64,000 nt of DNA from Engelhardtia mirabilis (GTDB lineage Bacteria > Planctomycetota > UBA1135 > GCA-002686595), in the NCBI GenBank assembly GCA_007751255.1, contig CP036296.1, positions 1,860,001 through 1,924,000 on the forward strand, given 5' to 3'. The notes under the pieces were generated by a model. The model was not told where the DNA came from. It did not search any database and saw only the letters and a program-made list of their open reading frames with translations. The position numbers and the translations under genes were made by a program. This document shows, piece by piece, positions 1-64,000 of the stretch (its first letter is position 1; each line of letters opens with the position of its first letter).

Positions 1-349
1 GCGCCATCCTAGGGACCACTGGACCCTTTGCAAGTCATCCGGGCCGACGGATGCGCCCTGCGAACTCCCCTGGGCCGCGGGGCGCCGGGGGCCGGTCCTG
101 AGCCTGGAGCAACGGCCCGATCAGCGGTCTCGGCTCGGCGGCCGATCCCCGCCCCGGCTGCGGACTCCCGGCGATCGTCCGGATCAGGCCTGACCCGAGG
201 CCAGCGGCGCAGGGGCGACACCACGGCCTGAGCGGGGAGTCCGCGCGAAGGCACCAGCGCTCTCGATTCCGATCAGTCGACCGAATCGGCGCCGGTGGGG
301 TGGGCCAGTCGCTCGCACCGCCCGCCGACCGCTGCGCCCGCCGAACCCG
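1..349. other. Left-edge non-coding stretch
   Basis: I see no supportable gene here. The short open frames overlap one another on both strands, have no recognisable domain and lack a convincing start, which is what very high GC produces by chance. The stretch lies downstream of the minus-strand propeller gene and ends at a long hairpin. Confidence 0.5.
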
Positions 350-389
350 CGGCCCACCCCGGCCGCCTCTCGGCGGCCGGGGTGGGCCG
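350..389 (-). terminator. 18-bp perfect hairpin downstream of the propeller gene
   Basis: Bases 350-367 pair perfectly with 372-389 around a 4-base TCTC loop. The stem is almost entirely G:C. It lies about 50 bases past the stop codon of the minus-strand gene that ends at 441. No T-run follows on either strand, so it is at best a U-tract-less terminator. The pairing is seen directly; the terminator role is inferred from position. Confidence 0.6.
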
Positions 390-440
390 GACGGGGTCGA
401 CTTCTCGAATCTCGGTTGGCGCACACGGCGCGGCGCGGGT

Positions 441-3400
441 TCAGGGCGCGAACGGCGCTTCCAGCGCGTTGCTGAACTCGATCCCTAGACCACCGAACAC
501 GACGACGGCGTGGACGCCCTGCAAGGCGATGGTCAAGCCCACCAGCTCGGGTGCGTTCGGCACCGGGATCGCGAAGTCGACGGTGCCCCCGGAGGTCGCC
601 ACGGAAGCCGCGGAGACGGGCGCCGGGGCGAAGGCCAGCAGCAACTCACCGATGCCCGGCAAGACGGAGCCGCAGCCGTTGCCATCCAATCCGAGTTGGC
701 CGGCGTAGAGGACCGCGAGGCCGGTGCCGGTCTGGGTCGGCTGCAACGCGAACTGGGCAACCTGGCCGATCGCGAGGCACGGCGAGCTGGCGCTCAGTTG
801 CGCCGGGTTGCCGCTGCAGCCCGCGATCGCGGTGAACGGGCCCGGTCCGGGGCAGCCCCACTGGGCGAGGAAACTGCTGCCGGTCGGCGACTGGCCGAAG
901 GAGCCGGCGCAGATCAGCTGCGCGGCGGCGCCGCTGCCATCGTCCCACGAAGCCATGGCGGTGACCCCCGAGCCGAGCCCCGCACCCAGGGGCGACCAGG
1001 TGCTGCCGTCCCACTTCGCGACGCCGCCGGCGGGGACACCTCCGGCAATGTTGAACACGCCGCCGGCGTAGAGCGCGGGCCCCGAGCCGCTCCCGTCGTC
1101 GTGGACGACCAGGGATTGGACGTACGGCGCGGTGGGCGAAGTGATGTCCATGCCGCTACCCAAGGTCGACCAGGAAGTGCCATCCCAGGCGGCGATGTGG
1201 GCAGCGGGCAGTCCATCGACGCTCGTGAAGCGGCCGCCCACGATCAGGGCCGGGCCCGGTCCGCTGCCATCGTCGAAGACGTCCAAGGCGAGCACGATGT
1301 CGTTGGTGCCTGCACCCAAGGCGGACCAGGACGATCCATCCCACTTCGCGATGCCGCCGGTGGGTTGGCCCGCGATGCCCGTGACGGAACCGCCCGCGTA
1401 CAGGGCGGGGCCTGCTCCGCTACCGTCGTCGAAGACTCCCAGGTCCAAGATGCCGAGGAAGTCCGTGGTCAGGCCACTGCCCACCTGTGACCAGCTCGAG
1501 CCGTCCCATTTCGCCACGCGAAGAGCGGGCGTCGCGCCGGAGAACTGGAATGCGCCAGCGGCGTACAGTTGGGCTCCAGCACCGCTGCCGTCGTCGAAGG
1601 AAGTCAGCGAGTTGACCTTCCCACTGAGTCCCTCACCCATCGGCGACCAGGTCGAGCCGTCCCACTTGGCGACGCGAAGCGCCGGGTTGCCGCCGGCGGT
1701 GGTGAAGTTGCCTCCGGCGTACAGGGCAGGACCGGAGCCACTCCCGTCGTCGAAGACGTGGAGCGCATAGGTCGCGAAGTTCGTGCCGCCGCCGACCGGC
1801 GTCCATTGGCTTCCGTCCCACTTGGCGATCGACTGCGCGGTGATGCCTCCCAGGTAGAGGAAGCCGCCGGAGGCGTAGAGGGCCGGGCCCGATCCACTCC
1901 CGTCGTCGAAGATGGCGACGTCCTGGATGTAGGCGTTCGGCCCGTCGCCCAGACCCGACCAGTGGGCACCGTCCCAGATGGCGATGCGGCGACACCAGAT
2001 TCCCTCGGCCAAGAACAGATCGCCCCCGGCGAACAGCACCGAGCCCGCGCCGCTGCCGTCGTCGAAGCTCGCCAGGGCGTAGGCCGTTTGATCGACGCCA
2101 TCCCCCAGGGCGGTCCAGTTGGATCCGTCCCACTTGGCCAGGCGGTTCGCGGTGGCGCTCCCCGCCGTCGTGAAGTCCCCGCCGGCGTAGAGGGCCGGAC
2201 CGGCGCCGCTGCCGTCGTCGTGCACGGTCAGGGCGTTCACACCGAATGTCCCCGAGACCCCGCTGCCGACCGGCGACCAGGCGCTCCCGTCCCACTGCGC
2301 GATGTGGGACGCCGGAGCTCCCCCTGCGAGGGTGAAGTCTCCGCCGGCATAGAGCTTGTCGCCGGATCCACTCCCGTCGTCGAAGACCGCCAGTGCTTGG
2401 ATGCCGATCTTGAAGAGGGTGAAGCTCTTCGTTCCCGCGCCCAGGGTCGACCAGCTCGTGCCGTCCCACCTGGCGATCTGGCTCGCGGCCATGCCGCCCG
2501 CGTTGGTGAAGCGTCCCCCGACGTACAGGGCGGGCCCCGCGCCGCCCCCGTCGTCGTGGGAGACCATCGCGTAGGCGATGTTGTTGACTCCGGACCCCAG
2601 CGACGACCAGGTCGTGCCGTCCCACTTGGCGACACGGCTGGCGGCGACGCCGCCCGCCGCCGTGAAGCGTCCGGCCACGAAGAGCGCGGGCCCCGACCCG
2701 CTGCCGTCGTCGTGCACGACCAGGCCCTCGACCTTCTCGTTCAGGCCGGTTCCCAGGGCAGTCCACGCGTTGCCGTCCCACTTGGCGATTCGACTGGCGG
2801 AGGTGCCCCCAGCGAGGGTGAAGGTTCCTCCGACGAAGAGGGCGGGACCCGAACCGCTCCCGTCGTCGTAGACGACCATTTCATGGACCGAGTTGTTCAA
2901 GCCCGCTCCGAGGCTCTCCCAGGTCTGGCCGGTCCACTTGGCGACTCGATTCGCCGAGACCGGGCCCGCGGAGGTGAAGGACCCCCCCGCGAAGAGGGCG
3001 GGCCCCGATCCGCTCCCGTCGTCGAAGATGGCGAAGGCATAGACGGGGTCGCTCATGCCGGGCAAGCCTCCGAACGAGGGGATCCACTCCGGCTGGCAGG
3101 CGCTCGCGCTGGTGAGGAGCAGGTCGCCGACGTGGGTCGTGCCACCGGCGACGGTCGCTCCCTGAGTCCGTGTCCCGAAGTAGTTGCCGCCCTGGATCGA
3201 GATGGCCGCGGTCACCGTCAGGCCCGCGCCGGCGGGCGGGGCGACGAGCGTCAGCTCGAAGTGTCCCTGGGCGTCCGTGCTGGTCTGTCCACCCCGGTTG
3301 GTGAAGACCACGGCACCGGAGACCGGATCGCCGCCGGCATCGACGGCGCGCCCGACGAGGGTGGTCGAATGCCGTGCGTCGCCGACAGGCTGCGTCGGCG

Positions 3401-3518
3401 CGACCTGCATCATCGGGGGCTGGGCGTCCGCTCGAGAAGCCTGCGCCGACGCGGGCGACAGGTGCGCCGCAAGACCGGCGAAAGAAAGGGCCAGGGGGAG
3501 GAGCTGTGAGAGTTTCAT
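441..3518 (-). CDS. Secreted 14-repeat beta-propeller-like protein with planctomycete C-terminal module
   Basis: The 1025-residue product starts at the ATG at 3518, chosen because it opens a clear signal peptide (MKLSQLLPLALSF..., ending near SAQA, residue 27). Upstream frame extension is non-coding in character, and no Shine-Dalgarno is visible. Residues about 55-130 resemble a carboxypeptidase regulatory-like beta-sandwich. Fourteen repeats of roughly 50-55 residues follow, each with the pattern FDDGSGxGPALYxGGxFTxAGG then AKWDGSxWSxLGxG, resembling kelch/WD propeller blades. The last 120 residues form a beta-rich module related to those ending other secreted proteins in this window. Likely exported, surface or extracellular; binding partner unknown. 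The family type is recognised; the function is not. Confidence 0.88.
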   Translation of the reverse strand: MKLSQLLPLALSFAGLAAHLSPASAQASRADAQPPMMQVAPTQPVGDARHSTTLVGRAVDAGGDPVSGAVVFTNRGGQTSTDAQGHFELTLVAPPAGAGLTVTAAISIQGGNYFGTRTQGATVAGGTTHVGDLLLTSASACQPEWIPSFGGLPGMSDPVYAFAIFDDGSGSGPALFAGGSFTSAGPVSANRVAKWTGQTWESLGAGLNNSVHEMVVYDDGSGSGPALFVGGTFTLAGGTSASRIAKWDGNAWTALGTGLNEKVEGLVVHDDGSGSGPALFVAGRFTAAGGVAASRVAKWDGTTWSSLGSGVNNIAYAMVSHDDGGGAGPALYVGGRFTNAGGMAASQIARWDGTSWSTLGAGTKSFTLFKIGIQALAVFDDGSGSGDKLYAGGDFTLAGGAPASHIAQWDGSAWSPVGSGVSGTFGVNALTVHDDGSGAGPALYAGGDFTTAGSATANRLAKWDGSNWTALGDGVDQTAYALASFDDGSGAGSVLFAGGDLFLAEGIWCRRIAIWDGAHWSGLGDGPNAYIQDVAIFDDGSGSGPALYASGGFLYLGGITAQSIAKWDGSQWTPVGGGTNFATYALHVFDDGSGSGPALYAGGNFTTAGGNPALRVAKWDGSTWSPMGEGLSGKVNSLTSFDDGSGAGAQLYAAGAFQFSGATPALRVAKWDGSSWSQVGSGLTTDFLGILDLGVFDDGSGAGPALYAGGSVTGIAGQPTGGIAKWDGSSWSALGAGTNDIVLALDVFDDGSGPGPALIVGGRFTSVDGLPAAHIAAWDGTSWSTLGSGMDITSPTAPYVQSLVVHDDGSGSGPALYAGGVFNIAGGVPAGGVAKWDGSTWSPLGAGLGSGVTAMASWDDGSGAAAQLICAGSFGQSPTGSSFLAQWGCPGPGPFTAIAGCSGNPAQLSASSPCLAIGQVAQFALQPTQTGTGLAVLYAGQLGLDGNGCGSVLPGIGELLLAFAPAPVSAASVATSGGTVDFAIPVPNAPELVGLTIALQGVHAVVVFGGLGIEFSNALEAPFAP

Positions 3519-4166
3519 CGAGGGAGGGGAGAGGGCCCAGGTCGGCGGTAGCGACGGCCTGGCTCGGCAACCGCGGTCGTCGGGGAGAGGTTTGGATCGG
3601 ACCGGAGCGCGGGATCGATCGCACCGCGGGGCGTGGTCACGGGAAGGGAGGTCGGCGAGAGCTGTCTCGCCGAGGGGGTCGAGTTCCCCGACCCCGTGGC
3701 CGACGGCAGCACGGGGCTGGATGGCCCGCGGACAGGGCGCGACCGGCGAGAGTCGGCCGACGATTCGACGGGTCTGATCCGCGCCGCCCACGAAAGTGCG
3801 TCGCGGCCACGAGCGGGCCGGAGTCCTTCCACATCCCGGCAGACCCAGTTGGAGCGCCGCGGACAGAGGTCTCTGGCGGCGCGAGGTCGGTCATCCGCCA
3901 GTCGAAGTCGCAAAATCCGACTTCCTGCTTCGGACTCGTCACCGCGGCTTGCGCCCTGACTGGCCAACTGGCTGACCTTCGACGACCCGCTGCGAGCCTC
4001 CGGCGGGGACCGCTCCGGTGAAGTCCCGCCAGGAAAGGACCTTGCTTGGTCGGCCCACGATCGTGGGGTCGATCCGGCCCGACGCCAGAGCCCGGGGCCA
4101 GCGCGCGGCGCTCGGGTTGCGGTACGGGCGGCGCTATAGTCGCCGCGCCGGTGGGCCGGAGCGGTC
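3519..4166. other. Intergenic region between divergent genes
   Basis: This 650-base region separates the minus-strand propeller gene from a plus-strand membrane protein gene. No gene is supported. A TATAGT hexamer at 4135-4140, about 27 bases before the GTG at 4167, could be a -10 box, but I find no -35 at 16-18 bases, so I do not call a promoter. The rest is expected to hold both upstream control regions. Confidence 0.45.
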
Positions 4167-5720
4167 GTGGCGCGCCGAGGGCCGTGCGACCCAGGAAGAC
4201 GCCCCGACCCCTTGCAACCCCTCCCCTCCGACCCGAGTGCTCGGCAAGCGCCCCCTGGATCGGGGTCCCGCCCCGACGTGGTCTGGGCCCTGGGCCTGGG
4301 CTCGTTGACGGCCCTCTGTGCCTGGCTCCTGCGCCAACCTCGCCTCTACGGGGACGGCTCCGGCCTGGTCAGCTTCGCCGCGCTGGGTGGGGGGGAGAGC
4401 TACCACCACGTGCTGGTGGTGCCGCTCCTGCGTCTGGCCACCGAACTCCTGGGTCGCGGACCGGCGGGAGTCCTGTTGGCCTCGCATCTGGTCGTCGCGT
4501 CGGCGGCTGGCGTGGCGGTCGGTTGCCTCTTCGCCGCCCTGCGCTGCCTCGGCCTGTCGCGCTCGCGAGCGGTCTTCGGCGCGGCGCTGTTCGCGACCAC
4601 GCCGGGCGCCGTGTTCTTCGCGACGACCTTCGAAGTCCACGTGTTGCACGTCGCGGCGGTGCTCGCGACCGCCCTGGTCGCACTCGTCGCGCCCTGGCGC
4701 CGACCGGTACTCGGCGTGGGGTTGGTCGGAACGTGTTTGGCGATCACCTACGGAACCCACGTCTCCACGCCGCTGATCGGCTTCGGCGTGCTCGGCCTGT
4801 GCCAACTGGGAGCCCGGCGCGTCGGTCGCCGCTTCAGCCTGCCTGCGCTGCTCTTCGCGGTCGGCCCGGCGCTCTTGACGCTGTTGGTCGTCGGGATGGG
4901 CCTCGCTGGACTGATTCGTACCGGCCGCTTCGATCCCCTCGCGGTCGATCGTGAAGTCGAGATCGTCTCGAGCTTCTACACCGGTCATGCGGGCGCCCTG
5001 GCCCTCGCCGTCCACAACATCGCCCTGCCGCTGCTGCTCTTGACGCCCCTGGCCATCGCGGGCCTGTTGCTCGGGCGCCTGCGCGGATGGCACCTGGCGA
5101 CGTGCCTCGCGCTCGTCGTCCCGAGCTGGGTCTTCTTCCAAGTCTGGGGCGTCAACGAGCGCGGAGCCTACCTGCTGCCCACGGCGGCGTTCTTGGCTTG
5201 GCCAGCGGCCCTGGCCTGGCCCACTGCGAACCGAGGCACCTTGGCCCGAGCCCTGGCCCTCGTCGTGATCGCCATTCAACTGACCCTGGCCCTGGTCCAG
5301 TGGAGCGCTTGGAACCGCGGCTGGAACTACGACGAGCGCGTCGCGGCGATCGACGCCGCCCTACCCGAGGGCGGCACCGTGATCCGGCTCTGGATGGACG
5401 CGCCCGAGGTCACCATCTGGCGTCCCGACGTGGCCGAGCTCGACGTCTCGCGCCAGATCTCCGCCACGATGGTCTCCGGCGCGCCGCCCGAAGCGATCGC
5501 GGCCGCCGCCGATGCGATCGACGTGATCCTGGCCGTGGAGCCGGTCGCCATGGACGTGAGCTACACCGCGCGCCTCGACTTCCACGAGGCCGCCGGGCGA
5601 CTGCGCTACCTGTCGGCGTTGGAGGAGGCCGTGCGCCAGCGCTTCGACGTGGTCGAGCATCGCCTCGGCCTGTGGCGCTTCCTGACGGTGACTCAGCCGG
5701 CCGGCTCGAGCGACAGGTGA
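4167..5720 (+). CDS. Polytopic membrane protein, GT-C/DUF2723-like
   Basis: The 517-residue product starts at a GTG at 4167. After a hydrophilic first 35 residues it has about 10-11 hydrophobic segments through residue 410, then a soluble C-terminal tail of about 100 residues. The segment around residues 135-165 reads like the lumenal region of DUF2723/GT-C membrane proteins (FATTPGAVFFATTFEVHVLH), where an acidic residue precedes a conserved helix. A lipid-linked-sugar glycosyltransferase role is possible but I cannot point to the catalytic pair with certainty. Its 3' end overlaps the convergent hydantoinase-type gene by 28 bases. The true start could be a little downstream, because the first 30 residues are low-complexity. 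Confidence 0.72.
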   Translation: MARRGPCDPGRRPDPLQPLPSDPSARQAPPGSGSRPDVVWALGLGSLTALCAWLLRQPRLYGDGSGLVSFAALGGGESYHHVLVVPLLRLATELLGRGPAGVLLASHLVVASAAGVAVGCLFAALRCLGLSRSRAVFGAALFATTPGAVFFATTFEVHVLHVAAVLATALVALVAPWRRPVLGVGLVGTCLAITYGTHVSTPLIGFGVLGLCQLGARRVGRRFSLPALLFAVGPALLTLLVVGMGLAGLIRTGRFDPLAVDREVEIVSSFYTGHAGALALAVHNIALPLLLLTPLAIAGLLLGRLRGWHLATCLALVVPSWVFFQVWGVNERGAYLLPTAAFLAWPAALAWPTANRGTLARALALVVIAIQLTLALVQWSAWNRGWNYDERVAAIDAALPEGGTVIRLWMDAPEVTIWRPDVAELDVSRQISATMVSGAPPEAIAAAADAIDVILAVEPVAMDVSYTARLDFHEAAGRLRYLSALEEAVRQRFDVVEHRLGLWRFLTVTQPAGSSDR

Positions 5721-7708
5721 CCGCCGCGCACGACCAGCGCGCCCCAACCGGGCGGAACGATGGTCGTGCCCGAGAACTCCTCGACCAGGGCCGGGCCGTC
5801 GATCCGATGCCCGGGGGCCAGGGTCGCGCGGTCCAGCACGGGCGTTCTCACCCAGCGCCCGAACCAGGCGCGGCGCTGGCCGATCGTGGCGGCTGTGGGA
5901 GCGGGTCGCCGCCGCGGCCGCGCCGTATCGGCTTCGGAGCGCCCGCCGCGGATCGAAACGCGCACCCGCAGGCACACCAACTCCACGCCGCGCTCCGGTA
6001 AACGGTAGCCGTAGAGCTGTTCGTGGGCGTCGTGGAAGCGCGCCGTCAGTCGCGCGGCGTCGGTCAGTCGCAGCTCGTAGGCCTGGCCCTCGTAGCGCAG
6101 GTCGACCTCCAGCTCCACGTCGGTCGCACCCCGCGCGCCGCTCGCCGCGAGCTCCGCGCGCGCGTCGGCCACCAAGGACCGCAGCTGTTTGCGACGGCGC
6201 GTCGCGGGCCAGCGTTCCAGGGACTCGAGCACCGTCGCGGCGCGGTCGGCGCTGGCCACGGCGCGGGTCATGCCCCAGGCTGACAGGGCACCGGGATGGC
6301 GCGGAACCAGCGCGCCCGGCATCTGCAAGCTGGCCGCCAGGGCCGCGGCGTGCAGCCCGCCGGCGCCGCCGAAGGCCACCAGGGGCAGGCGCCGCGGGTC
6401 CTGCCCACGCTCGAGGGTCATGACCGAGACCGCCCGCCGCATGGCGGCGCGAGCCGCGTCGAGCACGGCGCCGGCGGCGCGGTCGGCGTCGGTGCCCAGG
6501 CGCCGGCCGAGGTCCTCGAAGGCGCGCGCGACGGCGTCGCGGTCCAACTCGAGGGCGCCGCCCAGGAAGCGGCCGCCGGCCACGTGCCCGAGCTGCACGT
6601 GGGCGTCGGTGACGGTCGGCTCGTCGGACTTGCCGTAGCACACCGGACCGGGGTCGGCGCCGGCGCTCTCGGGTCCGACCGCGAGGCCGCCGCCGCCGTC
6701 CACCCGCGCGATCGAGCCGCCCCCGCAGCCGACCGTGTGCAGGTCGAGGCAGGGTACGCCGATCGGGTGGCCGGCGACCTCGGGCAGGTCGGTCGAGGCG
6801 CGCGCCTCGTCCGCGGCGAGGGGCGCGGTGGCGGCGAAGGCCACGTCGGTGCTGGTGCCGCCCATGTCGAGCGCGACCAGGCGCGCGAAGCCCGCGTCGC
6901 GGGCCGCTTCGACTGCGCCGACGACGCCGCCGGCGGGGCCGGAGAGGACGATGCGAACCGGCTCCGCCGCCGCGCGTTCGGCGCTGAGCAGGCCCCCGCG
7001 CGAGCTCAACAGGCTCAAACGGGCGGGCGCCAGGGCCGCCGCGAGGCGCTCGAGGTAGCTCGCCACCACCGGAGCGAGGGCGGCGTTGACCAGGGCCGTC
7101 TCGAAGCGCTCGAACTCGCGGTGCTCGGGCAGGAGCTCGGCGGAGCAGGTCACCGGCAGGCCCAGGGGCGCCAGGGCGTCGGCGACGCGCCGTTCGTCGG
7201 CCGGGTCCGCGTAGCTGTGGAGCAGGCACACGGCGATGGACTCAGGGCCCGCTCGGCGGATCCGGCGCACGAGCTTGGCCAGGTCCTCGTCGCTGGCGGT
7301 GGCGATGCGCTCCAGGCGAGTGGGGTCGTCGGCCGCGGGCCAAACGCGCTCGTCCACGGTGAAGCGCAGTTCCCGCGCGACCAGGGGAGCCGGCCGCTGG
7401 GGCGAGAGGTCGTAGATGTCCGGCCGGGTCTGGCGCCCGATCTCGATCAGGTCCGCGAAGCCGCGGTTGGTGACCAGGGCCGCGCGCGCCACGCGTCCGG
7501 TCAGAAGGGCGTTGAGGCCCACCGTCGTGCCGTGCACCACGCGGGTCCGCGCGTTCAGGGCGTCGAGCACGCGCGCGCCTTCGGCCACTGCCTGGCCTGG
7601 ATCGGCCGGAGTGGAGGGCAGCTTGTGGACGCGCTCCTCGCCGTCGCCCGCGAGCACGAGGTCGGTGAAGGTGCCGCCGGTGTCGACGCCGAGGATCGGG
7701 GCAGGCAT
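5693..7708 (-). CDS. Hydantoinase/oxoprolinase family protein, HyuA-type subunit
   Basis: The 671-residue product begins at the ATG at 7708. The N-terminus carries the ASKHA-fold phosphate-binding loop GVDTGGTFTDLV (residues 6-17). It is followed by the family block VVHGTTVGLNALL and, near residue 280, a second nucleotide-site loop (LDMGGTSTDVAF). This matches the A (ATP-binding) subunit of N-methylhydantoinase/5-oxoprolinase/acetone carboxylase enzymes in order and length. The usual HyuB partner is not adjacent, so the substrate (a hydantoin, oxoproline or related lactam) cannot be assigned. The gene is convergent with the membrane protein gene and overlaps it by 28 bases, and it is divergent from plsY. 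Confidence 0.9.
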   Translation of the reverse strand: MPAPILGVDTGGTFTDLVLAGDGEERVHKLPSTPADPGQAVAEGARVLDALNARTRVVHGTTVGLNALLTGRVARAALVTNRGFADLIEIGRQTRPDIYDLSPQRPAPLVARELRFTVDERVWPAADDPTRLERIATASDEDLAKLVRRIRRAGPESIAVCLLHSYADPADERRVADALAPLGLPVTCSAELLPEHREFERFETALVNAALAPVVASYLERLAAALAPARLSLLSSRGGLLSAERAAAEPVRIVLSGPAGGVVGAVEAARDAGFARLVALDMGGTSTDVAFAATAPLAADEARASTDLPEVAGHPIGVPCLDLHTVGCGGGSIARVDGGGGLAVGPESAGADPGPVCYGKSDEPTVTDAHVQLGHVAGGRFLGGALELDRDAVARAFEDLGRRLGTDADRAAGAVLDAARAAMRRAVSVMTLERGQDPRRLPLVAFGGAGGLHAAALAASLQMPGALVPRHPGALSAWGMTRAVASADRAATVLESLERWPATRRRKQLRSLVADARAELAASGARGATDVELEVDLRYEGQAYELRLTDAARLTARFHDAHEQLYGYRLPERGVELVCLRVRVSIRGGRSEADTARPRRRPAPTAATIGQRRAWFGRWVRTPVLDRATLAPGHRIDGPALVEEFSGTTIVPPGWGALVVRGGHLSLEPAG

Positions 7709-7852
7709 GGGCCGGCGCAGGGTACCGCCCCGCGGCCCCGGTGCGAGTCGGATCCGAGCCTGGCCGGGAGCCGGATCCGGACCGGGTTCCAGGGGCGGCA
7801 GGCTGATCGGACGGGCTTCGCACCCGGCCCTGGGCTAACCTCCTGGCCCGCG

Positions 7853-8500
7853 ATGCCGCCCCTCCCGGACTTCACCTCGGCCTTCCTCGGCGCCCTGCTG
7901 GTCTCCTACCTGCTGGGCTCGGTGCCGTTCGGATTCACCCTGGCGAAGCTGCTGCGCGGAGTCGACATCCGCACGATCGGGAGCGGGAACATCGGCGCCA
8001 CCAACGCCATGCGCGTGCTCGGCAAGCCCCTCGGGATCGTGGCCTTCCTGCTCGACTTCGCCAAGGGGGCGGTGCCGGCCGCGGTGATCGCGCCCCTTGC
8101 CGTGCCGCCGGACCAGGTCGGTGTCGCGGCGGTGCTCTGCGGCTTGGCTGCGGTGCTCGGCCACGTCTTCCCGATCTACCTGCGCTTCAAGGGCGGCAAG
8201 GCCGTCGCCACCGGTTGTGGGGTCGTGGTCGCGATCGATCCGGTCGTGTTCCTGATCAGCGGCCTGGTCTGGCTGCTCCTTTGGGGTACCACGCGCATGG
8301 TCGCCCTGGCCTCCATCGGTCTCGGCCTGGCCCTGCCCATCACCGCCGGTCTGCGAGCCGGTAGCGGCGGCGCCGAGCTGACCCTGTTCTGTGTGGGGCT
8401 CTGCCTCCTGATCCTCGTCCGACACCGATCGAACATCCGCCGCATGATCGCCGGCACCGAACCGCGCGGCGGTCACAAGCCCCCTGGAAGCGATGGCTGA
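7853..8500 (+). CDS. plsY: Glycerol-3-phosphate acyltransferase PlsY
   Basis: The 215-residue inner-membrane enzyme transfers the acyl group from acyl phosphate to sn-glycerol-3-phosphate, the first acylation of phospholipid synthesis. The three PlsY signatures are visible: SYLLGSVPFGF near residue 15, GSGNIGATNAMRVLG near residues 43-57, and FKGGKAVATG near residue 110. Several transmembrane segments surround them. The start at 7853 is the first ATG of the conserved N-terminus; no clear Shine-Dalgarno precedes it. The gene overlaps gpsA by 8 bases, so the supplier of glycerol-3-phosphate and its consumer are translated from one message. Confidence 0.96.
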   Translation: MPPLPDFTSAFLGALLVSYLLGSVPFGFTLAKLLRGVDIRTIGSGNIGATNAMRVLGKPLGIVAFLLDFAKGAVPAAVIAPLAVPPDQVGVAAVLCGLAAVLGHVFPIYLRFKGGKAVATGCGVVVAIDPVVFLISGLVWLLLWGTTRMVALASIGLGLALPITAGLRAGSGGAELTLFCVGLCLLILVRHRSNIRRMIAGTEPRGGHKPPGSDG

Positions 8501-9527
8501 GAAGACACGAATCCTGGTCCTTGGTGATGGAAGTTGGGGCACGGCCCTGGCGCGACTGTTGGTGCAGAACGGCGCCGACGTGGTGCTGTGGAGCGCCTTC
8601 CCGGAACGTCTGCGCGAGATGTCGGAGCGGCGGGCCAACGAGGCCTACCTGCCCGGGATCTCACTGCCGCAGGCCCTGCGTTTCGAGGCGGATCCCTTCG
8701 CGGCCGCGCGCGGCGTGGACCTGTGCCTGTCAGTGGTGCCGACCCAACACCTGCGCAAGGTGGTCACGCGCTTCGAGGACGCCCTCGGCGGCAACGTGCC
8801 GATCGTCAGCGCTACCAAGGGCCTCGAGATCGAGACGTTCCAACGGCCGACGGAGATCATCGCGTCCGAGCTCGGCGACCGACCCCTGTGCGTGCTCGCC
8901 GGCCCCAGCCACGCGGAGGAGGTCGCTCGCGGGCTGCCGGCTTCCCTCGTGGCGGCCTGCGACGACACGGCCGTCGCGGAGCAGGTCCAAGCGGCCTTCA
9001 ACTCGGAGACCTTCCGGGTCTACCGATCGACCGACCCGATCGGCGTCGAGCTGGCCGGGGCGCTCAAGAACGTGATCGCCATCGCCGCCGGGATCTCGGA
9101 CGGACTGGGCCTGGGCGACAACGCCAAGGCGGCCCTGCTCACCCGCGGCCTGGTCGAGATGGCGCGCTTCGGCGTGTCCCGCGGCGCGCGGCTCGAGACC
9201 TTCTTCGGGCTGGCCGGCATGGGTGACCTGATCACCACCTGCACCTCCCGGCACTCGCGCAACCGCGCGGTGGGGGAGCACATCGGCCGCGGCAAGACCC
9301 TCCAGGACGTGCTGGCCGAGATGTCGATGGTGGCCGAGGGCGTCTGGACCACCCAGGCCCTGTTCGGCCCCGAGGCCGAGGGCGTCGCGGTGTCGATGCC
9401 GATCGCCGAGCAGGTCCACGCCGTCCTGTTCGAGGGAGTCGACCCGGAGGAGGCCGTGCGCACGCTCATGCAGCGCTCGCCGACGGCCGAGATGGAAGGG
9501 TTGCTGCCCGGTTCCAGCGGAGCCTGA
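8493..9527 (+). CDS. gpsA: Glycerol-3-phosphate dehydrogenase [NAD(P)+]
   Basis: The 344-residue cytoplasmic enzyme reduces dihydroxyacetone phosphate to sn-glycerol-3-phosphate for phospholipid synthesis. The N-terminal dinucleotide-binding loop GDGSWGTALA occupies residues 11-20. The conserved lysine lies in SATKGLE, followed by AGPSHAEEVARGLP. The C-terminal helical domain has ELAGALKNVIAIAAGISDG and GLAGMGDL, all characteristic of GpsA. Length is typical. The start lies inside the end of plsY with a weak GGAAG four bases upstream, consistent with translational coupling in a plsY-gpsA operon. Confidence 0.97.
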   Translation: MAEKTRILVLGDGSWGTALARLLVQNGADVVLWSAFPERLREMSERRANEAYLPGISLPQALRFEADPFAAARGVDLCLSVVPTQHLRKVVTRFEDALGGNVPIVSATKGLEIETFQRPTEIIASELGDRPLCVLAGPSHAEEVARGLPASLVAACDDTAVAEQVQAAFNSETFRVYRSTDPIGVELAGALKNVIAIAAGISDGLGLGDNAKAALLTRGLVEMARFGVSRGARLETFFGLAGMGDLITTCTSRHSRNRAVGEHIGRGKTLQDVLAEMSMVAEGVWTTQALFGPEAEGVAVSMPIAEQVHAVLFEGVDPEEAVRTLMQRSPTAEMEGLLPGSSGA

Positions 9528-9538
9528 TCCCCATCGCC

Positions 9539-9931
9539 GTGCTTTCACCTACCGCCGGATTCCTGTCGTTCCTGGGCCTCACGGTCGTCCTTTTGGTCTT
9601 CGTGACCTGGACCGGCCTGCTCGGGCGGCGCGCGCTGCACATCCCCCTGGTGGTCACGACGGTGCTGAGCCTGGGCGCGGCGATCTACTACGCCAAGCAG
9701 CTCGGCACCCTCTACGACATCGAGTCCGCCGGCCTGATCACCCCCGTGCACCTGACCCTGGCCAAGGTCACGACGGCGCTGTACCTGGCGCCCCTGGCGA
9801 CCGGCATCGCCACCCTGCGCGGGGCCGACGTGAAGCGCTGGCACCGCTTGACGGCGTTCACGGTCCTGGGCCTGACCCTGATCACGACGATCACCGGAGC
9901 CTGGATGATCCTGGCTTCGACGCCGTTGTAG
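9539..9931 (+). CDS. Four-helix membrane protein of unknown function
   Basis: The 130-residue product starts at a GTG 11 bases after the gpsA stop, so it is probably the third gene of the plsY-gpsA operon. Four hydrophobic segments span roughly residues 6-26, 33-50, 68-90 and 105-125. Histidines sit near helix ends (ALHIPLV, PVHLTLAK, KRWHRLTAF), a layout reminiscent of small b-type cytochrome or DUF420-like proteins, but no diagnostic motif is conserved enough to name it. Inner-membrane location is inferred from hydrophobicity. Confidence 0.7.
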   Translation: MLSPTAGFLSFLGLTVVLLVFVTWTGLLGRRALHIPLVVTTVLSLGAAIYYAKQLGTLYDIESAGLITPVHLTLAKVTTALYLAPLATGIATLRGADVKRWHRLTAFTVLGLTLITTITGAWMILASTPL

Positions 9932-9940
9932 GCGGCCGCC

Positions 9941-10264
9941 TCAGCCGTGGCCCTGCATCAGCCAGGGCATCGAGAGCAGGCTGGCGTTGGCGAACAGCGG
10001 CACCGCCGCCATCCCCAGCCACAGCCGGCTGCGCCCCCGGATGGAGAGGAAGGCCAGGACCAACCCCGCCACCGCGAAGAAGGAGGCCACCGAGCTGACC
10101 AGCGCGTAGTTGGGCACGAAGTCCGGCACCGTCCGTGCCAAGAGCAGGTCCAGCCACCAGCAGGCCCACCCCAGGGTCGCCAGGCTCATGGACAGCATCC
10201 AAGTCCGATGCCGCCGCCTCGGCCGCCCCTGGGGCTCACGCAGGGTGCGATGGATCCGCGGCAT
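9941..10264 (-). CDS. Small membrane protein, three predicted helices
   Basis: The 107-residue product starts at the ATG at 10264; a longer reading frame would run through the tRNA and is rejected. A basic N-terminus (REPQGRPRRRHR) is followed by hydrophobic segments at about residues 26-44, 53-74 and 81-101, giving a positive-inside topology. It converges on the preceding small membrane protein gene with a 9-base gap. No family is recognised. It begins about 95 bases upstream of the tRNA-Pro on the opposite strand. Confidence 0.6.
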   Translation of the reverse strand: MPRIHRTLREPQGRPRRRHRTWMLSMSLATLGWACWWLDLLLARTVPDFVPNYALVSSVASFFAVAGLVLAFLSIRGRSRLWLGMAAVPLFANASLLSMPWLMQGHG

Positions 10265-10359
10265 GCCGAGATTCTCGTCCCTCCCGGTCGCCCCCTCAAC
10301 TACCCGACCCGCCGATTGACCTCCCCCGGGACGCCCCGTATCCTGCTCGACCTCTCGGT

Positions 10360-10438
<79 letters not shown>

Positions 10439-10576
10439 TCTTACTTGAGTTCGATGCCGCACTTGCGGTGAACCTGCCTTCACGGGCAGCGCGACTCGAG
10501 GCACTTCGATCCGTGGAATTCCACGTGGACAACCACGTGGCGTCTCCGCGGCGACACCTCGCTTCGCCCGACATCC

Positions 10577-11722
10577 GTGAAGACAGCCAAGATCCCGACA
10601 CTCAAGAGAACCAAGCGCGGGTACGCCTATGCCCGCTTCAACGGCCGCCAGCAGTGGTTCGGCCGCTACGACGACCCCGCGGCGCACCAGGCGTTCCAGG
10701 AGCACCTACAGCGCTGGCTCGCCAATGGGGGCGAGGACCCAGACGCCGAGCTCGGCGACCTGACCGTCGCGGACCTCGTTGCGAGGTTCCTGCTCCACGC
10801 CGAGAGGTACTACCGACGGGCGGACGGTACGCCGACCCAGACCGTCGAGGCGTTCGTCTACGCCTTCCGTCCGCTGATGCAGCTCTTCGCGAGCACGCGC
10901 GCGGAGGACTTCTCGCTGCAGTGCCTGAAGCTGGTGCGGGAGCGGATGCTCGATGACGCGCTGGCCCGCAAGACGGTCAACATCCGGGTCTCACGCCTCG
11001 TGCAGCTGTTCAAGTGGGGGGCCGAGGAGGAGCTCGTCTCTGCCAGCACCTACCAGGGGCTGACCGTCCTGCGAAACCTCCAGGCGGGCAGGAGCCGGGC
11101 GCGCGAGACCGAGAAGCGCCGGCCTGTGTCACGCGCGGACGTCGACGCCGTCCTTCCGCACGCCTCCCGGCAGATCGCGGCGATCGTGGAGCTGATGTGG
11201 TGGAGCGGGATGCGGTCGGGGGAGGCGGTGGCGATGCGTCCACGGGATCTCGAGCGATCCGGCGAGGTCTGGTTCTACCGGCTCGACCACCACAAGGCGG
11301 CGCACCACGGGCACGTTCGTCGAGTCGCGATCGGCCCGCATGCTCAGGAGATCCTCCGGCCGTTCCTCGACCGGGTTCCGCGGCCCGACGACTCCCTCCC
11401 GCTCTTCAGTCCCCGAGAGGCGGAGGACGAGCGCAACGCGGCTCGGAGACGACGCCAGGGCTCTCGGCGCCGCCGCGCCGACCTGCGTGACGCCTACGGT
11501 GTCCCCGAGCTGCGTCGTGCCGTCCAGCGCGCCTGCGACCAAGCCGGCATCGATCGCTGGACGCCTCACCAGCTACGGCACGCCGCCGGGACGCGCCTGC
11601 GTGAGGAAGCCGGCCTCGAAGCGTCACAGCTGATCCTCGGTCACCGCAACGCGAACACCACCGAGATCTACGCCGAGGTCAGCGAGCGGCGACGGGTCGA
11701 GTTCGCCCTCCGGTTCGGCTGA
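10577..11722 (+). CDS. int: Tyrosine recombinase/integrase of the element
   Basis: The 381-residue product starts at a GTG at 10577, 140 bases inside attL. An N-terminal DNA-binding region (ARFNGRQQWFGRYDD, residues 19-33) and a SAM-like core-binding domain (about 60-165) precede the catalytic domain. Catalytic residues can be placed: R213 in SGMRSGE, K240 in the beta-hairpin, H331 and R334 in HQLRH, H356 in GHRNANTTE and nucleophile Y365. All six are present, so the enzyme should be active in integration and excision at the tRNA-Pro site. Position and orientation beside the tRNA are typical of island integrases, especially the planctomycete type. Confidence 0.94.
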   Translation: MKTAKIPTLKRTKRGYAYARFNGRQQWFGRYDDPAAHQAFQEHLQRWLANGGEDPDAELGDLTVADLVARFLLHAERYYRRADGTPTQTVEAFVYAFRPLMQLFASTRAEDFSLQCLKLVRERMLDDALARKTVNIRVSRLVQLFKWGAEEELVSASTYQGLTVLRNLQAGRSRARETEKRRPVSRADVDAVLPHASRQIAAIVELMWWSGMRSGEAVAMRPRDLERSGEVWFYRLDHHKAAHHGHVRRVAIGPHAQEILRPFLDRVPRPDDSLPLFSPREAEDERNAARRRRQGSRRRRADLRDAYGVPELRRAVQRACDQAGIDRWTPHQLRHAAGTRLREEAGLEASQLILGHRNANTTEIYAEVSERRRVEFALRFG

Positions 11723-11747
11723 GCACGGCACAGACCGGCGACGAAAG

Positions 11748-11788
11748 GGCCCAGCGGCCATCGAGTCGTTCCGATGGTTCGCTGGGCC
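11748..11788. terminator. Bidirectional hairpin between integrase and DUF1580 gene
   Basis: GGCCCAGCG (11748-11756) pairs with CGCTGGGCC (11780-11788). Inside it CCATCG (11758-11763) pairs with CGATGG (11772-11777) around an 8-base loop. The hairpin lies 26 bases after the integrase stop and 14 bases after the stop of the convergent gene, so it could end both transcripts. No T-run follows. Confidence 0.6.
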
Positions 11789-11801
11789 GCGCTAGGGCCG
11801 G

Positions 11802-12218
11802 TCAGGTCTCGTTCGAGCCGGCCTCGGGGCTCAATCCGTACTTGTCCAGCACCGACCTCGTGCGACCGCTAGGCCGCGAGGTGGTCCTCTTCGTCGACTC
11901 ATGGCGCTTCCGGGAGCTCGCCCGTCGCGCGTCGTTCCTCCGGTTCGTGGTGGCCGCGATGAAGTCGCAGACCCACCTGGCGGTGGTGTAGAGGTGCTTC
12001 CCGTCCTCCACCGCCCTGAGATAGATGCCACCCTGACCGTCGAGCACCCACCGACGAAGCGCTCGAGTATCGCGGCGCCTCTTCAGCAGCTTGCATACGG
12101 CCTCGAGGGGGATCAGCTCCTCGAGCGTGAAGTCATCTCCGGAGTAGGTCGGCGGACCGTCGGTGCGGCCGCCTGGTGAGTCGTCGTGACCCGGGGTATC
12201 CGGGACTCGCTCTTGCAT
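11802..12218 (-). CDS. DUF1580-type DNA-binding protein, possible excision factor
   Basis: The 138-residue product starts at the ATG at 12218. Residues about 32-92 (LEELIPLEAVCKLLKRRRDTRALRRW... LYTTARWVCDFI) match the layout of DUF1580, a small winged-helix-like, excisionase-related domain family common in planctomycetes near integrases. In that family a helix-turn-helix is followed by a strand pair and a residue stretch that recognises DNA (LRAVEDGKHLYTTARW here). The C-terminal 45 residues are basic and low-complexity. It converges on the integrase gene. A role as directionality factor for excision is inferred from the domain and the position, not shown. Confidence 0.68.
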   Translation of the reverse strand: MQERVPDTPGHDDSPGGRTDGPPTYSGDDFTLEELIPLEAVCKLLKRRRDTRALRRWVLDGQGGIYLRAVEDGKHLYTTARWVCDFIAATTNRRNDARRASSRKRHESTKRTTSRPSGRTRSVLDKYGLSPEAGSNET

Positions 12219-12753
12219 CGGATTCCGTCCGAATGCGCGAGGTCGTCCGCCTCGGTACCCAGGCCCTGTGTGAAGTTGTCGAATTCAATGGCGCTGGATA
12301 ACCGGCCGAGCCAACCGCGGAGTGCGGCCACCGGCCAAGAAGAACATCGCTGATGACTAAGCCCGCGCGCGAAGCGCGGACTCGCCTGCCTTGCGCCGCG
12401 GCGGCCACAACGGGTCATGCCACGGGGTCTGGATGGCGTTCTCGCCACCCGGGGTTGGCGGGGGCAGGCAAGGGTCTCGGTCCACAGTCGAGGCAAAGGC
12501 GCAACCTCAGGCAAGCCCCCAGAGGCCGTGCTACGTCCCCGATAGCCCCCTGGTGCTGGAGAGGTCCGGGGGAGGAGGCCGTGTCAGTGCCCGTATCGCA
12601 ACGCAGGCCAGGAACTTAGGTGCGGCGCGCCTTGGTCGTGCAACGTGCGGGATTCGGGGCCCGGGATTAGGATCAGTCACGACGCCGACGCGGCGTTGCC
12701 GTCGAGGCGGCTCTCGCCCGACACCCGTTGCCACGACTTGATCGAAGTTGACG
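12219..12753. other. Non-coding or degraded region inside the element
   Basis: The 535 bases contain several overlapping short frames without recognisable domains. Because a recombinase remnant follows directly, this stretch may include decayed coding sequence from an earlier insertion. It could also hold the promoter of the DUF1580 gene. I could not recognise any specific lost gene. Confidence 0.35.
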
Positions 12754-13071
12754 ATGAGACTCATAGCGGCCCTCGCCCTGCTCGCGCTCTTGCCCGCGGC
12801 TCACGCTAAACAACCGGGTCTCGCCGGCGTTTCCGACGAGGTCTCCGAGGGTGCCGGGGCCTCGGACTGGGCGAGCATCCGCGCCATCCGCGATGACGGC
12901 AACATCCTGGCCGCGAGTCGCCTGGCTGGCCATGCAAACCCTCGGAGGACGATGCGGGTGTACGCCCACGCCTTCGACCACGACATGCTGTCCGGCGTCC
13001 AGGCCCTCGCCGAGCACCTGGACAGGTCCGTCGGGGAATCCTTCGACGAGCTCTTCTCCGAGGACGAGTAG
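12754..13071 (+). pseudogene. Remnant of a second tyrosine recombinase (C-terminal part)
   Basis: The open frame encodes 105 residues from the ATG at 12754. Its last 65 residues look like the C-terminal catalytic end of a tyrosine recombinase: ILAASRLAGHANPRRTMRVYAHA contains the GH...T..YAH signature with the nucleophile tyrosine. The arginine and HxxR motifs that should precede it are missing, replaced by an unrelated hydrophobic N-terminus that happens to resemble a signal peptide. It is therefore a truncated, chimeric remnant. Its TAG stop shares one base with the GTG start of the HEPN gene (TAGTG), so it may still be translated and couple to that gene. Confidence 0.65.
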
Positions 13072-13868
13072 TGCCTCGAATCCGATCCACCAGCAGGGAG
13101 GAGCTCAAGGAGTGGTTCGATGAGGTGCTCATCCTCGACATCTTCCGCTTCGACAGGGCGTATGGCCTCCTCGAGACCGTTGGCACCCACGCAGACCGAA
13201 TCAACGCCGACCCGACCAACTTCGGCGAGCTGTTCGGGACGATCCAGGATCTGGCGAAGACCTCGGCACTCGTCCACGCCGCTCGCCTCTTCGACAGTCC
13301 AAGAGGGAGGAATAGGCCACGATCGCTGGTCACGTTGCTCAACGACCTCGCGGACGGCGATACCGAGCTGCCGGCCCTCGAAGCTCGAGAGGAGCTCATG
13401 GACTTCCTTCGCCGGACTGGGATTCGCAACGACGCAGGGTCAGATCGCGAGCTCCTTCGATTGACTGGCGAGGCGATGGGGGCCCAGCTCGACGAGGAGC
13501 AGATCAGCGCTCGACTCGACCGCTTCCGCAAGATCCGCAACAAGCGGATCGTTCATCACGAAGGCGCAGCATTCCACGTGCGTCAGTCGTGGAAGGATGT
13601 GCATGCGCTGGTCGACGAAGCTCGGAGCATGCTCGGAGTCCTTGGCTTCGCGTTCTTCCGCACCGTCTACATCCACTCAGGACACGAGTGGACACTGTGC
13701 GGCGACGCGACTCGGCCCTCTCGGGCACTCGAGCTGCTCCTGACCGACCTGGAGATCATCGAGGACGAGGGACCGCACGGCGCGCACATGCATGAGCACC
13801 GGAAGAAGAAGATCCGAGAGCAGCGATCCGAGCGGAGGGGGCAGGCCGACGGCGCTAGCGACGCCTAG
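13071..13868 (+). CDS. HEPN-domain protein, AbiU2-like
   Basis: The 265-residue product starts at a GTG sharing one base with the preceding stop. It is mostly helical. Residues 151-163 contain the HEPN ribonuclease signature RNxxxxH (R156, N157, H162, in RFRKIRNKRIVHHEG), placed after two long helices as in the AbiU2 branch of HEPN proteins. Residues 10-75 and 175-235 fit the flanking helices; the tail is highly basic. HEPN proteins with this motif usually act as RNases in abortive infection or toxin-antitoxin modules. No dedicated antitoxin is apparent beside it. It faces the NucS-like nuclease gene, with 19 bases between the two ends. Confidence 0.75.
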   Translation: MPRIRSTSREELKEWFDEVLILDIFRFDRAYGLLETVGTHADRINADPTNFGELFGTIQDLAKTSALVHAARLFDSPRGRNRPRSLVTLLNDLADGDTELPALEAREELMDFLRRTGIRNDAGSDRELLRLTGEAMGAQLDEEQISARLDRFRKIRNKRIVHHEGAAFHVRQSWKDVHALVDEARSMLGVLGFAFFRTVYIHSGHEWTLCGDATRPSRALELLLTDLEIIEDEGPHGAHMHEHRKKKIREQRSERRGQADGASDA

Positions 13869-13887
13869 GCCGAGCACGAGACTGGGA

Positions 13888-14808
13888 TCAACTCGCCTCG
13901 TAGCTCGCCTGCAGCAGCGGCTTGGCTCGCTCGAGGTCTTCGCGCGAGTGCAGACCCACCTCGAGATCGCCGGTCCCCAAGTGCCCGATCTCTCGAACGT
14001 TGCGCGTGAAACCCTCTTCGAGCGTGATCGAGTTCGGATCGAGCTTCAAGTACACGGTGAGCCGTTTCTTGCTCGGGTAGACCTCGACGCACGCGAAGTT
14101 CTTGATCCGCTTGAACGCCACGTAGTACTTCAGCGTCTTCTCCTGGACGTCGTCCCCGAGAGCCTGCAGGTAGGCACGCAATTCCGTGTAGAGGTCAAGC
14201 AGATCGCCTTCGATGGCGTCGAGGACGTCGGAGATCGTCCTGTAGGTGGGCTTGGTCCCGGACGGTTCTCCGGTGGGCTCCTCGACAACGATGGCCTCCG
14301 TGGCGGTCGTGGCGTTCACGAGCTCGAGCAGCAAGAGCTCGCCGCCGAAGTACCTGTAGCGGATCAGCTCGATGTTGCGGTTCATCTGCTGGACGGCGTG
14401 CTCGTCGTACCGCGTGAACCCGCCAGCGATGCACAGCAGTCGGGGCGTGGTCCAGTCAATCGCCTCGGCCGCCTCCTGCCCGAGCCGCTCGATGACGAGC
14501 AGCTTGAACTCAGCGCGGTGATCGAGGAGCCAGTCGAGGTAGAACAGGCCCTGGTTGATGACGTTCTCGTTCGTCGAGCGCTTGTACTCGATGATGACCG
14601 GACAGCCGTTCTCGTCGATCCCGAGCGTGTCGATCCGCCCGCGATGCTTGGCCCCAGTCGAGTACTCGCTGCCGAGGAAGCGCACCCCGAGGAGGGTCTC
14701 GAGGTTCTGCTCCATGAGCGTCTGGAGGGAGCGCTCGAGTCTCGCGGCCTCCCCCGAGATCTCGCGGGCGTTCCCGGAGCGGATGTCGAACAGCTTGATG
14801 TCGCTCAT
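13888..14808 (-). CDS. NucS-like PD-(D/E)XK nuclease with C-terminal DUF5655-like domain
   Basis: The 306-residue product starts at the ATG at 14808. The N-terminal half carries a NucS/RecB-type active site: D60 in GRIDTLGID, then E74 and K76 in VIIEYKR, followed by a conserved NQGLFYLDWLLDH helix. The C-terminal 130 residues (LLDLYTELRAYLQALG... YVAFKRIKNFACVEVYPSKKRLTVYL) match the DUF5655 layout often fused to such nucleases. The catalytic residues are intact. It follows the SNF2 gene by about 100 bases on the same strand, so a helicase-nuclease pairing is plausible. The DNA substrate is unknown. Confidence 0.82.
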   Translation of the reverse strand: MSDIKLFDIRSGNAREISGEAARLERSLQTLMEQNLETLLGVRFLGSEYSTGAKHRGRIDTLGIDENGCPVIIEYKRSTNENVINQGLFYLDWLLDHRAEFKLLVIERLGQEAAEAIDWTTPRLLCIAGGFTRYDEHAVQQMNRNIELIRYRYFGGELLLLELVNATTATEAIVVEEPTGEPSGTKPTYRTISDVLDAIEGDLLDLYTELRAYLQALGDDVQEKTLKYYVAFKRIKNFACVEVYPSKKRLTVYLKLDPNSITLEEGFTRNVREIGHLGTGDLEVGLHSREDLERAKPLLQASYEAS

Positions 14809-14911
14809 TGGTGGACGTTCTGGCCAGGCCTGCGCAATTCCCTAACCCGCGTTCAGCTCGCGAGACCGAGCGCCCATCGGAGCTCGAACCCGTCGACGCC
14901 ATCCTACTCCG

Positions 14912-14929
14912 TTCAGCCTCGAGGCTGAA
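14912..14929. repeat. 18-bp perfect palindrome over the SNF2 stop codon
   Basis: The sequence TTCAGCCTCGAGGCTGAA reads the same on both strands. The stop codon of the minus-strand SNF2 gene lies in it (14913-14915). As RNA it would form only a loopless stem, so a protein-binding site is as likely as a terminator. Confidence 0.55.
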
Positions 14930-17900
14930 TGTGGCCGCGACCGAGCGGTCTCTCCTCGGAGTCCAGAACGAACTGGACGCGATCTTGGCTCAGGCCGAGA
15001 AGCCGACTCCGCTCGCCCGAGACGGTGACGAGCCTGCCCGTCGGGGCCGTGACGCGCGTCACTGCCGTCAGTGCCCTCACCGCCCCTAGCTCAGGCACGC
15101 GGAGGGGAGGTGAGAAATCGAGTCGCTCGGCGAACCTCATAACTCCGTCTTCCTCTTCGACGGCCGACGAGCTACTGACATCGAACGCCGCCAGGTGACC
15201 AGCTTCTGATAGAGCCGAACTTCCTACGTGCAAGCCGGTCCACTTGCAGACTTCGTACTCATCCGCCAGGCGTAGCCGACCGTCCCATTGGCACCTTGTC
15301 ACGTTCTCCGGGCGACTTGCACGACCGCTCACGTCCGAGGTTCGTGCCTCAGACTCGATGATCCAACTTCCAAGATCGAGCGCGTCTTCGACCATCTCGG
15401 TCTTCATGGCCATCCGACCTGATACGGCGCATTCGACCAAGAGTGAGGGGCGAACTCTGCGCCCGCTCACGGCGGACTCAGCTAGCTCGGAGGGCAGCAG
15501 GAGGTCTCCCGTCACGCTACAAGGTTCCAGCTCGTCGGCAAGCGCGAGCTGACCCGACATCTCGCTGGCCTTCAGAAGCCGCTTGTCCACCAACAGGTTG
15601 CTCACGGCAGATCGTTCGAGCTCGCTCGGAAGCCCCGCGACTCCCGATCTCTCACACTTCTGCAGGATGTCCTTCCGGCAGCGCGTTCCGGAGATGGATG
15701 ACGGAGCGAGCAGCTCTCGGTCGACCAGCTCGTGTGTAACCATGCACTCTTCTACCTCATCGATGAGGAGGGTCCTCTTCGTCGCGCGACAAGTTGCCTG
15801 TTCGTCAGGTCCGCCTAGCCGTCCAGATCGCTCAGACTTCACGGCGATCGAGCGATCGAAAGTCCGACCGCTGACGTCGGAGGTCACCGCCTCCTGTGGC
15901 AGGATCCGTTTGCCCGATGCCGCGCACTCAACGAACTCGGACCTGTGTCCGAGGAGATCGGCAGCTCCTCCCCGAGCTCCCTCATCCGCACGGAACTGTC
16001 GGCCAGAGACCTCGCTCTTCAGGATCTCGTCGAGCAGCACGACCGCTCCCGTGATCTCACATCGCACCATCTCCTCCGCGAGGCCAGACCGACCGGACGT
16101 CGCCGAATCTTGAAGCAATCGGAGGTCGGCCACCTTGCCCGAGTAGGACGATCGGCCCAGCTCGTCCGGCAAGAGCCGTACTCCAGTTACCTCACAGCAA
16201 TCGAACAGACTCGACAGAGCCTGGCGCCCCGAGCACAGCGAAGTCTCGAGAAGGGAGCGACGAACCGATTTGCCCGTCACCTCGCATTCTCCGATGCAGG
16301 TCGACGGCAGGACTCGCCCGGATTCTTCGCATTGCCTCGGCTCGGGAGCTCGGACGACGCGGCCGAGGGCAGGTGCGATCCGAAGTTCCTGCAGGTACTC
16401 CTGTTTGTCGAAGTCGAACCGTGCTTGCACGTTGACCAGGTTCTGGAGCGCGCCGGTCGCACCAACGACCTTGGTGGAGACCCTTGGAGTGAGGGAGTCA
16501 CGGTGCAGCTGCTCCAGCGCTGGGTCGCCCCCAGATCTCTCGACCTCTTCGTCCATGCGATCGACGTAGAACGTGGCGAAGTTTCCGATGTCGGTGTCGA
16601 TCTCGATGCCTTGGAGGACCGCTACTTCGAGCATCTCTCCCTGAACGACGTCGGCTGCCAGATCTATCGGCTCATCGATGATGCCGACACCATCGCCGCT
16701 CGGCGGTGCCTCGATGCCCGGTGGCTCGATGGCGACTTCGATGAGCTTCTCGTACTTGTCATGGGCAACCGACACAGCCGCTCTCACAACGACCTTCCCT
16801 TGGAAGGAAGAACCCGTGCCGTTGATTACGATCGAGTGGAACTCCAGGTCGCGTCCGAACTTGGCGAGCCAAGTACGGGCGGCGTCGGCACAGAGACCTT
16901 CGTCGATGCTCCTGTGGTCGTAGACCGCATGCTGTGCACGTCGACGCCAGATCTCACCGAGTTTCTCGAACGCTGGCTGGCCGGGGAGGTAGACACTCAC
17001 GCGGGGCCCTCCAGCAATAGCCGGCGCTACCCACCCCCTGCTGCCGGGACGCTCGAAGACGACCTCTTCTGGAGCGTAGCCGCGTCGTCGATAGACCAGG
17101 CGGCCGTGCTCGGCGTATTCGAGGGTTCCCTCCCCGGCCTCGAGGGCGCGGGTCACAAACGTCTTCGTATCCAGCCTGGGCTCGACAGGAGTGAGTGTAG
17201 GCCTCGGCGGCCCTTCGTCGTGCATCGAGTCGAGTCTCCCCAGGTTCTCCTCGACTGCCGCCTTCTCACGCTCGTAAATCTCCTTTGCGCGATCGATGCT
17301 CGCCTGGATGCTCCTCAGGCTCGCTTCGACGTCGCGTCCGCGCAGCGATCCGACGACGAGCTCGTTGATCTTCCGGACAAGCGGCTCCTCGTCTCCACCT
17401 CCGGAGTCCATGCCGTCGAGGATTCCCTCGATGTCACCGATCGAGTCGGCGATGACAGCGAGCTTCTCGACGAGGCGTGCGACGACCTTCTCCTCGACCG
17501 AGCCTTTCAACACCAGGTTGAGAATGACGACCTCGGCATGCTTGGATCCGAGCCGTTGAACACGACCGATTCGTTGCTCAAGAACCATCGGGTTCCAGGG
17601 GAGGTCGAAGTTGACGAGGACGTTTCCTGCTTGCAGGTTGAGCCCCTCAGTTCCCGCGTCCGTCGAGATGAGAACCGATACGGTCGGGGGGTCCGATACG
17701 TAGCCAGCAATCGCACGCTGATTCTCGGAGTGACGTCCGCCACGAATGAACCCGACCTGGCGGGGATCTAGCGTTCGGCCAAGCACCTCGCCGATCGCGT
17801 CCTGCGTCTCCTTGCGACCGGTGAAGATGACGAGGCGCCAGTCCGGCCCTTCGCTCTGCAGCTGCGCGACAAGCTGGACGAGAACGCGCTCCTTCGATGT

Positions 17901-19580
17901 CTGCTCGATCTGACTCGCGATCGCCGCAGCTCTCGTCGCGTCTTTCACTGACACGGAGCCTCGGTCGGCCATGTTCTGCAGCTGGGTCGCGAGCGCCCTG
18001 GGGCTGCTCATGAGCGCTTGGGCGACCGACGACTGCTGTAGGCCGTTCAGCCCTCCGATCACTTCTCCGACGAGCGAGAAGAGGGCTGACTCTCCAGGTG
18101 TTCCGTCGCACGGCAAGACTCGCAGGCGTCTCGGAGGGAAGACGAGCTTCGCGTCTGCCCGTCGTGTCCGGACCATGTACTCGCCTAAGATTCGCCGGAA
18201 CTTCACCTTGCTCCGCGGCTCGAGCTGGCGGGCGGAGCTACGTGTATCGGCGATGTAGTCGTGGAAGAAGGCGTCGGGACCACCGAGGGGATTCTCGTGC
18301 CCCTTCGCGGCGGTAAGGAGGTCCACGAGCGAGTACAGATCCCACAGCCGGTTCTGGATGGGCGTTGCGGTAAGCATGAGGACGTACCGGAACATCCTCT
18401 CACGTAGCACGCGCTGGAACTCGACCGCCGTCCTCGGCGGGTTGCTGACGCCGTGCAGATTCCGCAGCTTGTGAGCCTCGTCCAGGATCAGCATGTCGAA
18501 TGCGCCATCTTCGATCCTCGAAAGTCGATTGCGCGCGCTGTCGTAGGTCGTGATGACGACATCGATCGAGCGATCTCGAAGGGCTACGTCGAGTTGGGCC
18601 CCGCGAGCTGTGGTCGAGTCGATCGCGAACCGCTCGTACAGCTCACCCTTCCACTGGTCGAGCAGTACGGCCTTGGGCACGACGATCAGCGTTCGGTTGA
18701 CCTTGCCCCGGACGCGGAGCTCACTGAGGATGAGTCCTGCGCTGATTGTCTTGCCGAGGCCTACGTCGTCGGCAAGCAGGGCGACCGGAGCACGGCGGCA
18801 GAAGGTGATGAGGTTTTGGATCTGATGCTCGAAGGGCTCGAGGACGTCCTGCCAATGGACCCGAGCCTGGATGTCTGCGGGTCCATTGATGAGGATGGCG
18901 GGATCCATGTCCCACTCGCATGCCGCAAGATGGAGCTCGAAATGCTCTTCACTTCCGGCTGGCTCAAGCGCATCGACATCGGCGCTGGCGATTTCCCATC
19001 GAGTGGGATCAAAGGCCACTCGCTCAGCGACGGTTGGGCCGATACTCGCAGCCGTGGGTGTGTCGAACGATGCTGCTCGGAGTCCGACCTTCGACTCGAT
19101 CGGGGCGCTCGACGCACCATTCTCGGCCCCTCGCACTTTGCCGTCGGGAACCTGCGGCTCCATCGTCGAGCGGTGGGGCTTGGCCGTTGGGTCTGGAGCT
19201 CCATTAGCCGATTCGCCGATCTTCGCGATCTCGACCGAGTCATCAGTACCCCACGTCGTGACTGCCTGTGGAGTCGGGCCCTGGGCGCGCTGGCTATCCA
19301 TGCCCGCTCCGAATCGCTCGGCGTCCTCGTCGGTGCCGGTCCCATCATCGAGGTCGTCGAGCCGCTCCAGGACCCGCATCAAGAGCCTCCTGGCCCGACG
19401 GGTCTTCCTCAGCGAGAGCTCGCTCGCCATCGAGTTCAGCGAGTCGACGGTCTGCTTCTCGTACTCGAGTAGCGACTCGAGTGCCTCTATGTCCAGCTGT
19501 GCGTAGGGGCGATCCAATGGAGGCTGCGCAAGAGGTTCATTGAGTCCGGTCGGGCCGCGACACCGACCGATGGTGTCCAC
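14913..19580 (-). CDS. SNF2-family ATPase/helicase with a C-terminal array of 15-residue repeats
   Basis: The 1555-residue product is listed from the GTG at 19580; the N-terminal 200 residues are variable and a later start is possible. The SF2 core begins near residue 245. Walker A is ADDVGLGKT (270-278) and Walker B is LDEAH (366-370), followed by LTATP, with the C-lobe ending in QRIGRVQRLG near residue 700. A mixed region spans about 750-1080, then about 25 repeats of exactly 15 residues (1082-1461) and a 94-residue tail. SNF2 proteins of this type serve in several defence systems (for example DISARM DrmD), but the DISARM partners are absent. It sits between a complete type I R-M set and a NucS-like nuclease on the same strand. 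A DNA-translocase role in defence is inferred. Confidence 0.85.
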   Translation of the reverse strand: MDTIGRCRGPTGLNEPLAQPPLDRPYAQLDIEALESLLEYEKQTVDSLNSMASELSLRKTRRARRLLMRVLERLDDLDDGTGTDEDAERFGAGMDSQRAQGPTPQAVTTWGTDDSVEIAKIGESANGAPDPTAKPHRSTMEPQVPDGKVRGAENGASSAPIESKVGLRAASFDTPTAASIGPTVAERVAFDPTRWEIASADVDALEPAGSEEHFELHLAACEWDMDPAILINGPADIQARVHWQDVLEPFEHQIQNLITFCRRAPVALLADDVGLGKTISAGLILSELRVRGKVNRTLIVVPKAVLLDQWKGELYERFAIDSTTARGAQLDVALRDRSIDVVITTYDSARNRLSRIEDGAFDMLILDEAHKLRNLHGVSNPPRTAVEFQRVLRERMFRYVLMLTATPIQNRLWDLYSLVDLLTAAKGHENPLGGPDAFFHDYIADTRSSARQLEPRSKVKFRRILGEYMVRTRRADAKLVFPPRRLRVLPCDGTPGESALFSLVGEVIGGLNGLQQSSVAQALMSSPRALATQLQNMADRGSVSVKDATRAAAIASQIEQTSKERVLVQLVAQLQSEGPDWRLVIFTGRKETQDAIGEVLGRTLDPRQVGFIRGGRHSENQRAIAGYVSDPPTVSVLISTDAGTEGLNLQAGNVLVNFDLPWNPMVLEQRIGRVQRLGSKHAEVVILNLVLKGSVEEKVVARLVEKLAVIADSIGDIEGILDGMDSGGGDEEPLVRKINELVVGSLRGRDVEASLRSIQASIDRAKEIYEREKAAVEENLGRLDSMHDEGPPRPTLTPVEPRLDTKTFVTRALEAGEGTLEYAEHGRLVYRRRGYAPEEVVFERPGSRGWVAPAIAGGPRVSVYLPGQPAFEKLGEIWRRRAQHAVYDHRSIDEGLCADAARTWLAKFGRDLEFHSIVINGTGSSFQGKVVVRAAVSVAHDKYEKLIEVAIEPPGIEAPPSGDGVGIIDEPIDLAADVVQGEMLEVAVLQGIEIDTDIGNFATFYVDRMDEEVERSGGDPALEQLHRDSLTPRVSTKVVGATGALQNLVNVQARFDFDKQEYLQELRIAPALGRVVRAPEPRQCEESGRVLPSTCIGECEVTGKSVRRSLLETSLCSGRQALSSLFDCCEVTGVRLLPDELGRSSYSGKVADLRLLQDSATSGRSGLAEEMVRCEITGAVVLLDEILKSEVSGRQFRADEGARGGAADLLGHRSEFVECAASGKRILPQEAVTSDVSGRTFDRSIAVKSERSGRLGGPDEQATCRATKRTLLIDEVEECMVTHELVDRELLAPSSISGTRCRKDILQKCERSGVAGLPSELERSAVSNLLVDKRLLKASEMSGQLALADELEPCSVTGDLLLPSELAESAVSGRRVRPSLLVECAVSGRMAMKTEMVEDALDLGSWIIESEARTSDVSGRASRPENVTRCQWDGRLRLADEYEVCKWTGLHVGSSALSEAGHLAAFDVSSSSAVEEEDGVMRFAERLDFSPPLRVPELGAVRALTAVTRVTAPTGRLVTVSGERSRLLGLSQDRVQFVLDSEERPLGRGHIQPRG
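15198..16337 (-). repeat. 45-base (15-residue) coding repeat array in the SNF2 gene
   Basis: Residues 1082-1461 consist of about 25 units of exactly 15 residues, two of them degenerate and one junction shifted by a single residue. In all 23 clear units position 1 is Cys or Ser, position 4 is nearly always Ser or Thr, and position 5 is mostly Gly. Leu and Glu recur near positions 9-13. Cys units tend to read CxxTG and Ser units SxxSG, with Cys recurring every third unit over most of the array (a 45-residue super-period). The units are diverged at the DNA level, so this is an old, selected protein repeat and not a recent expansion. Confidence 0.85.
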
Positions 19581-19624
19581 AGTGACAGCAAGCTGCGCCG
19601 CCCCAAGCGAGCTGTCTCACTGTG
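19577..19624. promoter_or_regulatory. Inverted repeat between hsdM and the SNF2 gene
   Basis: CCACAGTGACAG (19577-19588) pairs with CTGTCTCACTGTGG (19611-19624) apart from a two-base bulge. The left arm covers the GTG start assigned to the SNF2 gene and the right arm ends 35 bases past the hsdM stop. It could attenuate or end hsdRSM transcription, or control SNF2 translation by hiding its start. It could also mean that the true SNF2 start lies further downstream. Confidence 0.45.
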
Positions 19625-19658
19625 GGGCGAGGGGACCTACTTCCTTGGAGGCGGTCAG

Positions 19659-21152
19659 TCAGGTACCTAGGTCTGCGAGGATACCCTCGATCTCCTCGAG
19701 CGCCGCGCGGAGGTCGTCGGCGATCTCCTGGGCCAGGACCTGCGGCTCGGGGAGGTTCGCCGAATCCTCCAGGCTCTCGTCGCGGAGCCAGAAGAGGTCG
19801 AGGCTGACCTTGTCGCGGGCGAGGAGGTCGTCGTAGGTGTAGGAGCGCCAGCGGCCGTCGGGGGTGTCCTCGGACCAGGTCGGCTCGCGGTCCTGGCGGT
19901 TCTCGGGGTGGTAGCACTCGACGAACTCGTCCAGGTCGGCGCGGGTCATGCGCCGGGTCTTGAGGGTGAAGTGCTTGTTGGTCCGCAGGTCGTAGACCCA
20001 CAGCTGCTTGGTCCAGGGGTCCTTCGCGCCGGGCTTGCGGTCGAAGAACAGGACGTTGGCCTTCACGCCCTGGGCGTAGAAGATGCCGGTGGGCAGGCGG
20101 AGCAGGGTGTGGACGTCGCACTCCTTCAGGAGGTTCCTGCGCACCGTCTCGCCGGCGCCGCCCTCGAACAGGACGTTGTCGGGCACGACCACGGCAGCGC
20201 GGCCGTGGATCGCGAGCAGGGACTTCACGTGCTGGACGAAGTTGAGCTGCTTGTTCGACGTCGTCGTCCAGAAGTCCGGGCGGTTGTAGGTGATCGTCTG
20301 CTTGTCCGACTCGCCGGCCTCATTCACGACGGTGATCGAGGACTTCTTCCCGAAGGGCGGGTTGGTGATGACCACTTCGGCGTGGGACGACGGCTCGTCG
20401 CGCAGGGCGTCGTCGGTCTCGATCGGCGGGTCGTGGTCGCCGGCGGCGTCGGGGCCGATGCCGTGCAGGTAGAGGTTCATCCCACACAGGCGCGAGACGT
20501 TGGGGACCAGCTCGACGCCGCGCAGGGCTTCGTAGCGCAGGTGGCGCTTCTGATCGCGGTCGGGGTTGAGTCCCTTGAGGAACTCGTGGGCAGCCAGCAG
20601 GAAGCCACCGGTGCCGCAGGCGGGGTCCATGACGACCTCGCCGAGCTGGGGACGGATGCACTCGATGATCGCGTCGATCACCGGCCGAGGCGTGAAGTAC
20701 TGACCCGCGCCGCCCTTCACGTCCTGGGCGTTGCGTTCGAGCAGGCCCTCGTAGGCGTCGCCCTTCACGTCGGCGGACATCGACGACCAGTCCTCGGCGC
20801 CGATCAGGTCGACGATCAGCCGGCGGAGCTTGGCGGGGTCCTGGATCTTGCTCTGGGCCTTCTCGAAGATCAGGCCGAGCATTCCGCCTTCGCGGCCGAG
20901 CTTCTCGAGCGTGTGACGGTAGTGCAGCTCGAGCTCGACGCCTTCGAGCTGAGCCGACGCGAGGTCACTCCAGCGGTAGCCCTCGGGGATTGCCTGCTCC
21001 TCGCCGGTGAGCGTCTCGCGCTCGTCGGCCATCTTGAGGAAGAGGAGGAAGGTGAGCTGCTCGAGGTAGTCCTGGTAGGACAGGCCGTCGTCGCGGAGGA
21101 CTTGGCAGTAGGACCAGAGCTTCTGGGTGATGTGATCGGACTGGCGGCTCAT
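19659..21152 (-). CDS. hsdM: Type I restriction-modification DNA methyltransferase subunit M
   Basis: The 497-residue product starts at the ATG at 21152, five bases after the hsdS stop; a longer frame would overlap hsdS heavily. The helical N-terminal domain (residues 1-140) precedes the methyltransferase core. The SAM-binding motif is DPACGTGGF (176-184) and the adenine-methylation motif is NPPF (264-267), which marks an N6-adenine methyltransferase. FTPRPVID (153-160) is typical of HsdM. With HsdS it modifies the host recognition sequence, and with HsdR it forms the restriction complex. Length and motif order are normal. Confidence 0.96.
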   Translation of the reverse strand: MSRQSDHITQKLWSYCQVLRDDGLSYQDYLEQLTFLLFLKMADERETLTGEEQAIPEGYRWSDLASAQLEGVELELHYRHTLEKLGREGGMLGLIFEKAQSKIQDPAKLRRLIVDLIGAEDWSSMSADVKGDAYEGLLERNAQDVKGGAGQYFTPRPVIDAIIECIRPQLGEVVMDPACGTGGFLLAAHEFLKGLNPDRDQKRHLRYEALRGVELVPNVSRLCGMNLYLHGIGPDAAGDHDPPIETDDALRDEPSSHAEVVITNPPFGKKSSITVVNEAGESDKQTITYNRPDFWTTTSNKQLNFVQHVKSLLAIHGRAAVVVPDNVLFEGGAGETVRRNLLKECDVHTLLRLPTGIFYAQGVKANVLFFDRKPGAKDPWTKQLWVYDLRTNKHFTLKTRRMTRADLDEFVECYHPENRQDREPTWSEDTPDGRWRSYTYDDLLARDKVSLDLFWLRDESLEDSANLPEPQVLAQEIADDLRAALEEIEGILADLGT

Positions 21153-21156
21153 GTGA

Positions 21157-22647
21157 CTATGCGATCGATGCAACGGGCTGCGCGAGGTCGGAGGACTCCT
21201 GGTCGACTCTGGAGAGGAGAGTTCCTCGGAAGGCGGAGCCAAGGAGGGAAGCTCGAAGTGTTTGTATTCGGCTCACGCAGATCTTCAACGATCCGCCAAC
21301 CTGGTCGGAGTGCGAGAGCCCCGCGTCCACGACATCGACGATCCTCGCGAGTTCAGCGATCGGCGGGAGAGGCACCACTGTCGCCTTGACCACTGTCTGG
21401 CTGATGTTCTGCTGCGTCCCACCCTTGCCTTGCCGGACGAGATGAGGACGGTGCGCGAGGAGCCACGTGAAGAGCATCCGCGATGTGAGCAGTACAGGAT
21501 GCGCGAACGCGATCGCCTGGTTTGTTGCCATCTCGATCGTCGAGATACCGAGCTTGCCGATCGAGCCGTACATCGCGAGCAAGACTGAATCGGACGGCAA
21601 GAGCTTGGCGGAGCTCTCGGCGAGCCCAAGGGGTGTGATCGTCGACTCGGTGGAGCCGACCGGCCCGTCGGTGAGGTCTCCGATCACAGCCCAGGGTATT
21701 TCGCCGCCGTAGTACTCAGCCTGCCCACGCTTCGGTGTGCCGCCGCTACCCCAGACCGCGATCTGTTCGAGCGATGTCCAACACCACCCCTCCGGCAGCT
21801 CGGGGAGGCCGTGGAGGTCGGGTTCGGCGGGCTCCTTGTACTTGGCCTTCCACTTGTCGTTCTTGGGCGGCTTGCCCTTGGCGAGCATCTTCTCGAGCTC
21901 GGCTTCCTCCCAGCGGCGGCGGCGTTCGGCGAGGATGCGCTCGAGGAGGACCGAGGCGGGCTCGTAGTCGCGGCCCTCGGCGCGGGCGAGCTCGGCCTCG
22001 GTCGGGACCAGGCGCCCCTCGACGGCGGCCTTGAGCACCGAGGCGCGGTAGCGCTTCAGGTTGCGCTGGACCCGTTCGAGGTTGGCGACGGCGTCGTCGA
22101 GGCGGGAGAAGTAGGAGTCGAGGGCGGATGCGATCGCTTGCTGTACGGCGAGCGGAGCTAAGGGGTACTTCACGGCCTTGAATCGCGCGAGGCTGATCTT
22201 CCGCTGGGCGACACCCTTGGTCTGGTCCAAGATCTGCTCGCGCACTGCCGGAGACCGAGTGGCATATGCCAGGAAACGCGAATCTGCGACGCTGGGATCG
22301 ACGCTCCACTTGACACAGTCGGCGGTGATGATCGCGTCCGGTGCGCCATGCGGGTAGATCGCAACGTCACCAGGCGGGTCGCCCATCTTGGTTATCAGGA
22401 TGTCTCCTCCTGATGCTCGATGGGCTGCAAGTTCTTCGGCCTTCGCTGGCGACACGCACGGCTCATCAGAGCGGCAAAAGTCCTTCGCGCGAATGTTCCG
22501 TACGAAGACCAGAGGTACCCCGTGGTCCACGTAGTCGACCACCTTGAGGTTGCTTCCGAAGGGGCCGATCGCGAGGGCGTGTCGCCCGGACGTAGCTGTA
22601 TCGGTCGGCGTCACCCATCTCCAGCCTTCAGGCAAGTCATCGCTCAT
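21157..22647 (-). CDS. hsdS: Type I restriction-modification specificity subunit S
   Basis: The 496-residue product has two target-recognition domains (about residues 1-165 and 290-440), each beginning with the family pattern LPEGWxW (residues 5-11 and again near 287). Each is followed by a long helical spacer (about 170-270 and 440-490) that sets the spacing of the bipartite site. The first spacer holds a lysine-rich stretch (KMLAKGKPPKNDKWKAKYKEP). The ATG at 22647 overlaps the hsdR stop by four bases. The recognised DNA sequence cannot be read from the protein; both half-specificities look intact. Confidence 0.94.
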   Translation of the reverse strand: MSDDLPEGWRWVTPTDTATSGRHALAIGPFGSNLKVVDYVDHGVPLVFVRNIRAKDFCRSDEPCVSPAKAEELAAHRASGGDILITKMGDPPGDVAIYPHGAPDAIITADCVKWSVDPSVADSRFLAYATRSPAVREQILDQTKGVAQRKISLARFKAVKYPLAPLAVQQAIASALDSYFSRLDDAVANLERVQRNLKRYRASVLKAAVEGRLVPTEAELARAEGRDYEPASVLLERILAERRRRWEEAELEKMLAKGKPPKNDKWKAKYKEPAEPDLHGLPELPEGWCWTSLEQIAVWGSGGTPKRGQAEYYGGEIPWAVIGDLTDGPVGSTESTITPLGLAESSAKLLPSDSVLLAMYGSIGKLGISTIEMATNQAIAFAHPVLLTSRMLFTWLLAHRPHLVRQGKGGTQQNISQTVVKATVVPLPPIAELARIVDVVDAGLSHSDQVGGSLKICVSRIQTLRASLLGSAFRGTLLSRVDQESSDLAQPVASIA

Positions 22648-25505
22648 GCGGTCAGCACCTGGTTCAGCTCATGGAGTAGATCCTCAAGCTGTGCTCCGAG
22701 AACCCGCCGGACCGCACCCAGCCCGCCTTCCTCAGCGAACGGCGCGAAGTCGAAGTCATCGACCGTCACCTCGGCACTGGTCTCGATGTGGTCGCGCATC
22801 ATCTCCAGCCAGCGGAGCTGCTCGTCGGTGAACTCTCGGCCCGAGTTGCGCTGCTGGGCGACCCAGTGGTCGAAGCGCTCGTGGACGCGGGTCGCGAAGG
22901 GTACCAGCTCGTCGTCCCGATGCAGCGCCACGCGCACGAGCGACACGACATCGGTCAGCATCCGCTTGCTCGACCCTCCGCCGCGGACGCTCTTGCCCAT
23001 GGCTTCGTACGCTCGCCAGAGCTTCTCCGGCGTCCACGACCGCGGCGGTGCCTGGATCGCCTCGGCCAGGGCTTTGATGTCGGCGTAGGTCAGCCGCTTC
23101 TGGTATGGCGCGCTGTAGAAGACGCGCAGAGCCTCGTATTCGTCGCGGTGCTCCTCCAGGAACTGCTCGAAGTCCTGCACGAGCGCCTTGGCCTTCTCCT
23201 TGGCCTCGGGGCTTGCCCCAGCCTCGAGCAGCTCGTCGCGTGAGACCTCGTCGACGAGCTGCTCGGTGTCGCGCTTGACGTCCTGGATCAGCCGGCGCAG
23301 CTCGGGGTTGTCGGCGAGGGGCCGGGTGGCCTGGCGCAGGAGGTCTGACGTGGCGCTCTGGAGGGCCTCCTCGGACGGCTCCTCGCCCTCGGGCACCTCG
23401 GTCGCCACGCGGGCGGTCTCCAGCCTGCGGTCGGGGTCGAGGGCCTCGATGATCCCTCGCGAGAGGTCACCCAGGTCGGCGCCGCCGGAGGCCAGGACGA
23501 TCCGCGCGCAGTCCTCGGGCTCGACCTGCTTGTCCAGGCGCGCGAGGCGGCTGGCGAGGGAGCTGAGGTAGTCGGGGTTGGTGCCGCCCATGGCGACGTG
23601 CTCGAGCAGCTTGGCGAAGGCGACCGACTTCGCCCGCTCGAGGGGCTGGGTGTCGGCGATCTGGGTCTCGGTCATCCCGACGCAGTCGACGATCACGAAG
23701 TGTGTCTTGGCGCGGGCGTCGGGCGTGACGGCCTTGAGGGCGTCGTCGTCGATGGTGCGGACGCCGCGCCCCTTCATCTGCTCGAACAGGAGCCGGCTCT
23801 TCACCGCGCGCATGAACATCACGATCTCGATCGGCTTGATGTCCGTGCCCGTCGCGATCATGTCCACGGTGACGACGACGCGGGGGAAGAAGGAGTTGCG
23901 GAACTCCTGGATCAGGCTCTTCGGGCTGACGCCGGTGACCTTGTAGGTGATCTTCTTGCAGAACTCGTTGCCGCGGCCGAACTCCTCGCGGACGGTCTCG
24001 ACGATGTCCTCGGCGTGGTTGTCGTCCTTGGCGAAGATCAGGGTCTTCGGAACCTCGCAGCGGCCGGGGAAGATCTCGGTCGTCACGCGCTCCTTGAAGG
24101 TGCGGATGATCGTGCGGATCTGGTCGCGCGAGACGGCGCGGCGGTCGAGCTCCTCGGCCGAGTAGGAGACGTCCTCATCGGGTGTGTGCCAGCGCTTCTG
24201 GCGCGTCTCACGGTCGCGGTAGTGGACCTGGGTACCGGCCTCGACGGTCGAGCCCTCCTGGCTGATGCGCGTCAGGATCTTGTAGACCTCGAAGTCGACG
24301 TTGTTGCCGTCGGCCACGGCGCGCTCGTGGTCGTACTCCATCACGAGGTTGCCGCCGAAGAACCCGTAGGTCTGGGCCGAGGGCGTCGCCGTGAGGCCGA
24401 TCAGGAAGGCGTCGAAGTACTCGAGCACCTGGCGCCAGAGGGTGTAGATCGAGCGGTGGCACTCGTCGACGACGATCACGTCGAAGTACTCGGGCGGGTA
24501 GTTGGCGTTGTAGACGACCGGGAGCGGCTCGTTGATCAGCGGATCGGCCGCGGTGAACTTCGACTCCTCTTCGTCGTGGGTGAGGAGGTCGGGCTCGCCC
24601 TTGAGCATCGAGTACAAGCGCTGGATCGTCGTGATGACGACCTTGCTGGCCTGGTCGATGGTGTTCGACTGCAACAGCTGCACGTTGTACAGCTCGGTGA
24701 ACTTGCGGTTGTCGTCGGCGGTGCGGTAGCCCTGGAACTCCTTCTCGGCCTGCTCGCCGAGGTTGGAGCGGTCGACCAGGAACAGGACGCGGCGGGCGCC
24801 GGCGTACTTGATCAGCCGATAGATCTGCGTGATGGCGAAGATCGTCTTGCCCGAGCCGGTCGCCATCTGGACCAGGGCGCGTGGGCGGTTGTCGCGCAGG
24901 GACCGCTCGAGGTTGCCGATCGCCTCGACCTGGTTCGGGCGCAGGCCGCTGGGGTCGAGGGGCGGGAGGGTCGGGATCCGCGAGCGGAACGAGGACGGGC
25001 GCGTGTCGTCGTACTCGGCGTCGTAGGCGTCGGTCGACTCGGCCACCTGGTCGGCCCAGCCGCGCAGGGTCTTGGACGCGAGCCACTCGGCCAGGGTCGA
25101 GGGCCGGTGGATGTGCGGGACCGTCGACAGGGTGCGGGTCCGGGGGTCAGGGTCGAGCCGGTTGATGAAGGCCGTCTCCACACCGGTGCTGAGGTAGAGG
25201 AACGGCAGCGGCCGGACCGGGGCGGTCAGGTCGTCGGGGAGCCCGGCGGAGTAGCGCTCGGCCTGGGTCTCGACGCCTGAGAGGGCGTGGCCGACCTTCT
25301 TGGCCTCGAGCACGCCCACGGCCTGGCGGTCGACGATGAGCAGGTAGTCGGCGAAGCCGTGGCCGCTGGCCAGCGCGAACTCGCGGACGGCGACGCCTTG
25401 GCCGGCGGCCAGGTTGATGTCGTCGCGGTTCTGAACGACCCAGCCGGCCTGCGCGAGGGCGGCGTCGATCTGCTGGCGGGCGAGCTCTTCGGGGGTGGGG
25501 GGCAT
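22644..25505 (-). CDS. hsdR: Type I restriction endonuclease subunit R (EcoEI-like)
   Basis: The 953-residue product starts at the ATG at 25505. The N-terminal nuclease domain shows the PD-(D/E)XK residues D53, E67 and K69 (ADYLLIVDRQAVGVLEAKK). The SF2 translocase follows with Walker A ATGSGKT (215-221), VDECH (346-350), the LTATP block near 380, and motif VI in EQMKGRGVRTIDDD. The C-terminal third matches the EcoEI R C-terminal helical domain. All catalytic residues appear intact, so with HsdS and HsdM the system should be able to cut unmodified DNA. It is first in the hsdR-hsdS-hsdM transcription unit. Confidence 0.95.
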   Translation of the reverse strand: MPPTPEELARQQIDAALAQAGWVVQNRDDINLAAGQGVAVREFALASGHGFADYLLIVDRQAVGVLEAKKVGHALSGVETQAERYSAGLPDDLTAPVRPLPFLYLSTGVETAFINRLDPDPRTRTLSTVPHIHRPSTLAEWLASKTLRGWADQVAESTDAYDAEYDDTRPSSFRSRIPTLPPLDPSGLRPNQVEAIGNLERSLRDNRPRALVQMATGSGKTIFAITQIYRLIKYAGARRVLFLVDRSNLGEQAEKEFQGYRTADDNRKFTELYNVQLLQSNTIDQASKVVITTIQRLYSMLKGEPDLLTHDEEESKFTAADPLINEPLPVVYNANYPPEYFDVIVVDECHRSIYTLWRQVLEYFDAFLIGLTATPSAQTYGFFGGNLVMEYDHERAVADGNNVDFEVYKILTRISQEGSTVEAGTQVHYRDRETRQKRWHTPDEDVSYSAEELDRRAVSRDQIRTIIRTFKERVTTEIFPGRCEVPKTLIFAKDDNHAEDIVETVREEFGRGNEFCKKITYKVTGVSPKSLIQEFRNSFFPRVVVTVDMIATGTDIKPIEIVMFMRAVKSRLLFEQMKGRGVRTIDDDALKAVTPDARAKTHFVIVDCVGMTETQIADTQPLERAKSVAFAKLLEHVAMGGTNPDYLSSLASRLARLDKQVEPEDCARIVLASGGADLGDLSRGIIEALDPDRRLETARVATEVPEGEEPSEEALQSATSDLLRQATRPLADNPELRRLIQDVKRDTEQLVDEVSRDELLEAGASPEAKEKAKALVQDFEQFLEEHRDEYEALRVFYSAPYQKRLTYADIKALAEAIQAPPRSWTPEKLWRAYEAMGKSVRGGGSSKRMLTDVVSLVRVALHRDDELVPFATRVHERFDHWVAQQRNSGREFTDEQLRWLEMMRDHIETSAEVTVDDFDFAPFAEEGGLGAVRRVLGAQLEDLLHELNQVLTA

Positions 25506-26142
25506 CTAGAGAAGCATCGAGCGTCCAGGCATGGTGGGGGGGCGCTCGGGGGATGACAAGGGAGCCGGAGCACAGGGGGCCGAGGCAGTCACAGGGCGTG
25601 GCGGCGCGCAGGGCTACCGGCGCAGAACGCCAGCGTACCGGCGGCGCGTTCGGGCGCTCAAGGGCCTTGGGTCGGCGGGCGAGCAGGGCGTTCGGCGAGG
25701 GCCGAGGTGAAGCGGTAGGGCTTCACCATTGAGCGGCGTGCCACGGGCCGTGATAGCGACGTTGACGGGACGGCCTCTCGCGGGGCGCTTGGGTGGAGCC
25801 AGCGAGGGTGGATGAGCCCCATCGCGGGTCACGCCAACGCAGCTCGGCCGGCTCTCGCAGCTGCTCCGACGTCGGCTACCGCCGCGCTCGAAGGGCCCGT
25901 GAAGTGATATAAGTCATTGACCAATATTGGCTAATGGTAACTCTGGCTGCTGTCATTCGGGCCAGCCAGGCGACGGTCTGTCGCGCTCGGCTCGACCCAC
26001 AGCGCTCCGAATTGGCGACCGCGCCTCCCCGGCTGCTTCGAAGACCCCAGTCGGGCGTGATGGCGCAGCCCTCAGGTGCCGGGTCCGAGCGCGCGAAAGG
26101 TAATCGCCACCTGCCGCAGGGCTTCCGCCGCCCCGCTCGCTC
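25506..26142. other. Non-coding stretch upstream of hsdR
   Basis: No gene is supported in these 640 bases. The region should contain the hsdR operon promoter. It has one conspicuous AT-rich island near 25,905-25,945, described separately; the rest matches the high GC of the surroundings. Confidence 0.45.
25906..25945. promoter_or_regulatory. AT-rich island with a CCAATATTGG palindrome
   Basis: In otherwise very GC-rich DNA, these 40 bases are mostly A and T. They contain a perfect 10-bp palindrome CCAATATTGG (25921-25930) within a looser dyad (ATTGA...CTAAT). GATATAAG just to its left could serve as a -10 region on either strand, but I find no well-spaced -35. It is a candidate operator/promoter for hsdR or an unwinding element for element replication. 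Confidence 0.4.
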
Positions 26143-26448
26143 CTAGCCCTCGTCCCGTTGGGTCGAAGCCTCGGCGATCCAGGTCTCCACGTCACTGCGC
26201 CGCCATCTCGGGTATGCACCGAGGTAGAGCGGCTCGATGAACTGGCCCGACTCTCGAAGTCGATCGAGGCTACGCATCGAGACCCGGAGCGTCTGCGCGA
26301 CTTCAGAGCGTGACAGAAGCGCAGGGCGCAGTTCAGGTGCTAGGAGTCCACCGATCTCTCGCTCCTCGAGCGCTCGCCGCAGGGCGTTGTCCAAGATCGC
26401 TGAAGGAAAGGTGAGCGTGATCGTCGGGTGCTTGCTGGGGTGATCCAC
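26143..26448 (-). CDS. AlpA/HTH_17-type helix-turn-helix protein
   Basis: The 101-residue product is given from the GTG at 26448 because a GAGG lies nine bases upstream and the protein is coherent from there; a frame to 26580 adds a low-complexity tail. Residues 45-95 form a MerR-like winged helix of the AlpA/HTH_17 type (LLSRSEVAQTLRVSMRSLDRL, then PLYLGAYPRWRRSDVETWI). Such proteins act as excisionases or phage/plasmid regulators. It lies downstream of the primase-helicase on the same strand and upstream of the hsd operon, so it may regulate excision, replication or the defence genes. Confidence 0.72.
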   Translation of the reverse strand: MDHPSKHPTITLTFPSAILDNALRRALEEREIGGLLAPELRPALLSRSEVAQTLRVSMRSLDRLRESGQFIEPLYLGAYPRWRRSDVETWIAEASTQRDEG

Positions 26449-26713
26449 CGTGATGTACCTCGTGTCTCTACCTCCAGTATGGGGGCTCGGACACGACGAA
26501 GTGGACTGTGCTCGTCCCGACACGCCGGTCGCCGCTGGCGACGCGCGACGCGTTACGCAGGGACGCGCGCAGCGCACCATCGTGAAGGTGCTGGCACGGC
26601 CGCCGTAGCGAGGCGGCCTCCCACCGCATATTGGGGTCAGGCTGCGCCGAGGCTGGAGGTCGGCATCAGCTCTTCCTCCACGCTCGTAGACTTTGGGGTT
26701 TATCGATCGCCTA

Positions 26714-26770
26714 GGGGGGGGGCGGCCAGATGTGGTAGTAGGCCTTTACCACTAATGGCCGCCCCCCCCC
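26714..26770. terminator. Exceptional G9/C9 hairpin spanning the primase-helicase stop codon
   Basis: GGGGGGGGGCGGCCA (26714-26728) pairs perfectly with TGGCCGCCCCCCCCC (26756-26770). Inside, GTGGTA (26732-26737) pairs with TACCAC (26747-26752) around a nine-base loop containing AGGCCT. The minus-strand stop codon of the primase-helicase is at 26752-26754, so the hairpin is partly coding. It is a very stable fold and a likely transcription end; it could instead be a replication or processing structure. Confidence 0.65.
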
Positions 26771-29700
26771 AGTGGCGGGGCGACGGCCGCGGCACGCGGT
26801 TGGACTTCGCGCAGGGTGATCCCGTGATCCTCGATCGCGTGCGGGATCGCGGCCGGGTCGGCTTCGTAGGCGTAGAGCGTGAGCGAGCCGCTTGCCGTGA
26901 CGCAATCGAAGCACGTGTACGGCGAGCCGAACGCGGGGTCGACGGCGACATCGGCGACCATGCGGCGTAGTGTCCGGTCGTTCATGGTCGGCGAGGCAAC
27001 GTACGGGCTGAACGAGTAGGCCGTCTCGCCCATGCCACCGGCGGCGGATAGCTCGTGGCACTCGACCTGCCGGATTGTGATGGAGCTGATCGGCTGACGG
27101 TTCCGGCGGCGTGCGGTGAGGAGTGCCCGCGTTCGCTCGTTCGGCGCGGTCCGCGGCCGCCCCATCGGGAGCTCTATCACCTCGTACTGGTAGTCCCGCC
27201 ACTCGCAGGGGAGCCTGCGGCCGAGGTGGATCAAGGCTTGTGGCCTAGTCGCCCGGAGCGACCTTGCTCGGCCGTGCGCCTGGACGAGGAGCGCCTGCAC
27301 GTGCTCCTCGATCCGACGGCCAGGGTGAAGGTCGAGGAGCTCGGCTTCGATCGACGTCGAGCCAATGTTCGCGTAGGGATCTCCGACCGTGATGAGCGCG
27401 TCGACACCCTCGAACCGGTTCGTACCCCGGTCGTCCTTGCCGTAGTAGCCCACGGTCCAACGGCCGCACAGGACCTCGGGCAAGCGCCGCTCCAGCTGCT
27501 CGACGAGGGACTTGTGGGTGATCAGACCGATCTTCACATCGGGGCGCTCTAGGCGCTCGACAACATCCTTCGGGAGCTGGCGGAGCATGTTCTTGAGGGC
27601 GGCCGTCACCCGACCTGCCGGGTCGCCTTCCTTGCCCAGCTGCGTCTTCGACATGCTGCCCGTCTTCACGTGGAACCGGCGGTGCCCCAGTGCGGGCTCG
27701 ATGACGCGGAGACCGAAGTGCCCAACGGACTCGCGGCCGACCAGCGCCTCGAGCAGCGATCCGTTCAACCCGCCGGTCGCATCCAGGATTACAGCGCGGT
27801 CGAGCGCCATGACCACGCCGCTCGGGCGGCGCAAGACCCATTCAATGCCGTTCTCTCCTTCGCGCAGGGTGATAGCGCCCGCGAAACCGACTTCCTCGCT
27901 GGCTTCATTCACTTGTCCGGACGGATCGGTCATCCGGGCAAGTACGCTCCAGAGGCGCGCTGTCGAGGGATGTTGCATCGTTGCCGGATCGGCGGACGAG
28001 GTGCGCAGCTGCTCACCGTCGGGCTTGTCCAGCGTGCTGACCAAGTTCAGCGTCAGGCGGAACGTCGCTCCGAACTCGGTATCGGCCTTGAGGGTCTCTT
28101 CAAGCCAGCGGATCGGCGTCTCGCGTTGTCTTGTTCCGAGCCGGGCCATCTCCGCACGTCCGCGATTCTCGAGATCGACCAGTTGCCGGTTTAGGGCGTC
28201 GATGACCCCTGGAGGTGTGCCTGGCACTCGGACTTGGCATCGTCTCACGTCGCCCGCCGGGATCGCTTCCTCGTCGAGCACATCCGGGAACTCGTCGACG
28301 ATCACGAGCCACTCGTCGCCGAGCTTCTCCCGTACTGCGCCCAGGTTGTCGTGCGAGGTCACGACGAGGTCGACCTCTCCGGGGTCCTTCCAGGTCTCGC
28401 ACTGGTCCTTCGTCGGGACTTGGTGCTTGCAGCCCTCGCATGCGGTGTAGCGCCAATCTCGGCGTGCGCCGTACCTTCGGAACGCGTCGGGAAACCGGCA
28501 CGCTGTCGGGGCGCCCTTCGCGTGCCAGACCCTGAAGTCACTCTCACTGAACGGCTCCGCGAACTCCGCCGCCAGGTCGTGGTTCGGGGCGGCGTAGATG
28601 ACTTGGCGACCCTCGCGGACGAGTTTGCGGATCAGCCGTGTCTTCCCCGAGCCAGTCGTTGGCGCAAGTAGCGCGACCCGGGAACGCGGCGGGGCCTCCT
28701 GGTCGGACCCGGCTCCTGGTACGGGGGAGTCGATGAAATTGAGTGCCTGGTCGAAGACGTCACGAAGGCTGCCGGCGTCGGACATGCTGCGGCTGGTAGC
28801 TGTCGTGCCTGGCCGGTAGAGCTGCACCGACTTCGCTGCCTCCCACTCCGCCAGCAGGTCAGGTGCGTGATCCGGTAGGACGAGGGGCACCCATTCCTCG
28901 AAGGGCAGTCCGGGCTCGGAAGCCTCGCAGTTGCCCCGCTTGCAGACCAGGTGGCCTCTACCTGGCTGGACGTGCGCGGTGCCGAGGTCGTGCCCAGGGG
29001 ACTTGGAGCGCCTGCCCGCACAGACCGGACAGCGGTCGAAGATCGGCAGGACGAGATCCTTCACCTCTCCTCGGATGGGCCAACTCTGCTGAAGCGCCTC
29101 GACGGCTCGTCGGACGACAGGGTTGTAGGGGCCCGCACGTCGAGGCCCAGAACTCCCGCTTGATCCGCCGCTGGGGGGTAGCTCACCGTCTTCGTCGGCT
29201 TGCTGCCAGCCGAGTTCAGCGACCCATTCGAGGTCGGCAGGGTTGTACGACGCGAACGAGCTCAGCTGGCGAACGACTCGGATCTGGAAGTCCTGCCCGT
29301 AGTCGGGCTTGTGGTGGAACCCGCCTGCCAGCATCAGCACGCGAGCCATCTCCTGGGTCCTATCGAGCTTGAAGCCACGAGGGCGCAGCTGCGCCCGGTA
29401 GTACGCCTGGAGCCCGTAGGAAAGCCGCTCGGCGACCGCGCGGTCTTTGGCGTCTCGAAGGTCCAACGGTTCCTCGAGCGCCCAGAAGACGTGGTACCCG
29501 CCGCCAGTGTTCGTCACGATTGACGGTTGGATCGGGAAATCTGCGAGGAGAGGGGCGGCTACCTCACGCGGTGGGTAATCGCCCCTGTCCTTGCAGTCGA
29601 CGTCCATCCAGAACGCCTGGAGCGACACCGCCTGGCCGTTGCCCCCCCGATTCCCGTTCTCAAGGTCAGAGGGCATCGTCGCCATGCCGATCGAGCGTGC

Positions 29701-29916
29701 CGTTCCCGCGACGATCTGCTCGACGAGTTCGTCGATGGTGTGGACGCCTCGCCAAGGGCCCCGGGGCGAGGTCGCAACCATGATCACGGACCCCTCGGGG
29801 GGGCCTTCACCAAAGACCAGTTCGGCGGCCAGCCGAGCCTCCTGTCTGCGATCACGGCTGGCGTCCAGGTCGCCGAAGAGCTCGTCGTCAGTAATGAAGT
29901 CGTTGTCCAAGTGCAA
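26752..29916 (-). CDS. Primase-helicase fusion with zinc and Fe-S-type cysteine clusters
   Basis: The 1054-residue product is given from a TTG at 29916; no ATG, GTG or Shine-Dalgarno fits, so the start is uncertain. Residues 40-240 look like an archaeo-eukaryotic/RepB-like primase: FWMDVDCKD supplies the metal-binding D105 and D107, and SIVTNTGGGYHVFW the histidine H142. A four-Cys zinc site follows (C296, C299, C325, C330). The SF2 helicase has Walker A TTGSGKT (420-426) and a DEFP Walker B (541-544). It also has four cysteines between them (C473, C493, C496, C506), spaced as in Fe-S helicases of the XPD/DinG type, and a QAHGRARS motif VI. It probably initiates replication of the element. 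Confidence 0.8.
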   Translation of the reverse strand: MHLDNDFITDDELFGDLDASRDRRQEARLAAELVFGEGPPEGSVIMVATSPRGPWRGVHTIDELVEQIVAGTARSIGMATMPSDLENGNRGGNGQAVSLQAFWMDVDCKDRGDYPPREVAAPLLADFPIQPSIVTNTGGGYHVFWALEEPLDLRDAKDRAVAERLSYGLQAYYRAQLRPRGFKLDRTQEMARVLMLAGGFHHKPDYGQDFQIRVVRQLSSFASYNPADLEWVAELGWQQADEDGELPPSGGSSGSSGPRRAGPYNPVVRRAVEALQQSWPIRGEVKDLVLPIFDRCPVCAGRRSKSPGHDLGTAHVQPGRGHLVCKRGNCEASEPGLPFEEWVPLVLPDHAPDLLAEWEAAKSVQLYRPGTTATSRSMSDAGSLRDVFDQALNFIDSPVPGAGSDQEAPPRSRVALLAPTTGSGKTRLIRKLVREGRQVIYAAPNHDLAAEFAEPFSESDFRVWHAKGAPTACRFPDAFRRYGARRDWRYTACEGCKHQVPTKDQCETWKDPGEVDLVVTSHDNLGAVREKLGDEWLVIVDEFPDVLDEEAIPAGDVRRCQVRVPGTPPGVIDALNRQLVDLENRGRAEMARLGTRQRETPIRWLEETLKADTEFGATFRLTLNLVSTLDKPDGEQLRTSSADPATMQHPSTARLWSVLARMTDPSGQVNEASEEVGFAGAITLREGENGIEWVLRRPSGVVMALDRAVILDATGGLNGSLLEALVGRESVGHFGLRVIEPALGHRRFHVKTGSMSKTQLGKEGDPAGRVTAALKNMLRQLPKDVVERLERPDVKIGLITHKSLVEQLERRLPEVLCGRWTVGYYGKDDRGTNRFEGVDALITVGDPYANIGSTSIEAELLDLHPGRRIEEHVQALLVQAHGRARSLRATRPQALIHLGRRLPCEWRDYQYEVIELPMGRPRTAPNERTRALLTARRRNRQPISSITIRQVECHELSAAGGMGETAYSFSPYVASPTMNDRTLRRMVADVAVDPAFGSPYTCFDCVTASGSLTLYAYEADPAAIPHAIEDHGITLREVQPRAAAVAPPLGGGGH

Positions 29917-30068
29917 ATCTGGGCAGTGGCGGTGCTCGCGCCGCGAGTCGCCAGGTCTAGTCGTGGTCCCTCCGAGAGCAGTCTAGGGAGGACACCAGCC
30001 GCCAGATTCGCTCCTGAGTCCTGGCGCTGACTAAAACCGAGGAGACCTGACGGCCACCTCGGCGCACC

Positions 30069-30185
30069 TCACCGCCGCGGCGGCAGGCGCTTGGCCCCGT
30101 AGTACTGCACCAGGGCAATGGCCACCGCACCGGCGATGACCTTCGCGAGCTCCTTCGCATCCGCCTTCGCATCCGCCTTCGTCAT
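30069..30185 (-). CDS. 38-residue small protein with hydrophobic centre
   Basis: This short frame encodes MTKADAKADAKELAKVIAGA followed by VAIALVQYYGAKRLPPRR. Its ATG overlaps the TGA of the upstream nuclease gene (ATGA), the same coupling seen between the other genes of this operon. The charged, alanine/lysine-rich N-terminus includes a repeated KADA, and residues 16-29 could form a single short membrane or amphipathic helix with a basic tail. No family is recognised. Overlap coupling and an in-frame stop make translation likely; the function is unknown. Confidence 0.55.
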   Translation of the reverse strand: MTKADAKADAKELAKVIAGAVAIALVQYYGAKRLPPRR

Positions 30186-31012
30186 GCCGGCACCTCCAGC
30201 CCGTGGTGCTGGCAGCAACTGCTGATGGCAGGGCACGAGGGCGAGCACAGGAAGCTCGGCCGAGGGAGCAGCTTCCCCGACCGCACGTCGGCCAGGTAGG
30301 CCCGCACCATCGCCATGAAGGCCCCGAGCCCCCGCGTGGGGATCTCGGTCACCTCCAGACGGCAGAGCTTGCCGCGGATCAGGCTGCGGATCTCCGCCAC
30401 GGCCAGGGCCGCCTCCGGTCGGTGTGCCTGTAGCAGGTACCGGTAGGCGTCGATCTGGAGCTGGTGGCCGAGAACCGTCTGGAGCTCCCCCGAAGCGCGC
30501 GCCGTGGTCTTGATGTCCACGACCCGGCCGTCCGCCGTGATCAGGTCGACCACGCCGGTCAGGTCGGCTCCGAGGTCCTCGCCGGTCACAGGATCCACCA
30601 GGGCGCTGTGGAGCTTGATTTCCGCCGCTTCGACGCCCTCGTCGGGGAATCGGTCCAGATAGTGCGCGGTGAGCTCCCGCGCATGGAGGAGAGCCTTCTC
30701 AAGCTCGCTCTGCTTGAGGACCGCGCGAGCGGGGTCGGTCGGTGCCGACGCGTCCACGTCCTCCGCCAGCACGGTGTGCGCGCCGAAGACGTCAACAAAC
30801 ACGGCCACAAGGTCCTCGGGCGCGCGCCCCAGCCACCGCGCGCGGTGCAGCTCCTCCAGGGCCGCATGCAGGGCCCGCCCGAAGGCCATGGCCGGCGTCA
30901 TCTGCAGGGGCTTGCCCTCCAGGTAGACTGCCGCCCAGCGCAGGGGGCACATCAGCCAGGTCTTCAGGCGCGAGGCGCTGACCTGGATCCTGGAGCTGTC
31001 GTTCACAGTCAC
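30182..31012 (-). CDS. Cas4/AddB-like PD-(D/E)XK nuclease with Fe-S cysteines
   Basis: The 276-residue product starts at the ATG at 31012. The nuclease core is visible: the helix SRLKTWLMCPLRW with C22, then GVVDLITADGRVVDIKTT giving D156, D166 and K168, then the QLQIDAY motif (Q184, Y190). A C-terminal cysteine group (C256, C260, C266 or C267) together with C22 matches the 4Fe-4S arrangement of Cas4, AddB and related RecB-family exonucleases. It probably trims or resects DNA ends during element replication or recombination. It overlaps its neighbours by four bases on both sides. Confidence 0.86.
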   Translation of the reverse strand: MTVNDSSRIQVSASRLKTWLMCPLRWAAVYLEGKPLQMTPAMAFGRALHAALEELHRARWLGRAPEDLVAVFVDVFGAHTVLAEDVDASAPTDPARAVLKQSELEKALLHARELTAHYLDRFPDEGVEAAEIKLHSALVDPVTGEDLGADLTGVVDLITADGRVVDIKTTARASGELQTVLGHQLQIDAYRYLLQAHRPEAALAVAEIRSLIRGKLCRLEVTEIPTRGLGAFMAMVRAYLADVRSGKLLPRPSFLCSPSCPAISSCCQHHGLEVPA

Positions 31013-31482
31013 GAGTCCCTCCCGCCCTGCAGGGCCGTGATGACGCGCGAGGCGTCGAACTTGGAGAGTTCGTGGCTGGGGTGCCCGGTGGCCTCCAGGC
31101 AGAGCTCCTCCAGCCCATCCCGGTCGAGTCGCTTCGAGTGCGCCAGCCGATGGATCAGCTGGAGCTGCTTGTCGGTCGCTCGCGGCGTGCCGCCCGCGGC
31201 CCCGTTGTAGGCAGCCACGCGGTTGGGCGGCTGGGAGCGTCCGTTCGCAGTAGCAGCTACTGCCACGGCTTGGCGGGGAACGCCGTCGAGCCCGTCGAGG
31301 CGCTTGGCGTTGTCGATGGCCTCCTTGGCGCGGCGGAACAGAATGTCCGCCTGGCCGAGCAGCTCGTCCGGGTGCTCGATCGACAGCTGGTCGACGGACA
31401 CCAGGACGGAGTAGTTGTTGGGTTCGTACTGCGAGCGCGCGCTGATCTTCTCAGACGCGCTCACTTCGAGCCGGACGATCAT
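31009..31482 (-). CDS. Small DNA-metabolism-associated protein
   Basis: The 157-residue product starts at the ATG at 31482 with AAGGA nine bases upstream. Residues 1-60 form a predicted beta-rich then helical region; 65-105 is low-complexity. Residues 106-155 (TDKQLQLIHRLAHSKRLDRDGLEELCLEATGHP... ) resemble a helical C-terminal module found on phage and plasmid recombination or single-strand-binding proteins. It overlaps the Fe-S nuclease gene by four bases, so the two are co-translated. The function is inferred from neighbours only. Confidence 0.68.
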   Translation of the reverse strand: MIVRLEVSASEKISARSQYEPNNYSVLVSVDQLSIEHPDELLGQADILFRRAKEAIDNAKRLDGLDGVPRQAVAVAATANGRSQPPNRVAAYNGAAGGTPRATDKQLQLIHRLAHSKRLDRDGLEELCLEATGHPSHELSKFDASRVITALQGGRDS

Positions 31483-31518
31483 GGGATCGGTTCCTTCGGG
31501 TCAGGGTGGATACGAAGA

Positions 31519-31553
31519 AGGCCCGTGGCACCAACGGGTGGTGTCACGGGCCT
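31519..31553 (-). terminator. Strong hairpin after the radC-like gene
   Basis: AGGCCCGTG (31519-31527) pairs with CACGGGCCT (31545-31553), and CACC (31529-31532) with GGTG (31540-31543), leaving a seven-base loop and one mismatch. It lies 21 bases past the stop of the minus-strand RadC-like gene. On the minus strand it is followed by a moderately T-rich stretch (TCTTCGTA). It separates the DUF932-radC unit from the nuclease operon. Confidence 0.68.
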
Positions 31554-31573
31554 GCCAGGGAGCCGGGTGAGAG

Positions 31574-32029
31574 CTAGAAGCCCATCCGGCGACGAAGGGA
31601 GACGAACGAGCCGTCTCCCATCACGAGGTGATCGAGGAGTGGGATGCCGACGAGCTTCCCGACCTCGAGCAGCCTCCGGGTCACCTCGAGGTCCTCGGTG
31701 GAGGGCTCGGGGTCACCCGACGGGTGGTTGTGGGCGACGATCAGCCCGGCCGCGCCGAGTCGGATCGCCGGCCCGAAGACCTCACGCGGGTGGACCAGGG
31801 ACGCCGTGAGCGTGCCGACCGTCACCTGCGCGAGTCCGAGGACTCGATGCCGCCCGTCGAGCAGCAGCACCCAGAACTCCTCCGTGGGCCGGTCGTCGAG
31901 CACCGGCCGCAGGCAGGCGTAGGCCGCCTCGGGGGAGATCGCGTCCGAGCCGTAGCTCACGACCTCCGGTCCCTCGGCGACCACCTCCTGCAGCCGGCTG
32001 ACGACGCGGCGAAGGCGTCGAGCCGGCAC
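31574..32029 (-). CDS. RadC-like JAB/MPN domain protein
   Basis: The 151-residue product starts at a GTG three bases after the DUF932 stop. It is a bare JAB/MPN metalloprotease-fold domain with E51 and the JAMM ligands H100, H102 and D106 in AHNHPSGDPEPS. This matches the RadC family but lacks the helix-hairpin-helix N-terminus of chromosomal RadC. Such short RadC proteins are common on plasmids, phages and genomic islands; their biochemical role is unclear and the old DNA-repair label is not supported by the family's fold. It is probably co-transcribed with the DUF932 gene. Confidence 0.88.
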   Translation of the reverse strand: MPARRLRRVVSRLQEVVAEGPEVVSYGSDAISPEAAYACLRPVLDDRPTEEFWVLLLDGRHRVLGLAQVTVGTLTASLVHPREVFGPAIRLGAAGLIVAHNHPSGDPEPSTEDLEVTRRLLEVGKLVGIPLLDHLVMGDGSFVSLRRRMGF

Positions 32030-32032
32030 GGC

Positions 32033-32986
32033 TCAGAGCCACCGCTCGCCTCGCTCGGCGAGGTCGAGGATGCGACCGCCGAGCTGCTGGAGCTCGGTGC
32101 GGTCCGTCAGTTCGAGCTGCGGCGCGTTGCCAGCCCGCGTGACCGCGTTGATCACGTCGAAGAGGCTGTTGCCCGGCTCGATCCGGTAGGCGTCGATCAG
32201 GGCTCGACCCAGGTCCGGACCGAGCTGGTACCGAACCGCGATCCGGTCGAGCGCGGCTTCCGGGTCGGGCACACGAACCGATCGGACGGCCTCGAAGCGG
32301 CCCGGCAGCCGGCTCGCGGTCTGCCACGCTTCTCGCGCCATCGAGCGCGCTTCGTCAAGCGTGTCGGAGGCGCGCTTCGTGTGCCGGCGCCGCAGAGTCG
32401 AGGCGCTGTCCATCAGGATCAGCCCGTTGAGGCAGATCACGCGGTAGACGAGCGCATGCAGCTCGACGACGCGGTGCCCGGTCTCCGAGTTGCCGAGGTA
32501 GAGGCCGCCGTGCATGCCGTCGTCGGACAGCGCGGTGGGGGTGAGGACCTGCGCGACGAAGTGCAGCGGCGAGAGTTCGTAGCGCGCCGGGGTGTCGTCG
32601 GGCACCTGCTCGAGCACAGTCCGTACGAGCGAGAGGTGCGACACCGGCTGGTACCGCGCTGAGAGCACCGCGCGGACCTCGTCGCCTTCGATACGTATCA
32701 GTAGCTCGCCGCTCAGGCGCTCGAGCCAGCGGTTGACGTTCAGCGCGACGAGGTCGTCCGGACACCGATGCAGATAGGTCGCCGGGATCCGTACCCTCGC
32801 CGCGAGCTGGTCCAGCGCTTCGCGACGCATCGGATGCGGCACGCCTTGCACCCGCAGCATCCGCGCCGAGTCCATCCGGACTTCGTCCGCACGGACGGGA
32901 AGGTCGAGCTGCCGGTCAGCTGCCGCCGAGAGCTCCGCTTCGAGTTCTCCCAACGCGACCGGCGGCCCGTAGAGTCTTGCCACCAT
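32033..32986 (-). CDS. DUF932 domain protein
   Basis: The 317-residue product starts at the ATG at 32986, chosen because AGGAG sits eight bases upstream; a frame 11 codons longer lacks a signal. It matches the DUF932/phage-plasmid-like protein layout: an N-terminal beta region (residues 1-110), then VLSARYQPVSHLSLV and ELHALVYRVICLNGLI. DUF932 proteins are frequent on plasmids and integrative elements, often next to RadC-like proteins as here. Their role is unknown but they are thought to belong to DNA metabolism or anti-restriction. Confidence 0.82.
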   Translation of the reverse strand: MVARLYGPPVALGELEAELSAAADRQLDLPVRADEVRMDSARMLRVQGVPHPMRREALDQLAARVRIPATYLHRCPDDLVALNVNRWLERLSGELLIRIEGDEVRAVLSARYQPVSHLSLVRTVLEQVPDDTPARYELSPLHFVAQVLTPTALSDDGMHGGLYLGNSETGHRVVELHALVYRVICLNGLILMDSASTLRRRHTKRASDTLDEARSMAREAWQTASRLPGRFEAVRSVRVPDPEAALDRIAVRYQLGPDLGRALIDAYRIEPGNSLFDVINAVTRAGNAPQLELTDRTELQQLGGRILDLAERGERWL

Positions 32987-33004
32987 GAGTCCACTCCTGT
33001 GGGT

Positions 33005-33030
33005 TGTGAGCCGGAACAACTCCGGTCACA
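33005..33030 (-). terminator. Small hairpin between immA-like and DUF932 genes
   Basis: TGTGA plus CCGGA (33005-33009, 33011-33015) pair with TCCGG plus TCACA (33021-33030) around an ACAAC loop, with one bulged G. It lies about 80 bases past the ImmA-like stop and just upstream of the DUF932 Shine-Dalgarno, so it could be a weak terminator or a leader structure. Confidence 0.4.
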
Positions 33031-33108
33031 GGACTCATGACGGATCACCTGGGCTGTTTAGCAGGTGTTCTTCTGCCGGGTAGCACAGCTGTCAGCAGGA
33101 CGCAGCTG

Positions 33109-33717
33109 TCAGCCGGAAACGGCCTTCAGTTCGGCATGGAGCCTGTGCGATGCCGCTTCGCTGGATACTCCAAAGTGCGAAGCGAGCTTGTCAGCGATTG
33201 CGTCGAGTCGGATCGCATCCTGTTCAGCTCCGAGCTCGGAGAGCGAGCGGCGAGCAATCTCTTCAACACAGGTGTTGAACTCCGGTGAGGGCATTAGGAC
33301 GAGCGCTGCAAAAGAGTTCGCCTGAATCTCAAAGTATCGGTGGGAGTCGCCGTCCATCGTGGAGTACAGGCGCTTCCAGCCCTCGACAAGGTAGTATCCA
33401 CGTCCCTGGTAGAACCGCTCGTGCAGGACGATGTGCCCGGCTTCATGCGCGAGGGTGAAGCGGTATCGATTCGTGCTCTCAGCGTGATAGATTCCCGCGT
33501 CCACAACGATGTCCTTGCAGTCGCCTGATGTGAATCCGTCTACACGTAGTCGAGACATCAGCCCCTCTTCAGGGACGATGTTGATTCCAAGGTTGAATTC
33601 GACGATGTCTTCGATCGGAACCGGAATCTCTCGATCGGGATTGTGCCGGTCGAGGAAAGCGGAGGCTGCGTGCCGCACGTCCTCGTAGCTGAGATAGTCA
33701 GGCTTGAACTCTTCCAA
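33109..33717 (-). CDS. ImmA/IrrE-type metallopeptidase
   Basis: The 202-residue product starts at a TTG at 33717, 15 bases after the regulator's stop. The zinc protease signature LAHEAGHIVLH gives H91, E92 and H95, and the third ligand is in RYFEIQANSFAALVLMP. In ICEBs1-type elements ImmA cleaves the ImmR repressor on DNA damage or quorum signals and so switches on excision. The paired XRE gene directly upstream supports the same role here, though the actual substrate is inferred. Confidence 0.88.
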   Translation of the reverse strand: MEEFKPDYLSYEDVRHAASAFLDRHNPDREIPVPIEDIVEFNLGINIVPEEGLMSRLRVDGFTSGDCKDIVVDAGIYHAESTNRYRFTLAHEAGHIVLHERFYQGRGYYLVEGWKRLYSTMDGDSHRYFEIQANSFAALVLMPSPEFNTCVEEIARRSLSELGAEQDAIRLDAIADKLASHFGVSSEAASHRLHAELKAVSG

Positions 33718-33732
33718 CTTCGTTCCAGCCTT

Positions 33733-34125
33733 TCAGTCTTCCGCTGAGTCCGATTCGCAGTGCCGGCGCACGACGTCAACAATCTCATCCAGCTGGTGTT
33801 CGTCGATCGCCGCGTTCCGCAAAGTTCGGAAGAACAGCGGGAGCTTCGCGACCACATGCTCCTCAAGCCCCTCTGGGAGGCGATGGGCCTGAATCGATGC
33901 AGCATCAAAAAAGGATTCCCAGTCCTCAGTGCCTCGCTCGAGGTGGAGGGCGCCAGCTAGGTGTGTCAGCGTGGACTTCGAACTCGGAGGCGGCGCAAGT
34001 CCTCTTTCGATCCTGCTGATGCGTGCCGGGTCGAGGTTGTTCTCTCGACAGAAGCTTCGAAGCGACTTCCCGTGCTTGTGGCGAAGCGAGCGAACTAGGT
34101 CGCCGAAGAGGTTGCTCGTGGTCAT
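33733..34125 (-). CDS. XRE-family repressor, ImmR-like
   Basis: The 130-residue product starts at the ATG at 34125 with a good Shine-Dalgarno (AAGGAG, five bases spacing). Residues 9-60 form a lambda-repressor-type helix-turn-helix (LVRSLRHKHGKSLRSFCREN and DPARISRIERG). The C-terminal half is helical and acidic, a plausible cleavage or dimerisation region for the adjacent ImmA-type protease. A 46-bp symmetric operator lies 60 bases upstream. It probably represses its own operon and the element's excision or replication genes until the protease removes it. Confidence 0.87.
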   Translation of the reverse strand: MTTSNLFGDLVRSLRHKHGKSLRSFCRENNLDPARISRIERGLAPPPSSKSTLTHLAGALHLERGTEDWESFFDAASIQAHRLPEGLEEHVVAKLPLFFRTLRNAAIDEHQLDEIVDVVRRHCESDSAED

Positions 34126-34184
34126 TCCTGCTCCTTGTCGGTCAGATGACGAAGTCGGTGTGAAGGGCTAGAGGGGGGGGGACT

Positions 34185-34230
34185 GGGTGTTGTACGACGG
34201 GCACAACGTTGTGTGTTGAGTACAACGCCC
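34185..34230. promoter_or_regulatory. Symmetric operator upstream of the XRE repressor
   Basis: The dyad is centred at 34207.5. A perfect core palindrome CACAACGTTGTG (34202-34213) is flanked symmetrically by GTTGTAC (34189-34195) and GTACAAC (34220-34226), and further out by GGG (34185-34187) and CCC (34228-34230). The three nested arms share one centre, and GTTGT/ACAAC is repeated in core and flanks, as expected for a cooperative binding site of a dimeric repressor. Autoregulation by the XRE protein is inferred. Confidence 0.7.
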
Positions 34231-34994
34231 AGAAACTTGCGCATCTGGCATCCTTGAGGGTCGGAGGGGACGCCTCTGGTTTTTGCTAAGTGTTTTTGAA
34301 TTCGACGTTTAGGGCGGATGTGGCCGGTCAGTGGCATCCGCCACGGTGACGCTGGCGACTCGCGTCAGAGGCCAGCCAGAGGCCCAGGCTCTATCTGCAG
34401 GGGGCTCGAAGGAGCGAGCAACCCAACAGGGTAGGGCGCCCCGGTTGACCGAGTGCGCTGGGTGAACCCCAAAGTCGCGTACGCGTCCGGTGAGCCCATC
34501 TGGCCGGACCGCCTCGTAGCCGGCACGGTCAGCAGGGCAGCAATGGTCCCGAAGGGGCAAGTCGCCGCCGGCCGACCGCAATCTATCCGGTTCTAGGATG
34601 TCAGAATCCGCCCGACAATGCCCTAAGTAATTGTGGGCAAGAGGGTTGAGCGCTCTGGCGTTGTGGGGGCGGCTGTGTTCTGCAACCCCCCTTGCGGACC
34701 TGCAATGGCGCTCGGGAGCCCTGACCGCGGCCTGAAGGAGCGTATTCGGACCACGGGAGCTGAGGCTGCTGGTCACCAGGTGGCCGTCAGCGATCCGAGA
34801 CGGCCCTCTTCCGACGTTGCTTCGCGGGAATGGCCGTGGAACGTCCACGCCCAGGGTGCGCGAGCCTGCTCCTGGACGCCTGCAGATGCCTGTAGATGCG
34901 TGGACTTGCGGCCACCGACGCGCCGCGCTACCGTCGCCCAAGTACATATCCCGCTTCGAGTTGTGGCGCCGCGAAGGCCCCTGTTCAGCCCGCG
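34231..34994. other. Non-coding right end of the element
   Basis: About 760 bases between the operator and attR contain no supportable gene. An AT-rich patch at about 34,278-34,313 (with TTTTTGCTAAG and TTTTTGAATTC) stands out. Integrase-binding arm sites would be expected near attR, but I cannot identify them by eye. Confidence 0.4.
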
Positions 34995-35040
34995 ATGGGG
35001 TTGCAGAGGTCGGAGGTTCGAATCCTCACGCCCCGACCAT
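34995..35040 (+). repeat. Right attachment repeat (attR), 3' tRNA-Pro fragment
   Basis: The 46 bases repeat the tRNA-Pro gene from anticodon loop to CCA with a single change (A at 35028, where the tRNA has T). The sequence to its left does not fold as a tRNA 5' half, so this is a fragment and not a gene. The change would put a G-A mismatch in the T stem. Confidence 0.92.
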
Positions 35041-35082
35041 CTTGATGGCCATCGAGCCGCTCTGCGCTACGATCGAGCGGCC

Positions 35083-35307
35083 ATGACCGAGATCGCTCCG
35101 CGCATCACCGTCGACCCCGAGCAGTGCGGCGGTCGGCCCTGCATCCGGGGGATGCGGATTCGGGTCACCGACGTGCTCGACCTCTTGGCGGCTGGACTAA
35201 GCGCCGAGCAGGTGGTCGAGGAGCTGCCTGACCTCGAACTCGAGGACGTCTCCGCGGTTCTCAAGTACGCGAGCAAACGGCTCGATCATCCGTACTTCGC
35301 GGCGTGA
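35083..35307 (+). CDS. DUF433 antitoxin-like protein
   Basis: The 74-residue product starts at the ATG 42 bases outside attR. It is a typical DUF433 small winged-helix protein: PRITVDPEQCGGRPCIRGMR, then RVTDVLDLLAAGLS and EDVSAVLKYAS. DUF433 proteins are usually the DNA-binding antitoxin partner of a PIN-like DUF5615 protein, and that partner follows with a four-base overlap (GTGA). It probably neutralises the toxin and represses the pair. Confidence 0.9.
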   Translation: MTEIAPRITVDPEQCGGRPCIRGMRIRVTDVLDLLAAGLSAEQVVEELPDLELEDVSAVLKYASKRLDHPYFAA

Positions 35308-35645
35308 TCCTCTGGCTCGACGCGCAGCTGCCGCCGGCGCTCGCGCCGTGGTTGGCGAGCGAGCTCAACGTCGAAGCCCAGGCCCTGCGTGATCTTGGGC
35401 TGCGCGATGCGTCCGACCAGGTGATCTTCGATCGAGCGCGGGAGGCTGGTGCCGTCGTCCTCACCAAGGACTCCGACTTCGTCGAGCTGGTCGGCCGACT
35501 TGGGCCTCCGCCTCAGATCGTATGGCTCACGATCGGCAACACGACGAAAGAGCGGCTTCGAGAGGTGTTCGCCGAGCACGGATCGAGGTTGGTGAAGGCG
35601 CTGCGCGCTGGCGAGGATTTGATCGAGATCGGGAAGTCGCGTTGA
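35304..35645 (+). CDS. DUF5615 PIN-like toxin
   Basis: The 113-residue product starts at a GTG overlapping the DUF433 stop. The PIN-like pattern is visible: ILWLDAQLPPALAPWL near the N-terminus supplies the first acidic residue (D6), and VVLTKDSDFVEL supplies the central acidic pair (TKDSDF motif). This is the standard DUF5615 layout, predicted to be a Mut7-C/PIN-type ribonuclease. With the DUF433 gene it forms a VapBC-like toxin-antitoxin pair at the chromosomal side of attR. It ends with a normal stop; no truncation is seen. Confidence 0.9.
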   Translation: MILWLDAQLPPALAPWLASELNVEAQALRDLGLRDASDQVIFDRAREAGAVVLTKDSDFVELVGRLGPPPQIVWLTIGNTTKERLREVFAEHGSRLVKALRAGEDLIEIGKSR

Positions 35646-35997
35646 CGGCAACTGTCCGCGTGAGCACCCCGCCGGAGCCGGTCGCGTCTCCACGTGTTGC
35701 GAGTCGAGTCGGCCGGTGAATTCGGCCGTCGGCGTGCATGCGCGCCGGCGGCACGGGCAGCGGATCTGGGCACACGCGCGCGCTGCGCGGGGGAGGCGCT
35801 CGTGCGCTCACTCGCGATCGGGCCTCGAGGTGCCTTGGCGGCACGGAGGCCGAGGTTTTCGTTCCGTGCCGCCGGCGAGTTGTTGTTGCGGTTCGCCGAG
35901 TGTGCGTTGCGGGCGGTGTCGTCGAGTCTGCCGCCGCGGTTGACGCGGTTGGCGGAGGCGGGAATCCGCTCCCCAGGAGGGTGAGGGCCGCGCGCGC
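35646..35997. other. Intergenic stretch, no supported gene
   Basis: The 350 bases after the toxin gene contain overlapping frames on both strands but no recognisable domain or plausible start. Alternating purine-rich and C/G stretches in this part suggest non-coding or decayed sequence. Confidence 0.4.
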
Positions 35998-36696
35998 TCA
36001 CGAGGCGAGCGTCTCCTCGGCGGTCAGCGGGAAGAGCTGGGCGCGACGCAAGTCGAGGGTGTCGCCGTGCCCCAGGTGGCCGGCGACCGAGGCCACGGCG
36101 GCGCGGTAGGCCTCGGGCGCGAGGGTCGGGAAGGCGCTGAAGGCGAACGCGCCCAGGTTGTTGTAGAGGCGCACGCTCGTCTTGTTGGACACCGCGACGT
36201 CGAGGTCACCGTCGCCGTCGATGTCACCGAGCGCGACCCGACTGGGATACGAGCCCGCGTACAGGCTGCCCGCCGCGGTGAAGGATCCGTCGCCCAGGCC
36301 CCGCAGCAGGGTCATGGAGCCGGCCAGATAGTTCACGGTCACCAGGTCTAGCGCGCCGTCCCCGTCGACGTCGCCGAGGTCGACGCCGGTCAGCTCGGCG
36401 TGCCCCACGGCGAAGGGGTAGTGGATCGGCGCGCTGAAGCCGCCGGCTCCGTCGCCCAGGAGCACGCTGACGCCGAAGCCCTCCCACTGGTCGAGCAGGT
36501 AGTTGTAGCAGCCGCGGTTGGCCGTCACCGCGTCGAGCGCGCCGTCGCCGTCGAGGTCCCCGAGAGCCACCTCGTTCGGGCGGGATCCGGCGGAGTGCGA
36601 CAGGATCGAGTAGTCGGTCCCCGTGCATTGCGCGGTGGCCGTCGTCGAGAGGGAGAGGGCGAACGGGACGATCAGAGCGAGGCGGCCGAGTGTCAT
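35998..36696 (-). CDS. Secreted FG-GAP/VCBS-repeat protein, short form
   Basis: The 232-residue product starts at the ATG at 36696 with GAGGAG five bases upstream. A signal peptide (MTLGRLALIVPFALSLSTTATA) is followed by three calcium-binding repeats of the DxDGDxxLD type (DLDGDGALD, DVDGDGALD, DIDGDGDLD). The relatives in this window are far longer and end in a conserved C-terminal module. Here the last 40 residues (HGDTLDLRRAQLFPLTAEETLAS) look unrelated to the repeats. The gene is therefore probably truncated and joined to the tail of another gene, but it is open from start to stop. Confidence 0.75.
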   Translation of the reverse strand: MTLGRLALIVPFALSLSTTATAQCTGTDYSILSHSAGSRPNEVALGDLDGDGALDAVTANRGCYNYLLDQWEGFGVSVLLGDGAGGFSAPIHYPFAVGHAELTGVDLGDVDGDGALDLVTVNYLAGSMTLLRGLGDGSFTAAGSLYAGSYPSRVALGDIDGDGDLDVAVSNKTSVRLYNNLGAFAFSAFPTLAPEAYRAAVASVAGHLGHGDTLDLRRAQLFPLTAEETLAS

Positions 36697-37194
36697 CGAA
36701 GCTCCTCGATGGGTGAGCTGGCGAGCGATGGCCTCAGACTCCGAGAGCTGGCCGACGGGCCTGATGACAATCGATTCATCGGGTCCCGTCTCGACCCTTG
36801 CTCCAGGGCGACGGTTCACTGGAACCGGCGCGCGGCGGATCGGGAGCGAGGCACGACGGGCGAGGCTGTTGCTCCAGGCAAGATGCCGCGAGGCGGCCGA
36901 GCGCGGCATCGATGGCGCACGATCGGCGGGCGGGGGCAAGCCCTGCGCCGACCTCGCAGCCGTTGGGCTGAATCGGGCAGTGCCGCGCCAGCTGGGCCGC
37001 CTGGTCGCATTCGGCTACTCCGCGACGACCCTCCTATCGTCGCGAGTCTCGAGCCATACCGGCGCAGGCCCGGCGAGCGTGCCGAGGAACGAACCCGAGA
37101 CGGCGACCGTGACGCCCGGAGTCCTGAGTCCCCCGGTGTGACGTCATCGGTCCCGCCCTCGATCGAGGCCGCTCCCGCCAACGGCGACGGGCCG
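36697..37194. other. Intergenic region between FG-GAP gene and kinase gene
   Basis: About 500 bases with no supportable gene. It contains the 3' flank of the kinase gene and the upstream region of the FG-GAP gene, both on the minus strand. Apart from the GAGGAG that precedes the FG-GAP start, I see no promoter or terminator. Confidence 0.4.
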
Positions 37195-40101
37195 CTAGCG
37201 CCGCTCGTCGAGCTCGGTCAAGCGGCGGATCGACTCGAGCGTCTGGGGGTGCTCGTCGCCGAGCACACGGCGTCGGCCGTCGATCGCCTCACGGTAGTAG
37301 GTCTCGGCCAGGTCGAGGCGGCCCTGGGCCTCGTACAGGACAGCCAGGTAGTGGATCGAGGCGAGGGTCTTGGGGTGCTCTTCACCCAAGACGCGTCGCC
37401 GCCCCTCGAGGGCCTCGCGGTAAAGGGGCTCGGCCTCCTCGAGCCGTCCCTGGGCCTGGCGCAGGAAGGCCAGGTTGGTGATCGAGGCGAGCGTGTGGGG
37501 GTGGTCGTCACCGAGCGCGCGCCGGCGGCCCTCGATGGCCTCGCGGTAGAAGGGATCGGCCTCGTCGAGCCGGCCCTGTTGCTCCATCAGGTAGCCGAAG
37601 TTGTCGATGGCGAGCAACGTGTCGGGGTGGTCGTCGCCGAGCGTGTGGCGCCAGCCCTCGAGGGCTTGGCGGAGGAGGACCTCAGACTCTTCGAGTCGCC
37701 CGAGGGGACCGAGCACGGCGCCCACGTTGTTCATCGCCTTCAGGGTCTGGGGGTGCTCGTCGCCGAGGATCCGCCGCCAACCCTCCATCGCCTCCCGGAA
37801 GTGCGCCTCCGCCAGGTCGAGGCGTCCCTGCGCATGGTAGAGGCCGCCGAGGTTGTTGATCGCTTTCAGGGTCTCGGGGTGCTCGTCGCCGAGCAGGCGC
37901 CGTCTGCCGTCGAGGGCCTGCTGGAAGTAGGGCTCGGCCAGGTCGAGGTGGCCCTGGGCCTGGAGCAGGCCACCGAGGTGCAGGAACGACGACAGGGTGT
38001 CGCGGTGCTCGTCGCCGAGCTGTCGGCGACGGACGTCGAGGGCCTCTCGGAGCAAGGGCTCGGCCTCGTCGAGTCGACCGACGCTCCTCAGCAGGGTTCC
38101 CAGAATGTCGACCGAGCGGGCGGTCTGCGGGTCCTCGTCGCCCAGGAGGCGGCGCCGGACTTCGGCGACCTCCTCGAAGAGCAGCACAGCCTCGTCGTAT
38201 CGCCCCTGGGCTTGGAGCACGTTCCCCAGGTTGACCAGCGGGCCGAGGGTCTCGAGCTGGTCGTCCCCATGCAGGCGGCGCAGGCCGTCGAGAGCCCCAC
38301 GGAGCGCCGTCTCGGCTTCTTCGAAGCGCCCTTCGTCGTACAGCTGCCGGCCCAGCTGGTAGAGCGACTCGAGGGTCGCGGGGTGCGCGTCGCCGAGCTC
38401 CGCGCGCCGGATGTCGAGCGCACGCCGGGCTGGAGCGCCCGCGGCCTCCGGTAGCCCCAGGGCCTGGAGCGTGCTGACCAAGGTCGCGAGCAGTCGGGCG
38501 CGGATCAGCGGCTGCGTCGCGAACTGCGCGTCGATGGCCTCGACCGTGCGCTCGAAGAGGTTCTGCTCGAGGGCTCGCAGGGCGATGGTCGAGAAGTTGA
38601 CCGGCGCGAGGCCCGCGGACAGCGCCTCGCGCTGGTCGTCGGGGACGGCGTCGAGCAGCGAGCGTCGCAGGCGGATCCCCATCAGCGCGACGTCCAGCTC
38701 GGCGAGCTGGCTCGACTGGAATGCCGTCACCCGCTCGAGCTCGTCGGCCCGGGCGAGGGCTTCCTGCTCAGCCTCACGGGCGCGGGCCGCGCTCTCCTGG
38801 GCCAGCCCGCGCTGCCGCTCCTCTTCCGCTAGCGCATCGTCCTTCTCCGCGAGCGCGTCGTCCTTGGCCTCGAGGGCCTCGCTCAGCGCCTCGTTCGCGC
38901 GCTGGGTGTTCCACCAGCCGACGCCGGTGCCGATCGAGCCGCCGACGAGCAGGAACGCGATCGTGGTCACCGCCACGACGGTCTTCTTGCGGCGCCGTAC
39001 GAACTTGCGCAGGCGGTAGACGCCGCCGGGCGGCGCCGCGAGGACCGGCTCGTCGCGCAGGAATCGCGCGACGTCGGCCCCGAACCCGCTGGCGCTCTCG
39101 TAGCGTCGGTTGCGGTCCTTCTCGAGTGCCTTCATCACGACCCAGTCGAGGTCGCCGCGCAGGCGCTTGCTCAGGTTCTCGACGTTGACCTGCCGGCCGG
39201 CCGCGACGGGGGAGGCCTTCGCGCCCATTGTCGAGACGCGGGTCGAGGGGCGCTCGGGATCGTCCTCGCGGATCGTGCGCAAGAGCTCGTCGAAGCCCCG
39301 CTCGAGCACTTCGCGGATGTCGAAGGGGCGCGTGCCGGTCAAGAGCTCGTAGAGCAGGACGCCGAGGGAGTAGACGTCCGCGCGAGTGTCGATGTCGAGG
39401 CCGCTCAGCTCGGCCTGCTCGGGGGCCATGTACTCCGGCGTGCCCAGCATCTGGGCGTGCTGGGTGAACATGGTCTTCTGCGTCAACTCGGCGCTGGTCG
39501 CCTTGGCGATGCCGAAGTCGATCACCTTCGGCACGGGCACGCCGTCGTGCAGGGTGACCAGTACGTTGCCCGGCTTGAGGTCCCGGTGGATGACGCCCTT
39601 CTGGTGGGCGTGCTGGACGGCCTCGCAGACCTTGACGAACAGCTCGAGCCGCTCGCGCAGGCCGGCGCGGGCGGTGTCGCAGTACTCGGTGATCGGCGTG
39701 CCCTTGACGAGCTCCATCACGAAGTAGGGCCGCCCGGAGCGGGTCGCCCCGCCGTCGAGCACCTTGGCGATGTGCGGGTGGTCCATCAGCGCCAGGGCCT
39801 GGCGCTCCGCCTCGAAGCGGACCACGACCTCGCGCGTGTCCATCCCGAGCTTGATGATCTTGAGCGCGACCCGGCGCACGACGGGCTCGCGCTGCTCGGC
39901 CATCCAGACGGTGCCCATGCCGCCCTCGCCGAGCTCCTGGAGCAGCTTGTAACGGTCGATCGTGTCGCCGGCCCGCTCGCCGATCGCGGCGGGGGCGGGG
40001 GGCTCGACCCCACCCTGCTCGGCCTCCGAGCGCGCGGCTCGGATGGGGTCGCGGCCGGCGTCGGAGTCGCCGATTCCGTCGGGTCGGGGTGAGTCGTGCA
40101 T
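37195..40101 (-). CDS. Membrane-anchored Ser/Thr protein kinase with TPR array
   Basis: The 968-residue product starts at the ATG at 40101; no Shine-Dalgarno is seen. The Hanks-type kinase domain spans about 50-340: glycine loop GEGGMG (58-63), K81, catalytic HRD (172-174) with KPGN, and DFG (195-197), so it is likely active. A single membrane helix lies near residues 395-415 ([23 protein letters not shown]) and a charged coiled coil follows (about 420-480). From about residue 560 there are about ten TPRs of 42 residues of the kinesin-light-chain type (LGDEHPQTL... LGxLYxAQGRLDxAExxYREAI). A signalling protein with the sensor/adaptor part outside the kinase; partners unknown. This architecture is abundant in planctomycetes. 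Confidence 0.93.
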
Positions 40102-40271
40102 GGGGGAGTTGTGGACGGTGCCACCGCTACCGGGTCCGTCGAGGGCTGCGCGGCACCCACGATCTTGCAATCTCTCGGCGGGCTGGGGGCCCGCCAGGAA
40201 CCGAGAAGCTCGCGCAGCCGGTCGAGGGGCCGGGATGGAGCAGGTGCACGGAGCCGCAGCTGCGGCTGTCG

Positions 40272-41036
40272 ACCACCATCGACCGCGCGACGGTTCGGGA
40301 CGCGGGTACGGGCGAGCTGGTGTGGCAATCGCCGAGCGGGACCGGCGGGTGCACCACCGCAGCGATCTCGCCCGACGGCCGCTTCGCCTTCACGGCGGGT
40401 CCGAGTACCGATCCGTTCCTGCGGCGCTGGTCACTGGAGGGCGGCGGGATGCTCGCCGAGCGGCGCATCGAGGGCCTGCGAGTCTCCGACCCGTGGGCTC
40501 TCTCGCACGAGGGCGAGCTGGTCGCGCTCGCGCCCGGCCGGCAGGAGATCCTGCTGCTGGATTCGGGCCTCGAGCGAGAGGTCTCCCTGGCCTTCGGCGC
40601 GCTCTTCACCGGGACCACCTGCGCCGTGCACTTCGTGGGGCTGACGGCCGGGCGGCAGGTGGGCGGCGGCGCGATCGCGTGGCCCTCGACGGCCTACGCG
40701 GCGGAGCTCTTGGCCTGGGACCTCTTCCTCGGCCTGGCGCTGGTCTTCGCTGCGGCCGCGATGGACGCCGCGTGGCTCGGAGCGCGACGTGCGCTGGTCG
40801 CGAGCGGCGTCCTGTGCCTGGCGGGGACGGCGGGGCCCGCGGTGGGGGACATGGGGCTGCAGAGGGTCGGCGTCTTGGGCTATGCCGTCGTCCTTCCCCT
40901 GGCCGCGTTGCTCCTGGCGAGGGGCTTTGCAGGAGGACGTGGAGTCGCCGCGGCCGACTCCCGGCCGAGGTTGATCGAGCGGGGGATTGAGCCCGAGCTC
41001 AGGTCGGCGCGGCTCAACCAGCGGGCGAGGGAGTGA
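40272..41036 (+). pseudogene. Chimeric remnant: WD40-like piece joined to membrane helices
   Basis: Read in the frame that ends at 41036. The first 110 residues look like two WD40/PQQ-like blades ([49 protein letters not shown]). They pass abruptly (around TGTTCAVHFVGLTAG) into three to four hydrophobic helices typical of a small membrane protein. No start codon with a leader is evident, and the frame begins against the 5' end of the kinase gene. The best reading is two truncated genes joined by deletion. The membrane part lies directly upstream of the GbsR gene, with which it may once have formed a unit. Confidence 0.5.
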
Positions 41037-41062
41037 GTTGAAGGTAATGGCAACGTTCGAGA

Positions 41063-41080
41063 TTTCAGAGTGAACTGAAA
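41063..41080. promoter_or_regulatory. Inverted repeat upstream of the GbsR-type gene
   Basis: TTTCAG (41063-41068) and CTGAAA (41075-41080) form a perfect inverted repeat with a six-base spacer, 32 bases before the regulator's ATG, in a locally AT-richer patch. A further partial copy (CTTCTGAAC) follows. It is a plausible autoregulatory operator. Confidence 0.5.
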
Positions 41081-41111
41081 CTTCTGAACTGGGTGCTAGG
41101 CTGGCGCGGCC

Positions 41112-41648
41112 ATGTCGAATGCCGATCAGGTCCGTGCTGAGTTCACCGAGCTCTGGGGGCAACTCGCCAGCTTCTGGGGCATCTCGCCCGCCGCTGCGCG
41201 GGCCTTCGCCCACCTCTTCACCCTCGAGGAGGGCGCCACGGCCCAGGAGCTGCGGGAGGGGCTGGCGATGAGTGCCGGAGCGGTCTCGACGGCGACCAGG
41301 GAGCTCCGGGAGTGGGGCCTGGCCGCTCCCGTCAGGCAGCCGCGCTCGCGCCAGGTCCAGTGGCGCGTGGAGACCGACGTCGAGCGCGTCGTGCGGACGA
41401 TCGTCGCGACCCGCAAGCGGCGAGAGTGGGACCCCATCCTCGAGCACGTGGACCGTTGGCTCCCCGAGCTCTCGGGGTCGAAGGATGCGGAGTCCGTGCA
41501 CGTCCGTGAGCGTCTCGAGACGGTCCGGGCGATCGTGAAGGTGGCGGACGACATGGCCCAGGCCTTCCTGCGCGGGGGCGTCGTCGAGAAGCTCGGACTG
41601 AGCCTGCTGGTCAAGGCCACCAAGCGGCGGGCGAAGCGGCCGAGCTGA
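41112..41648 (+). CDS. GbsR/MarR-family transcriptional regulator
   Basis: The 178-residue product starts at the ATG at 41112. A winged helix-turn-helix occupies about residues 30-95 (AFAHLFTLEEGATAQELREG and SAGAVSTATRELREWGLA), and a C-terminal helical region is consistent with dimerisation. The pattern WGISPAAARAFAHLF is characteristic of the GbsR branch of MarR regulators. It is followed after three bases by the carotenoid-type oxidoreductase gene, so it most likely controls the pigment genes and itself. The inducing signal is unknown. Confidence 0.87.
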   Translation: MSNADQVRAEFTELWGQLASFWGISPAAARAFAHLFTLEEGATAQELREGLAMSAGAVSTATRELREWGLAAPVRQPRSRQVQWRVETDVERVVRTIVATRKRREWDPILEHVDRWLPELSGSKDAESVHVRERLETVRAIVKVADDMAQAFLRGGVVEKLGLSLLVKATKRRAKRPS

Positions 41649-41651
41649 GGC

Positions 41652-43229
41652 ATGGCGATCTCCGAAGCCAGGGCCGCGACGCCGTGGATCGATCGACGCG
41701 CGGCCGCTCCAGCCCGAGAGGCGGATTCGATCGCCAGCGGCGCGAGCGACGTGGTCGTGCTCGGCGGCGGCATGGCGGGGCTGGCCACCGCCGCCCGCTT
41801 GCAAGCGCGGGGCGTCTCCACGGTGGTCCTCGAGGCGCACGCGACGCCCGGCGGGTGCGCGGGCTGGTTCCGTCGCCGCGGCTTCACCTTCGACGCCGGT
41901 GCCACCACGCTGGTCGACTTCGGACCCGGCGGCGTAGGGGGCGAGCTCCTGGATGAGATCGGCTTGGGCGCGGTCGACGGAGAAGCCCTGCCCGGCTACA
42001 CCGCTTGGCTCCCCGACCGCACGGTCGACCTCGATCGAGATCCGGACAAGTGGAGCGAGACGCGCTTGGCGGCCTTCGGTAGTTCGGCGGGGCACCGCCG
42101 GTTCTGGGAGACGCTCGACGCCATCGCGAGCACCTTCTGGAGGGTCAGTCGCCGGGGCGGCTCCCTGCCGATCCACGGACTCGGCGACCTCGCCCGGGCG
42201 GCGCGCGCGGTCGGTGTGCGCGAGAGCCTGCGGGCGCGGTACCTGACTTGGACCCTCGGCGACCTCCTCCGGCGTCACGGCCTCGACGCCGACCGGCCCC
42301 TGAGGGCCTTCCTCGGAATGCTCGTCGAAGACACCGTGCATGGGAGGGTCGACACGGCCCCGCTTGTCAATGCGGCACTGGGGATCACGATTCGCGGCGC
42401 CGGCCTCACGCGCGCGCGCGGGGGCATGGCCGGCTTCTGGAGGCGGTTCGTCGCTCACTATCACAGCCTCGGAGGCCGGCTCGTCACCCGCTGCCGGGTC
42501 GAGCGCGTGTCGGCGGCCGGTCGGTCCTTCGTCGTCGACACCAGCCGCGGCACGTTCACGGCTCGGCAGGTCGTCAGCGCGTTGCCGGCCGAGCTCACGG
42601 CGCGCGTCGCTTCCGAGCCCGTCGCTCGGCGGCTGGCGCCGCACCTGATGCGGAATTCCGAAGCGGTCGGCGGAGCCGTCGTGGTGTACCTCGGCGTCCC
42701 CGAGGCGGAAGTGCAGGGCCCCCGCTGGACCCACCACCAGTTGCTCCACGACTACGACGCTCCCCTCGGCATGGGCAACAACATGTTCGTCTCGGTCTCC
42801 GCGCCGGGCGACCTCGCCAGCGCCCCTGCGGGCCACCGGGTCGTGATGGTGTCGACGCACTGCGAGCTCGATGCCTGGGAAGGGCTCGAACCGCGAGAGT
42901 ACGCACGGGCCAAGAAGGCAGCCAAGGAGCGCCTGATCGGCCTGGCGCGCCGCGTCTACCCCGACCTCGCTCGCAATCCCGTGGTGGTCGAGACGGGGAC
43001 CCCGCGCACCTTCCTGCGCTTCGTCGGCCGGCCGCGAGGGGCCGTCGGCGGGTATCGGCTTCACCTCGGCAACGCCAACCTACGGGCCATTCCCCAGGAC
43101 ATCGGAGTGCCGGGGTTCCACCTCGTGGGGGACACGACTTGGCCTGGACTGGGCACCGTGGCCAGCGTCCTCGGCAGTCGAGTGGCCGCGAGGAACGTGC
43201 TGGCCGAGCTGGGGTCGGAGGTCGGGTGA
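41652..43229 (+). CDS. CrtI/CrtD-like FAD-dependent carotenoid oxidoreductase
   Basis: The 525-residue product begins three bases after the regulator stop. The FAD-binding Rossmann motif is VVVLGGGMAGLATAARL (about 34-50) and continues to VVLEAHATPGG. The C-terminal FAD motif near residue 487 reads GFHLVGDTTWPGLGTVASVLGSR, as in phytoene-desaturase relatives. The central substrate region is typical of CrtI/CrtD/CrtO enzymes, which desaturate, isomerise or oxidise carotenoids at the membrane surface. The next gene is a His-box hydroxylase/ketolase, supporting a pigment role. The exact step cannot be set from sequence alone. Confidence 0.86.
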   Translation: MAISEARAATPWIDRRAAAPAREADSIASGASDVVVLGGGMAGLATAARLQARGVSTVVLEAHATPGGCAGWFRRRGFTFDAGATTLVDFGPGGVGGELLDEIGLGAVDGEALPGYTAWLPDRTVDLDRDPDKWSETRLAAFGSSAGHRRFWETLDAIASTFWRVSRRGGSLPIHGLGDLARAARAVGVRESLRARYLTWTLGDLLRRHGLDADRPLRAFLGMLVEDTVHGRVDTAPLVNAALGITIRGAGLTRARGGMAGFWRRFVAHYHSLGGRLVTRCRVERVSAAGRSFVVDTSRGTFTARQVVSALPAELTARVASEPVARRLAPHLMRNSEAVGGAVVVYLGVPEAEVQGPRWTHHQLLHDYDAPLGMGNNMFVSVSAPGDLASAPAGHRVVMVSTHCELDAWEGLEPREYARAKKAAKERLIGLARRVYPDLARNPVVVETGTPRTFLRFVGRPRGAVGGYRLHLGNANLRAIPQDIGVPGFHLVGDTTWPGLGTVASVLGSRVAARNVLAELGSEVG

Positions 43230-44053
43230 GCGCTGGCGTTCGCGCGCCCGCGGCCTCGCAGCCGCCGTGGCTCGAGTCGCTGGGGAACGACCTCCTGGCG
43301 ACGAGTCGGCGGCAGCGGTGGAGGACGCTCTCGCGCCCGATCTGGCTGGTTGCCGCCTATGTGATCGCCGCGGCGTGCGGCCACTACTGGGCCCTGCCGC
43401 TGATCATGGTCCCGCTCTTCCTTTCGGTCGTCACCGCGGCCCACGACGTCGTCCACGGCGCATTGGGCCTCGACCGCCGTGGGACCGAGTGGGCACTGGC
43501 CCTACTGGGCGCGGTGCTCTTCGAGAGCGGCCACGCCTATCGATGGACCCATCGTCGCCACCACCTGGTGTTTCCGGGGTCGGACGACCCGGAGGGGGCC
43601 CCGGCCAAGGGGAGCTGGCTGGGGGCGATCCTCGAGGCCCCCTGCTTCCTGCCGCGCCTGTGGTGGTGGGCCTTCCATCGGGCGCGGGGCCGTCGAGCCG
43701 AGCGAGCGTGGTTGCTGGCCGAGGCGAGTTGGTTCCTCGTCGCCGCCGTGGCGGCCGTCGTGGCACTCGGTCGCTGGCCCTCCGCCTCGGCGTACTTCGC
43801 CATGGCCCTGGTCGGGAGCTGGAGCTACCCGTTGCTGACGGTGCACCTGCCGCATCGCAACTACGGCGACACCCCAGTCAGCCAGACCCACACCCTGCGA
43901 GGTCGGCTCGTTCCCCGCCTCCTGCTCGAGCTGACCTACCACCTCGAGCACCACCTCTACCCGAGTGTGCCGAGCCACAACCTGCCGATCCTCTCCGAGC
44001 GCCTCGAGCCCTGGCTGCGGGAGCAGGGGGTTACGCCGAGGCGCGTGCCGTGA
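43226..44053 (+). CDS. Fatty-acid-desaturase-type carotenoid ketolase or hydroxylase
   Basis: The 275-residue product starts at a GTG whose bases overlap the oxidoreductase stop (GTGA), so the two are translationally coupled. It has several membrane segments and the histidine boxes of the membrane di-iron desaturase superfamily: HDVVH (73-77), HRRHH (109-113), HLPHRNYGD near 212, and HLEHH near 245. This fits CrtW-type beta-carotene ketolases or CrtR-type hydroxylases better than acyl-lipid desaturases, given the neighbours and length. The product would be a xanthophyll in the cell envelope. Confidence 0.82.
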   Translation: MSAGVRAPAASQPPWLESLGNDLLATSRRQRWRTLSRPIWLVAAYVIAAACGHYWALPLIMVPLFLSVVTAAHDVVHGALGLDRRGTEWALALLGAVLFESGHAYRWTHRRHHLVFPGSDDPEGAPAKGSWLGAILEAPCFLPRLWWWAFHRARGRRAERAWLLAEASWFLVAAVAAVVALGRWPSASAYFAMALVGSWSYPLLTVHLPHRNYGDTPVSQTHTLRGRLVPRLLLELTYHLEHHLYPSVPSHNLPILSERLEPWLREQGVTPRRVP

Positions 44054-44219
44054 CCAGGTCGAGACTGCGCCAAGGCGCCGGCTCGCGGGGTTGCCAACTC
44101 GTGTCGCCGCTCTGAGGGAGAGCCATGCGACCGCTTCCGAAGTCTGCGCGGCGAACGTATTCCAAGAGCCAGTTCGACCGGTCCACCGGCCTTCCTCGAG
44201 CCGAGCCGCCTCCGAACGC

Positions 44220-44258
44220 CGCGCACCTCGCCGCTGCTGGGCAGCGACGAGGTGCGCG
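44220..44258. terminator. 17-bp hairpin between convergent genes
   Basis: CGCGCACCTCG (44220-44230) pairs with CGAGGTGCGCG (44248-44258), and CGCTGC (44232-44237) with GCAGCG (44241-44246) around a TGG loop. There is one internal C-A mismatch. It sits between the stop of the desaturase-type gene and the stop of the convergent FG-GAP gene. No clear T-run follows, so it is a probable but untyped terminator. Confidence 0.65.
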
Positions 44259-44327
44259 TCTCTCGATGCTCACGTGCCTGGCACCCTCTTGTTGCTGATC
44301 AACAACGAGGTGTGCGACTCCGTATGG

Positions 44328-45962
44328 TCAGAAGCCGACCGTGAAGCGGATCCCGTTCGAGGCCTCGACTTCCAGCCCCGGCAGGGCGAAGGGATCGACG
44401 AACCAGAACTGGGCGAAGTACTGGGCGCCATAGAGCAGGGGATCGTTCGGCACGGTCCAGCCGGTGCCCACACTTCCGAACTGGGTGACGGGGGGCAGGG
44501 TCAGGATCACGGGATCGGCGACCAGCAGCAGCTCACCGAAGATCGGCAGCGCGGTCGGCGCGGTGCCGCCGACCACGAAGGGCAGGTGGCCCGGGGTGGC
44601 CGGGGCGACGCCGATGACGGCGGTCTGGCCTGCGACCGGCAGGGTCTTGGCGCTGAAGATCGGGCCGGAGGTGGGGCCATAGGAGTCGGCGGCGGCCAGC
44701 ACCGAGGCCGGCGCCAGGCCCTGGGTCGCCTGGTTGGAGTTCAGGGAGAAGATGTAGGCCGCCCCGTCGGAGCCGTTGCCATAGCGGGCGCCCGCGAGGA
44801 CCCAGCCGCCGGAGACTGCGACGGACATGCCGAGCTGATCGCCCCATTCGCCGCCGGTGTGCCACAGCTCCTCCTCGAGGTCGAAGCCGTCGCCGAAGAT
44901 CTCCGGGCGGTAGACGAAGACCTGACCCGGCTTGTTGTCCGGCGTGGTGTAAGCGTAGGGAGCGCCGACGAGCAGGCGGCCGGTCTCGGGATCCAGGTCG
45001 AGCTCCTTCCCGAAGCCTGCGCTCGCGGAGCCCGGGGTGAGCTGCTCCACGAAGGTGAACTGCGGCAGCAGCCCGTTCGTGTCGGTGGTGTAGACGTAGA
45101 CCGCGCCGTCGTCGACGTCGTTGGCCGTCACGCCGTCGGCGCCGACGGCGAGCATGTCACCGGCGAAGGCCAGGGTCTCGCCGAAGCGGTCGTGGGCCTC
45201 GGAGCCCGCGGCCTCGAGCGCGGCGCCGGACCAGACCTGGCCCGGGGCGACGAAGAAGGGCACGACGGCGCCGGTGTTGGGGGTCTGGGCCGAGGCGTCG
45301 AAGTAGGGCACGCCCGCCAGCACCTGGGCCGACTGCCCGTCCTCGGCGGCCTGGATCGCCACCGACCATCCGAGGTTGGGCCCGTAGGCGCTGGCGAGGT
45401 CCGCTTCGTGTTCGTAGGTCCCGTCGACCTCGCGGAAGACCGCCACGTGGCCCGGCTGGCCGTTGGCCTGGCGGACCCCGACGGCGAGCCACGGGCCGTC
45501 CGCGGCCAGCGAGTTGCCGAAGTAGTCGTCGCTGTCGAGGACCGTGTCGAACAGAGACTGGGACAGCTCCCAGCCGTCGTCGCCGAGGCGGTAGACGCGG
45601 ACGGCGCCGACATTCTCGGCGACCTCGATGTCGAAGGTCGCATCGGCGACGAACAGGGTGTCGCCCCGCTGGAGGATCTCGTTGGCGAACCCCATCGAGG
45701 TCGGTGCGGGGCTGGAGAGGGTCTGCACCGGTACGAAGGTCCCGCCGTCCCGGCGATAGACCTGGACGGCCCGGGCGCCCTGGTCTCCGCCGGAGGCCGA
45801 CACGAAGGCCCAGTTGTTCGAGATCTCGACCGCACCGCCGGCGGAATTCGAGCCTTGGCCGAGGTCGGGCGAGAGGGGCTCGAGATGGAACCAACCGTCA
45901 CCGGCCAGGGCCGTGGATGAGAGCAGCAGCGCCGCGGTGGCGGCAGCGAAGGGAGTGTTCAT
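44328..45962 (-). CDS. Secreted FG-GAP propeller protein with planctomycete C-terminal module
   Basis: The 544-residue product starts at the ATG at 45962, which opens a signal peptide (MNTPFAAATAALLLSSTALAG). Residues 30-400 carry integrin-alpha-type FG-GAP blades, for example DYFGNSLAADGPWLAVG, DRFGETLAFAGDMLAVGA and GDQLGMSVAVSGGWVLAGA. They should fold as a seven-bladed propeller. The C-terminal 110 residues, ending QFWFVDPFALPG... SNGIRFTVGF, are the module shared with other secreted proteins here. Likely exported to the periplasm or cell surface; ligand unknown. Confidence 0.87.
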   Translation of the reverse strand: MNTPFAAATAALLLSSTALAGDGWFHLEPLSPDLGQGSNSAGGAVEISNNWAFVSASGGDQGARAVQVYRRDGGTFVPVQTLSSPAPTSMGFANEILQRGDTLFVADATFDIEVAENVGAVRVYRLGDDGWELSQSLFDTVLDSDDYFGNSLAADGPWLAVGVRQANGQPGHVAVFREVDGTYEHEADLASAYGPNLGWSVAIQAAEDGQSAQVLAGVPYFDASAQTPNTGAVVPFFVAPGQVWSGAALEAAGSEAHDRFGETLAFAGDMLAVGADGVTANDVDDGAVYVYTTDTNGLLPQFTFVEQLTPGSASAGFGKELDLDPETGRLLVGAPYAYTTPDNKPGQVFVYRPEIFGDGFDLEEELWHTGGEWGDQLGMSVAVSGGWVLAGARYGNGSDGAAYIFSLNSNQATQGLAPASVLAAADSYGPTSGPIFSAKTLPVAGQTAVIGVAPATPGHLPFVVGGTAPTALPIFGELLLVADPVILTLPPVTQFGSVGTGWTVPNDPLLYGAQYFAQFWFVDPFALPGLEVEASNGIRFTVGF

Positions 45963-46332
45963 CGATCTGGGGGGATGGGAGTTGCGTTGGGAATGCCGGG
46001 TCTTCCGGCGCCACCCCTCGACGCCGCTTGTGGCCCTGGCTGCCGACAGGGTTTCCCGAGAAAGATCCCGACCCGGAGCCAGGGACCATCCGCGGCCCCT
46101 GGTCGTCCATCGCTCGGACGTCGGGGCGCGCCCTTGCCAGGGGCGGTACCCCACCCATGCCTCGGCGCGCGCAGGGGGCCGACCCTGGGGAGGAGCGGCC
46201 GCGCCGTCGCTCTGGGTAGCGGGGCGGCTCGTGCGGATTTCGAGGAACTCTCCGCTGGGTCAGGTCTCCAAGGGGGTCGACGGCGCCCGCGTGCGGCGCC
46301 ACCCCACCAGCACTAGCACCGGATCCACCGCC
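45963..46332. other. Divergent intergenic region
   Basis: The 370 bases between the FG-GAP gene (minus) and the DUF2892 gene (plus) hold both upstream regions. No gene or clear promoter hexamer is recognised. Confidence 0.4.
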
Positions 46333-46539
46333 ATGCTCTCGAAGCTACTCCCCCGCAACGAACACCCCCTCGAACGCGCGGCCCGCGTGGCGATCGGCCT
46401 CGGGTTGATCGCAATCGTCTTCGTCGGTCCCCGGACGTCCTGGGGCTGGTTGGGCGTCGTGCCGCTCGTCACCGGGCTGCTCGGCAGTTGCCCGGTCTAC
46501 ACGCTCTTCGGCCTGAGCACCTGCCCGGCGCGCGCCTGA
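46333..46539 (+). CDS. DUF2892 inner-membrane protein (YgaP-like transmembrane domain)
   Basis: The 68-residue product starts at the ATG at 46333. It matches DUF2892: an amphipathic N-terminus (LPRNEHPLERAARVAIG) followed by two short helices and the conserved end LLGSCPVYTLFGLSTCPA, with two cysteines. This is the same layout as the membrane part of rhodanese YgaP, here without the rhodanese domain. It is a single gene with no evident partner; the role is unknown, possibly linked to sulfur or redox traffic. Confidence 0.85.
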   Translation: MLSKLLPRNEHPLERAARVAIGLGLIAIVFVGPRTSWGWLGVVPLVTGLLGSCPVYTLFGLSTCPARA

Positions 46540-46656
46540 GCCCCGTGGCAGTCGCGAGCGGCATTCCCCCGTCATGGTCGACCGCTGGAGTGCGCCGGCG
46601 CGTCGAACGCCCGCTGCAATCGGCTCCAGCGGCGTTCGATCTCGCGCTCTGGCGCG

Positions 46657-47475
46657 TCAAGTCCGAGCGCGATCCACGACGACTCCGTCGCGTACGACCA
46701 GGAGCGTGCCCTGCTCGATCGGCTCCCACGGCGCCGACGTGAGCGGCACGCTGGCGACTGCGGCGACGGGGCCGTTCCTCGCCGCGTGTCGAATGCGAAT
46801 GCCAGGGACGTCGACGGGGTGAGGAGCGGTCTCGAGCGGATGGGTCAAGACGTGCAACCCGGGCCCGCGTCCTTCGCTGCCGTCGGCCGGCTCGCGCCAG
46901 TGGGCGTGGACGAACAGGGCGTCGCCGTCGGCGTAGAGGAAGTTCGCCTGGCCGAGTTCGGCGAACAGGGAAGCGCACTCACGGACGGCGGCGGTGCGCT
47001 CCAACAGCGGCGGCACCCCGACAGCTCCGAGCCACATGGGCTCGAGAGCCGACAGCAGGTAGCAGAAGGCGAGTTCCGAGTCCGTCTGACCGATGGGGCG
47101 GAAGCGGCCGAGACCCTTGGCCAGCCGCCCAATCTCCTGGCCCAGGTCGCCGTTGTGGCAGAAGACGTGGGACGTCCCGCCGAGCTCGCGCTCGAAGGGG
47201 TGGGTGTTGTCGAAGGAGATGTGCCCCTGGGACGCGTGGCGGATGTGTGAGACGACGAGCCCGCTCGCGTAGTCGTGCACCTCGATGAAGCGCACCAACT
47301 CGCTGTCCCCTGCCGGAGCGGGCTCCTTCATCAAGCGCGAGCTGCGTCCCGGGTAGTAGGCGATGCCCCAACCGTCGCGGTTCTCACCGCCGGGGTCGCC
47401 GTGCTCGGCGAACGCCTCGAAGGACAGACTGACCCTCGTCGGTTGGCGGCTGGACAGGGCGAACAGCTCACACAT
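46657..47475 (-). CDS. Class II glutamine amidotransferase (YafJ/EgtC-like)
   Basis: The 272-residue product begins MCELFALSS, so the nucleophile Cys2 is exposed after Met removal, as in class II glutamine amidotransferases. NRDGWGIAYYP, SHIRHASQG and THPFERELGG... FCHNGDL are the conserved substrate and oxyanion blocks of the YafJ/EgtC/DUF4-type branch. It would release ammonia or cleave a gamma-glutamyl amide, but no synthase domain is attached. Its start overlaps the end of the site-2 protease gene by eight bases, so the two are co-expressed, although their functions do not obviously match. Confidence 0.9.
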   Translation of the reverse strand: MCELFALSSRQPTRVSLSFEAFAEHGDPGGENRDGWGIAYYPGRSSRLMKEPAPAGDSELVRFIEVHDYASGLVVSHIRHASQGHISFDNTHPFERELGGTSHVFCHNGDLGQEIGRLAKGLGRFRPIGQTDSELAFCYLLSALEPMWLGAVGVPPLLERTAAVRECASLFAELGQANFLYADGDALFVHAHWREPADGSEGRGPGLHVLTHPLETAPHPVDVPGIRIRHAARNGPVAAVASVPLTSAPWEPIEQGTLLVVRDGVVVDRART

Positions 47476-48748
47476 GGCGAGGTCGGGCCGGGTGGGGATC
47501 GACCTCGGGGCGAGCGCGGTGCGTGGCTTGCCCGCGCGTGTCCCCCAGCTCGCGCGCGTTCTCGAGGATCGCGAGGATCCGGCCGCGGGTCAGCAGACCT
47601 ACGACCTGTCCGCCCCGGACCACGGGGACCTGGTTGACCCCGGCCTCGCCCAGGAGCTTGAGCGCGTCCCAGACCGAGGCGTCCTCGGAGACCGTGACGA
47701 GGTCGGACAGGCCCAACATCACGTCGCGCACGCGGGCCGCGGCGCGCTGCGCCCTGGGGACCTCTTTGATCTGATGCAGGGTCACCAGGCCCTCGACCTG
47801 TCCCCGCTCCGCGACGAAGAAGGCTCGGCGACCCTGGCTCAGGACGACGTCCTCCAGCGCCTCGTCGAGCGAGGCATCGCCGTCCACCGCGGGCTCGACC
47901 GGCTCCATGGCGTTCGCAACGCTGACGCCGCCGAGCTCGCGCTCCATGAGCACGCTGCGGGCGCTCCCCTGGGCGGCGCTGAGCAGGAACCAGCCGATGA
48001 AGGCCAGCCACAGGCCGTTGAACAGCGCGCCGAAGAAGAGCGCGATGACGATGCCGCCGCCGATCAAGAGGTAGGCGAAGAGGGAGCCGACGGCGCTCGC
48101 GGCGAGGGTGGCCCGATCGAAGTCGCCGGTGACCCGCCACACCGCGGCGCGCAGCAGTCGACCACCGTCGAGGGGGAAGCCGGGCACCAGGTTGAACGCG
48201 GCCAGGACGAGGTTGGTCGTGCCCAGCCAACCGAAGACCACGCCCAGGACGCCGGCGGCGCCGGCGTCGCCGCCCAGGAGCGCCGCCGCGCCGAGGAAGC
48301 CCAACCCGAGCAGCACGCTGACGGCCGGACCGGCCGCGGCGATCAGGAACTCGTCCCGCGGTCGCTCGGGCTCGCCGCTCAGGCGCGCGAGACCGCCGAA
48401 GATGAACAGCGTGATCGAGCGCACCGGCAGGCCCAGGGCCTGGGATGTCACGCTATGACCCAACTCGTGCAGCAGGATCGAGGCGAAGAACAGCAGGCTC
48501 GCGAGCAACCCCGCGCTCCAGGCCTGGGCCGGACTCCAGCTCTCGCCGTGGGCGAAGCCCTGGGCCAGGGAGAAGGTGATCAGCAGGAAGATGAACAGCC
48601 AGCTCCAGTCGAGCCCGATCTCGATCCCGAACAGTCGGCCGAGGGGAATCGCTGGGCGGCCGGCAGCGCGCTTCGAGGTTCCGCCCGATCGCGCCGAGGA
48701 GGAAGTGGGGCGGGGCTCGGGCGTCGGAGTGGTTTGTGGGCCGGTCAT
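47468..48748 (-). CDS. Site-2 protease family protein with two CBS domains
   Basis: The 426-residue product has a proline/serine-rich N-terminus, then a membrane metalloprotease core. The zinc motif is HELGH (H94, E95, H98) and the second-ligand motif NLVPGFPLDGGRLLRA falls near residue 212. About six hydrophobic segments span residues 47-290. Residues about 300-405 form two CBS domains that could bind adenine nucleotides. This is the Rip/SpoIVFB-CBS type of intramembrane protease, which cleaves membrane-bound regulators such as anti-sigma factors. No anti-sigma gene is nearby, so the target is unknown. Confidence 0.92.
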   Translation of the reverse strand: MTGPQTTPTPEPRPTSSSARSGGTSKRAAGRPAIPLGRLFGIEIGLDWSWLFIFLLITFSLAQGFAHGESWSPAQAWSAGLLASLLFFASILLHELGHSVTSQALGLPVRSITLFIFGGLARLSGEPERPRDEFLIAAAGPAVSVLLGLGFLGAAALLGGDAGAAGVLGVVFGWLGTTNLVLAAFNLVPGFPLDGGRLLRAAVWRVTGDFDRATLAASAVGSLFAYLLIGGGIVIALFFGALFNGLWLAFIGWFLLSAAQGSARSVLMERELGGVSVANAMEPVEPAVDGDASLDEALEDVVLSQGRRAFFVAERGQVEGLVTLHQIKEVPRAQRAAARVRDVMLGLSDLVTVSEDASVWDALKLLGEAGVNQVPVVRGGQVVGLLTRGRILAILENARELGDTRGQATHRARPEVDPHPARPRHV

Positions 48749-48843
48749 TGGGGTCGATTCGTCGGGGGACGCGATCAGGGGACACAGTCAGCAAGCGCGG
48801 CCAGGCCTGCGCCGCCGCAGCCGATTCCGCTGACCGGTACGGG

Positions 48844-49215
48844 CTAAGCCGGTTGGGTCTCTTGGACCCAATCCCGCGCTGCTTCGAGGTCGGACAGGGG
48901 GAAGTAGCGCACTTGCGCCGTGGTGAACGGGCGGCAGAAGATCGCCATTCCGTGCTCCCAGCGCTTCTCCCCGACCATCGCGACGCGGCGCAGGTCGCGG
49001 AAGTGCGCCAGGTCGAACTTGAAGTCCTCCCACATGGCGCCGGCGGTCCAGCCGTGGAAGTCGCGCATCACGAACAGGATCCGTAGCTTGCCGTGCTCGC
49101 GAATCTGCTCCTCGAGCAGCGGCACGAACTCCTCGTAGACCTCGCGGGACAACTTCCCACTCACGTGCACCTCGACGAGATCGTCGGCGGCCACGACGTC
49201 GACTTGGCCTTGCAC
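48844..49215 (-). CDS. STAS/SpoIIAA-like protein
   Basis: The 123-residue product starts at a GTG seven bases after the HEAT-repeat gene stop. It matches the SpoIIAA-like (DUF3478) branch of STAS domains: LVEVHVSGKLSREVYEEFVPLLEEQI, then RILFVMRDFHGW and MAIFCRPFTTAQVRYF. Such proteins may bind lipids or nucleotides or act in stress regulation; no partner kinase or phosphatase gene is adjacent. It is probably co-transcribed with the HEAT-repeat gene upstream. Confidence 0.86.
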   Translation of the reverse strand: MQGQVDVVAADDLVEVHVSGKLSREVYEEFVPLLEEQIREHGKLRILFVMRDFHGWTAGAMWEDFKFDLAHFRDLRRVAMVGEKRWEHGMAIFCRPFTTAQVRYFPLSDLEAARDWVQETQPA

Positions 49216-49222
49216 GGCGCGC

Positions 49223-49759
49223 TCAGCCCTTCCCCGAAGCGGCGCGGGCCGCCTCGGAGGCTGCCTCGTGCCGCAGTCGCTCGAGCGCCGTGTGCGCGGT
49301 GGTGGGTAGTTCCACCTCCCGACGCGGACTTTGGAAGGCGAGCAGGACGGGTCTTGCGACGGAGTCGAAGCCGGCCTTGCTCAGTTCGTCGAGGGCGTGG
49401 TGCACGGCGCGCAGCTGATGTTCCTCGCCGGGCGGATCGAGCAGGATCTCCAGCACCCGTCGCAACCCTGTCTCTCCGAGCTTGCCGAGCCCCTCACCGG
49501 CCGCCCAGCGGCAGTCCGATTCCTCGTCGTCGAGGTGCTCCACGAAGGTGTCGAGTGCCTCCGGGTCGCCGATTGCGGCCAGGACTCTCAGCGCCTCGTG
49601 GCGAGCCCCGGGACCGGCAGGCTTCAGGAAGCGGACCAGTTGCCCGGTCGCCGGCCGCCCGACGGCCTCCAGCGCCTCTCGGGCGTGCTTGCGGTCCTCA
49701 CTCGAATCGCTCTCCAAGCGCCTGATGGCGGCGTCGATCGTCGCGAAGTTCGAACTCAT
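49223..49759 (-). CDS. HEAT-repeat protein
   Basis: The 178-residue product is taken from the ATG at 49759; a GTG three codons upstream (49768) is also possible. It is built of alpha-helical HEAT/PBS-lyase-type repeats, for example EDRKHAREALEAVGRPATGQL, ARHEALRVLAAIGDPEALDTF and CRWAAGEGLGKLGETGLRRV. These stack as a solenoid for protein binding. No catalytic residue is seen. It is probably the first gene of a two-gene unit with the STAS protein. Confidence 0.83.
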   Translation of the reverse strand: MSSNFATIDAAIRRLESDSSEDRKHAREALEAVGRPATGQLVRFLKPAGPGARHEALRVLAAIGDPEALDTFVEHLDDEESDCRWAAGEGLGKLGETGLRRVLEILLDPPGEEHQLRAVHHALDELSKAGFDSVARPVLLAFQSPRREVELPTTAHTALERLRHEAASEAARAASGKG

Positions 49760-50220
49760 CGTTCCCACGTCCCTTTCTTCTACCGGGTGTTCACTCTCAC
49801 GTCGCGCGGTGCAATGTACGAGCCCGGGGACGCGATGTTGGAGCTGCCGCTCGAGCGGTTGTTCGATGCGGCGAAACTGACGTTGCCGTCAGCGTCAGCA
49901 TCCGAGGCACCGTGCTGAAACACCGTGCTGAACCGCCGTGCTGAAACACCGTCCACGACCTGGCACACCTGCCGTCCCCGGTCAGATCGGCGTGCATGAC
50001 GTACAGGACCGCCACGGATGTCGCCACGATCACCGGGACGGCAGCGGCGCCGCTGCCCCCACACAAGCCTCCCTTGCGGAGAAGCGGACCGCTTGAACGG
50101 TGTCCCTAGAGCGATCGTTCTGAGCCGGGCTCTGCGAGCAGGACGAGGCCGACGAGTGCTTCCATCGACGGAACCGGTGAGAAGACCTTGGCGCGCCACG
50201 ACGGAGCGCCATTCGCTGCG
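49760..50220. other. Intergenic region with a 13-bp tandem repeat
   Basis: Three direct copies of CACCGTGCTGAAA (49908-49920), CACCGTGCTGAAC (49921-49933) and CGCCGTGCTGAAA (49934-49946) run on into a partial fourth. No gene is supported in these 460 bases. Confidence 0.6.
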
Positions 50221-51135
50221 TCAGGGGGTAACCGCACGGAGGCCGTTCGACGCGGCGAGCCCCGCGGTCGCCATGGGGTCCACGATCCAGGCCTGGAACC
50301 AGACCGAAAGTAGCTCGGGCAATCCCGCCGGCCAGGTCGCGGGCAGGACCCAGTCGCCCGTGCCCGAAGTGGGCAGGGGACCGAGGATGATGTCCGGAGC
50401 GGGCACGAGCGTGCCGCCGAAGAGCGGCAGGTCCAGCAGTTGGAAGCCCATCACGAGGAAGCTCGGCGCATTCGGCCGCGCGGACGACAGGGTGACCGAC
50501 AGCGGATCCCCGCCCTGAAGCAGGCCCGTCCCGACGAGCTTGGGCGTGCCCGCGGTCCCGGCCAGGCCAGCGCCGTGCTCGGTCCAAGTCCCGACAACGG
50601 TGACTCGGCAGCCGAGGTCGCCATCGGGGTCGCTGTTGTCGAACCATTGGGAGTCGTGGTTCCCGATGAACAAGTACAGGGCGCCGACGGGGATGGCGAC
50701 CACGACGTTCGGTTGGGCCGCGCTGGTGATGCGGAAGTCCTCGGGGATGTCGGTGGGCTGGCCGCCACTGAGAGTGGGAGCGGAGATGAACTCCACTCCA
50801 GCGTCGATCGCACCCGGGACCCGGTGCAGGAGCTCGGGCCCGAGCAGGGTCGGGCTGGAGGAGTAGAGGCCGATCAGGCTCAGGATCGTGTCCCCCGACG
50901 GGCCGTTGTCGAGGTCGCCAAAGCCCTCGAGGAGCAGCGACTTGCCCGGCACCGCTCCCAGCCCGGCGAGGGGCACCACGGCGGCTGAGCCGGCCGAATC
51001 GCTCGAGTGCACGTGCAGGTAGCAGGCCTTCGGCCCGAGCGGCACGTCGGTGGACTGGGCCTGAGCCGGGAACGAGGTCAAGCAGGCGGTCGTGGTGAGG
51101 CCAGCGAGGGCTGCGCGGCGCGAGAGTCGCTTCAT
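50221..51135 (-). CDS. Secreted lectin-like protein with planctomycete C-terminal module
   Basis: The 304-residue product starts at the ATG at 51135, which opens a signal peptide with a basic twin-arginine-like start (MKRLSRRAALAGLTTTACL, ending near AQAQ). Residues 25-180 form a beta-rich domain whose segment IPVGALYLFIGNHDSQWFDN plus SDPDGDLG resembles a calcium-binding galactose-lectin-type (PA-IL-like) fold common in exported proteins. The final 100 residues, ending QAWIVDPMATAG... SNGLRAVTP, are the module shared with the other secreted proteins here. Ligand and partners are unknown. Confidence 0.78.
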   Translation of the reverse strand: MKRLSRRAALAGLTTTACLTSFPAQAQSTDVPLGPKACYLHVHSSDSAGSAAVVPLAGLGAVPGKSLLLEGFGDLDNGPSGDTILSLIGLYSSSPTLLGPELLHRVPGAIDAGVEFISAPTLSGGQPTDIPEDFRITSAAQPNVVVAIPVGALYLFIGNHDSQWFDNSDPDGDLGCRVTVVGTWTEHGAGLAGTAGTPKLVGTGLLQGGDPLSVTLSSARPNAPSFLVMGFQLLDLPLFGGTLVPAPDIILGPLPTSGTGDWVLPATWPAGLPELLSVWFQAWIVDPMATAGLAASNGLRAVTP

Positions 51136-51527
51136 GGTGGTGGTGCCGGGTGAGGAGTCGGGGGTGGCGTCGGCCGTAGGGGGGGCGCGTCCTTGGGATC
51201 CGGCCTGCCGCGGCTGCGTCCCGCTGCCTTCTGGAGAACTCATGTCGGTGACGTAGGTCCTGCGGAGCAGCTCCCCCTGGGATGTTGCAGCAGCATGGGC
51301 TTCGAACCGTGAAGACGGTCCCGCCGGGCCTCGGCTTGTCGTCCGCCGGTGACTGACTCGAGACCCGGGAAGGAGCGGTTGCTCGGACGGCTACCGATTC
51401 GCCGACGCTCGCCCGGCCACTTCGTGCCAGCGACTTCTGCCGTAGCGCGGCGCCGTCTTGAAGGCGGGGCCTTGCGGCGCCCGATTCTGCCCCTACAGAT
51501 CCTCCCCGTGCGAAATCTACCTGTCTG
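51136..51527. other. Divergent intergenic region
   Basis: The 390 bases upstream of the lectin-like gene (minus) and of the glycan cluster (plus) contain no supportable gene and should hold both promoters; none is clear enough to mark. Confidence 0.4.
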
Positions 51528-52091
51528 GTGCCCGTGAAACCGCCCGAGCGGATCGCGCGGGACCAGTTCCTGGCAGATCGGCACGGCAAGACCTTTGCGG
51601 ACGTCCTGAACGAGCCGGGCACCCCCTTCGACGAGGTGCTGTCGTTCTTCAACCATGCCGAGCGCCAGCAGCGCATGGAGGACGCCGAGATCCACCACGA
51701 TCGCGCTCCCCTGGCCGGTGTGGTGCGAGAGCTCGAGTCCGAGCCAGTGCTGGGGCGTTTCTTCGAGACGGCCGACCGCCGCCGCAGCACGCGCTTGCGC
51801 CAGGCCATCGGTGTGCTCGTGAGGCTCATCATGGAGCGGCGTGGCTGGGTCACGACGGGCAAGAAGGGCTCGCTCGGCGTTCGAAGCGCCACGGGTCCCT
51901 TGTCGCAGGATCACAACACGGGCGGCCTCGCCCTGTGGTTCATCCGGGCCGAGCGCTACCACCGCGTGGGCGGAGTGCATTTCCGCTCGACCCGCGAGCG
52001 CTGCGCGGACCTCGGCGGCGTCGGGCATCACAGAGAGCGCGAACGGACCGAGGGCGGAGCTCCTGCAGCCGATGCGGGCCGCCAACCTTGA
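51528..52091 (+). CDS. Hypothetical protein at the head of the glycan cluster
   Basis: The 187-residue product begins at a GTG at 51528, with a second GTG six bases later. I recognise no family. The first 60 residues are hydrophilic and rich in charged residues (DQFLADRHGKTFADVLNEPG). Residues about 80-105 are an arginine-rich helix (RRRSTRLRQAIGVLVRLIMERR). Residues 107-150 contain GWVTTGKKGSLGVRS and GGLALWFIRAERYHRVGGVHF. It lies about 50 bases before the next small gene on the same strand, which suggests shared transcription with the glycosyltransferase gene. Confidence 0.5.
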   Translation: MPVKPPERIARDQFLADRHGKTFADVLNEPGTPFDEVLSFFNHAERQQRMEDAEIHHDRAPLAGVVRELESEPVLGRFFETADRRRSTRLRQAIGVLVRLIMERRGWVTTGKKGSLGVRSATGPLSQDHNTGGLALWFIRAERYHRVGGVHFRSTRERCADLGGVGHHRERERTEGGAPAADAGRQP

Positions 52092-52143
52092 CCACGAACC
52101 CCAGCAGTCCCTTGCGATCCAAGGGCAGAAGAGCGCGGAGCCC

Positions 52144-52437
52144 ATGGAGACTTTGAGAATCCCCCTCGCAGCCAAGCAGCAGTACGCCAAGGCGCACGCA
52201 GAGCACTACGGCGAACACGACCTGCTCGCGGCCCTGCGGGACTACGAACAAGTGATCGTGGTCTATCCGGAATCGCCCGAGGCCCACTACGCGCGCCGGC
52301 AGATCCTCTGCATCGTCAACAGGGTCGTTCCAGAGCAGGAGCTTCGGTTGGCGCAGGAGGCCCTGGCCGAGAACGCGCTGGCCCTTCAAGACCTGCAACG
52401 GGAGCGCGACGCAGCGGCGATCGCGAACCCGTCATGA
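52144..52437 (+). CDS. Small TPR-like helical protein
   Basis: The 97-residue product is taken from the ATG at 52144; an upstream ATG at 52072, overlapping the previous gene by 20 bases, is an alternative. It is entirely helical; residues 12-50 resemble one degenerate TPR (YAKAHAEHYGEHDLLAALRDYEQVIVVYPESPEAHYAR). Its TGA stop overlaps the ATG of the glycosyltransferase gene (ATGA), so it is translationally coupled to it and may act as an accessory of that enzyme. Confidence 0.62.
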   Translation: METLRIPLAAKQQYAKAHAEHYGEHDLLAALRDYEQVIVVYPESPEAHYARRQILCIVNRVVPEQELRLAQEALAENALALQDLQRERDAAAIANPS

Positions 52438-54902
52438 AGTCCGGCCAGCCGAACGGATCCGTTGTCTCCATCGCAAGGGAGCGGCAGTCGTCCCTGTGGA
52501 ATCTGCCGGAGGCGCAGGGCGACCCGGAGCGGACGTCCCCGTCGCCCCCCCGCGCGATCAGCAAGATCGCCATGATCGGCAACCACATGCCGCGTCAGTG
52601 TGGGATCGCCACGTTCACGACGCACCTGAGCGATTCGATCGGTGTGGCCTTCCCGGAGGTCGACTGCTTCGTGCTGGCCATGAACGACGTGGTGCACCGG
52701 CACGTCTATCCGAGCCGAGTGCGATTCGAGATCGCCGAGGGCGACCTGGCGTCGTACCACCGCGCTGCCGACTTCCTGAACGTCAACACCGTCGACGTGG
52801 TCTGCCTGCAGCACGAGTACGGCATCTTCGGCGGCCCGGCCGGGAGCCACATCATCGCCCTCCTGCGCGACCTGCGGATGCCGGTCGTCACGACGCTGCA
52901 CACGATCCTCGCCGAGCCGAACGCTGCCCAGCGGGCGGTGATGGACGAGCTGTTCGGCCTCTCCGAGCGCGTGGTCGTCATGAGCGAGCGCGGCGTCGAC
53001 CTCCTGCGCAGTGTCCACCAGGTGCCGGACGGCAAGATCGACCTGATTCCACACGGGATCCCGTTCTTGCCCGACGGCCGCTCCAGCAAGCAGCGCATCG
53101 GCGTCGAGGGCAAGCGCGTGCTTTTGACCTTCGGCCTGCTCTCGCCAGACAAGGGCATCGAGTACGCCATCGACGCCCTGCCGCAGATCCTCGAGCAGCA
53201 GCCGAACACGGTCTACATCGTCCTGGGTGTGACGCACCCGCACGTGAAGGACCAACACGGTGAGGCCTATCGCCTGATGCTCCAGAATCGCGCGCGGCGC
53301 CTCGGCGTCGGGTCGAGCGTCATCTTCTACGACCGCTTCGTGAGCCAGGACGAGCTCAACGACTTCCTGTCGGCCGCGGACATCTACGTCACGCCCTACC
53401 TGAAGGCCGAGCAGATCACCTCCGGGACCCTCGCCTACGCGGTTGGGTCCGGCAAGGCCGTGATCTCGACGCCGTACTGGTACGCCACCGAACTGTTGGA
53501 GGAAGAGCGCGGGGTGCTCGTCCCCTGGCGGGACTCCGCCGCGATCGCGAGCGCCGCCATCGAGCTGCTCGGCGACGATGAGAAGCGTGGCGCCATCTGT
53601 CGACGGGCGGCAGCCTACGGCCGCGACATGACCTGGCCGGCCGTGGCCCTCGAGTACGGCCAGAGCTTCGAGCGCGCGCGCGTCGGTCAGGAGCAGCGCA
53701 TGCGCACGGTCTTCCACGCGAAGACCTTGGCCAGTCGCCCGGTCGAGCTGCCGGCGCTCGTGTTGGACCACCTGCGGCACATGACCGACGGCACCGGCCT
53801 GCTGCAGCACGCCGCCTTCACCGTTCCTCGCCTCGAGGACGGCTACTGCCTGGACGACAACGCCCGAGGCCTGGCGGTCATGGCCCTGGCGGAGGAGGCC
53901 GGGACGGGGGATCGAGAGCTGATCCGCTCCCTGGGCTCGCGCTACCTGGCGTTCGTGCGCTACGCCTGGAACCCCGAGATCGGGCGCTTTCGCAACTTCA
54001 TGTCCTTTCGTCGGAGCTGGCAGGAGGAGTCGGGTTCGGAGGACAGCCACGGGCGGGCCCTCTGGGCGCTGGGGACCGTGGTCGGTCGCTCGGCGGGTCC
54101 GGGGCGGCGCTCCCTCAGCGGCGACCTGTTCCACGCGGCACTCCCGGTCCTGTCCGAGTTCACGAGCCCGCGCGCGTGGGCCTTCGCCCTGCTCGGTCTC
54201 GAGGAGTACCTGCGCGCCTTCCAGGGCGACAGTCGGGTGGAGGCCGTGCGGGAGCTCCTGGCCGAGCGCCTGCTCGACCTTTTCAACCGCACCAGCGAAC
54301 CCGATTGGCCTTGGTTCGAGGATAGCTTGACCTACTGCAGCGCTCGCATCGCCCAGGCCCTGCTGGTCTCGGGCGCGCGCATGGGGCGCGGCGACTTGGT
54401 CGAGGTCAGCCTTCGAGCGCTCGAATGGCTCAGCGACGTGCAGCGCTCTGCCGGGGGAGACTTCGCGCCCGTCGGCTCCGACGGCTTCTATGTGAAGGGC
54501 GGCCCCCGAGCGCGCTTCGATCAACAGCCCGTCGAGGCTTCGGCGATGGTCTCGGCCTGCCTGGCTGCCGGTCAGGTGACGGGCGACTCGAAGTGGTCGG
54601 TCTACGCCAGGCAAGCCTTCGACTGGTTCCTCGGCCAGAACGAGCTCCAGGAGCCGCTCTACGACGCGAGTACCGGCGGTTGTCGCGACGGGCTGCACGA
54701 AGACCGCGTCAACGAGAACCAGGGCGCCGAATCGACCCTCTCCTTCCTGCTGGCACTGCTCGAGATGCGAGCGGCCGATCGCATCGTGGGTGCGAACGCG
54801 AAGGCCCATCCGCTCACGGCAACGGTGGTCGCCAATGGCGACACCACACGGATCCCCAGATCGCGCGACATGGCTGCCTCGGCAAGCCAGGAAACCTCAT
54901 GA
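52434..54902 (+). CDS. GT4 glycosyltransferase fused to an (alpha/alpha)6-type domain
   Basis: The 822-residue product overlaps the previous gene by four bases. The first 420 residues are a GT-B glycosyltransferase of family 4: MIGNHMPRQCGIATFTTHL, VVTTLHTILAEPN, LLTFGLLSPDKGIEYAIDAL, and the donor-binding VTPYLKAEQITSGTLAYAVGSGKAVI (about 320-350). The C-terminal 380 residues are helical with repeated aromatic/acidic motifs (CLDDNARGLAVMAL, SEDSHGRALWALG, NENQGAESTLSFL), typical of (alpha/alpha)6 barrel hydrolases or phosphorylases. It is coupled to a GH130 gene, a known arrangement for making or recycling mannosyl glycans. Confidence 0.88.
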   Translation: MKSGQPNGSVVSIARERQSSLWNLPEAQGDPERTSPSPPRAISKIAMIGNHMPRQCGIATFTTHLSDSIGVAFPEVDCFVLAMNDVVHRHVYPSRVRFEIAEGDLASYHRAADFLNVNTVDVVCLQHEYGIFGGPAGSHIIALLRDLRMPVVTTLHTILAEPNAAQRAVMDELFGLSERVVVMSERGVDLLRSVHQVPDGKIDLIPHGIPFLPDGRSSKQRIGVEGKRVLLTFGLLSPDKGIEYAIDALPQILEQQPNTVYIVLGVTHPHVKDQHGEAYRLMLQNRARRLGVGSSVIFYDRFVSQDELNDFLSAADIYVTPYLKAEQITSGTLAYAVGSGKAVISTPYWYATELLEEERGVLVPWRDSAAIASAAIELLGDDEKRGAICRRAAAYGRDMTWPAVALEYGQSFERARVGQEQRMRTVFHAKTLASRPVELPALVLDHLRHMTDGTGLLQHAAFTVPRLEDGYCLDDNARGLAVMALAEEAGTGDRELIRSLGSRYLAFVRYAWNPEIGRFRNFMSFRRSWQEESGSEDSHGRALWALGTVVGRSAGPGRRSLSGDLFHAALPVLSEFTSPRAWAFALLGLEEYLRAFQGDSRVEAVRELLAERLLDLFNRTSEPDWPWFEDSLTYCSARIAQALLVSGARMGRGDLVEVSLRALEWLSDVQRSAGGDFAPVGSDGFYVKGGPRARFDQQPVEASAMVSACLAAGQVTGDSKWSVYARQAFDWFLGQNELQEPLYDASTGGCRDGLHEDRVNENQGAESTLSFLLALLEMRAADRIVGANAKAHPLTATVVANGDTTRIPRSRDMAASASQETS

Positions 54903-55843
54903 CCCCGACACCTGGCTACGAAGAGCTCTTTCACCGGCACGAAAAGAATCCGATCCTGACGGCGGCTGACTGGCCCTATGCAGTGCACTCGGTCTTCAAC
55001 CCAGGCGCGACGCGGCTGGCCGACGGCACGACGCTGCTGCTCGCGCGCGTCGAGGATCGACGCGGGCTCTCACACCTGTGCGCCGCCCGCTCCGTGAACG
55101 GCGTCGACGGCTGGATCATCGACGAGCAGCCGACCCTGGCGTCGGACCCGGCCAAGCATCCCGAGGAGCTGTGGGGGATCGAGGACCCGCGCATCACCTT
55201 CGTCGACGAACTCGGCAAGTACGCCGTGGCCTATACGGCGTTCAGCGAGGGAGGGCCGGGAGTTGCTCTGGCCCTGACGCGCGACTTTCGGGAGTTCGAG
55301 CGGTGTGGACTGGTGATGCAGCCGGACGACAAGGATGCCTGCCTGCTGCCGCGCCGCATCGATGGCAACTACGCCCTGATCCACCGGCCCGTGCACGATC
55401 AGGGGGCGCACATCTGGATCTCGTACTCGCCCGACCTCCGCAACTGGGGTGGTCACAAGGTCATGCTCCAGGCGCGCAAGGGCGGCTGGTGGGATGCGAA
55501 CAAGGTCGGCCTGTCCCCGCCCCTGATCGCGACCCCAGAGGGCTGGCTCATGATCTACCACGGTGTCCGGAACACCGCCGCCGGCGCGCTCTACCGACTC
55601 GGTCTGGCGCTGTTCGACCTCGAGCGTCCGGAGGTCTGTATCGCCCGGGGTGATTCGTGGGTCTTCGGTCCGGAGGCGAGCTACGAATGCCACGGGGACG
55701 TGGGTAACGTCGCCTTCCCGTGTGGCTACACGATCGGCGCGGACGGTGACACGATCTTCCTCTACTACGGCGCCGCGGACACCAGCATCGCCCTCGCTAC
55801 CGGAAGCGTGCGCGCGCTGTTGGCCTGGTTGGCGAAGAGCTGA
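54899..55843 (+). CDS. GH130-family glycoside phosphorylase/hydrolase
   Basis: The 314-residue product overlaps the glycosyltransferase gene by four bases (ATGA). It is a five-bladed propeller of the GH130 type. NPILTAADWPYAVHSVFNPGATRL opens the fold, LWGIEDPRITFVD carries the expected catalytic aspartate, and GWLMIYHGV and SYECHGDVGNVAFPCG are conserved substrate blocks. Family members phosphorolyse or hydrolyse beta-1,2- or beta-1,4-mannosides. Which linkage is used cannot be told here. With the GT4 fusion gene it suggests a mannoside turnover or synthesis function. Confidence 0.92.
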   Translation: MTPTPGYEELFHRHEKNPILTAADWPYAVHSVFNPGATRLADGTTLLLARVEDRRGLSHLCAARSVNGVDGWIIDEQPTLASDPAKHPEELWGIEDPRITFVDELGKYAVAYTAFSEGGPGVALALTRDFREFERCGLVMQPDDKDACLLPRRIDGNYALIHRPVHDQGAHIWISYSPDLRNWGGHKVMLQARKGGWWDANKVGLSPPLIATPEGWLMIYHGVRNTAAGALYRLGLALFDLERPEVCIARGDSWVFGPEASYECHGDVGNVAFPCGYTIGADGDTIFLYYGAADTSIALATGSVRALLAWLAKS

Positions 55844-56211
55844 GGGGCTGGACCTGGCTGCGGCGCAAAGCACCCACGCGAGGTGCGACGGGCGGGGTTC
55901 GGTGGTGCCGACGGATCCCAAGTCGCATCCCTGGTGGTCTCGGGTCCTCGGTGACGAACCAGGCCGCTTTCGGCGAGCGGCCATGGGGAGCCTCGCGTGG
56001 AGGTCCAGGGCTCCGGATTGCGGGTCCGCGCGCGACCGATTCGACAAGCAGTCCCACATCCCCCGGCGCTCCCGGGCACTTTCGCCGCCCTACATCCCCG
56101 GAGGGGACACTAGGCTTGACCCTCTCGCAACGAACTGGCCGTTGCCACCTCAGCCTGTCTCCCGGCCCTACCGGGCTCGCTCGGCGCCGCCGACCAGCAA
56201 CCTTTCGGACC
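55844..56211. other. Intergenic region, no gene seen
   Basis: The 370 bases between the GH130 gene and the beta-helix gene contain no supportable frame. No strong hairpin or promoter hexamers were recognised. Confidence 0.4.
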
Positions 56212-57855
56212 ATGAGATCACCGTCACCTGTCGCTCTCTCGACGCTGACCTATCCGACGCTGGCGCTTGCTCTGGCCCTGTGCCTGCCTGCGTCCCGCGC
56301 CGTGGCCCAAACGACGTGGCATGTGGACGGCAGCGTGGCGGGCCCGGGTAGTGGCAGCGCGGCAGATCCCTTCGCCTCGATCCAGGCCGCGATCGACAGC
56401 AACGCGGCCGTCGACGGTGACACGATCCTGGTCGGTCCAGGCACCTACGCGGAGCTGGTGGACCTGGGGACCAAGGAGCTGGTCCTGCGTAGCTCGGCGG
56501 GCGCGGACCAGACGATCATCGACGCGACCATCCAATGGTCGCTCGAGCAGAGCGCGATCAAGATCCGCGGCGGTCAGGGTTCGGCCTGCCGCGTGGAGGG
56601 CTTCACGGTTGTCGGTGGGGAGGGTACGCAGCTCGTGGAGCCCCTGTTCGGCACGACCGTGTTCGCGGGGGGCGGATTGCTGGTCCTGGGCACGTCGCCC
56701 ACGGTCGTCGACTGCGTCTTCCTGAGCAACACGCCGGGGATCGGCGGGGGCGCCTACATTCGCGACGGGTCGCCCGCCTTCAATGGCTGCAGGTTCGACG
56801 GCAACACGACCTTGCGCGAGGGCGGAGCGATCCAAGCGACGAACTCGGACCTGACCCTCGTCGACGTCGAGCTGCGCCAGAACAAGGCCGAGGCCGGGGA
56901 CGGCGGAGGGATCCACCTGGTGGGCGGCAGCTTGACCATGGTCGGTGGGCTCTTGGAGGGCAACACGGCCTGGAACGGCGGCAGCGGCGGGAACGTCGCC
57001 CTGCGCCAGGGCGCAGCGGCCCAACTGGTCAACGTGTCGATCAGGGGCGGGCGCACGCTCGACGGGAACGGCGCCGGCCTGTGGGTCGACGCCAGCAGCG
57101 CCCAGTTGCTGCAGTGCGAGTTGTCGACCAACTTCGCGGGCGATGTCTTCAGCAACCGCGAGGGAGGCGCGGTCTACGTCCTTTCCGGCGAGCTCGAGCT
57201 GCGGTCCTGCACCTTGACCGGGAACTCGAGCGCGCGCGGGGGCGCGGTGTTCGTGCAGGACAGCACGGCCACCGCGGTCGACTCGAGCTTCGTGGACAAC
57301 GTCGTCGTCTCGGGCGGCTCGTTCTACTACGCCGACGGGGGCGGGCTCGGCGCCAGCCAGTCGGCGGTGGTCCTCGACCGCTGCGACTTCGTCGGCAACC
57401 GGGCTTGGAACCAGAGCCCCGACAGCTGGGTCCCCATCGCCCGGGGTGGAGCCCTGTGGACCGACTCGGGGAGCGTCGTCGCCCTCGACTGCGCGTTCCG
57501 CCAGAACGAGGCCTACTACGACGCATGGGCTGATGCCAGTGGTCAGAAGCCCGTCCCGGGCGCCCAGGGCGGCGCCGTCTTCGGACCCGCGACGATCGTC
57601 GGCTCGCGCTTCTTCGCGAACCGTGCCCACTCGAATCCTGCGGTGTTGACCGGGCGGGCCGAGGGCGGCGCGGTGTTCGGCGCACGCTTGCGCGGCTGCC
57701 TGCTGGTCATGAACGAGGTCCAAGGCGTGGGGCCGGTGCCGGACGTCGGCCCGGCGGCCCAGGCCGCGTCGCTGCGCTGCTGCGTGCTCGGCGTCAACCT
57801 GCCGTCCAGCCTGCCCCCGCTCGGGCCGCTCTGCGTCGAGCAGACCTGTCCCTGA
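56212..57855 (+). CDS. Secreted right-handed parallel beta-helix protein
   Basis: The 547-residue product starts at the ATG at 56212, which opens a signal peptide ending near AVAQ. From residue 45 (DPFASIQAAIDSNAAVDGDTILVGPGTY) it shows the start of a DUF1565/pectate-lyase-like beta-helix. About 12 turns follow, with repeated GGG/GGA, N-x-A and C-x-F patterns (GGAIQATNSDLTLVDVELRQ, GGAVFVQDSTATAVDSSF). No catalytic aspartates of polysaccharide lyases are obvious. Unlike its secreted neighbours it lacks the C-terminal module. Likely a surface or periplasmic binding protein. Confidence 0.86.
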   Translation: MRSPSPVALSTLTYPTLALALALCLPASRAVAQTTWHVDGSVAGPGSGSAADPFASIQAAIDSNAAVDGDTILVGPGTYAELVDLGTKELVLRSSAGADQTIIDATIQWSLEQSAIKIRGGQGSACRVEGFTVVGGEGTQLVEPLFGTTVFAGGGLLVLGTSPTVVDCVFLSNTPGIGGGAYIRDGSPAFNGCRFDGNTTLREGGAIQATNSDLTLVDVELRQNKAEAGDGGGIHLVGGSLTMVGGLLEGNTAWNGGSGGNVALRQGAAAQLVNVSIRGGRTLDGNGAGLWVDASSAQLLQCELSTNFAGDVFSNREGGAVYVLSGELELRSCTLTGNSSARGGAVFVQDSTATAVDSSFVDNVVVSGGSFYYADGGGLGASQSAVVLDRCDFVGNRAWNQSPDSWVPIARGGALWTDSGSVVALDCAFRQNEAYYDAWADASGQKPVPGAQGGAVFGPATIVGSRFFANRAHSNPAVLTGRAEGGAVFGARLRGCLLVMNEVQGVGPVPDVGPAAQAASLRCCVLGVNLPSSLPPLGPLCVEQTCP

Positions 57856-57980
57856 TCGGTCGTCGGGGTCCCAGCCGGAGCTCCGGACGCCGATTGCCGC
57901 AGGGTACGGCGTTCGACGGCGCGCCTCGGCTTCGCGGCTGGTACCACCGCCTCCCAGACCACAACCCCCAGCCGCACCCC

Positions 57981-58721
57981 ATGCGAATCCGCCCAGCGCT
58001 CCTGGTCAGCACCCTGTTCAGCTTGCACCTCATCGGCTGCGCGTCGACGCACGAGGTGGGCGCCGGGGGCTGGACCGAGCTGACCTTGGAGGACTTCGTC
58101 AACGTCAACGGTGACACGAACACCTGGACCGAATCCGACGGCGTGATCCTGTGCAGCGGCCGACCCCTGGGCGGTGCCCGGACCAAGCAGATCTATCGGA
58201 ACTTCGAGTTGACCCTCGATTGGCGGCACCTGGAGCACGCTGGGAACTCGGGGGTCTTCCTCTGGTGCCCGGAGTCGGCCTTCACCGACCTGCCCCCGGG
58301 CACCCTGCCGCGCAGTGGGATCGAGGTGCAAGTGCTCGACCTCGGCTACGAGGAGAACTGGGAGGCCTCCAAGGGGGCGCCCTCCGATTGGTTCACGAGC
58401 CACGGCGACGTCTTCCCGGTGGGGGGCTCGTCGATGGTCGCGCGCACGCCGACGATCGACTACGTCGACGACCGAGGCGAGGCCTACACCGTGGGATCGC
58501 CGACCAGCTCGCGCAGTTTCCCCACGGCGCGCTTGGTGCGCCCAGCCGGTGAGTGGAACCACTACCGGATCGTGGCGATCGACGGAGCCGTGCGCCTGTG
58601 GGTGGGCGGCGAAGAGGTCAATGGCGGCTCGCAGTGCTCGCCGTCCGAGGGCTACCTGGCCCTGGAGGCCGAGGGCGCTCGGGTCGAGTACCGCAACCTC
58701 AGGCTGCGCGAGCTGCCCTGA
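57981..58721 (+). CDS. DUF1080 lipoprotein (3-keto-disaccharide hydrolase-like)
   Basis: The 246-residue product starts at the ATG at 57981. A lipoprotein signal (LVSTLFSLHLIGCAS) places the lipidated Cys at residue 20. The rest is one beta-jellyroll of the DUF1080 family: FELTLDWRHLEHAGNSGVFLW, PRSGIEVQVLD, and the C-terminal GEWNHYRIVAIDGAVRLWVGG... YLALEAEG. Members are concanavalin-like enzymes or binders acting on sugars; some act on 3-keto-disaccharides. It may act in the periplasm on the glycans handled by nearby genes. The catalytic residues are not verified. Confidence 0.9.
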   Translation: MRIRPALLVSTLFSLHLIGCASTHEVGAGGWTELTLEDFVNVNGDTNTWTESDGVILCSGRPLGGARTKQIYRNFELTLDWRHLEHAGNSGVFLWCPESAFTDLPPGTLPRSGIEVQVLDLGYEENWEASKGAPSDWFTSHGDVFPVGGSSMVARTPTIDYVDDRGEAYTVGSPTSSRSFPTARLVRPAGEWNHYRIVAIDGAVRLWVGGEEVNGGSQCSPSEGYLALEAEGARVEYRNLRLRELP

Positions 58722-58799
58722 CGCATCCCGCAGCGCTCCGAACGCGGCCGCTCTCCTGGCATCTGGATTGCCACCAGGCCAGCGGCCGCGCGACTGGAT

Positions 58800-60401
58800 C
58801 TACGGGATGACTTCGAACCAGAGGCCGTCGCTCAGGCTGGCCGAGGTGCCGTCCGCCTGCAGCGGGTCGAGGCCCAGCACCTGCACGTGCAGTCGGGTGC
58901 CCACGCCCAGCGAAGCGAGGGTCGCGGTTCCGACGGTCAACGAGACCGCGCCGTCACAGGTGCCGGGGTCGCCCGATCCGTGGCTGGCGGTGACCGGAAT
59001 GAAGGCCCAGGGGCCACCGACCAGCAGGGTCCCCGCCAGGAAGGGGACGTCCGCCGGACCGGGTCCGACGATCATCACGCCCGGTTGGTCGATGACCTCG
59101 TTGTCCGCTCGTAGGGTCAGCCCCGAGCCTCCGATTGCCGGGCTGCCAACCTTGCCCATCGTGGGCAGGCAACCCAGGGAGTTGAGCTTGGCGTCACCGT
59201 AGCGCACGACGACGCACTGGCTGATGCTCCAGTTCACGCTGCCCGTGGTGAGGTCGGCGGTCCACGGGTCGTCGAGGCCGTCGCCGTTGGTGTCGGCCAG
59301 GTGGGAAGCGTAGACCTGCGACGAGGTCGGCAGGGAGGTCGCGAGGGCGAAGCTACCACCGCCGTTGTTGACCAGCATTCGAGCTGCGCTCGAGCCTCCG
59401 GAGACCGCGAGCAGGTCGGGGCTTCCGTCGCCGTCGATGTCGCCGGTCGAGAGCCCGCGGAGGTAGTAGCCCAGGTTGGTCAGGGACTGGCCAACGGTGG
59501 GGAAGCTCCCGCTGCCGTCATTGATGAAGGTGGTCAGGCCGTACTTGTAGCCCGTCGCCAGATCCGCGTCCCCGTCGCCGTCCCAGTCCCCAGCGACGAT
59601 GCCACCGGCATAGATCCCGCCGCCCAGGCTCGGACCTCCATTGACGAAGGTGCCGTCCCCGACCCCGTAGGCGAACTGGATCGTGGGGCTGATCGACGAG
59701 GTTCCGCCGAGGTCCGCGAAGTCCAGGTGACCGTCACCATCGAAGTCGGCCATGCAGACCTCGGTCGCGGTCGTCGGAAGCATGTGGATCGGCTGCGGCG
59801 TGATCGCCCCTGCTCCGTTCCCGGTGAAGACCCAAAGGCCGCCCGAGAAGTGCAGGGAGTCCGGCGTGTACTGGCGCAGCGCCACGGCGGCGTCGAGGTC
59901 GCCGTCGCCGTCGAGATCCTCGAGGAACGCCGCGACGGGACTGCTGTCGAAGAAGCCCGGGAACTCGAACAGCGCGCCGCCCGTGAAGTGCCCGGCGCCG
60001 TCGTTGGTCAATAGGCGCACGCCGTCCTGGGCGTAGTAGTTGTAGCCCTCGGGAGTGATCTGCAGGGTCCCGCCGAGTGCCACGAGCGCGTCCAGGTCGC
60101 CGTCGCCGTCCATGTCGCCCAAGGCGACATTCAGGGGCCTGGACCCGACGTTGAGCTTCGTCGTGCTGAAGCCGAGCCCAGCTTGGTTCTCGAACAGCCA
60201 CAGCCCTGACGCGCCGGCGACGAGGGTGTCCAGGTCGCCGTCCTGATCCAGATCGCCCGTAGCGATGTCGGCCGCGGAGCTGCCCACATCCAGTGAGCCG
60301 GACGTGTAGATCTGTTGCAGGCACTCCTGGCCTGCATGGGCCGAGAGCGGGACGAGCGACGAGGCGAAGAGAAGCGGAATGAAGGTCGTTTTAATGGTCA
60401 T
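58800..60401 (-). CDS. Secreted FG-GAP/VCBS protein with planctomycete C-terminal module
   Basis: The 533-residue product starts at the ATG at 60401 (AGGA nine bases upstream) and opens a signal peptide ending near SAHA. It has seven DxDGDxDxD-type calcium-binding repeats (DLDQDGDLD, DMDGDGDLD, DLDGDGDLD, DFDGDGHLD, DWDGDGDAD, DIDGDGSPD, DTNGDGLDD), which build a propeller. The C-terminal 110 residues form a divergent copy of the shared module (ending LDPLQADG... LSDGLWFEVIP). The gene converges on the DUF1080 gene. Function unknown beyond secretion and calcium binding. Confidence 0.88.
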   Translation of the reverse strand: MTIKTTFIPLLFASSLVPLSAHAGQECLQQIYTSGSLDVGSSAADIATGDLDQDGDLDTLVAGASGLWLFENQAGLGFSTTKLNVGSRPLNVALGDMDGDGDLDALVALGGTLQITPEGYNYYAQDGVRLLTNDGAGHFTGGALFEFPGFFDSSPVAAFLEDLDGDGDLDAAVALRQYTPDSLHFSGGLWVFTGNGAGAITPQPIHMLPTTATEVCMADFDGDGHLDFADLGGTSSISPTIQFAYGVGDGTFVNGGPSLGGGIYAGGIVAGDWDGDGDADLATGYKYGLTTFINDGSGSFPTVGQSLTNLGYYLRGLSTGDIDGDGSPDLLAVSGGSSAARMLVNNGGGSFALATSLPTSSQVYASHLADTNGDGLDDPWTADLTTGSVNWSISQCVVVRYGDAKLNSLGCLPTMGKVGSPAIGGSGLTLRADNEVIDQPGVMIVGPGPADVPFLAGTLLVGGPWAFIPVTASHGSGDPGTCDGAVSLTVGTATLASLGVGTRLHVQVLGLDPLQADGTSASLSDGLWFEVIP

Positions 60402-61222
60402 GGCACCGGTTCCTATTTGGGCCCGCCCAGCCAATCTGCGTGGGCATCTGGATCAGCTTGGTGGTGGATCGAGCCCGGTCCCGTGACAGTCGGTTCATCT
60501 GCGCGAGTCGGTGACGCGCATCGTGCGGACTGGGGCCGGCCGCTTGCTGCAGGTCCAGCTCCGGTCCAGCTCCAGTCCAGCTCCCGGCTTCGACTACTTC
60601 GCCAGACCGCGACTGGTGGTGGGGCGCACGGTCGTGGCCGGTCGCCCTTGGAGTCATCATTGCGCCCTCTCGCCGGCAGGCATTCGGCAGGTGGGCGACG
60701 CGGGGGGGGCCCGATGGGACCCTCTGGAGTTCAATCGAGCCGTCGACCGGCCAGCCGATTCGCGCCAACGCTGCGAGGTCCTGGTCCAGCGGCCGACCCA
60801 CAGATTGCGCACGCGCTGGTACGACGGCGATAGGAGCGGACCCCGACGGCCGCCGGTTGAACCGAGCCGATGCTTAACCGGTGATGAAGCCGAGGCAGCG
60901 GCGATCTCTGTGGATCTGGCCGTCCCCGTCTCGCCGGGTCGTGAGAAGTTCCGCCCGCGAATGCGTGGATTGGCCCTCGGCACCGGGTCCGAAGGACCGT
61001 ATCCCGTGGAAGAGGCTAGGGTCCTCGATGATCACCTCCCGGACGCCCGGTGGTCTGTTCCCCGTCGCGCCGACAACGCGTAGCCGCCACGACACTCGTC
61101 ACGAGGCGCAACGATGCCTGCGGCGACCGGAGCCCGGGAGGGGACGCCGGATCTCTGAGCCAACGCACTAGGATCGCGCGCGCTCCGGCCGCGCGCACGA
61201 CCACCGATTCCAACGCTCCACC
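60402..61222. other. Long intergenic region with short direct repeats
   Basis: About 820 bases hold no supportable gene. GGTCCAGCTCC and close variants are repeated three times between 60,549 and 60,590. The region lies upstream of both the FG-GAP gene (minus) and the efflux operon (plus). No promoter is clear. Confidence 0.45.
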
Positions 61223-62641
61223 ATGACCACACCGCCAGCGCCCGTTCTGTGTGCCAGGGGGCTTCGGTCCGGCAGCGGACCATGGATCCGATCCATGGTC
61301 CCGGTGCTCCTGGCCGCGCAGGTCGGTTGTCAGGTCTATTCGCCGGAACCACTCACCCGGGACGCGGTCGATGCGGCCTTGGCGTCGCCTGCCTACGGGG
61401 AGCTCGGCGCGGTCTGGTCGGCGCGCCTACATCCGCTCTTGCCCGCGGTCGAGATCGACCTGGCCGACGGCCTCGATCCGACCGAGGCGGCCTGTCTGGC
61501 CGTCGTGCTCAATCCGGACCTGCGAATCGAGCGAGCGCGGCGCGGCATCGCAACGGCGGCGACGGTCCAGGCGGGCCTTCTGCCGAATCCCCAGCTCGGA
61601 GCGACCTTCGACCGGGTTTCAGGCGGACAGACCGCCGGTACCGTCAACGCTTGGGGACTCGCCTTCGGTTGGGATCTGGGTGCCCTGATCGAGCACGGAG
61701 CCCAGCTCGAGGCAGCCCGCGCGTCCGATCGTGCCGCTGGATTGGACCTGTTGTGGCAGGAGTGGCGGGTGGCCTGCGCCGCGCGCCTGGCGTCGACGAC
61801 GGCCTACTGGCAGGAGCGCATCTGCGAGGTGCTCGCGGAGACGGTCGAGCGGCAGCAGCGCACTCGAGATGCCCTGTCCGACGCCCTGGAGTCGGGGGAT
61901 GCGACGCGCATCGAGTACGAGATCACGCTGGCCGACCTGCAGAGTTCCCAGATGCAGTTGCGGGCCGCACGGCGAATGCGAGACCTGGCGCAGATCGAGG
62001 TCCGGCGCGCGATCGGGCTGGCTCCGACGAGTCCGCTCGAGCCTGCGGCGCCGCCCGATCCGTGGCGCTCGGCCCTGCCGAGCCTCGACGAGGCCTTCGC
62101 CGCAGCCCGCGCTGCGCGAGTCGACTTGGCCGCTCTGCGCGCCGGCTACGAGGCCCAGGAGGAGCGGGTCAAGGCGGCGGTCCGCGGGCAGTTCCCGAGG
62201 CTCAACGTCGGACTGAACACCGCGCGGGACACGGGCGCCGTGGAGACCGTCGGCGTGGGAGTCACCATCGACCTTCCGATCTTCGATCGCGCCCAGGGTC
62301 GCATCGCGTCGGAGCGCGCCAACCGTTCGGCGCTCCTGGCCGAGTACACCGCGCGCGAATTCGCCCTGCGGGCGGACCTGGCCGCGATTCTGTCGGAGCT
62401 CGAGCGACTTGGGCCCGAGATCGAGGCGCAGCTCAGCTACTGGGACGATCGAAGTGCTTCCCTGGCCGAGCTAGAGCGACTGGAGTCGAATCAGATGATG
62501 GACCTCTTCGGTGTCGAGTCGATGCGGATGACCACGGCCACCGCACACCTGGACCTGATCCGGCTGCAGCAGCGCCAGGCCGAGCTGCGCGTGGGGCTCG
62601 AAGCCGTGACGGGGCGATTCGACGGGCAGGAGCTGGAATGA
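61223..62641 (+). CDS. TolC-family outer-membrane efflux protein
   Basis: The 472-residue product starts at the ATG at 61223; an internal ATG at 61295 is possible, and the signal ends with the lipobox-like QVGC. Two coiled-coil/beta-barrel repeats characteristic of outer-membrane efflux proteins are seen, for example CLAVVLNPDLRIERARRGIA (start of repeat one) and AARAARVDLAALRAGYEAQEERVKAAV (repeat two), plus GVGVTIDLPIFDRAQGRIASER. The following membrane-fusion gene overlaps by four bases. It forms the outer part of an RND efflux complex for metals or organic compounds. Confidence 0.92.
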   Translation: MTTPPAPVLCARGLRSGSGPWIRSMVPVLLAAQVGCQVYSPEPLTRDAVDAALASPAYGELGAVWSARLHPLLPAVEIDLADGLDPTEAACLAVVLNPDLRIERARRGIATAATVQAGLLPNPQLGATFDRVSGGQTAGTVNAWGLAFGWDLGALIEHGAQLEAARASDRAAGLDLLWQEWRVACAARLASTTAYWQERICEVLAETVERQQRTRDALSDALESGDATRIEYEITLADLQSSQMQLRAARRMRDLAQIEVRRAIGLAPTSPLEPAAPPDPWRSALPSLDEAFAAARAARVDLAALRAGYEAQEERVKAAVRGQFPRLNVGLNTARDTGAVETVGVGVTIDLPIFDRAQGRIASERANRSALLAEYTAREFALRADLAAILSELERLGPEIEAQLSYWDDRSASLAELERLESNQMMDLFGVESMRMTTATAHLDLIRLQQRQAELRVGLEAVTGRFDGQELE

Positions 62642-63747
62642 TGCGCCCGATCGGCATCGCGGCAGTGGTCGTCCTGGTCGGGTTGGGCGCGGGCGTCTGG
62701 GCCGAGCGGCAGGGGTTGGTGCCGGGCTGGCTCGGTGGGGCCGCAGCGCCGGATCCGGCCACCGCGCCCTCGGGCCGCGACCAGCCGCAGGCTTCCCGGG
62801 TGGACGTCTCGACCGTCCGCGCCGGAAGCCTCGGGGTGACGCTCGAGATGCTCGGAACCGCCACAGCCATGCCCGGCAGCGCGGTCGCGGCGACCCTGGC
62901 GAGTGATGTGATCGTGGTGCGTCGCATGGCAACACCGGGTGATCACGTCGAAGCGGGCGCGGCCCTGCTCGAGGTCCAATCCACGCCGCGCCTGGCGAAC
63001 GATCTGCTCGTCGCCGAAGCGGCGATCGAACGAGCGCGGGCGACGTTGGAGTCCGTGCAGGGGCGGGTGGAAGCGAAGCTGGCGACTCGCGCGGACCTGT
63101 TGTTAGCGCAGCAGGCCCTGCAGTTCGCCGAGCTCGACCTGTCGACCAAGCGGGCCTTGGTGCCTGCGGACAACGGAATCGTGCGCGCCACCGTCAGCGG
63201 CAGCCTGACCGCGTTGGACGCACCGATCGGGGGCCTCGTAAGCGCGGGAACGGCGCTGTGCCAGATCGCGCCCGACGACGCCCTGCGGGTGAGGTTCGGG
63301 ATCCCGCTGCGGCGTGCACAGGACCTGCCCGTCGGTCTCGAGCTCGAAGTGGTCGACCTGCTGGGGGGCTCGGGCGCGGTGGCGACGGTCTCGCTCGCGC
63401 GGATCGAGGCGGAGGTCGACGGCTCGACCCAGACGCTGGTCGGTTGGTCGGAGGCCATCGACCCGCTCCTGATCGTGCCCGGCACACCGCTGCGGGTCAC
63501 GGCCCGGGTGCAGAGCCCGGTGGCCCTACTCGTCGACCGAACAGCGGTGGTGCTTTCGGACGATGGGCCCTCGGTGTTCACGGTCGACGCCGGAGTCGCC
63601 CATCGCCACGCGATCGAAGTGGTCGCCGGCGACGCTCGGACCATCTGCCTGCGCTCGGACGACCTGGCCACCGGCGACGAGGTGGTCGTGCTCGGTGGCT
63701 ACGAGCTCGAGGAAGGCCTGCCAGTCGAGATCGAGGGCCGCCCTTGA
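62638..63747 (+). CDS. RND efflux membrane fusion (periplasmic adaptor) protein
   Basis: The 369-residue product starts at the ATG at 62638 (or 62641), overlapping the tolC-type stop. One N-terminal membrane anchor (PIGIAAVVVLVGLGAGVWA) is followed by the HlyD/AcrA domain order. These are a lipoyl half (GDHVEAGAALLEVQS), a short helical hairpin (about residues 120-165), the second lipoyl half (DNGIVRATVSG... GGLVSAGTALCQIAP), and a beta-barrel and membrane-proximal domain (VVVLGGYELEEGLPVEIEG). It bridges the pump and the outer-membrane channel. The substrate cannot be told. Confidence 0.93.
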   Translation: MMRPIGIAAVVVLVGLGAGVWAERQGLVPGWLGGAAAPDPATAPSGRDQPQASRVDVSTVRAGSLGVTLEMLGTATAMPGSAVAATLASDVIVVRRMATPGDHVEAGAALLEVQSTPRLANDLLVAEAAIERARATLESVQGRVEAKLATRADLLLAQQALQFAELDLSTKRALVPADNGIVRATVSGSLTALDAPIGGLVSAGTALCQIAPDDALRVRFGIPLRRAQDLPVGLELEVVDLLGGSGAVATVSLARIEAEVDGSTQTLVGWSEAIDPLLIVPGTPLRVTARVQSPVALLVDRTAVVLSDDGPSVFTVDAGVAHRHAIEVVAGDARTICLRSDDLATGDEVVVLGGYELEEGLPVEIEGRP

Positions 63748-64000
63748 GCCTGTTGGAACTGGCCAGTCGCCGCGGCAAGGCCCTGCTCGCGCTCTTCGCG
63801 GCCGTGGCCGTGGCCGGGGCGTTGGTCGCCACGCAGCTCCCGGTGGCCCTCTTTCCACAGGTCAGCTTCCCGCGGATCGTGGTCTCGGTCGACGCCGGCG
63901 ATCGCCCTGCCGATCAGATGTTGGTCGCCGTCTCGATCCCGCTTGAAGAGGCCCTGCGCGCGCTGCCCGGTGTTCGCAACGTGCGCTCGAAGACCAGCCG
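63744..64000 (+). CDS. RND efflux pump permease, 5' fragment cut by the window end
   Basis: The gene begins with a TTG whose bases overlap the previous stop (TTGA). Eighty-five codons are visible before the window ends. They encode a short cytoplasmic start, the first membrane helix (LLALFAAVAVAGALVATQL), then PVALFPQVSFPRIVVSVDAGDR and VSIPLEEALRALPGVRNVRSKT, the standard N-terminus of HAE/CusA-type RND transporters. The remaining roughly 900 residues lie outside. It completes an outer-membrane channel, adaptor and pump operon with three four-base overlaps or couplings. Confidence 0.9.
   Translation, partial: MSLLELASRRGKALLALFAAVAVAGALVATQLPVALFPQVSFPRIVVSVDAGDRPADQMLVAVSIPLEEALRALPGVRNVRSKTS

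Follow-up and report, generated by a model that had tools for sequence, protein, structure and literature searches.

A probably metal-free solenoid of zinc-knuckle-like units on an SNF2 ATPase of Engelhardtia mirabilis

What is the long C-terminal repeat of an SNF2 ATPase encoded in a 64,000-nucleotide stretch of the Engelhardtia mirabilis genome (the window), and does it bind metal? The original prediction had placed at 15198-16337 (residues 1082-1461 of the protein) a solenoid of about 25 units of exactly 15 residues, with a Cys at every third unit and possibly metal-binding Cys faces, and had recognized in it no named repeat. We consider that the array is probably a metal-free zinc-knuckle solenoid, derived in the window lineage from a zinc-type partner protein that was fused to the SNF2 ATPase. 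Judging by their sequences, relatives among other bacteria and the archaea appear to hold the zinc-binding version as well as intermediate steps.

A 15-residue repeat behind an SNF2 core

The gene (14913-19580, reverse strand, 1555 codons, with the start codon predicted from the open frame) is recognized by its open frame, its codon-position GC (0.69/0.47/0.74) and its homologues in other Planctomycetota. Its SNF2/helicase core, residues 266-716 (17433-18785, reverse strand), matches PF00176 at 266-501 and PF00271 at 564-677, both over the cut-off, and ends at about residue 716 by the extent of the matches to solved SNF2 structures. Together with the Walker motifs DDVGLGKT and DEAHK, these matches mark the product as a predicted SNF2/Swi2 ATPase, in agreement with the original call. 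The core is followed on the same reverse strand by a linker domain (approximately residues 802-1076, 16353-17177), which hhalign relates to the N-terminal part of the separate partner proteins described below, by the repeat array (residues 1084-1459, 15204-16331), which was delimited by a register search and AlphaFold2 models, and by a C-terminal tail (residues 1460-1555, 14916-15203). The tail was delimited by alignment with the sequence L047 and by a low-confidence model, in which AlphaFold2 block pLDDT is 23-36 from model residue 411 onward.

The periodicity of the array is strong. Of 20 strict [CS]xx[ST]G motifs in residues 1077-1470, all but the one at 1162 keep the register, and 13 motif pairs are spaced exactly 15, while 20,000 composition-preserving shuffles gave a mean of 0.87 motifs, a maximum of 6 and never more than one exact-15 pair. 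The register search found 24 in-register units over residues 1084-1459, skipping one irregular stretch of 16 residues at 1399-1414, which is close to the 25 originally counted. Position 1 is Cys or Ser in 23 of the 24 units (Cys 12, Ser 11, Gly 1), position 4 is Ser or Thr in 22 (Ser 15, Thr 7, other 2) and position 5 is Gly in 20, so the unit is as it had been described. The claim of a 45-residue Cys ladder stands only in part: all seven of its Cys are present (1084, 1129, 1174, 1219, 1264, 1309 and 1354), but the ladder is not strict, as Cys also occurs at 1099, 1279, 1384, 1430 and 1445, and the alternation of CxxTG with two SxxSG units is seen in three of the six ladder intervals and breaks down in the rest. 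Self-identity of the array is 0.258 at lag 45, 0.217 at lag 30 and 0.195 at lag 15 (expected, 0.081), and the Cys/Ser class agrees between units three apart (p=0.0055, 2,000 permutations). Among seven homologues tested in the same way, this three-unit period was also significant in G560 (0 of 2,000 permutations) and G478 (p=0.008) and not significant in G148, G207, G689, G112 and G189, the last of which has a four-unit period instead (p=0.002). By the permutation outcome across these homologues, therefore, the 15-residue unit is a property of the family and the 45-residue period is not, and we rejected the latter as a family trait.

AlphaFold2 predicted, as had been anticipated, a solenoid that repeats each 15 residues. 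Its local confidence ranged from fair to high: block pLDDT was 80-93 over residues 1231-1380 with a two-row alignment, and 80-96 over residues 1279-1398 (mean pLDDT 81.2) when the array was modelled alone. The structural neighbours of the array model found with VIA-align were all weak and mostly zinc fingers, the best being FYVE, synaptotagmin-like and LIM domains, and a search of PDB folds gave no significant match. LIM and FYVE domains have eight zinc ligands in a family-specific spacing; the window array has no unit with four ligands, and a Pfam search of the array at E<=10 gave no LIM or FYVE row. That search, run to E=10, returned only DUF2093, with 16.1 bits over 12 residues against a cut-off of 25, no NCBIfam model covers the array, and no array-covering row was present among the best 25 of 43 PADLOC rows. 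The repeat thus lies outside the families described in Pfam, NCBIfam and those best 25 of 43 PADLOC rows, as had been supposed. In the proteins scanned, array, linker and partner were all left uncovered by Pfam and NCBIfam models above cut-off and, among the matches listed, by PADLOC profiles, and we found no description of this repeat or of its pairing with SNF2 in the titles and abstract starts of the open-licence literature.

In whole-genome searches the array turned up in 3 of 154 genomes from the window's class and in 7 of 392 from its phylum; in searches centred on G478 and G207, 6 of 251 genomes from the order of the former and 1 of 29 from the class of the latter have it. These counts include the window genome or the centre genome of each search, and leave out G479 and G591, two weak matches whose frames gave no confirmation. 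A search of genome contigs with the two-row alignment recovered one locus, on a contig of G148, which belongs to the window's order, and the window array had no phage match. Eight proteins (window, G148, G189, G207, G478, G560, G689 and G717) have the array fused to SNF2, with 12 to 52 units. A further fused homologue, in G112 (L015 3265-8682), has a decayed SNF2 core in which Walker A is lost (DEDGDGARQ replacing DDVGLGKT) and retains about 42 units, which suggests, as far as its sequence goes, that loss of the motor need not entail loss of the array. In G616 the array occupies a separate frame, after one that is SNF2-like by its first residues. Long blocks of the G560 array (L128 5636-11383) look duplicated within the protein when read by eye, and array length may change by such multi-unit duplication.

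Could the repeat be a drifting remnant without function? GC at third codon positions is lower in the SNF2-array gene (0.74) than in the nearby hsdM (0.93) and hsdR (0.95), and the decayed helicase core of G112 would also suit a remnant. The unit register, however, is retained in homologues that are only 43% (G148) to 53% (G207, SNF2 part) identical, and Gly5 and Leu13 are found in 78% and 50%, respectively, of 273 metal-free units, which makes drift hardly credible.

Zinc-type arrays in separate partner proteins

A tblastn search with the long G478 array led to two haloarchaeal plasmids, one from Haloferax and one from Halorhabdus, and in both the partner is a protein of its own, encoded after an SNF2 gene. 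The Halorhabdus partner has 1095 residues and 41 units, 25 with the full ligand set, and the Haloferax partner is a frame of 1378 codons with 52 units, 33 of them complete. The latter lies on Haloferax lucentense pSVX82-3 (L054 3724-7857), where the public annotation places hypothetical proteins on the other strand; dismissal of this match as noise, given its 19% identity and that annotation, was considered and rejected, as the frame holds a zinc-type array. The Halorhabdus partner has matches in 15 plasmid records, every one of them haloarchaeal, three over its full length including the array and 12 over the linker only. Zinc-type units were found in three haloarchaeal partners, and three of the six partners examined end after the linker.

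The same arrangement exists within the phylum of the window. A profile of the zinc unit matched 6 of 392 Planctomycetota genomes, with zinc-type arrays in all six frames. We inspected the wide flanks of five of these partners (the array of the sixth, G263, was read and left out of this set): an SNF2 gene adjoins in four of the five, and the contig of the fifth ends 0.9 kb upstream. The SNF2 gene of G372 is 2.4 kb from the partner, and that of G234 is in two overlapping frames beside it, which were searched in pieces, unjoined, and left out of the tree. The planctomycete two-gene SNF2 proteins are nearer to the Halorhabdus SNF2 than to that of the window, with 322 vs 158 bits for G278, 298 vs 177 bits for G372 and 197 vs 171 bits for G317.

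Units of related appearance occur elsewhere. A helicase-less standalone family of planctomycete proteins (L050 7011-8315 and L051 7297-8577; 42 of 149 genomes of that family) has approximately four CxxTG units ahead of a CxxC...CxxC pair, behind which its tail is conserved; another 11 frames that we read have 359-642 codons. These proteins have units in common with the fused arrays; as homologues of the linker they were set aside (E 0.015 against the fused linkers and 0.0005 against the partner linkers). In G269 and G465 the gene upstream of the standalone one resembles dprA in its first residues. Searches of viral contigs with the three haloarchaeal partners found no relative. A pattern scan of viral contigs gave 44 stretches, nine of them with an open frame holding at least two CxxC pairs 15 apart, some of these nine being probably wrong frames. 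Viral proteins at L087 6456-7688, L065 12371-13927, L085 630-1817 and L103 2073-3362 have an HPH...C stretch, which we assume to resemble E2-like enzymes, followed by CxxC arrays in which several pairs are spaced exactly 15; Pfam gave no match for those of L087, L065 and L085.

Correspondence of the two unit types

The zinc-type unit reads CxxCGxxxCxxHxxx, and in the window unit its ligands at positions 4, 9 and 12 are most commonly Ser/Thr, Leu and Glu. The consensus of 273 metal-free units, C-A-V-S-G-R-R-V-L-P-D-E-L, can be laid over that of 84 haloarchaeal zinc-type units, C-A-T-C-G-E-T-V-C-P-D-H-L (matches N-terminal of residue 300 were dropped from this set, and those N-terminal of residue 330 from the 246-unit and 196-unit sets and the profile correlations below). 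With the four ligand columns removed, the two unit profiles correlate at r=0.46 in register and at no more than 0.28 at the other 14 shifts, a value equalled in 4 of 20,000 column permutations. When Gly5 was removed as well, the correlation was 0.43 in register against at most 0.38 at other shifts, with 15 of 20,000 permutations as good; a first comparison on fewer zinc units had given r 0.39 and 0 of 20,000. The linkers that precede the two kinds of array are also related: hhalign aligned fused and partner linkers over 286 columns with a probability of 97.1 (E=6.5e-11), while controls gave 0.44 for the reversed profile and 0.75-0.92 for five column shuffles, and with the haloarchaeal partner sequences only the values were 85% and 5.9e-6.

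Both unit types are moreover found in one protein, in G112 (units 1014 and 1029) and in G189 (unit 1245), where full zinc-type units precede the CxxTG arrays. G189 is the first branch of the fused clade in the SNF2 tree, the other seven being supported at 100/99; G112 and three paralogues from the window genome were long branches and were dropped from later trees. The tree, rooted at its midpoint, does not settle how the clades are ordered, which we counted against the two arrays being one thing. The zinc-type arrays themselves contain degenerate units: in eight arrays with 196 units, 96 units have all four ligands and 34 have lost a single one, namely ligand 4 in 20, ligand 9 in seven, ligand 1 in five and ligand 12 in two. 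Seven of the 20 losses of ligand 4 are by Ser or Thr, for example CDITGRPFCASHGRR. The notion that ligand 4 is always the first to go was dropped, given the units in which 9, 12 or 1 is the sole loss.

All this bears on a different explanation, that the window repeat is a new beta-solenoid unrelated to zinc fingers and that convergence between two Cys-containing 15-mers produced the likeness to the zinc type. The lack of a significant PDB fold match and of a Pfam or NCBIfam family for the unit would be expected of such a solenoid. Convergence does not readily account for both unit types within single proteins, single-ligand losses inside zinc arrays, non-ligand columns that match best in register, a homologous linker ahead of both arrays and an SNF2 protein fused to or beside each type, and we think it improbable. 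On the sequences, four lines say yes to the window and zinc-type arrays being the same thing, a reading drawn from the linker homology, the in-register units, the mixed-type proteins and the single-ligand losses. Within the zinc-array partner family as we define it here, the window protein has the linker homology and the tandem 15-residue units, while the ligand set at positions 1, 4, 9 and 12 is found in 0 of its 24 units.

The same count speaks to the metal-binding Cys faces that had been proposed for the array, an idea which fits the relatives and not the window protein. The array might still bind metal if Cys of neighbouring coils, spaced by the 45-residue ladder, formed shared sites, and Cys at position 1 in 12 of 24 units, seven of them exactly 45 apart, is what such sites would use. 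Not one window unit has the four ligands, however; position 1 swaps between Cys (63%) and Ser (32%) across the 273 metal-free units, as a ligand rarely would, and five of the seven homologues tested lack a significant three-unit period. In 246 units of the metal-free type, position 9 is Cys in two and position 12 is His in five. We therefore see little chance of shared metal sites: in all likelihood the window array does without zinc.

For the metal-free solenoid that we favour, in each unit two short strands would flank a knuckle turn (C1xx[ST]4-G5), and positions 10-12 would form a one-turn helix behind them, with a position-by-position match to the zinc-type C1xxC4-G5xxx-C9xxH12-xxx. In haloarchaea and in other Planctomycetota the zinc-type array is part of a partner protein whose gene is next to that of SNF2; in the lineage of the window this partner is joined to the ATPase, and its units, deprived of metal ligands, would pack through Cys/Ser1, Ser/Thr4 and Leu9 instead. 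The direction of this change would thus run from zinc-bound to metal-free.

Genomic setting and known systems

The SNF2-array gene sits on a 24.6-kb element (10393-35027) at a tRNA-Pro (ggg) gene (10360-10437, forward strand), its integration site. The element is bounded by an exact 33-bp direct repeat, with the left copy within the tRNA (10393-10425) and the right copy at 34995-35027, both on the forward strand. A tyrosine integrase (10577-11722, forward strand; PF00589, 5.5e-16) adjoins the tRNA, and an AbiU2-like HEPN protein follows (13071-13868, forward strand; PF18734, 2.7e-10). Downstream of the SNF2-array gene and on its strand is a DUF5655 protein (13888-14808, reverse strand; PF18899, 2.5e-12), a candidate phage-defence protein of type PDC-S18 (PADLOC, 2.1e-150) with a sub-threshold match to NucS_C (PF01939, 21 of 24 bits). 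Upstream on the same strand are the type I methyltransferase HsdM (19659-21242; PF02384, 3.4e-65; PADLOC MTase_I, 7.8e-191), the specificity subunit HsdS (21157-22647; PF01420, 8.8e-21) and the restriction subunit HsdR (22644-25505; EcoEI_R_C, 7.3e-39; ResIII, 1.2e-37), all on the reverse strand. The right part of the element encodes a 1054-residue protein, a PDDEXK_1 nuclease, a DUF932 protein and an M78 peptidase.

Five of the eight fused loci, that of the window among them, are near methyltransferase, restriction or defence-candidate genes. G148 has a Schlafen-type helicase that scores as PDC-S41, G207 and G560 have a type III methyltransferase and a UvrD-type helicase, and in G478 GmrSD and a methyltransferase are 4-5 kb away. 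The UvrD-type helicase lies beside the SNF2-array gene at L049 9422-11650 (G207) and L128 11497-13587 (G560); in G207 its N-terminal part matches HigB weakly, and upstream of the SNF2 gene there is a frame of 139 codons (L049 5282-5698) that begins in a similar way. At the other three loci the scanned neighbours are ordinary genes: one in G189 (a kinase), two in G689 (MacB/FtsX) and two in G717 (a dienelactone hydrolase and a cytochrome-type protein).

The array may act as a stiff arm, varying in length by gain and loss of units, that keeps the SNF2 motor at its target, a protein or a nucleic acid, much as protein partners are bound by LIM arrays. In the window it may work with the type I restriction-modification genes of the mobile element, and the arm might assist the recognition or remodelling of foreign DNA, a role suggested because the array gene sits in a restriction-modification element. 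Alternatively, the array might belong to a remodeller of RNA polymerase or another nucleoprotein, of the RapA kind, which a mobile element has simply carried along into a defence setting. The closest SNF2 relatives of solved structure include RapA, and the ordinary neighbours in G189, G689 and G717 would suit such a role; the window protein is nevertheless far from the NCBIfam cut-off for RapA (NF003426, 128.6 of 576 bits), by which we rejected that identity, and the five loci with methyltransferase, restriction or defence-candidate genes also count against it. We regard the RapA-like role as rather unlikely. Our own wider picture is tentative too: SNF2 motors with an extendable zinc-knuckle arm would exist in archaea and Planctomycetota, with one branch turned metal-free unit by unit, and in the window the protein might be a target-recognition subunit in restriction-based defence.

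Among known systems, the window SNF2 shares its ATPase superfamily with DrmD of DISARM, BrxH of BREX, DpdE and RapA, and the best stretches of these matches are within the helicase core. Its best PADLOC profiles among the matches listed are BrxHI (2.4e-57) and DrmD (1.7e-53), and NCBIfam DrmD matches at 2.1e-60, all far under the NCBI curated cut-offs where these exist (DrmD NF038317, 205.1 of 610 bits, and NF038318, 182.6 of 950; DpdE, 178 of 500). We rejected identity with DISARM DrmD on these scores, and PADLOC listed no Drm family among the matches for the seven neighbours scanned. The closest arrangement is that of Halorhabdus tiamatea (WP_339325559.1 and WP_020931433.1), where, as in the window, SNF2 is followed by a homologous linker and a 15-residue array; the haloarchaeal system differs in having two genes instead of one and in that the CxxC...CxxH/D ligands are retained or the array is absent.

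The closest known folds are the FYVE, LIM and PHD zinc fingers, with their treble-clef and knuckle folds. Loss of zinc from such folds is already known: PMC4999995 places the U-box among the treble clefs with variable loss of zinc-chelating residues. New here would be a knuckle solenoid, probably metal-free, that has a sister family of the zinc type. If our reading is true, the relatives offer a natural series from a zinc-bound to a metal-free repeat protein, in which it could be tested how a metal-stabilized fold becomes stable without metal and in what order its ligands are lost; the array would also be a modular metal-free scaffold, and the SNF2 partner family one new to the profile libraries searched. 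Like the U-box, a RING relative that has lost its zinc ligands, the window family would be a zinc fold that persists without chelating residues. Unlike the U-box and the other known zinc-free zinc folds, which are single domains, it has 12 to 52 tandem units of 15 residues affected, and zinc-type, single-ligand-loss and metal-free units survive in living relatives, some within one protein.
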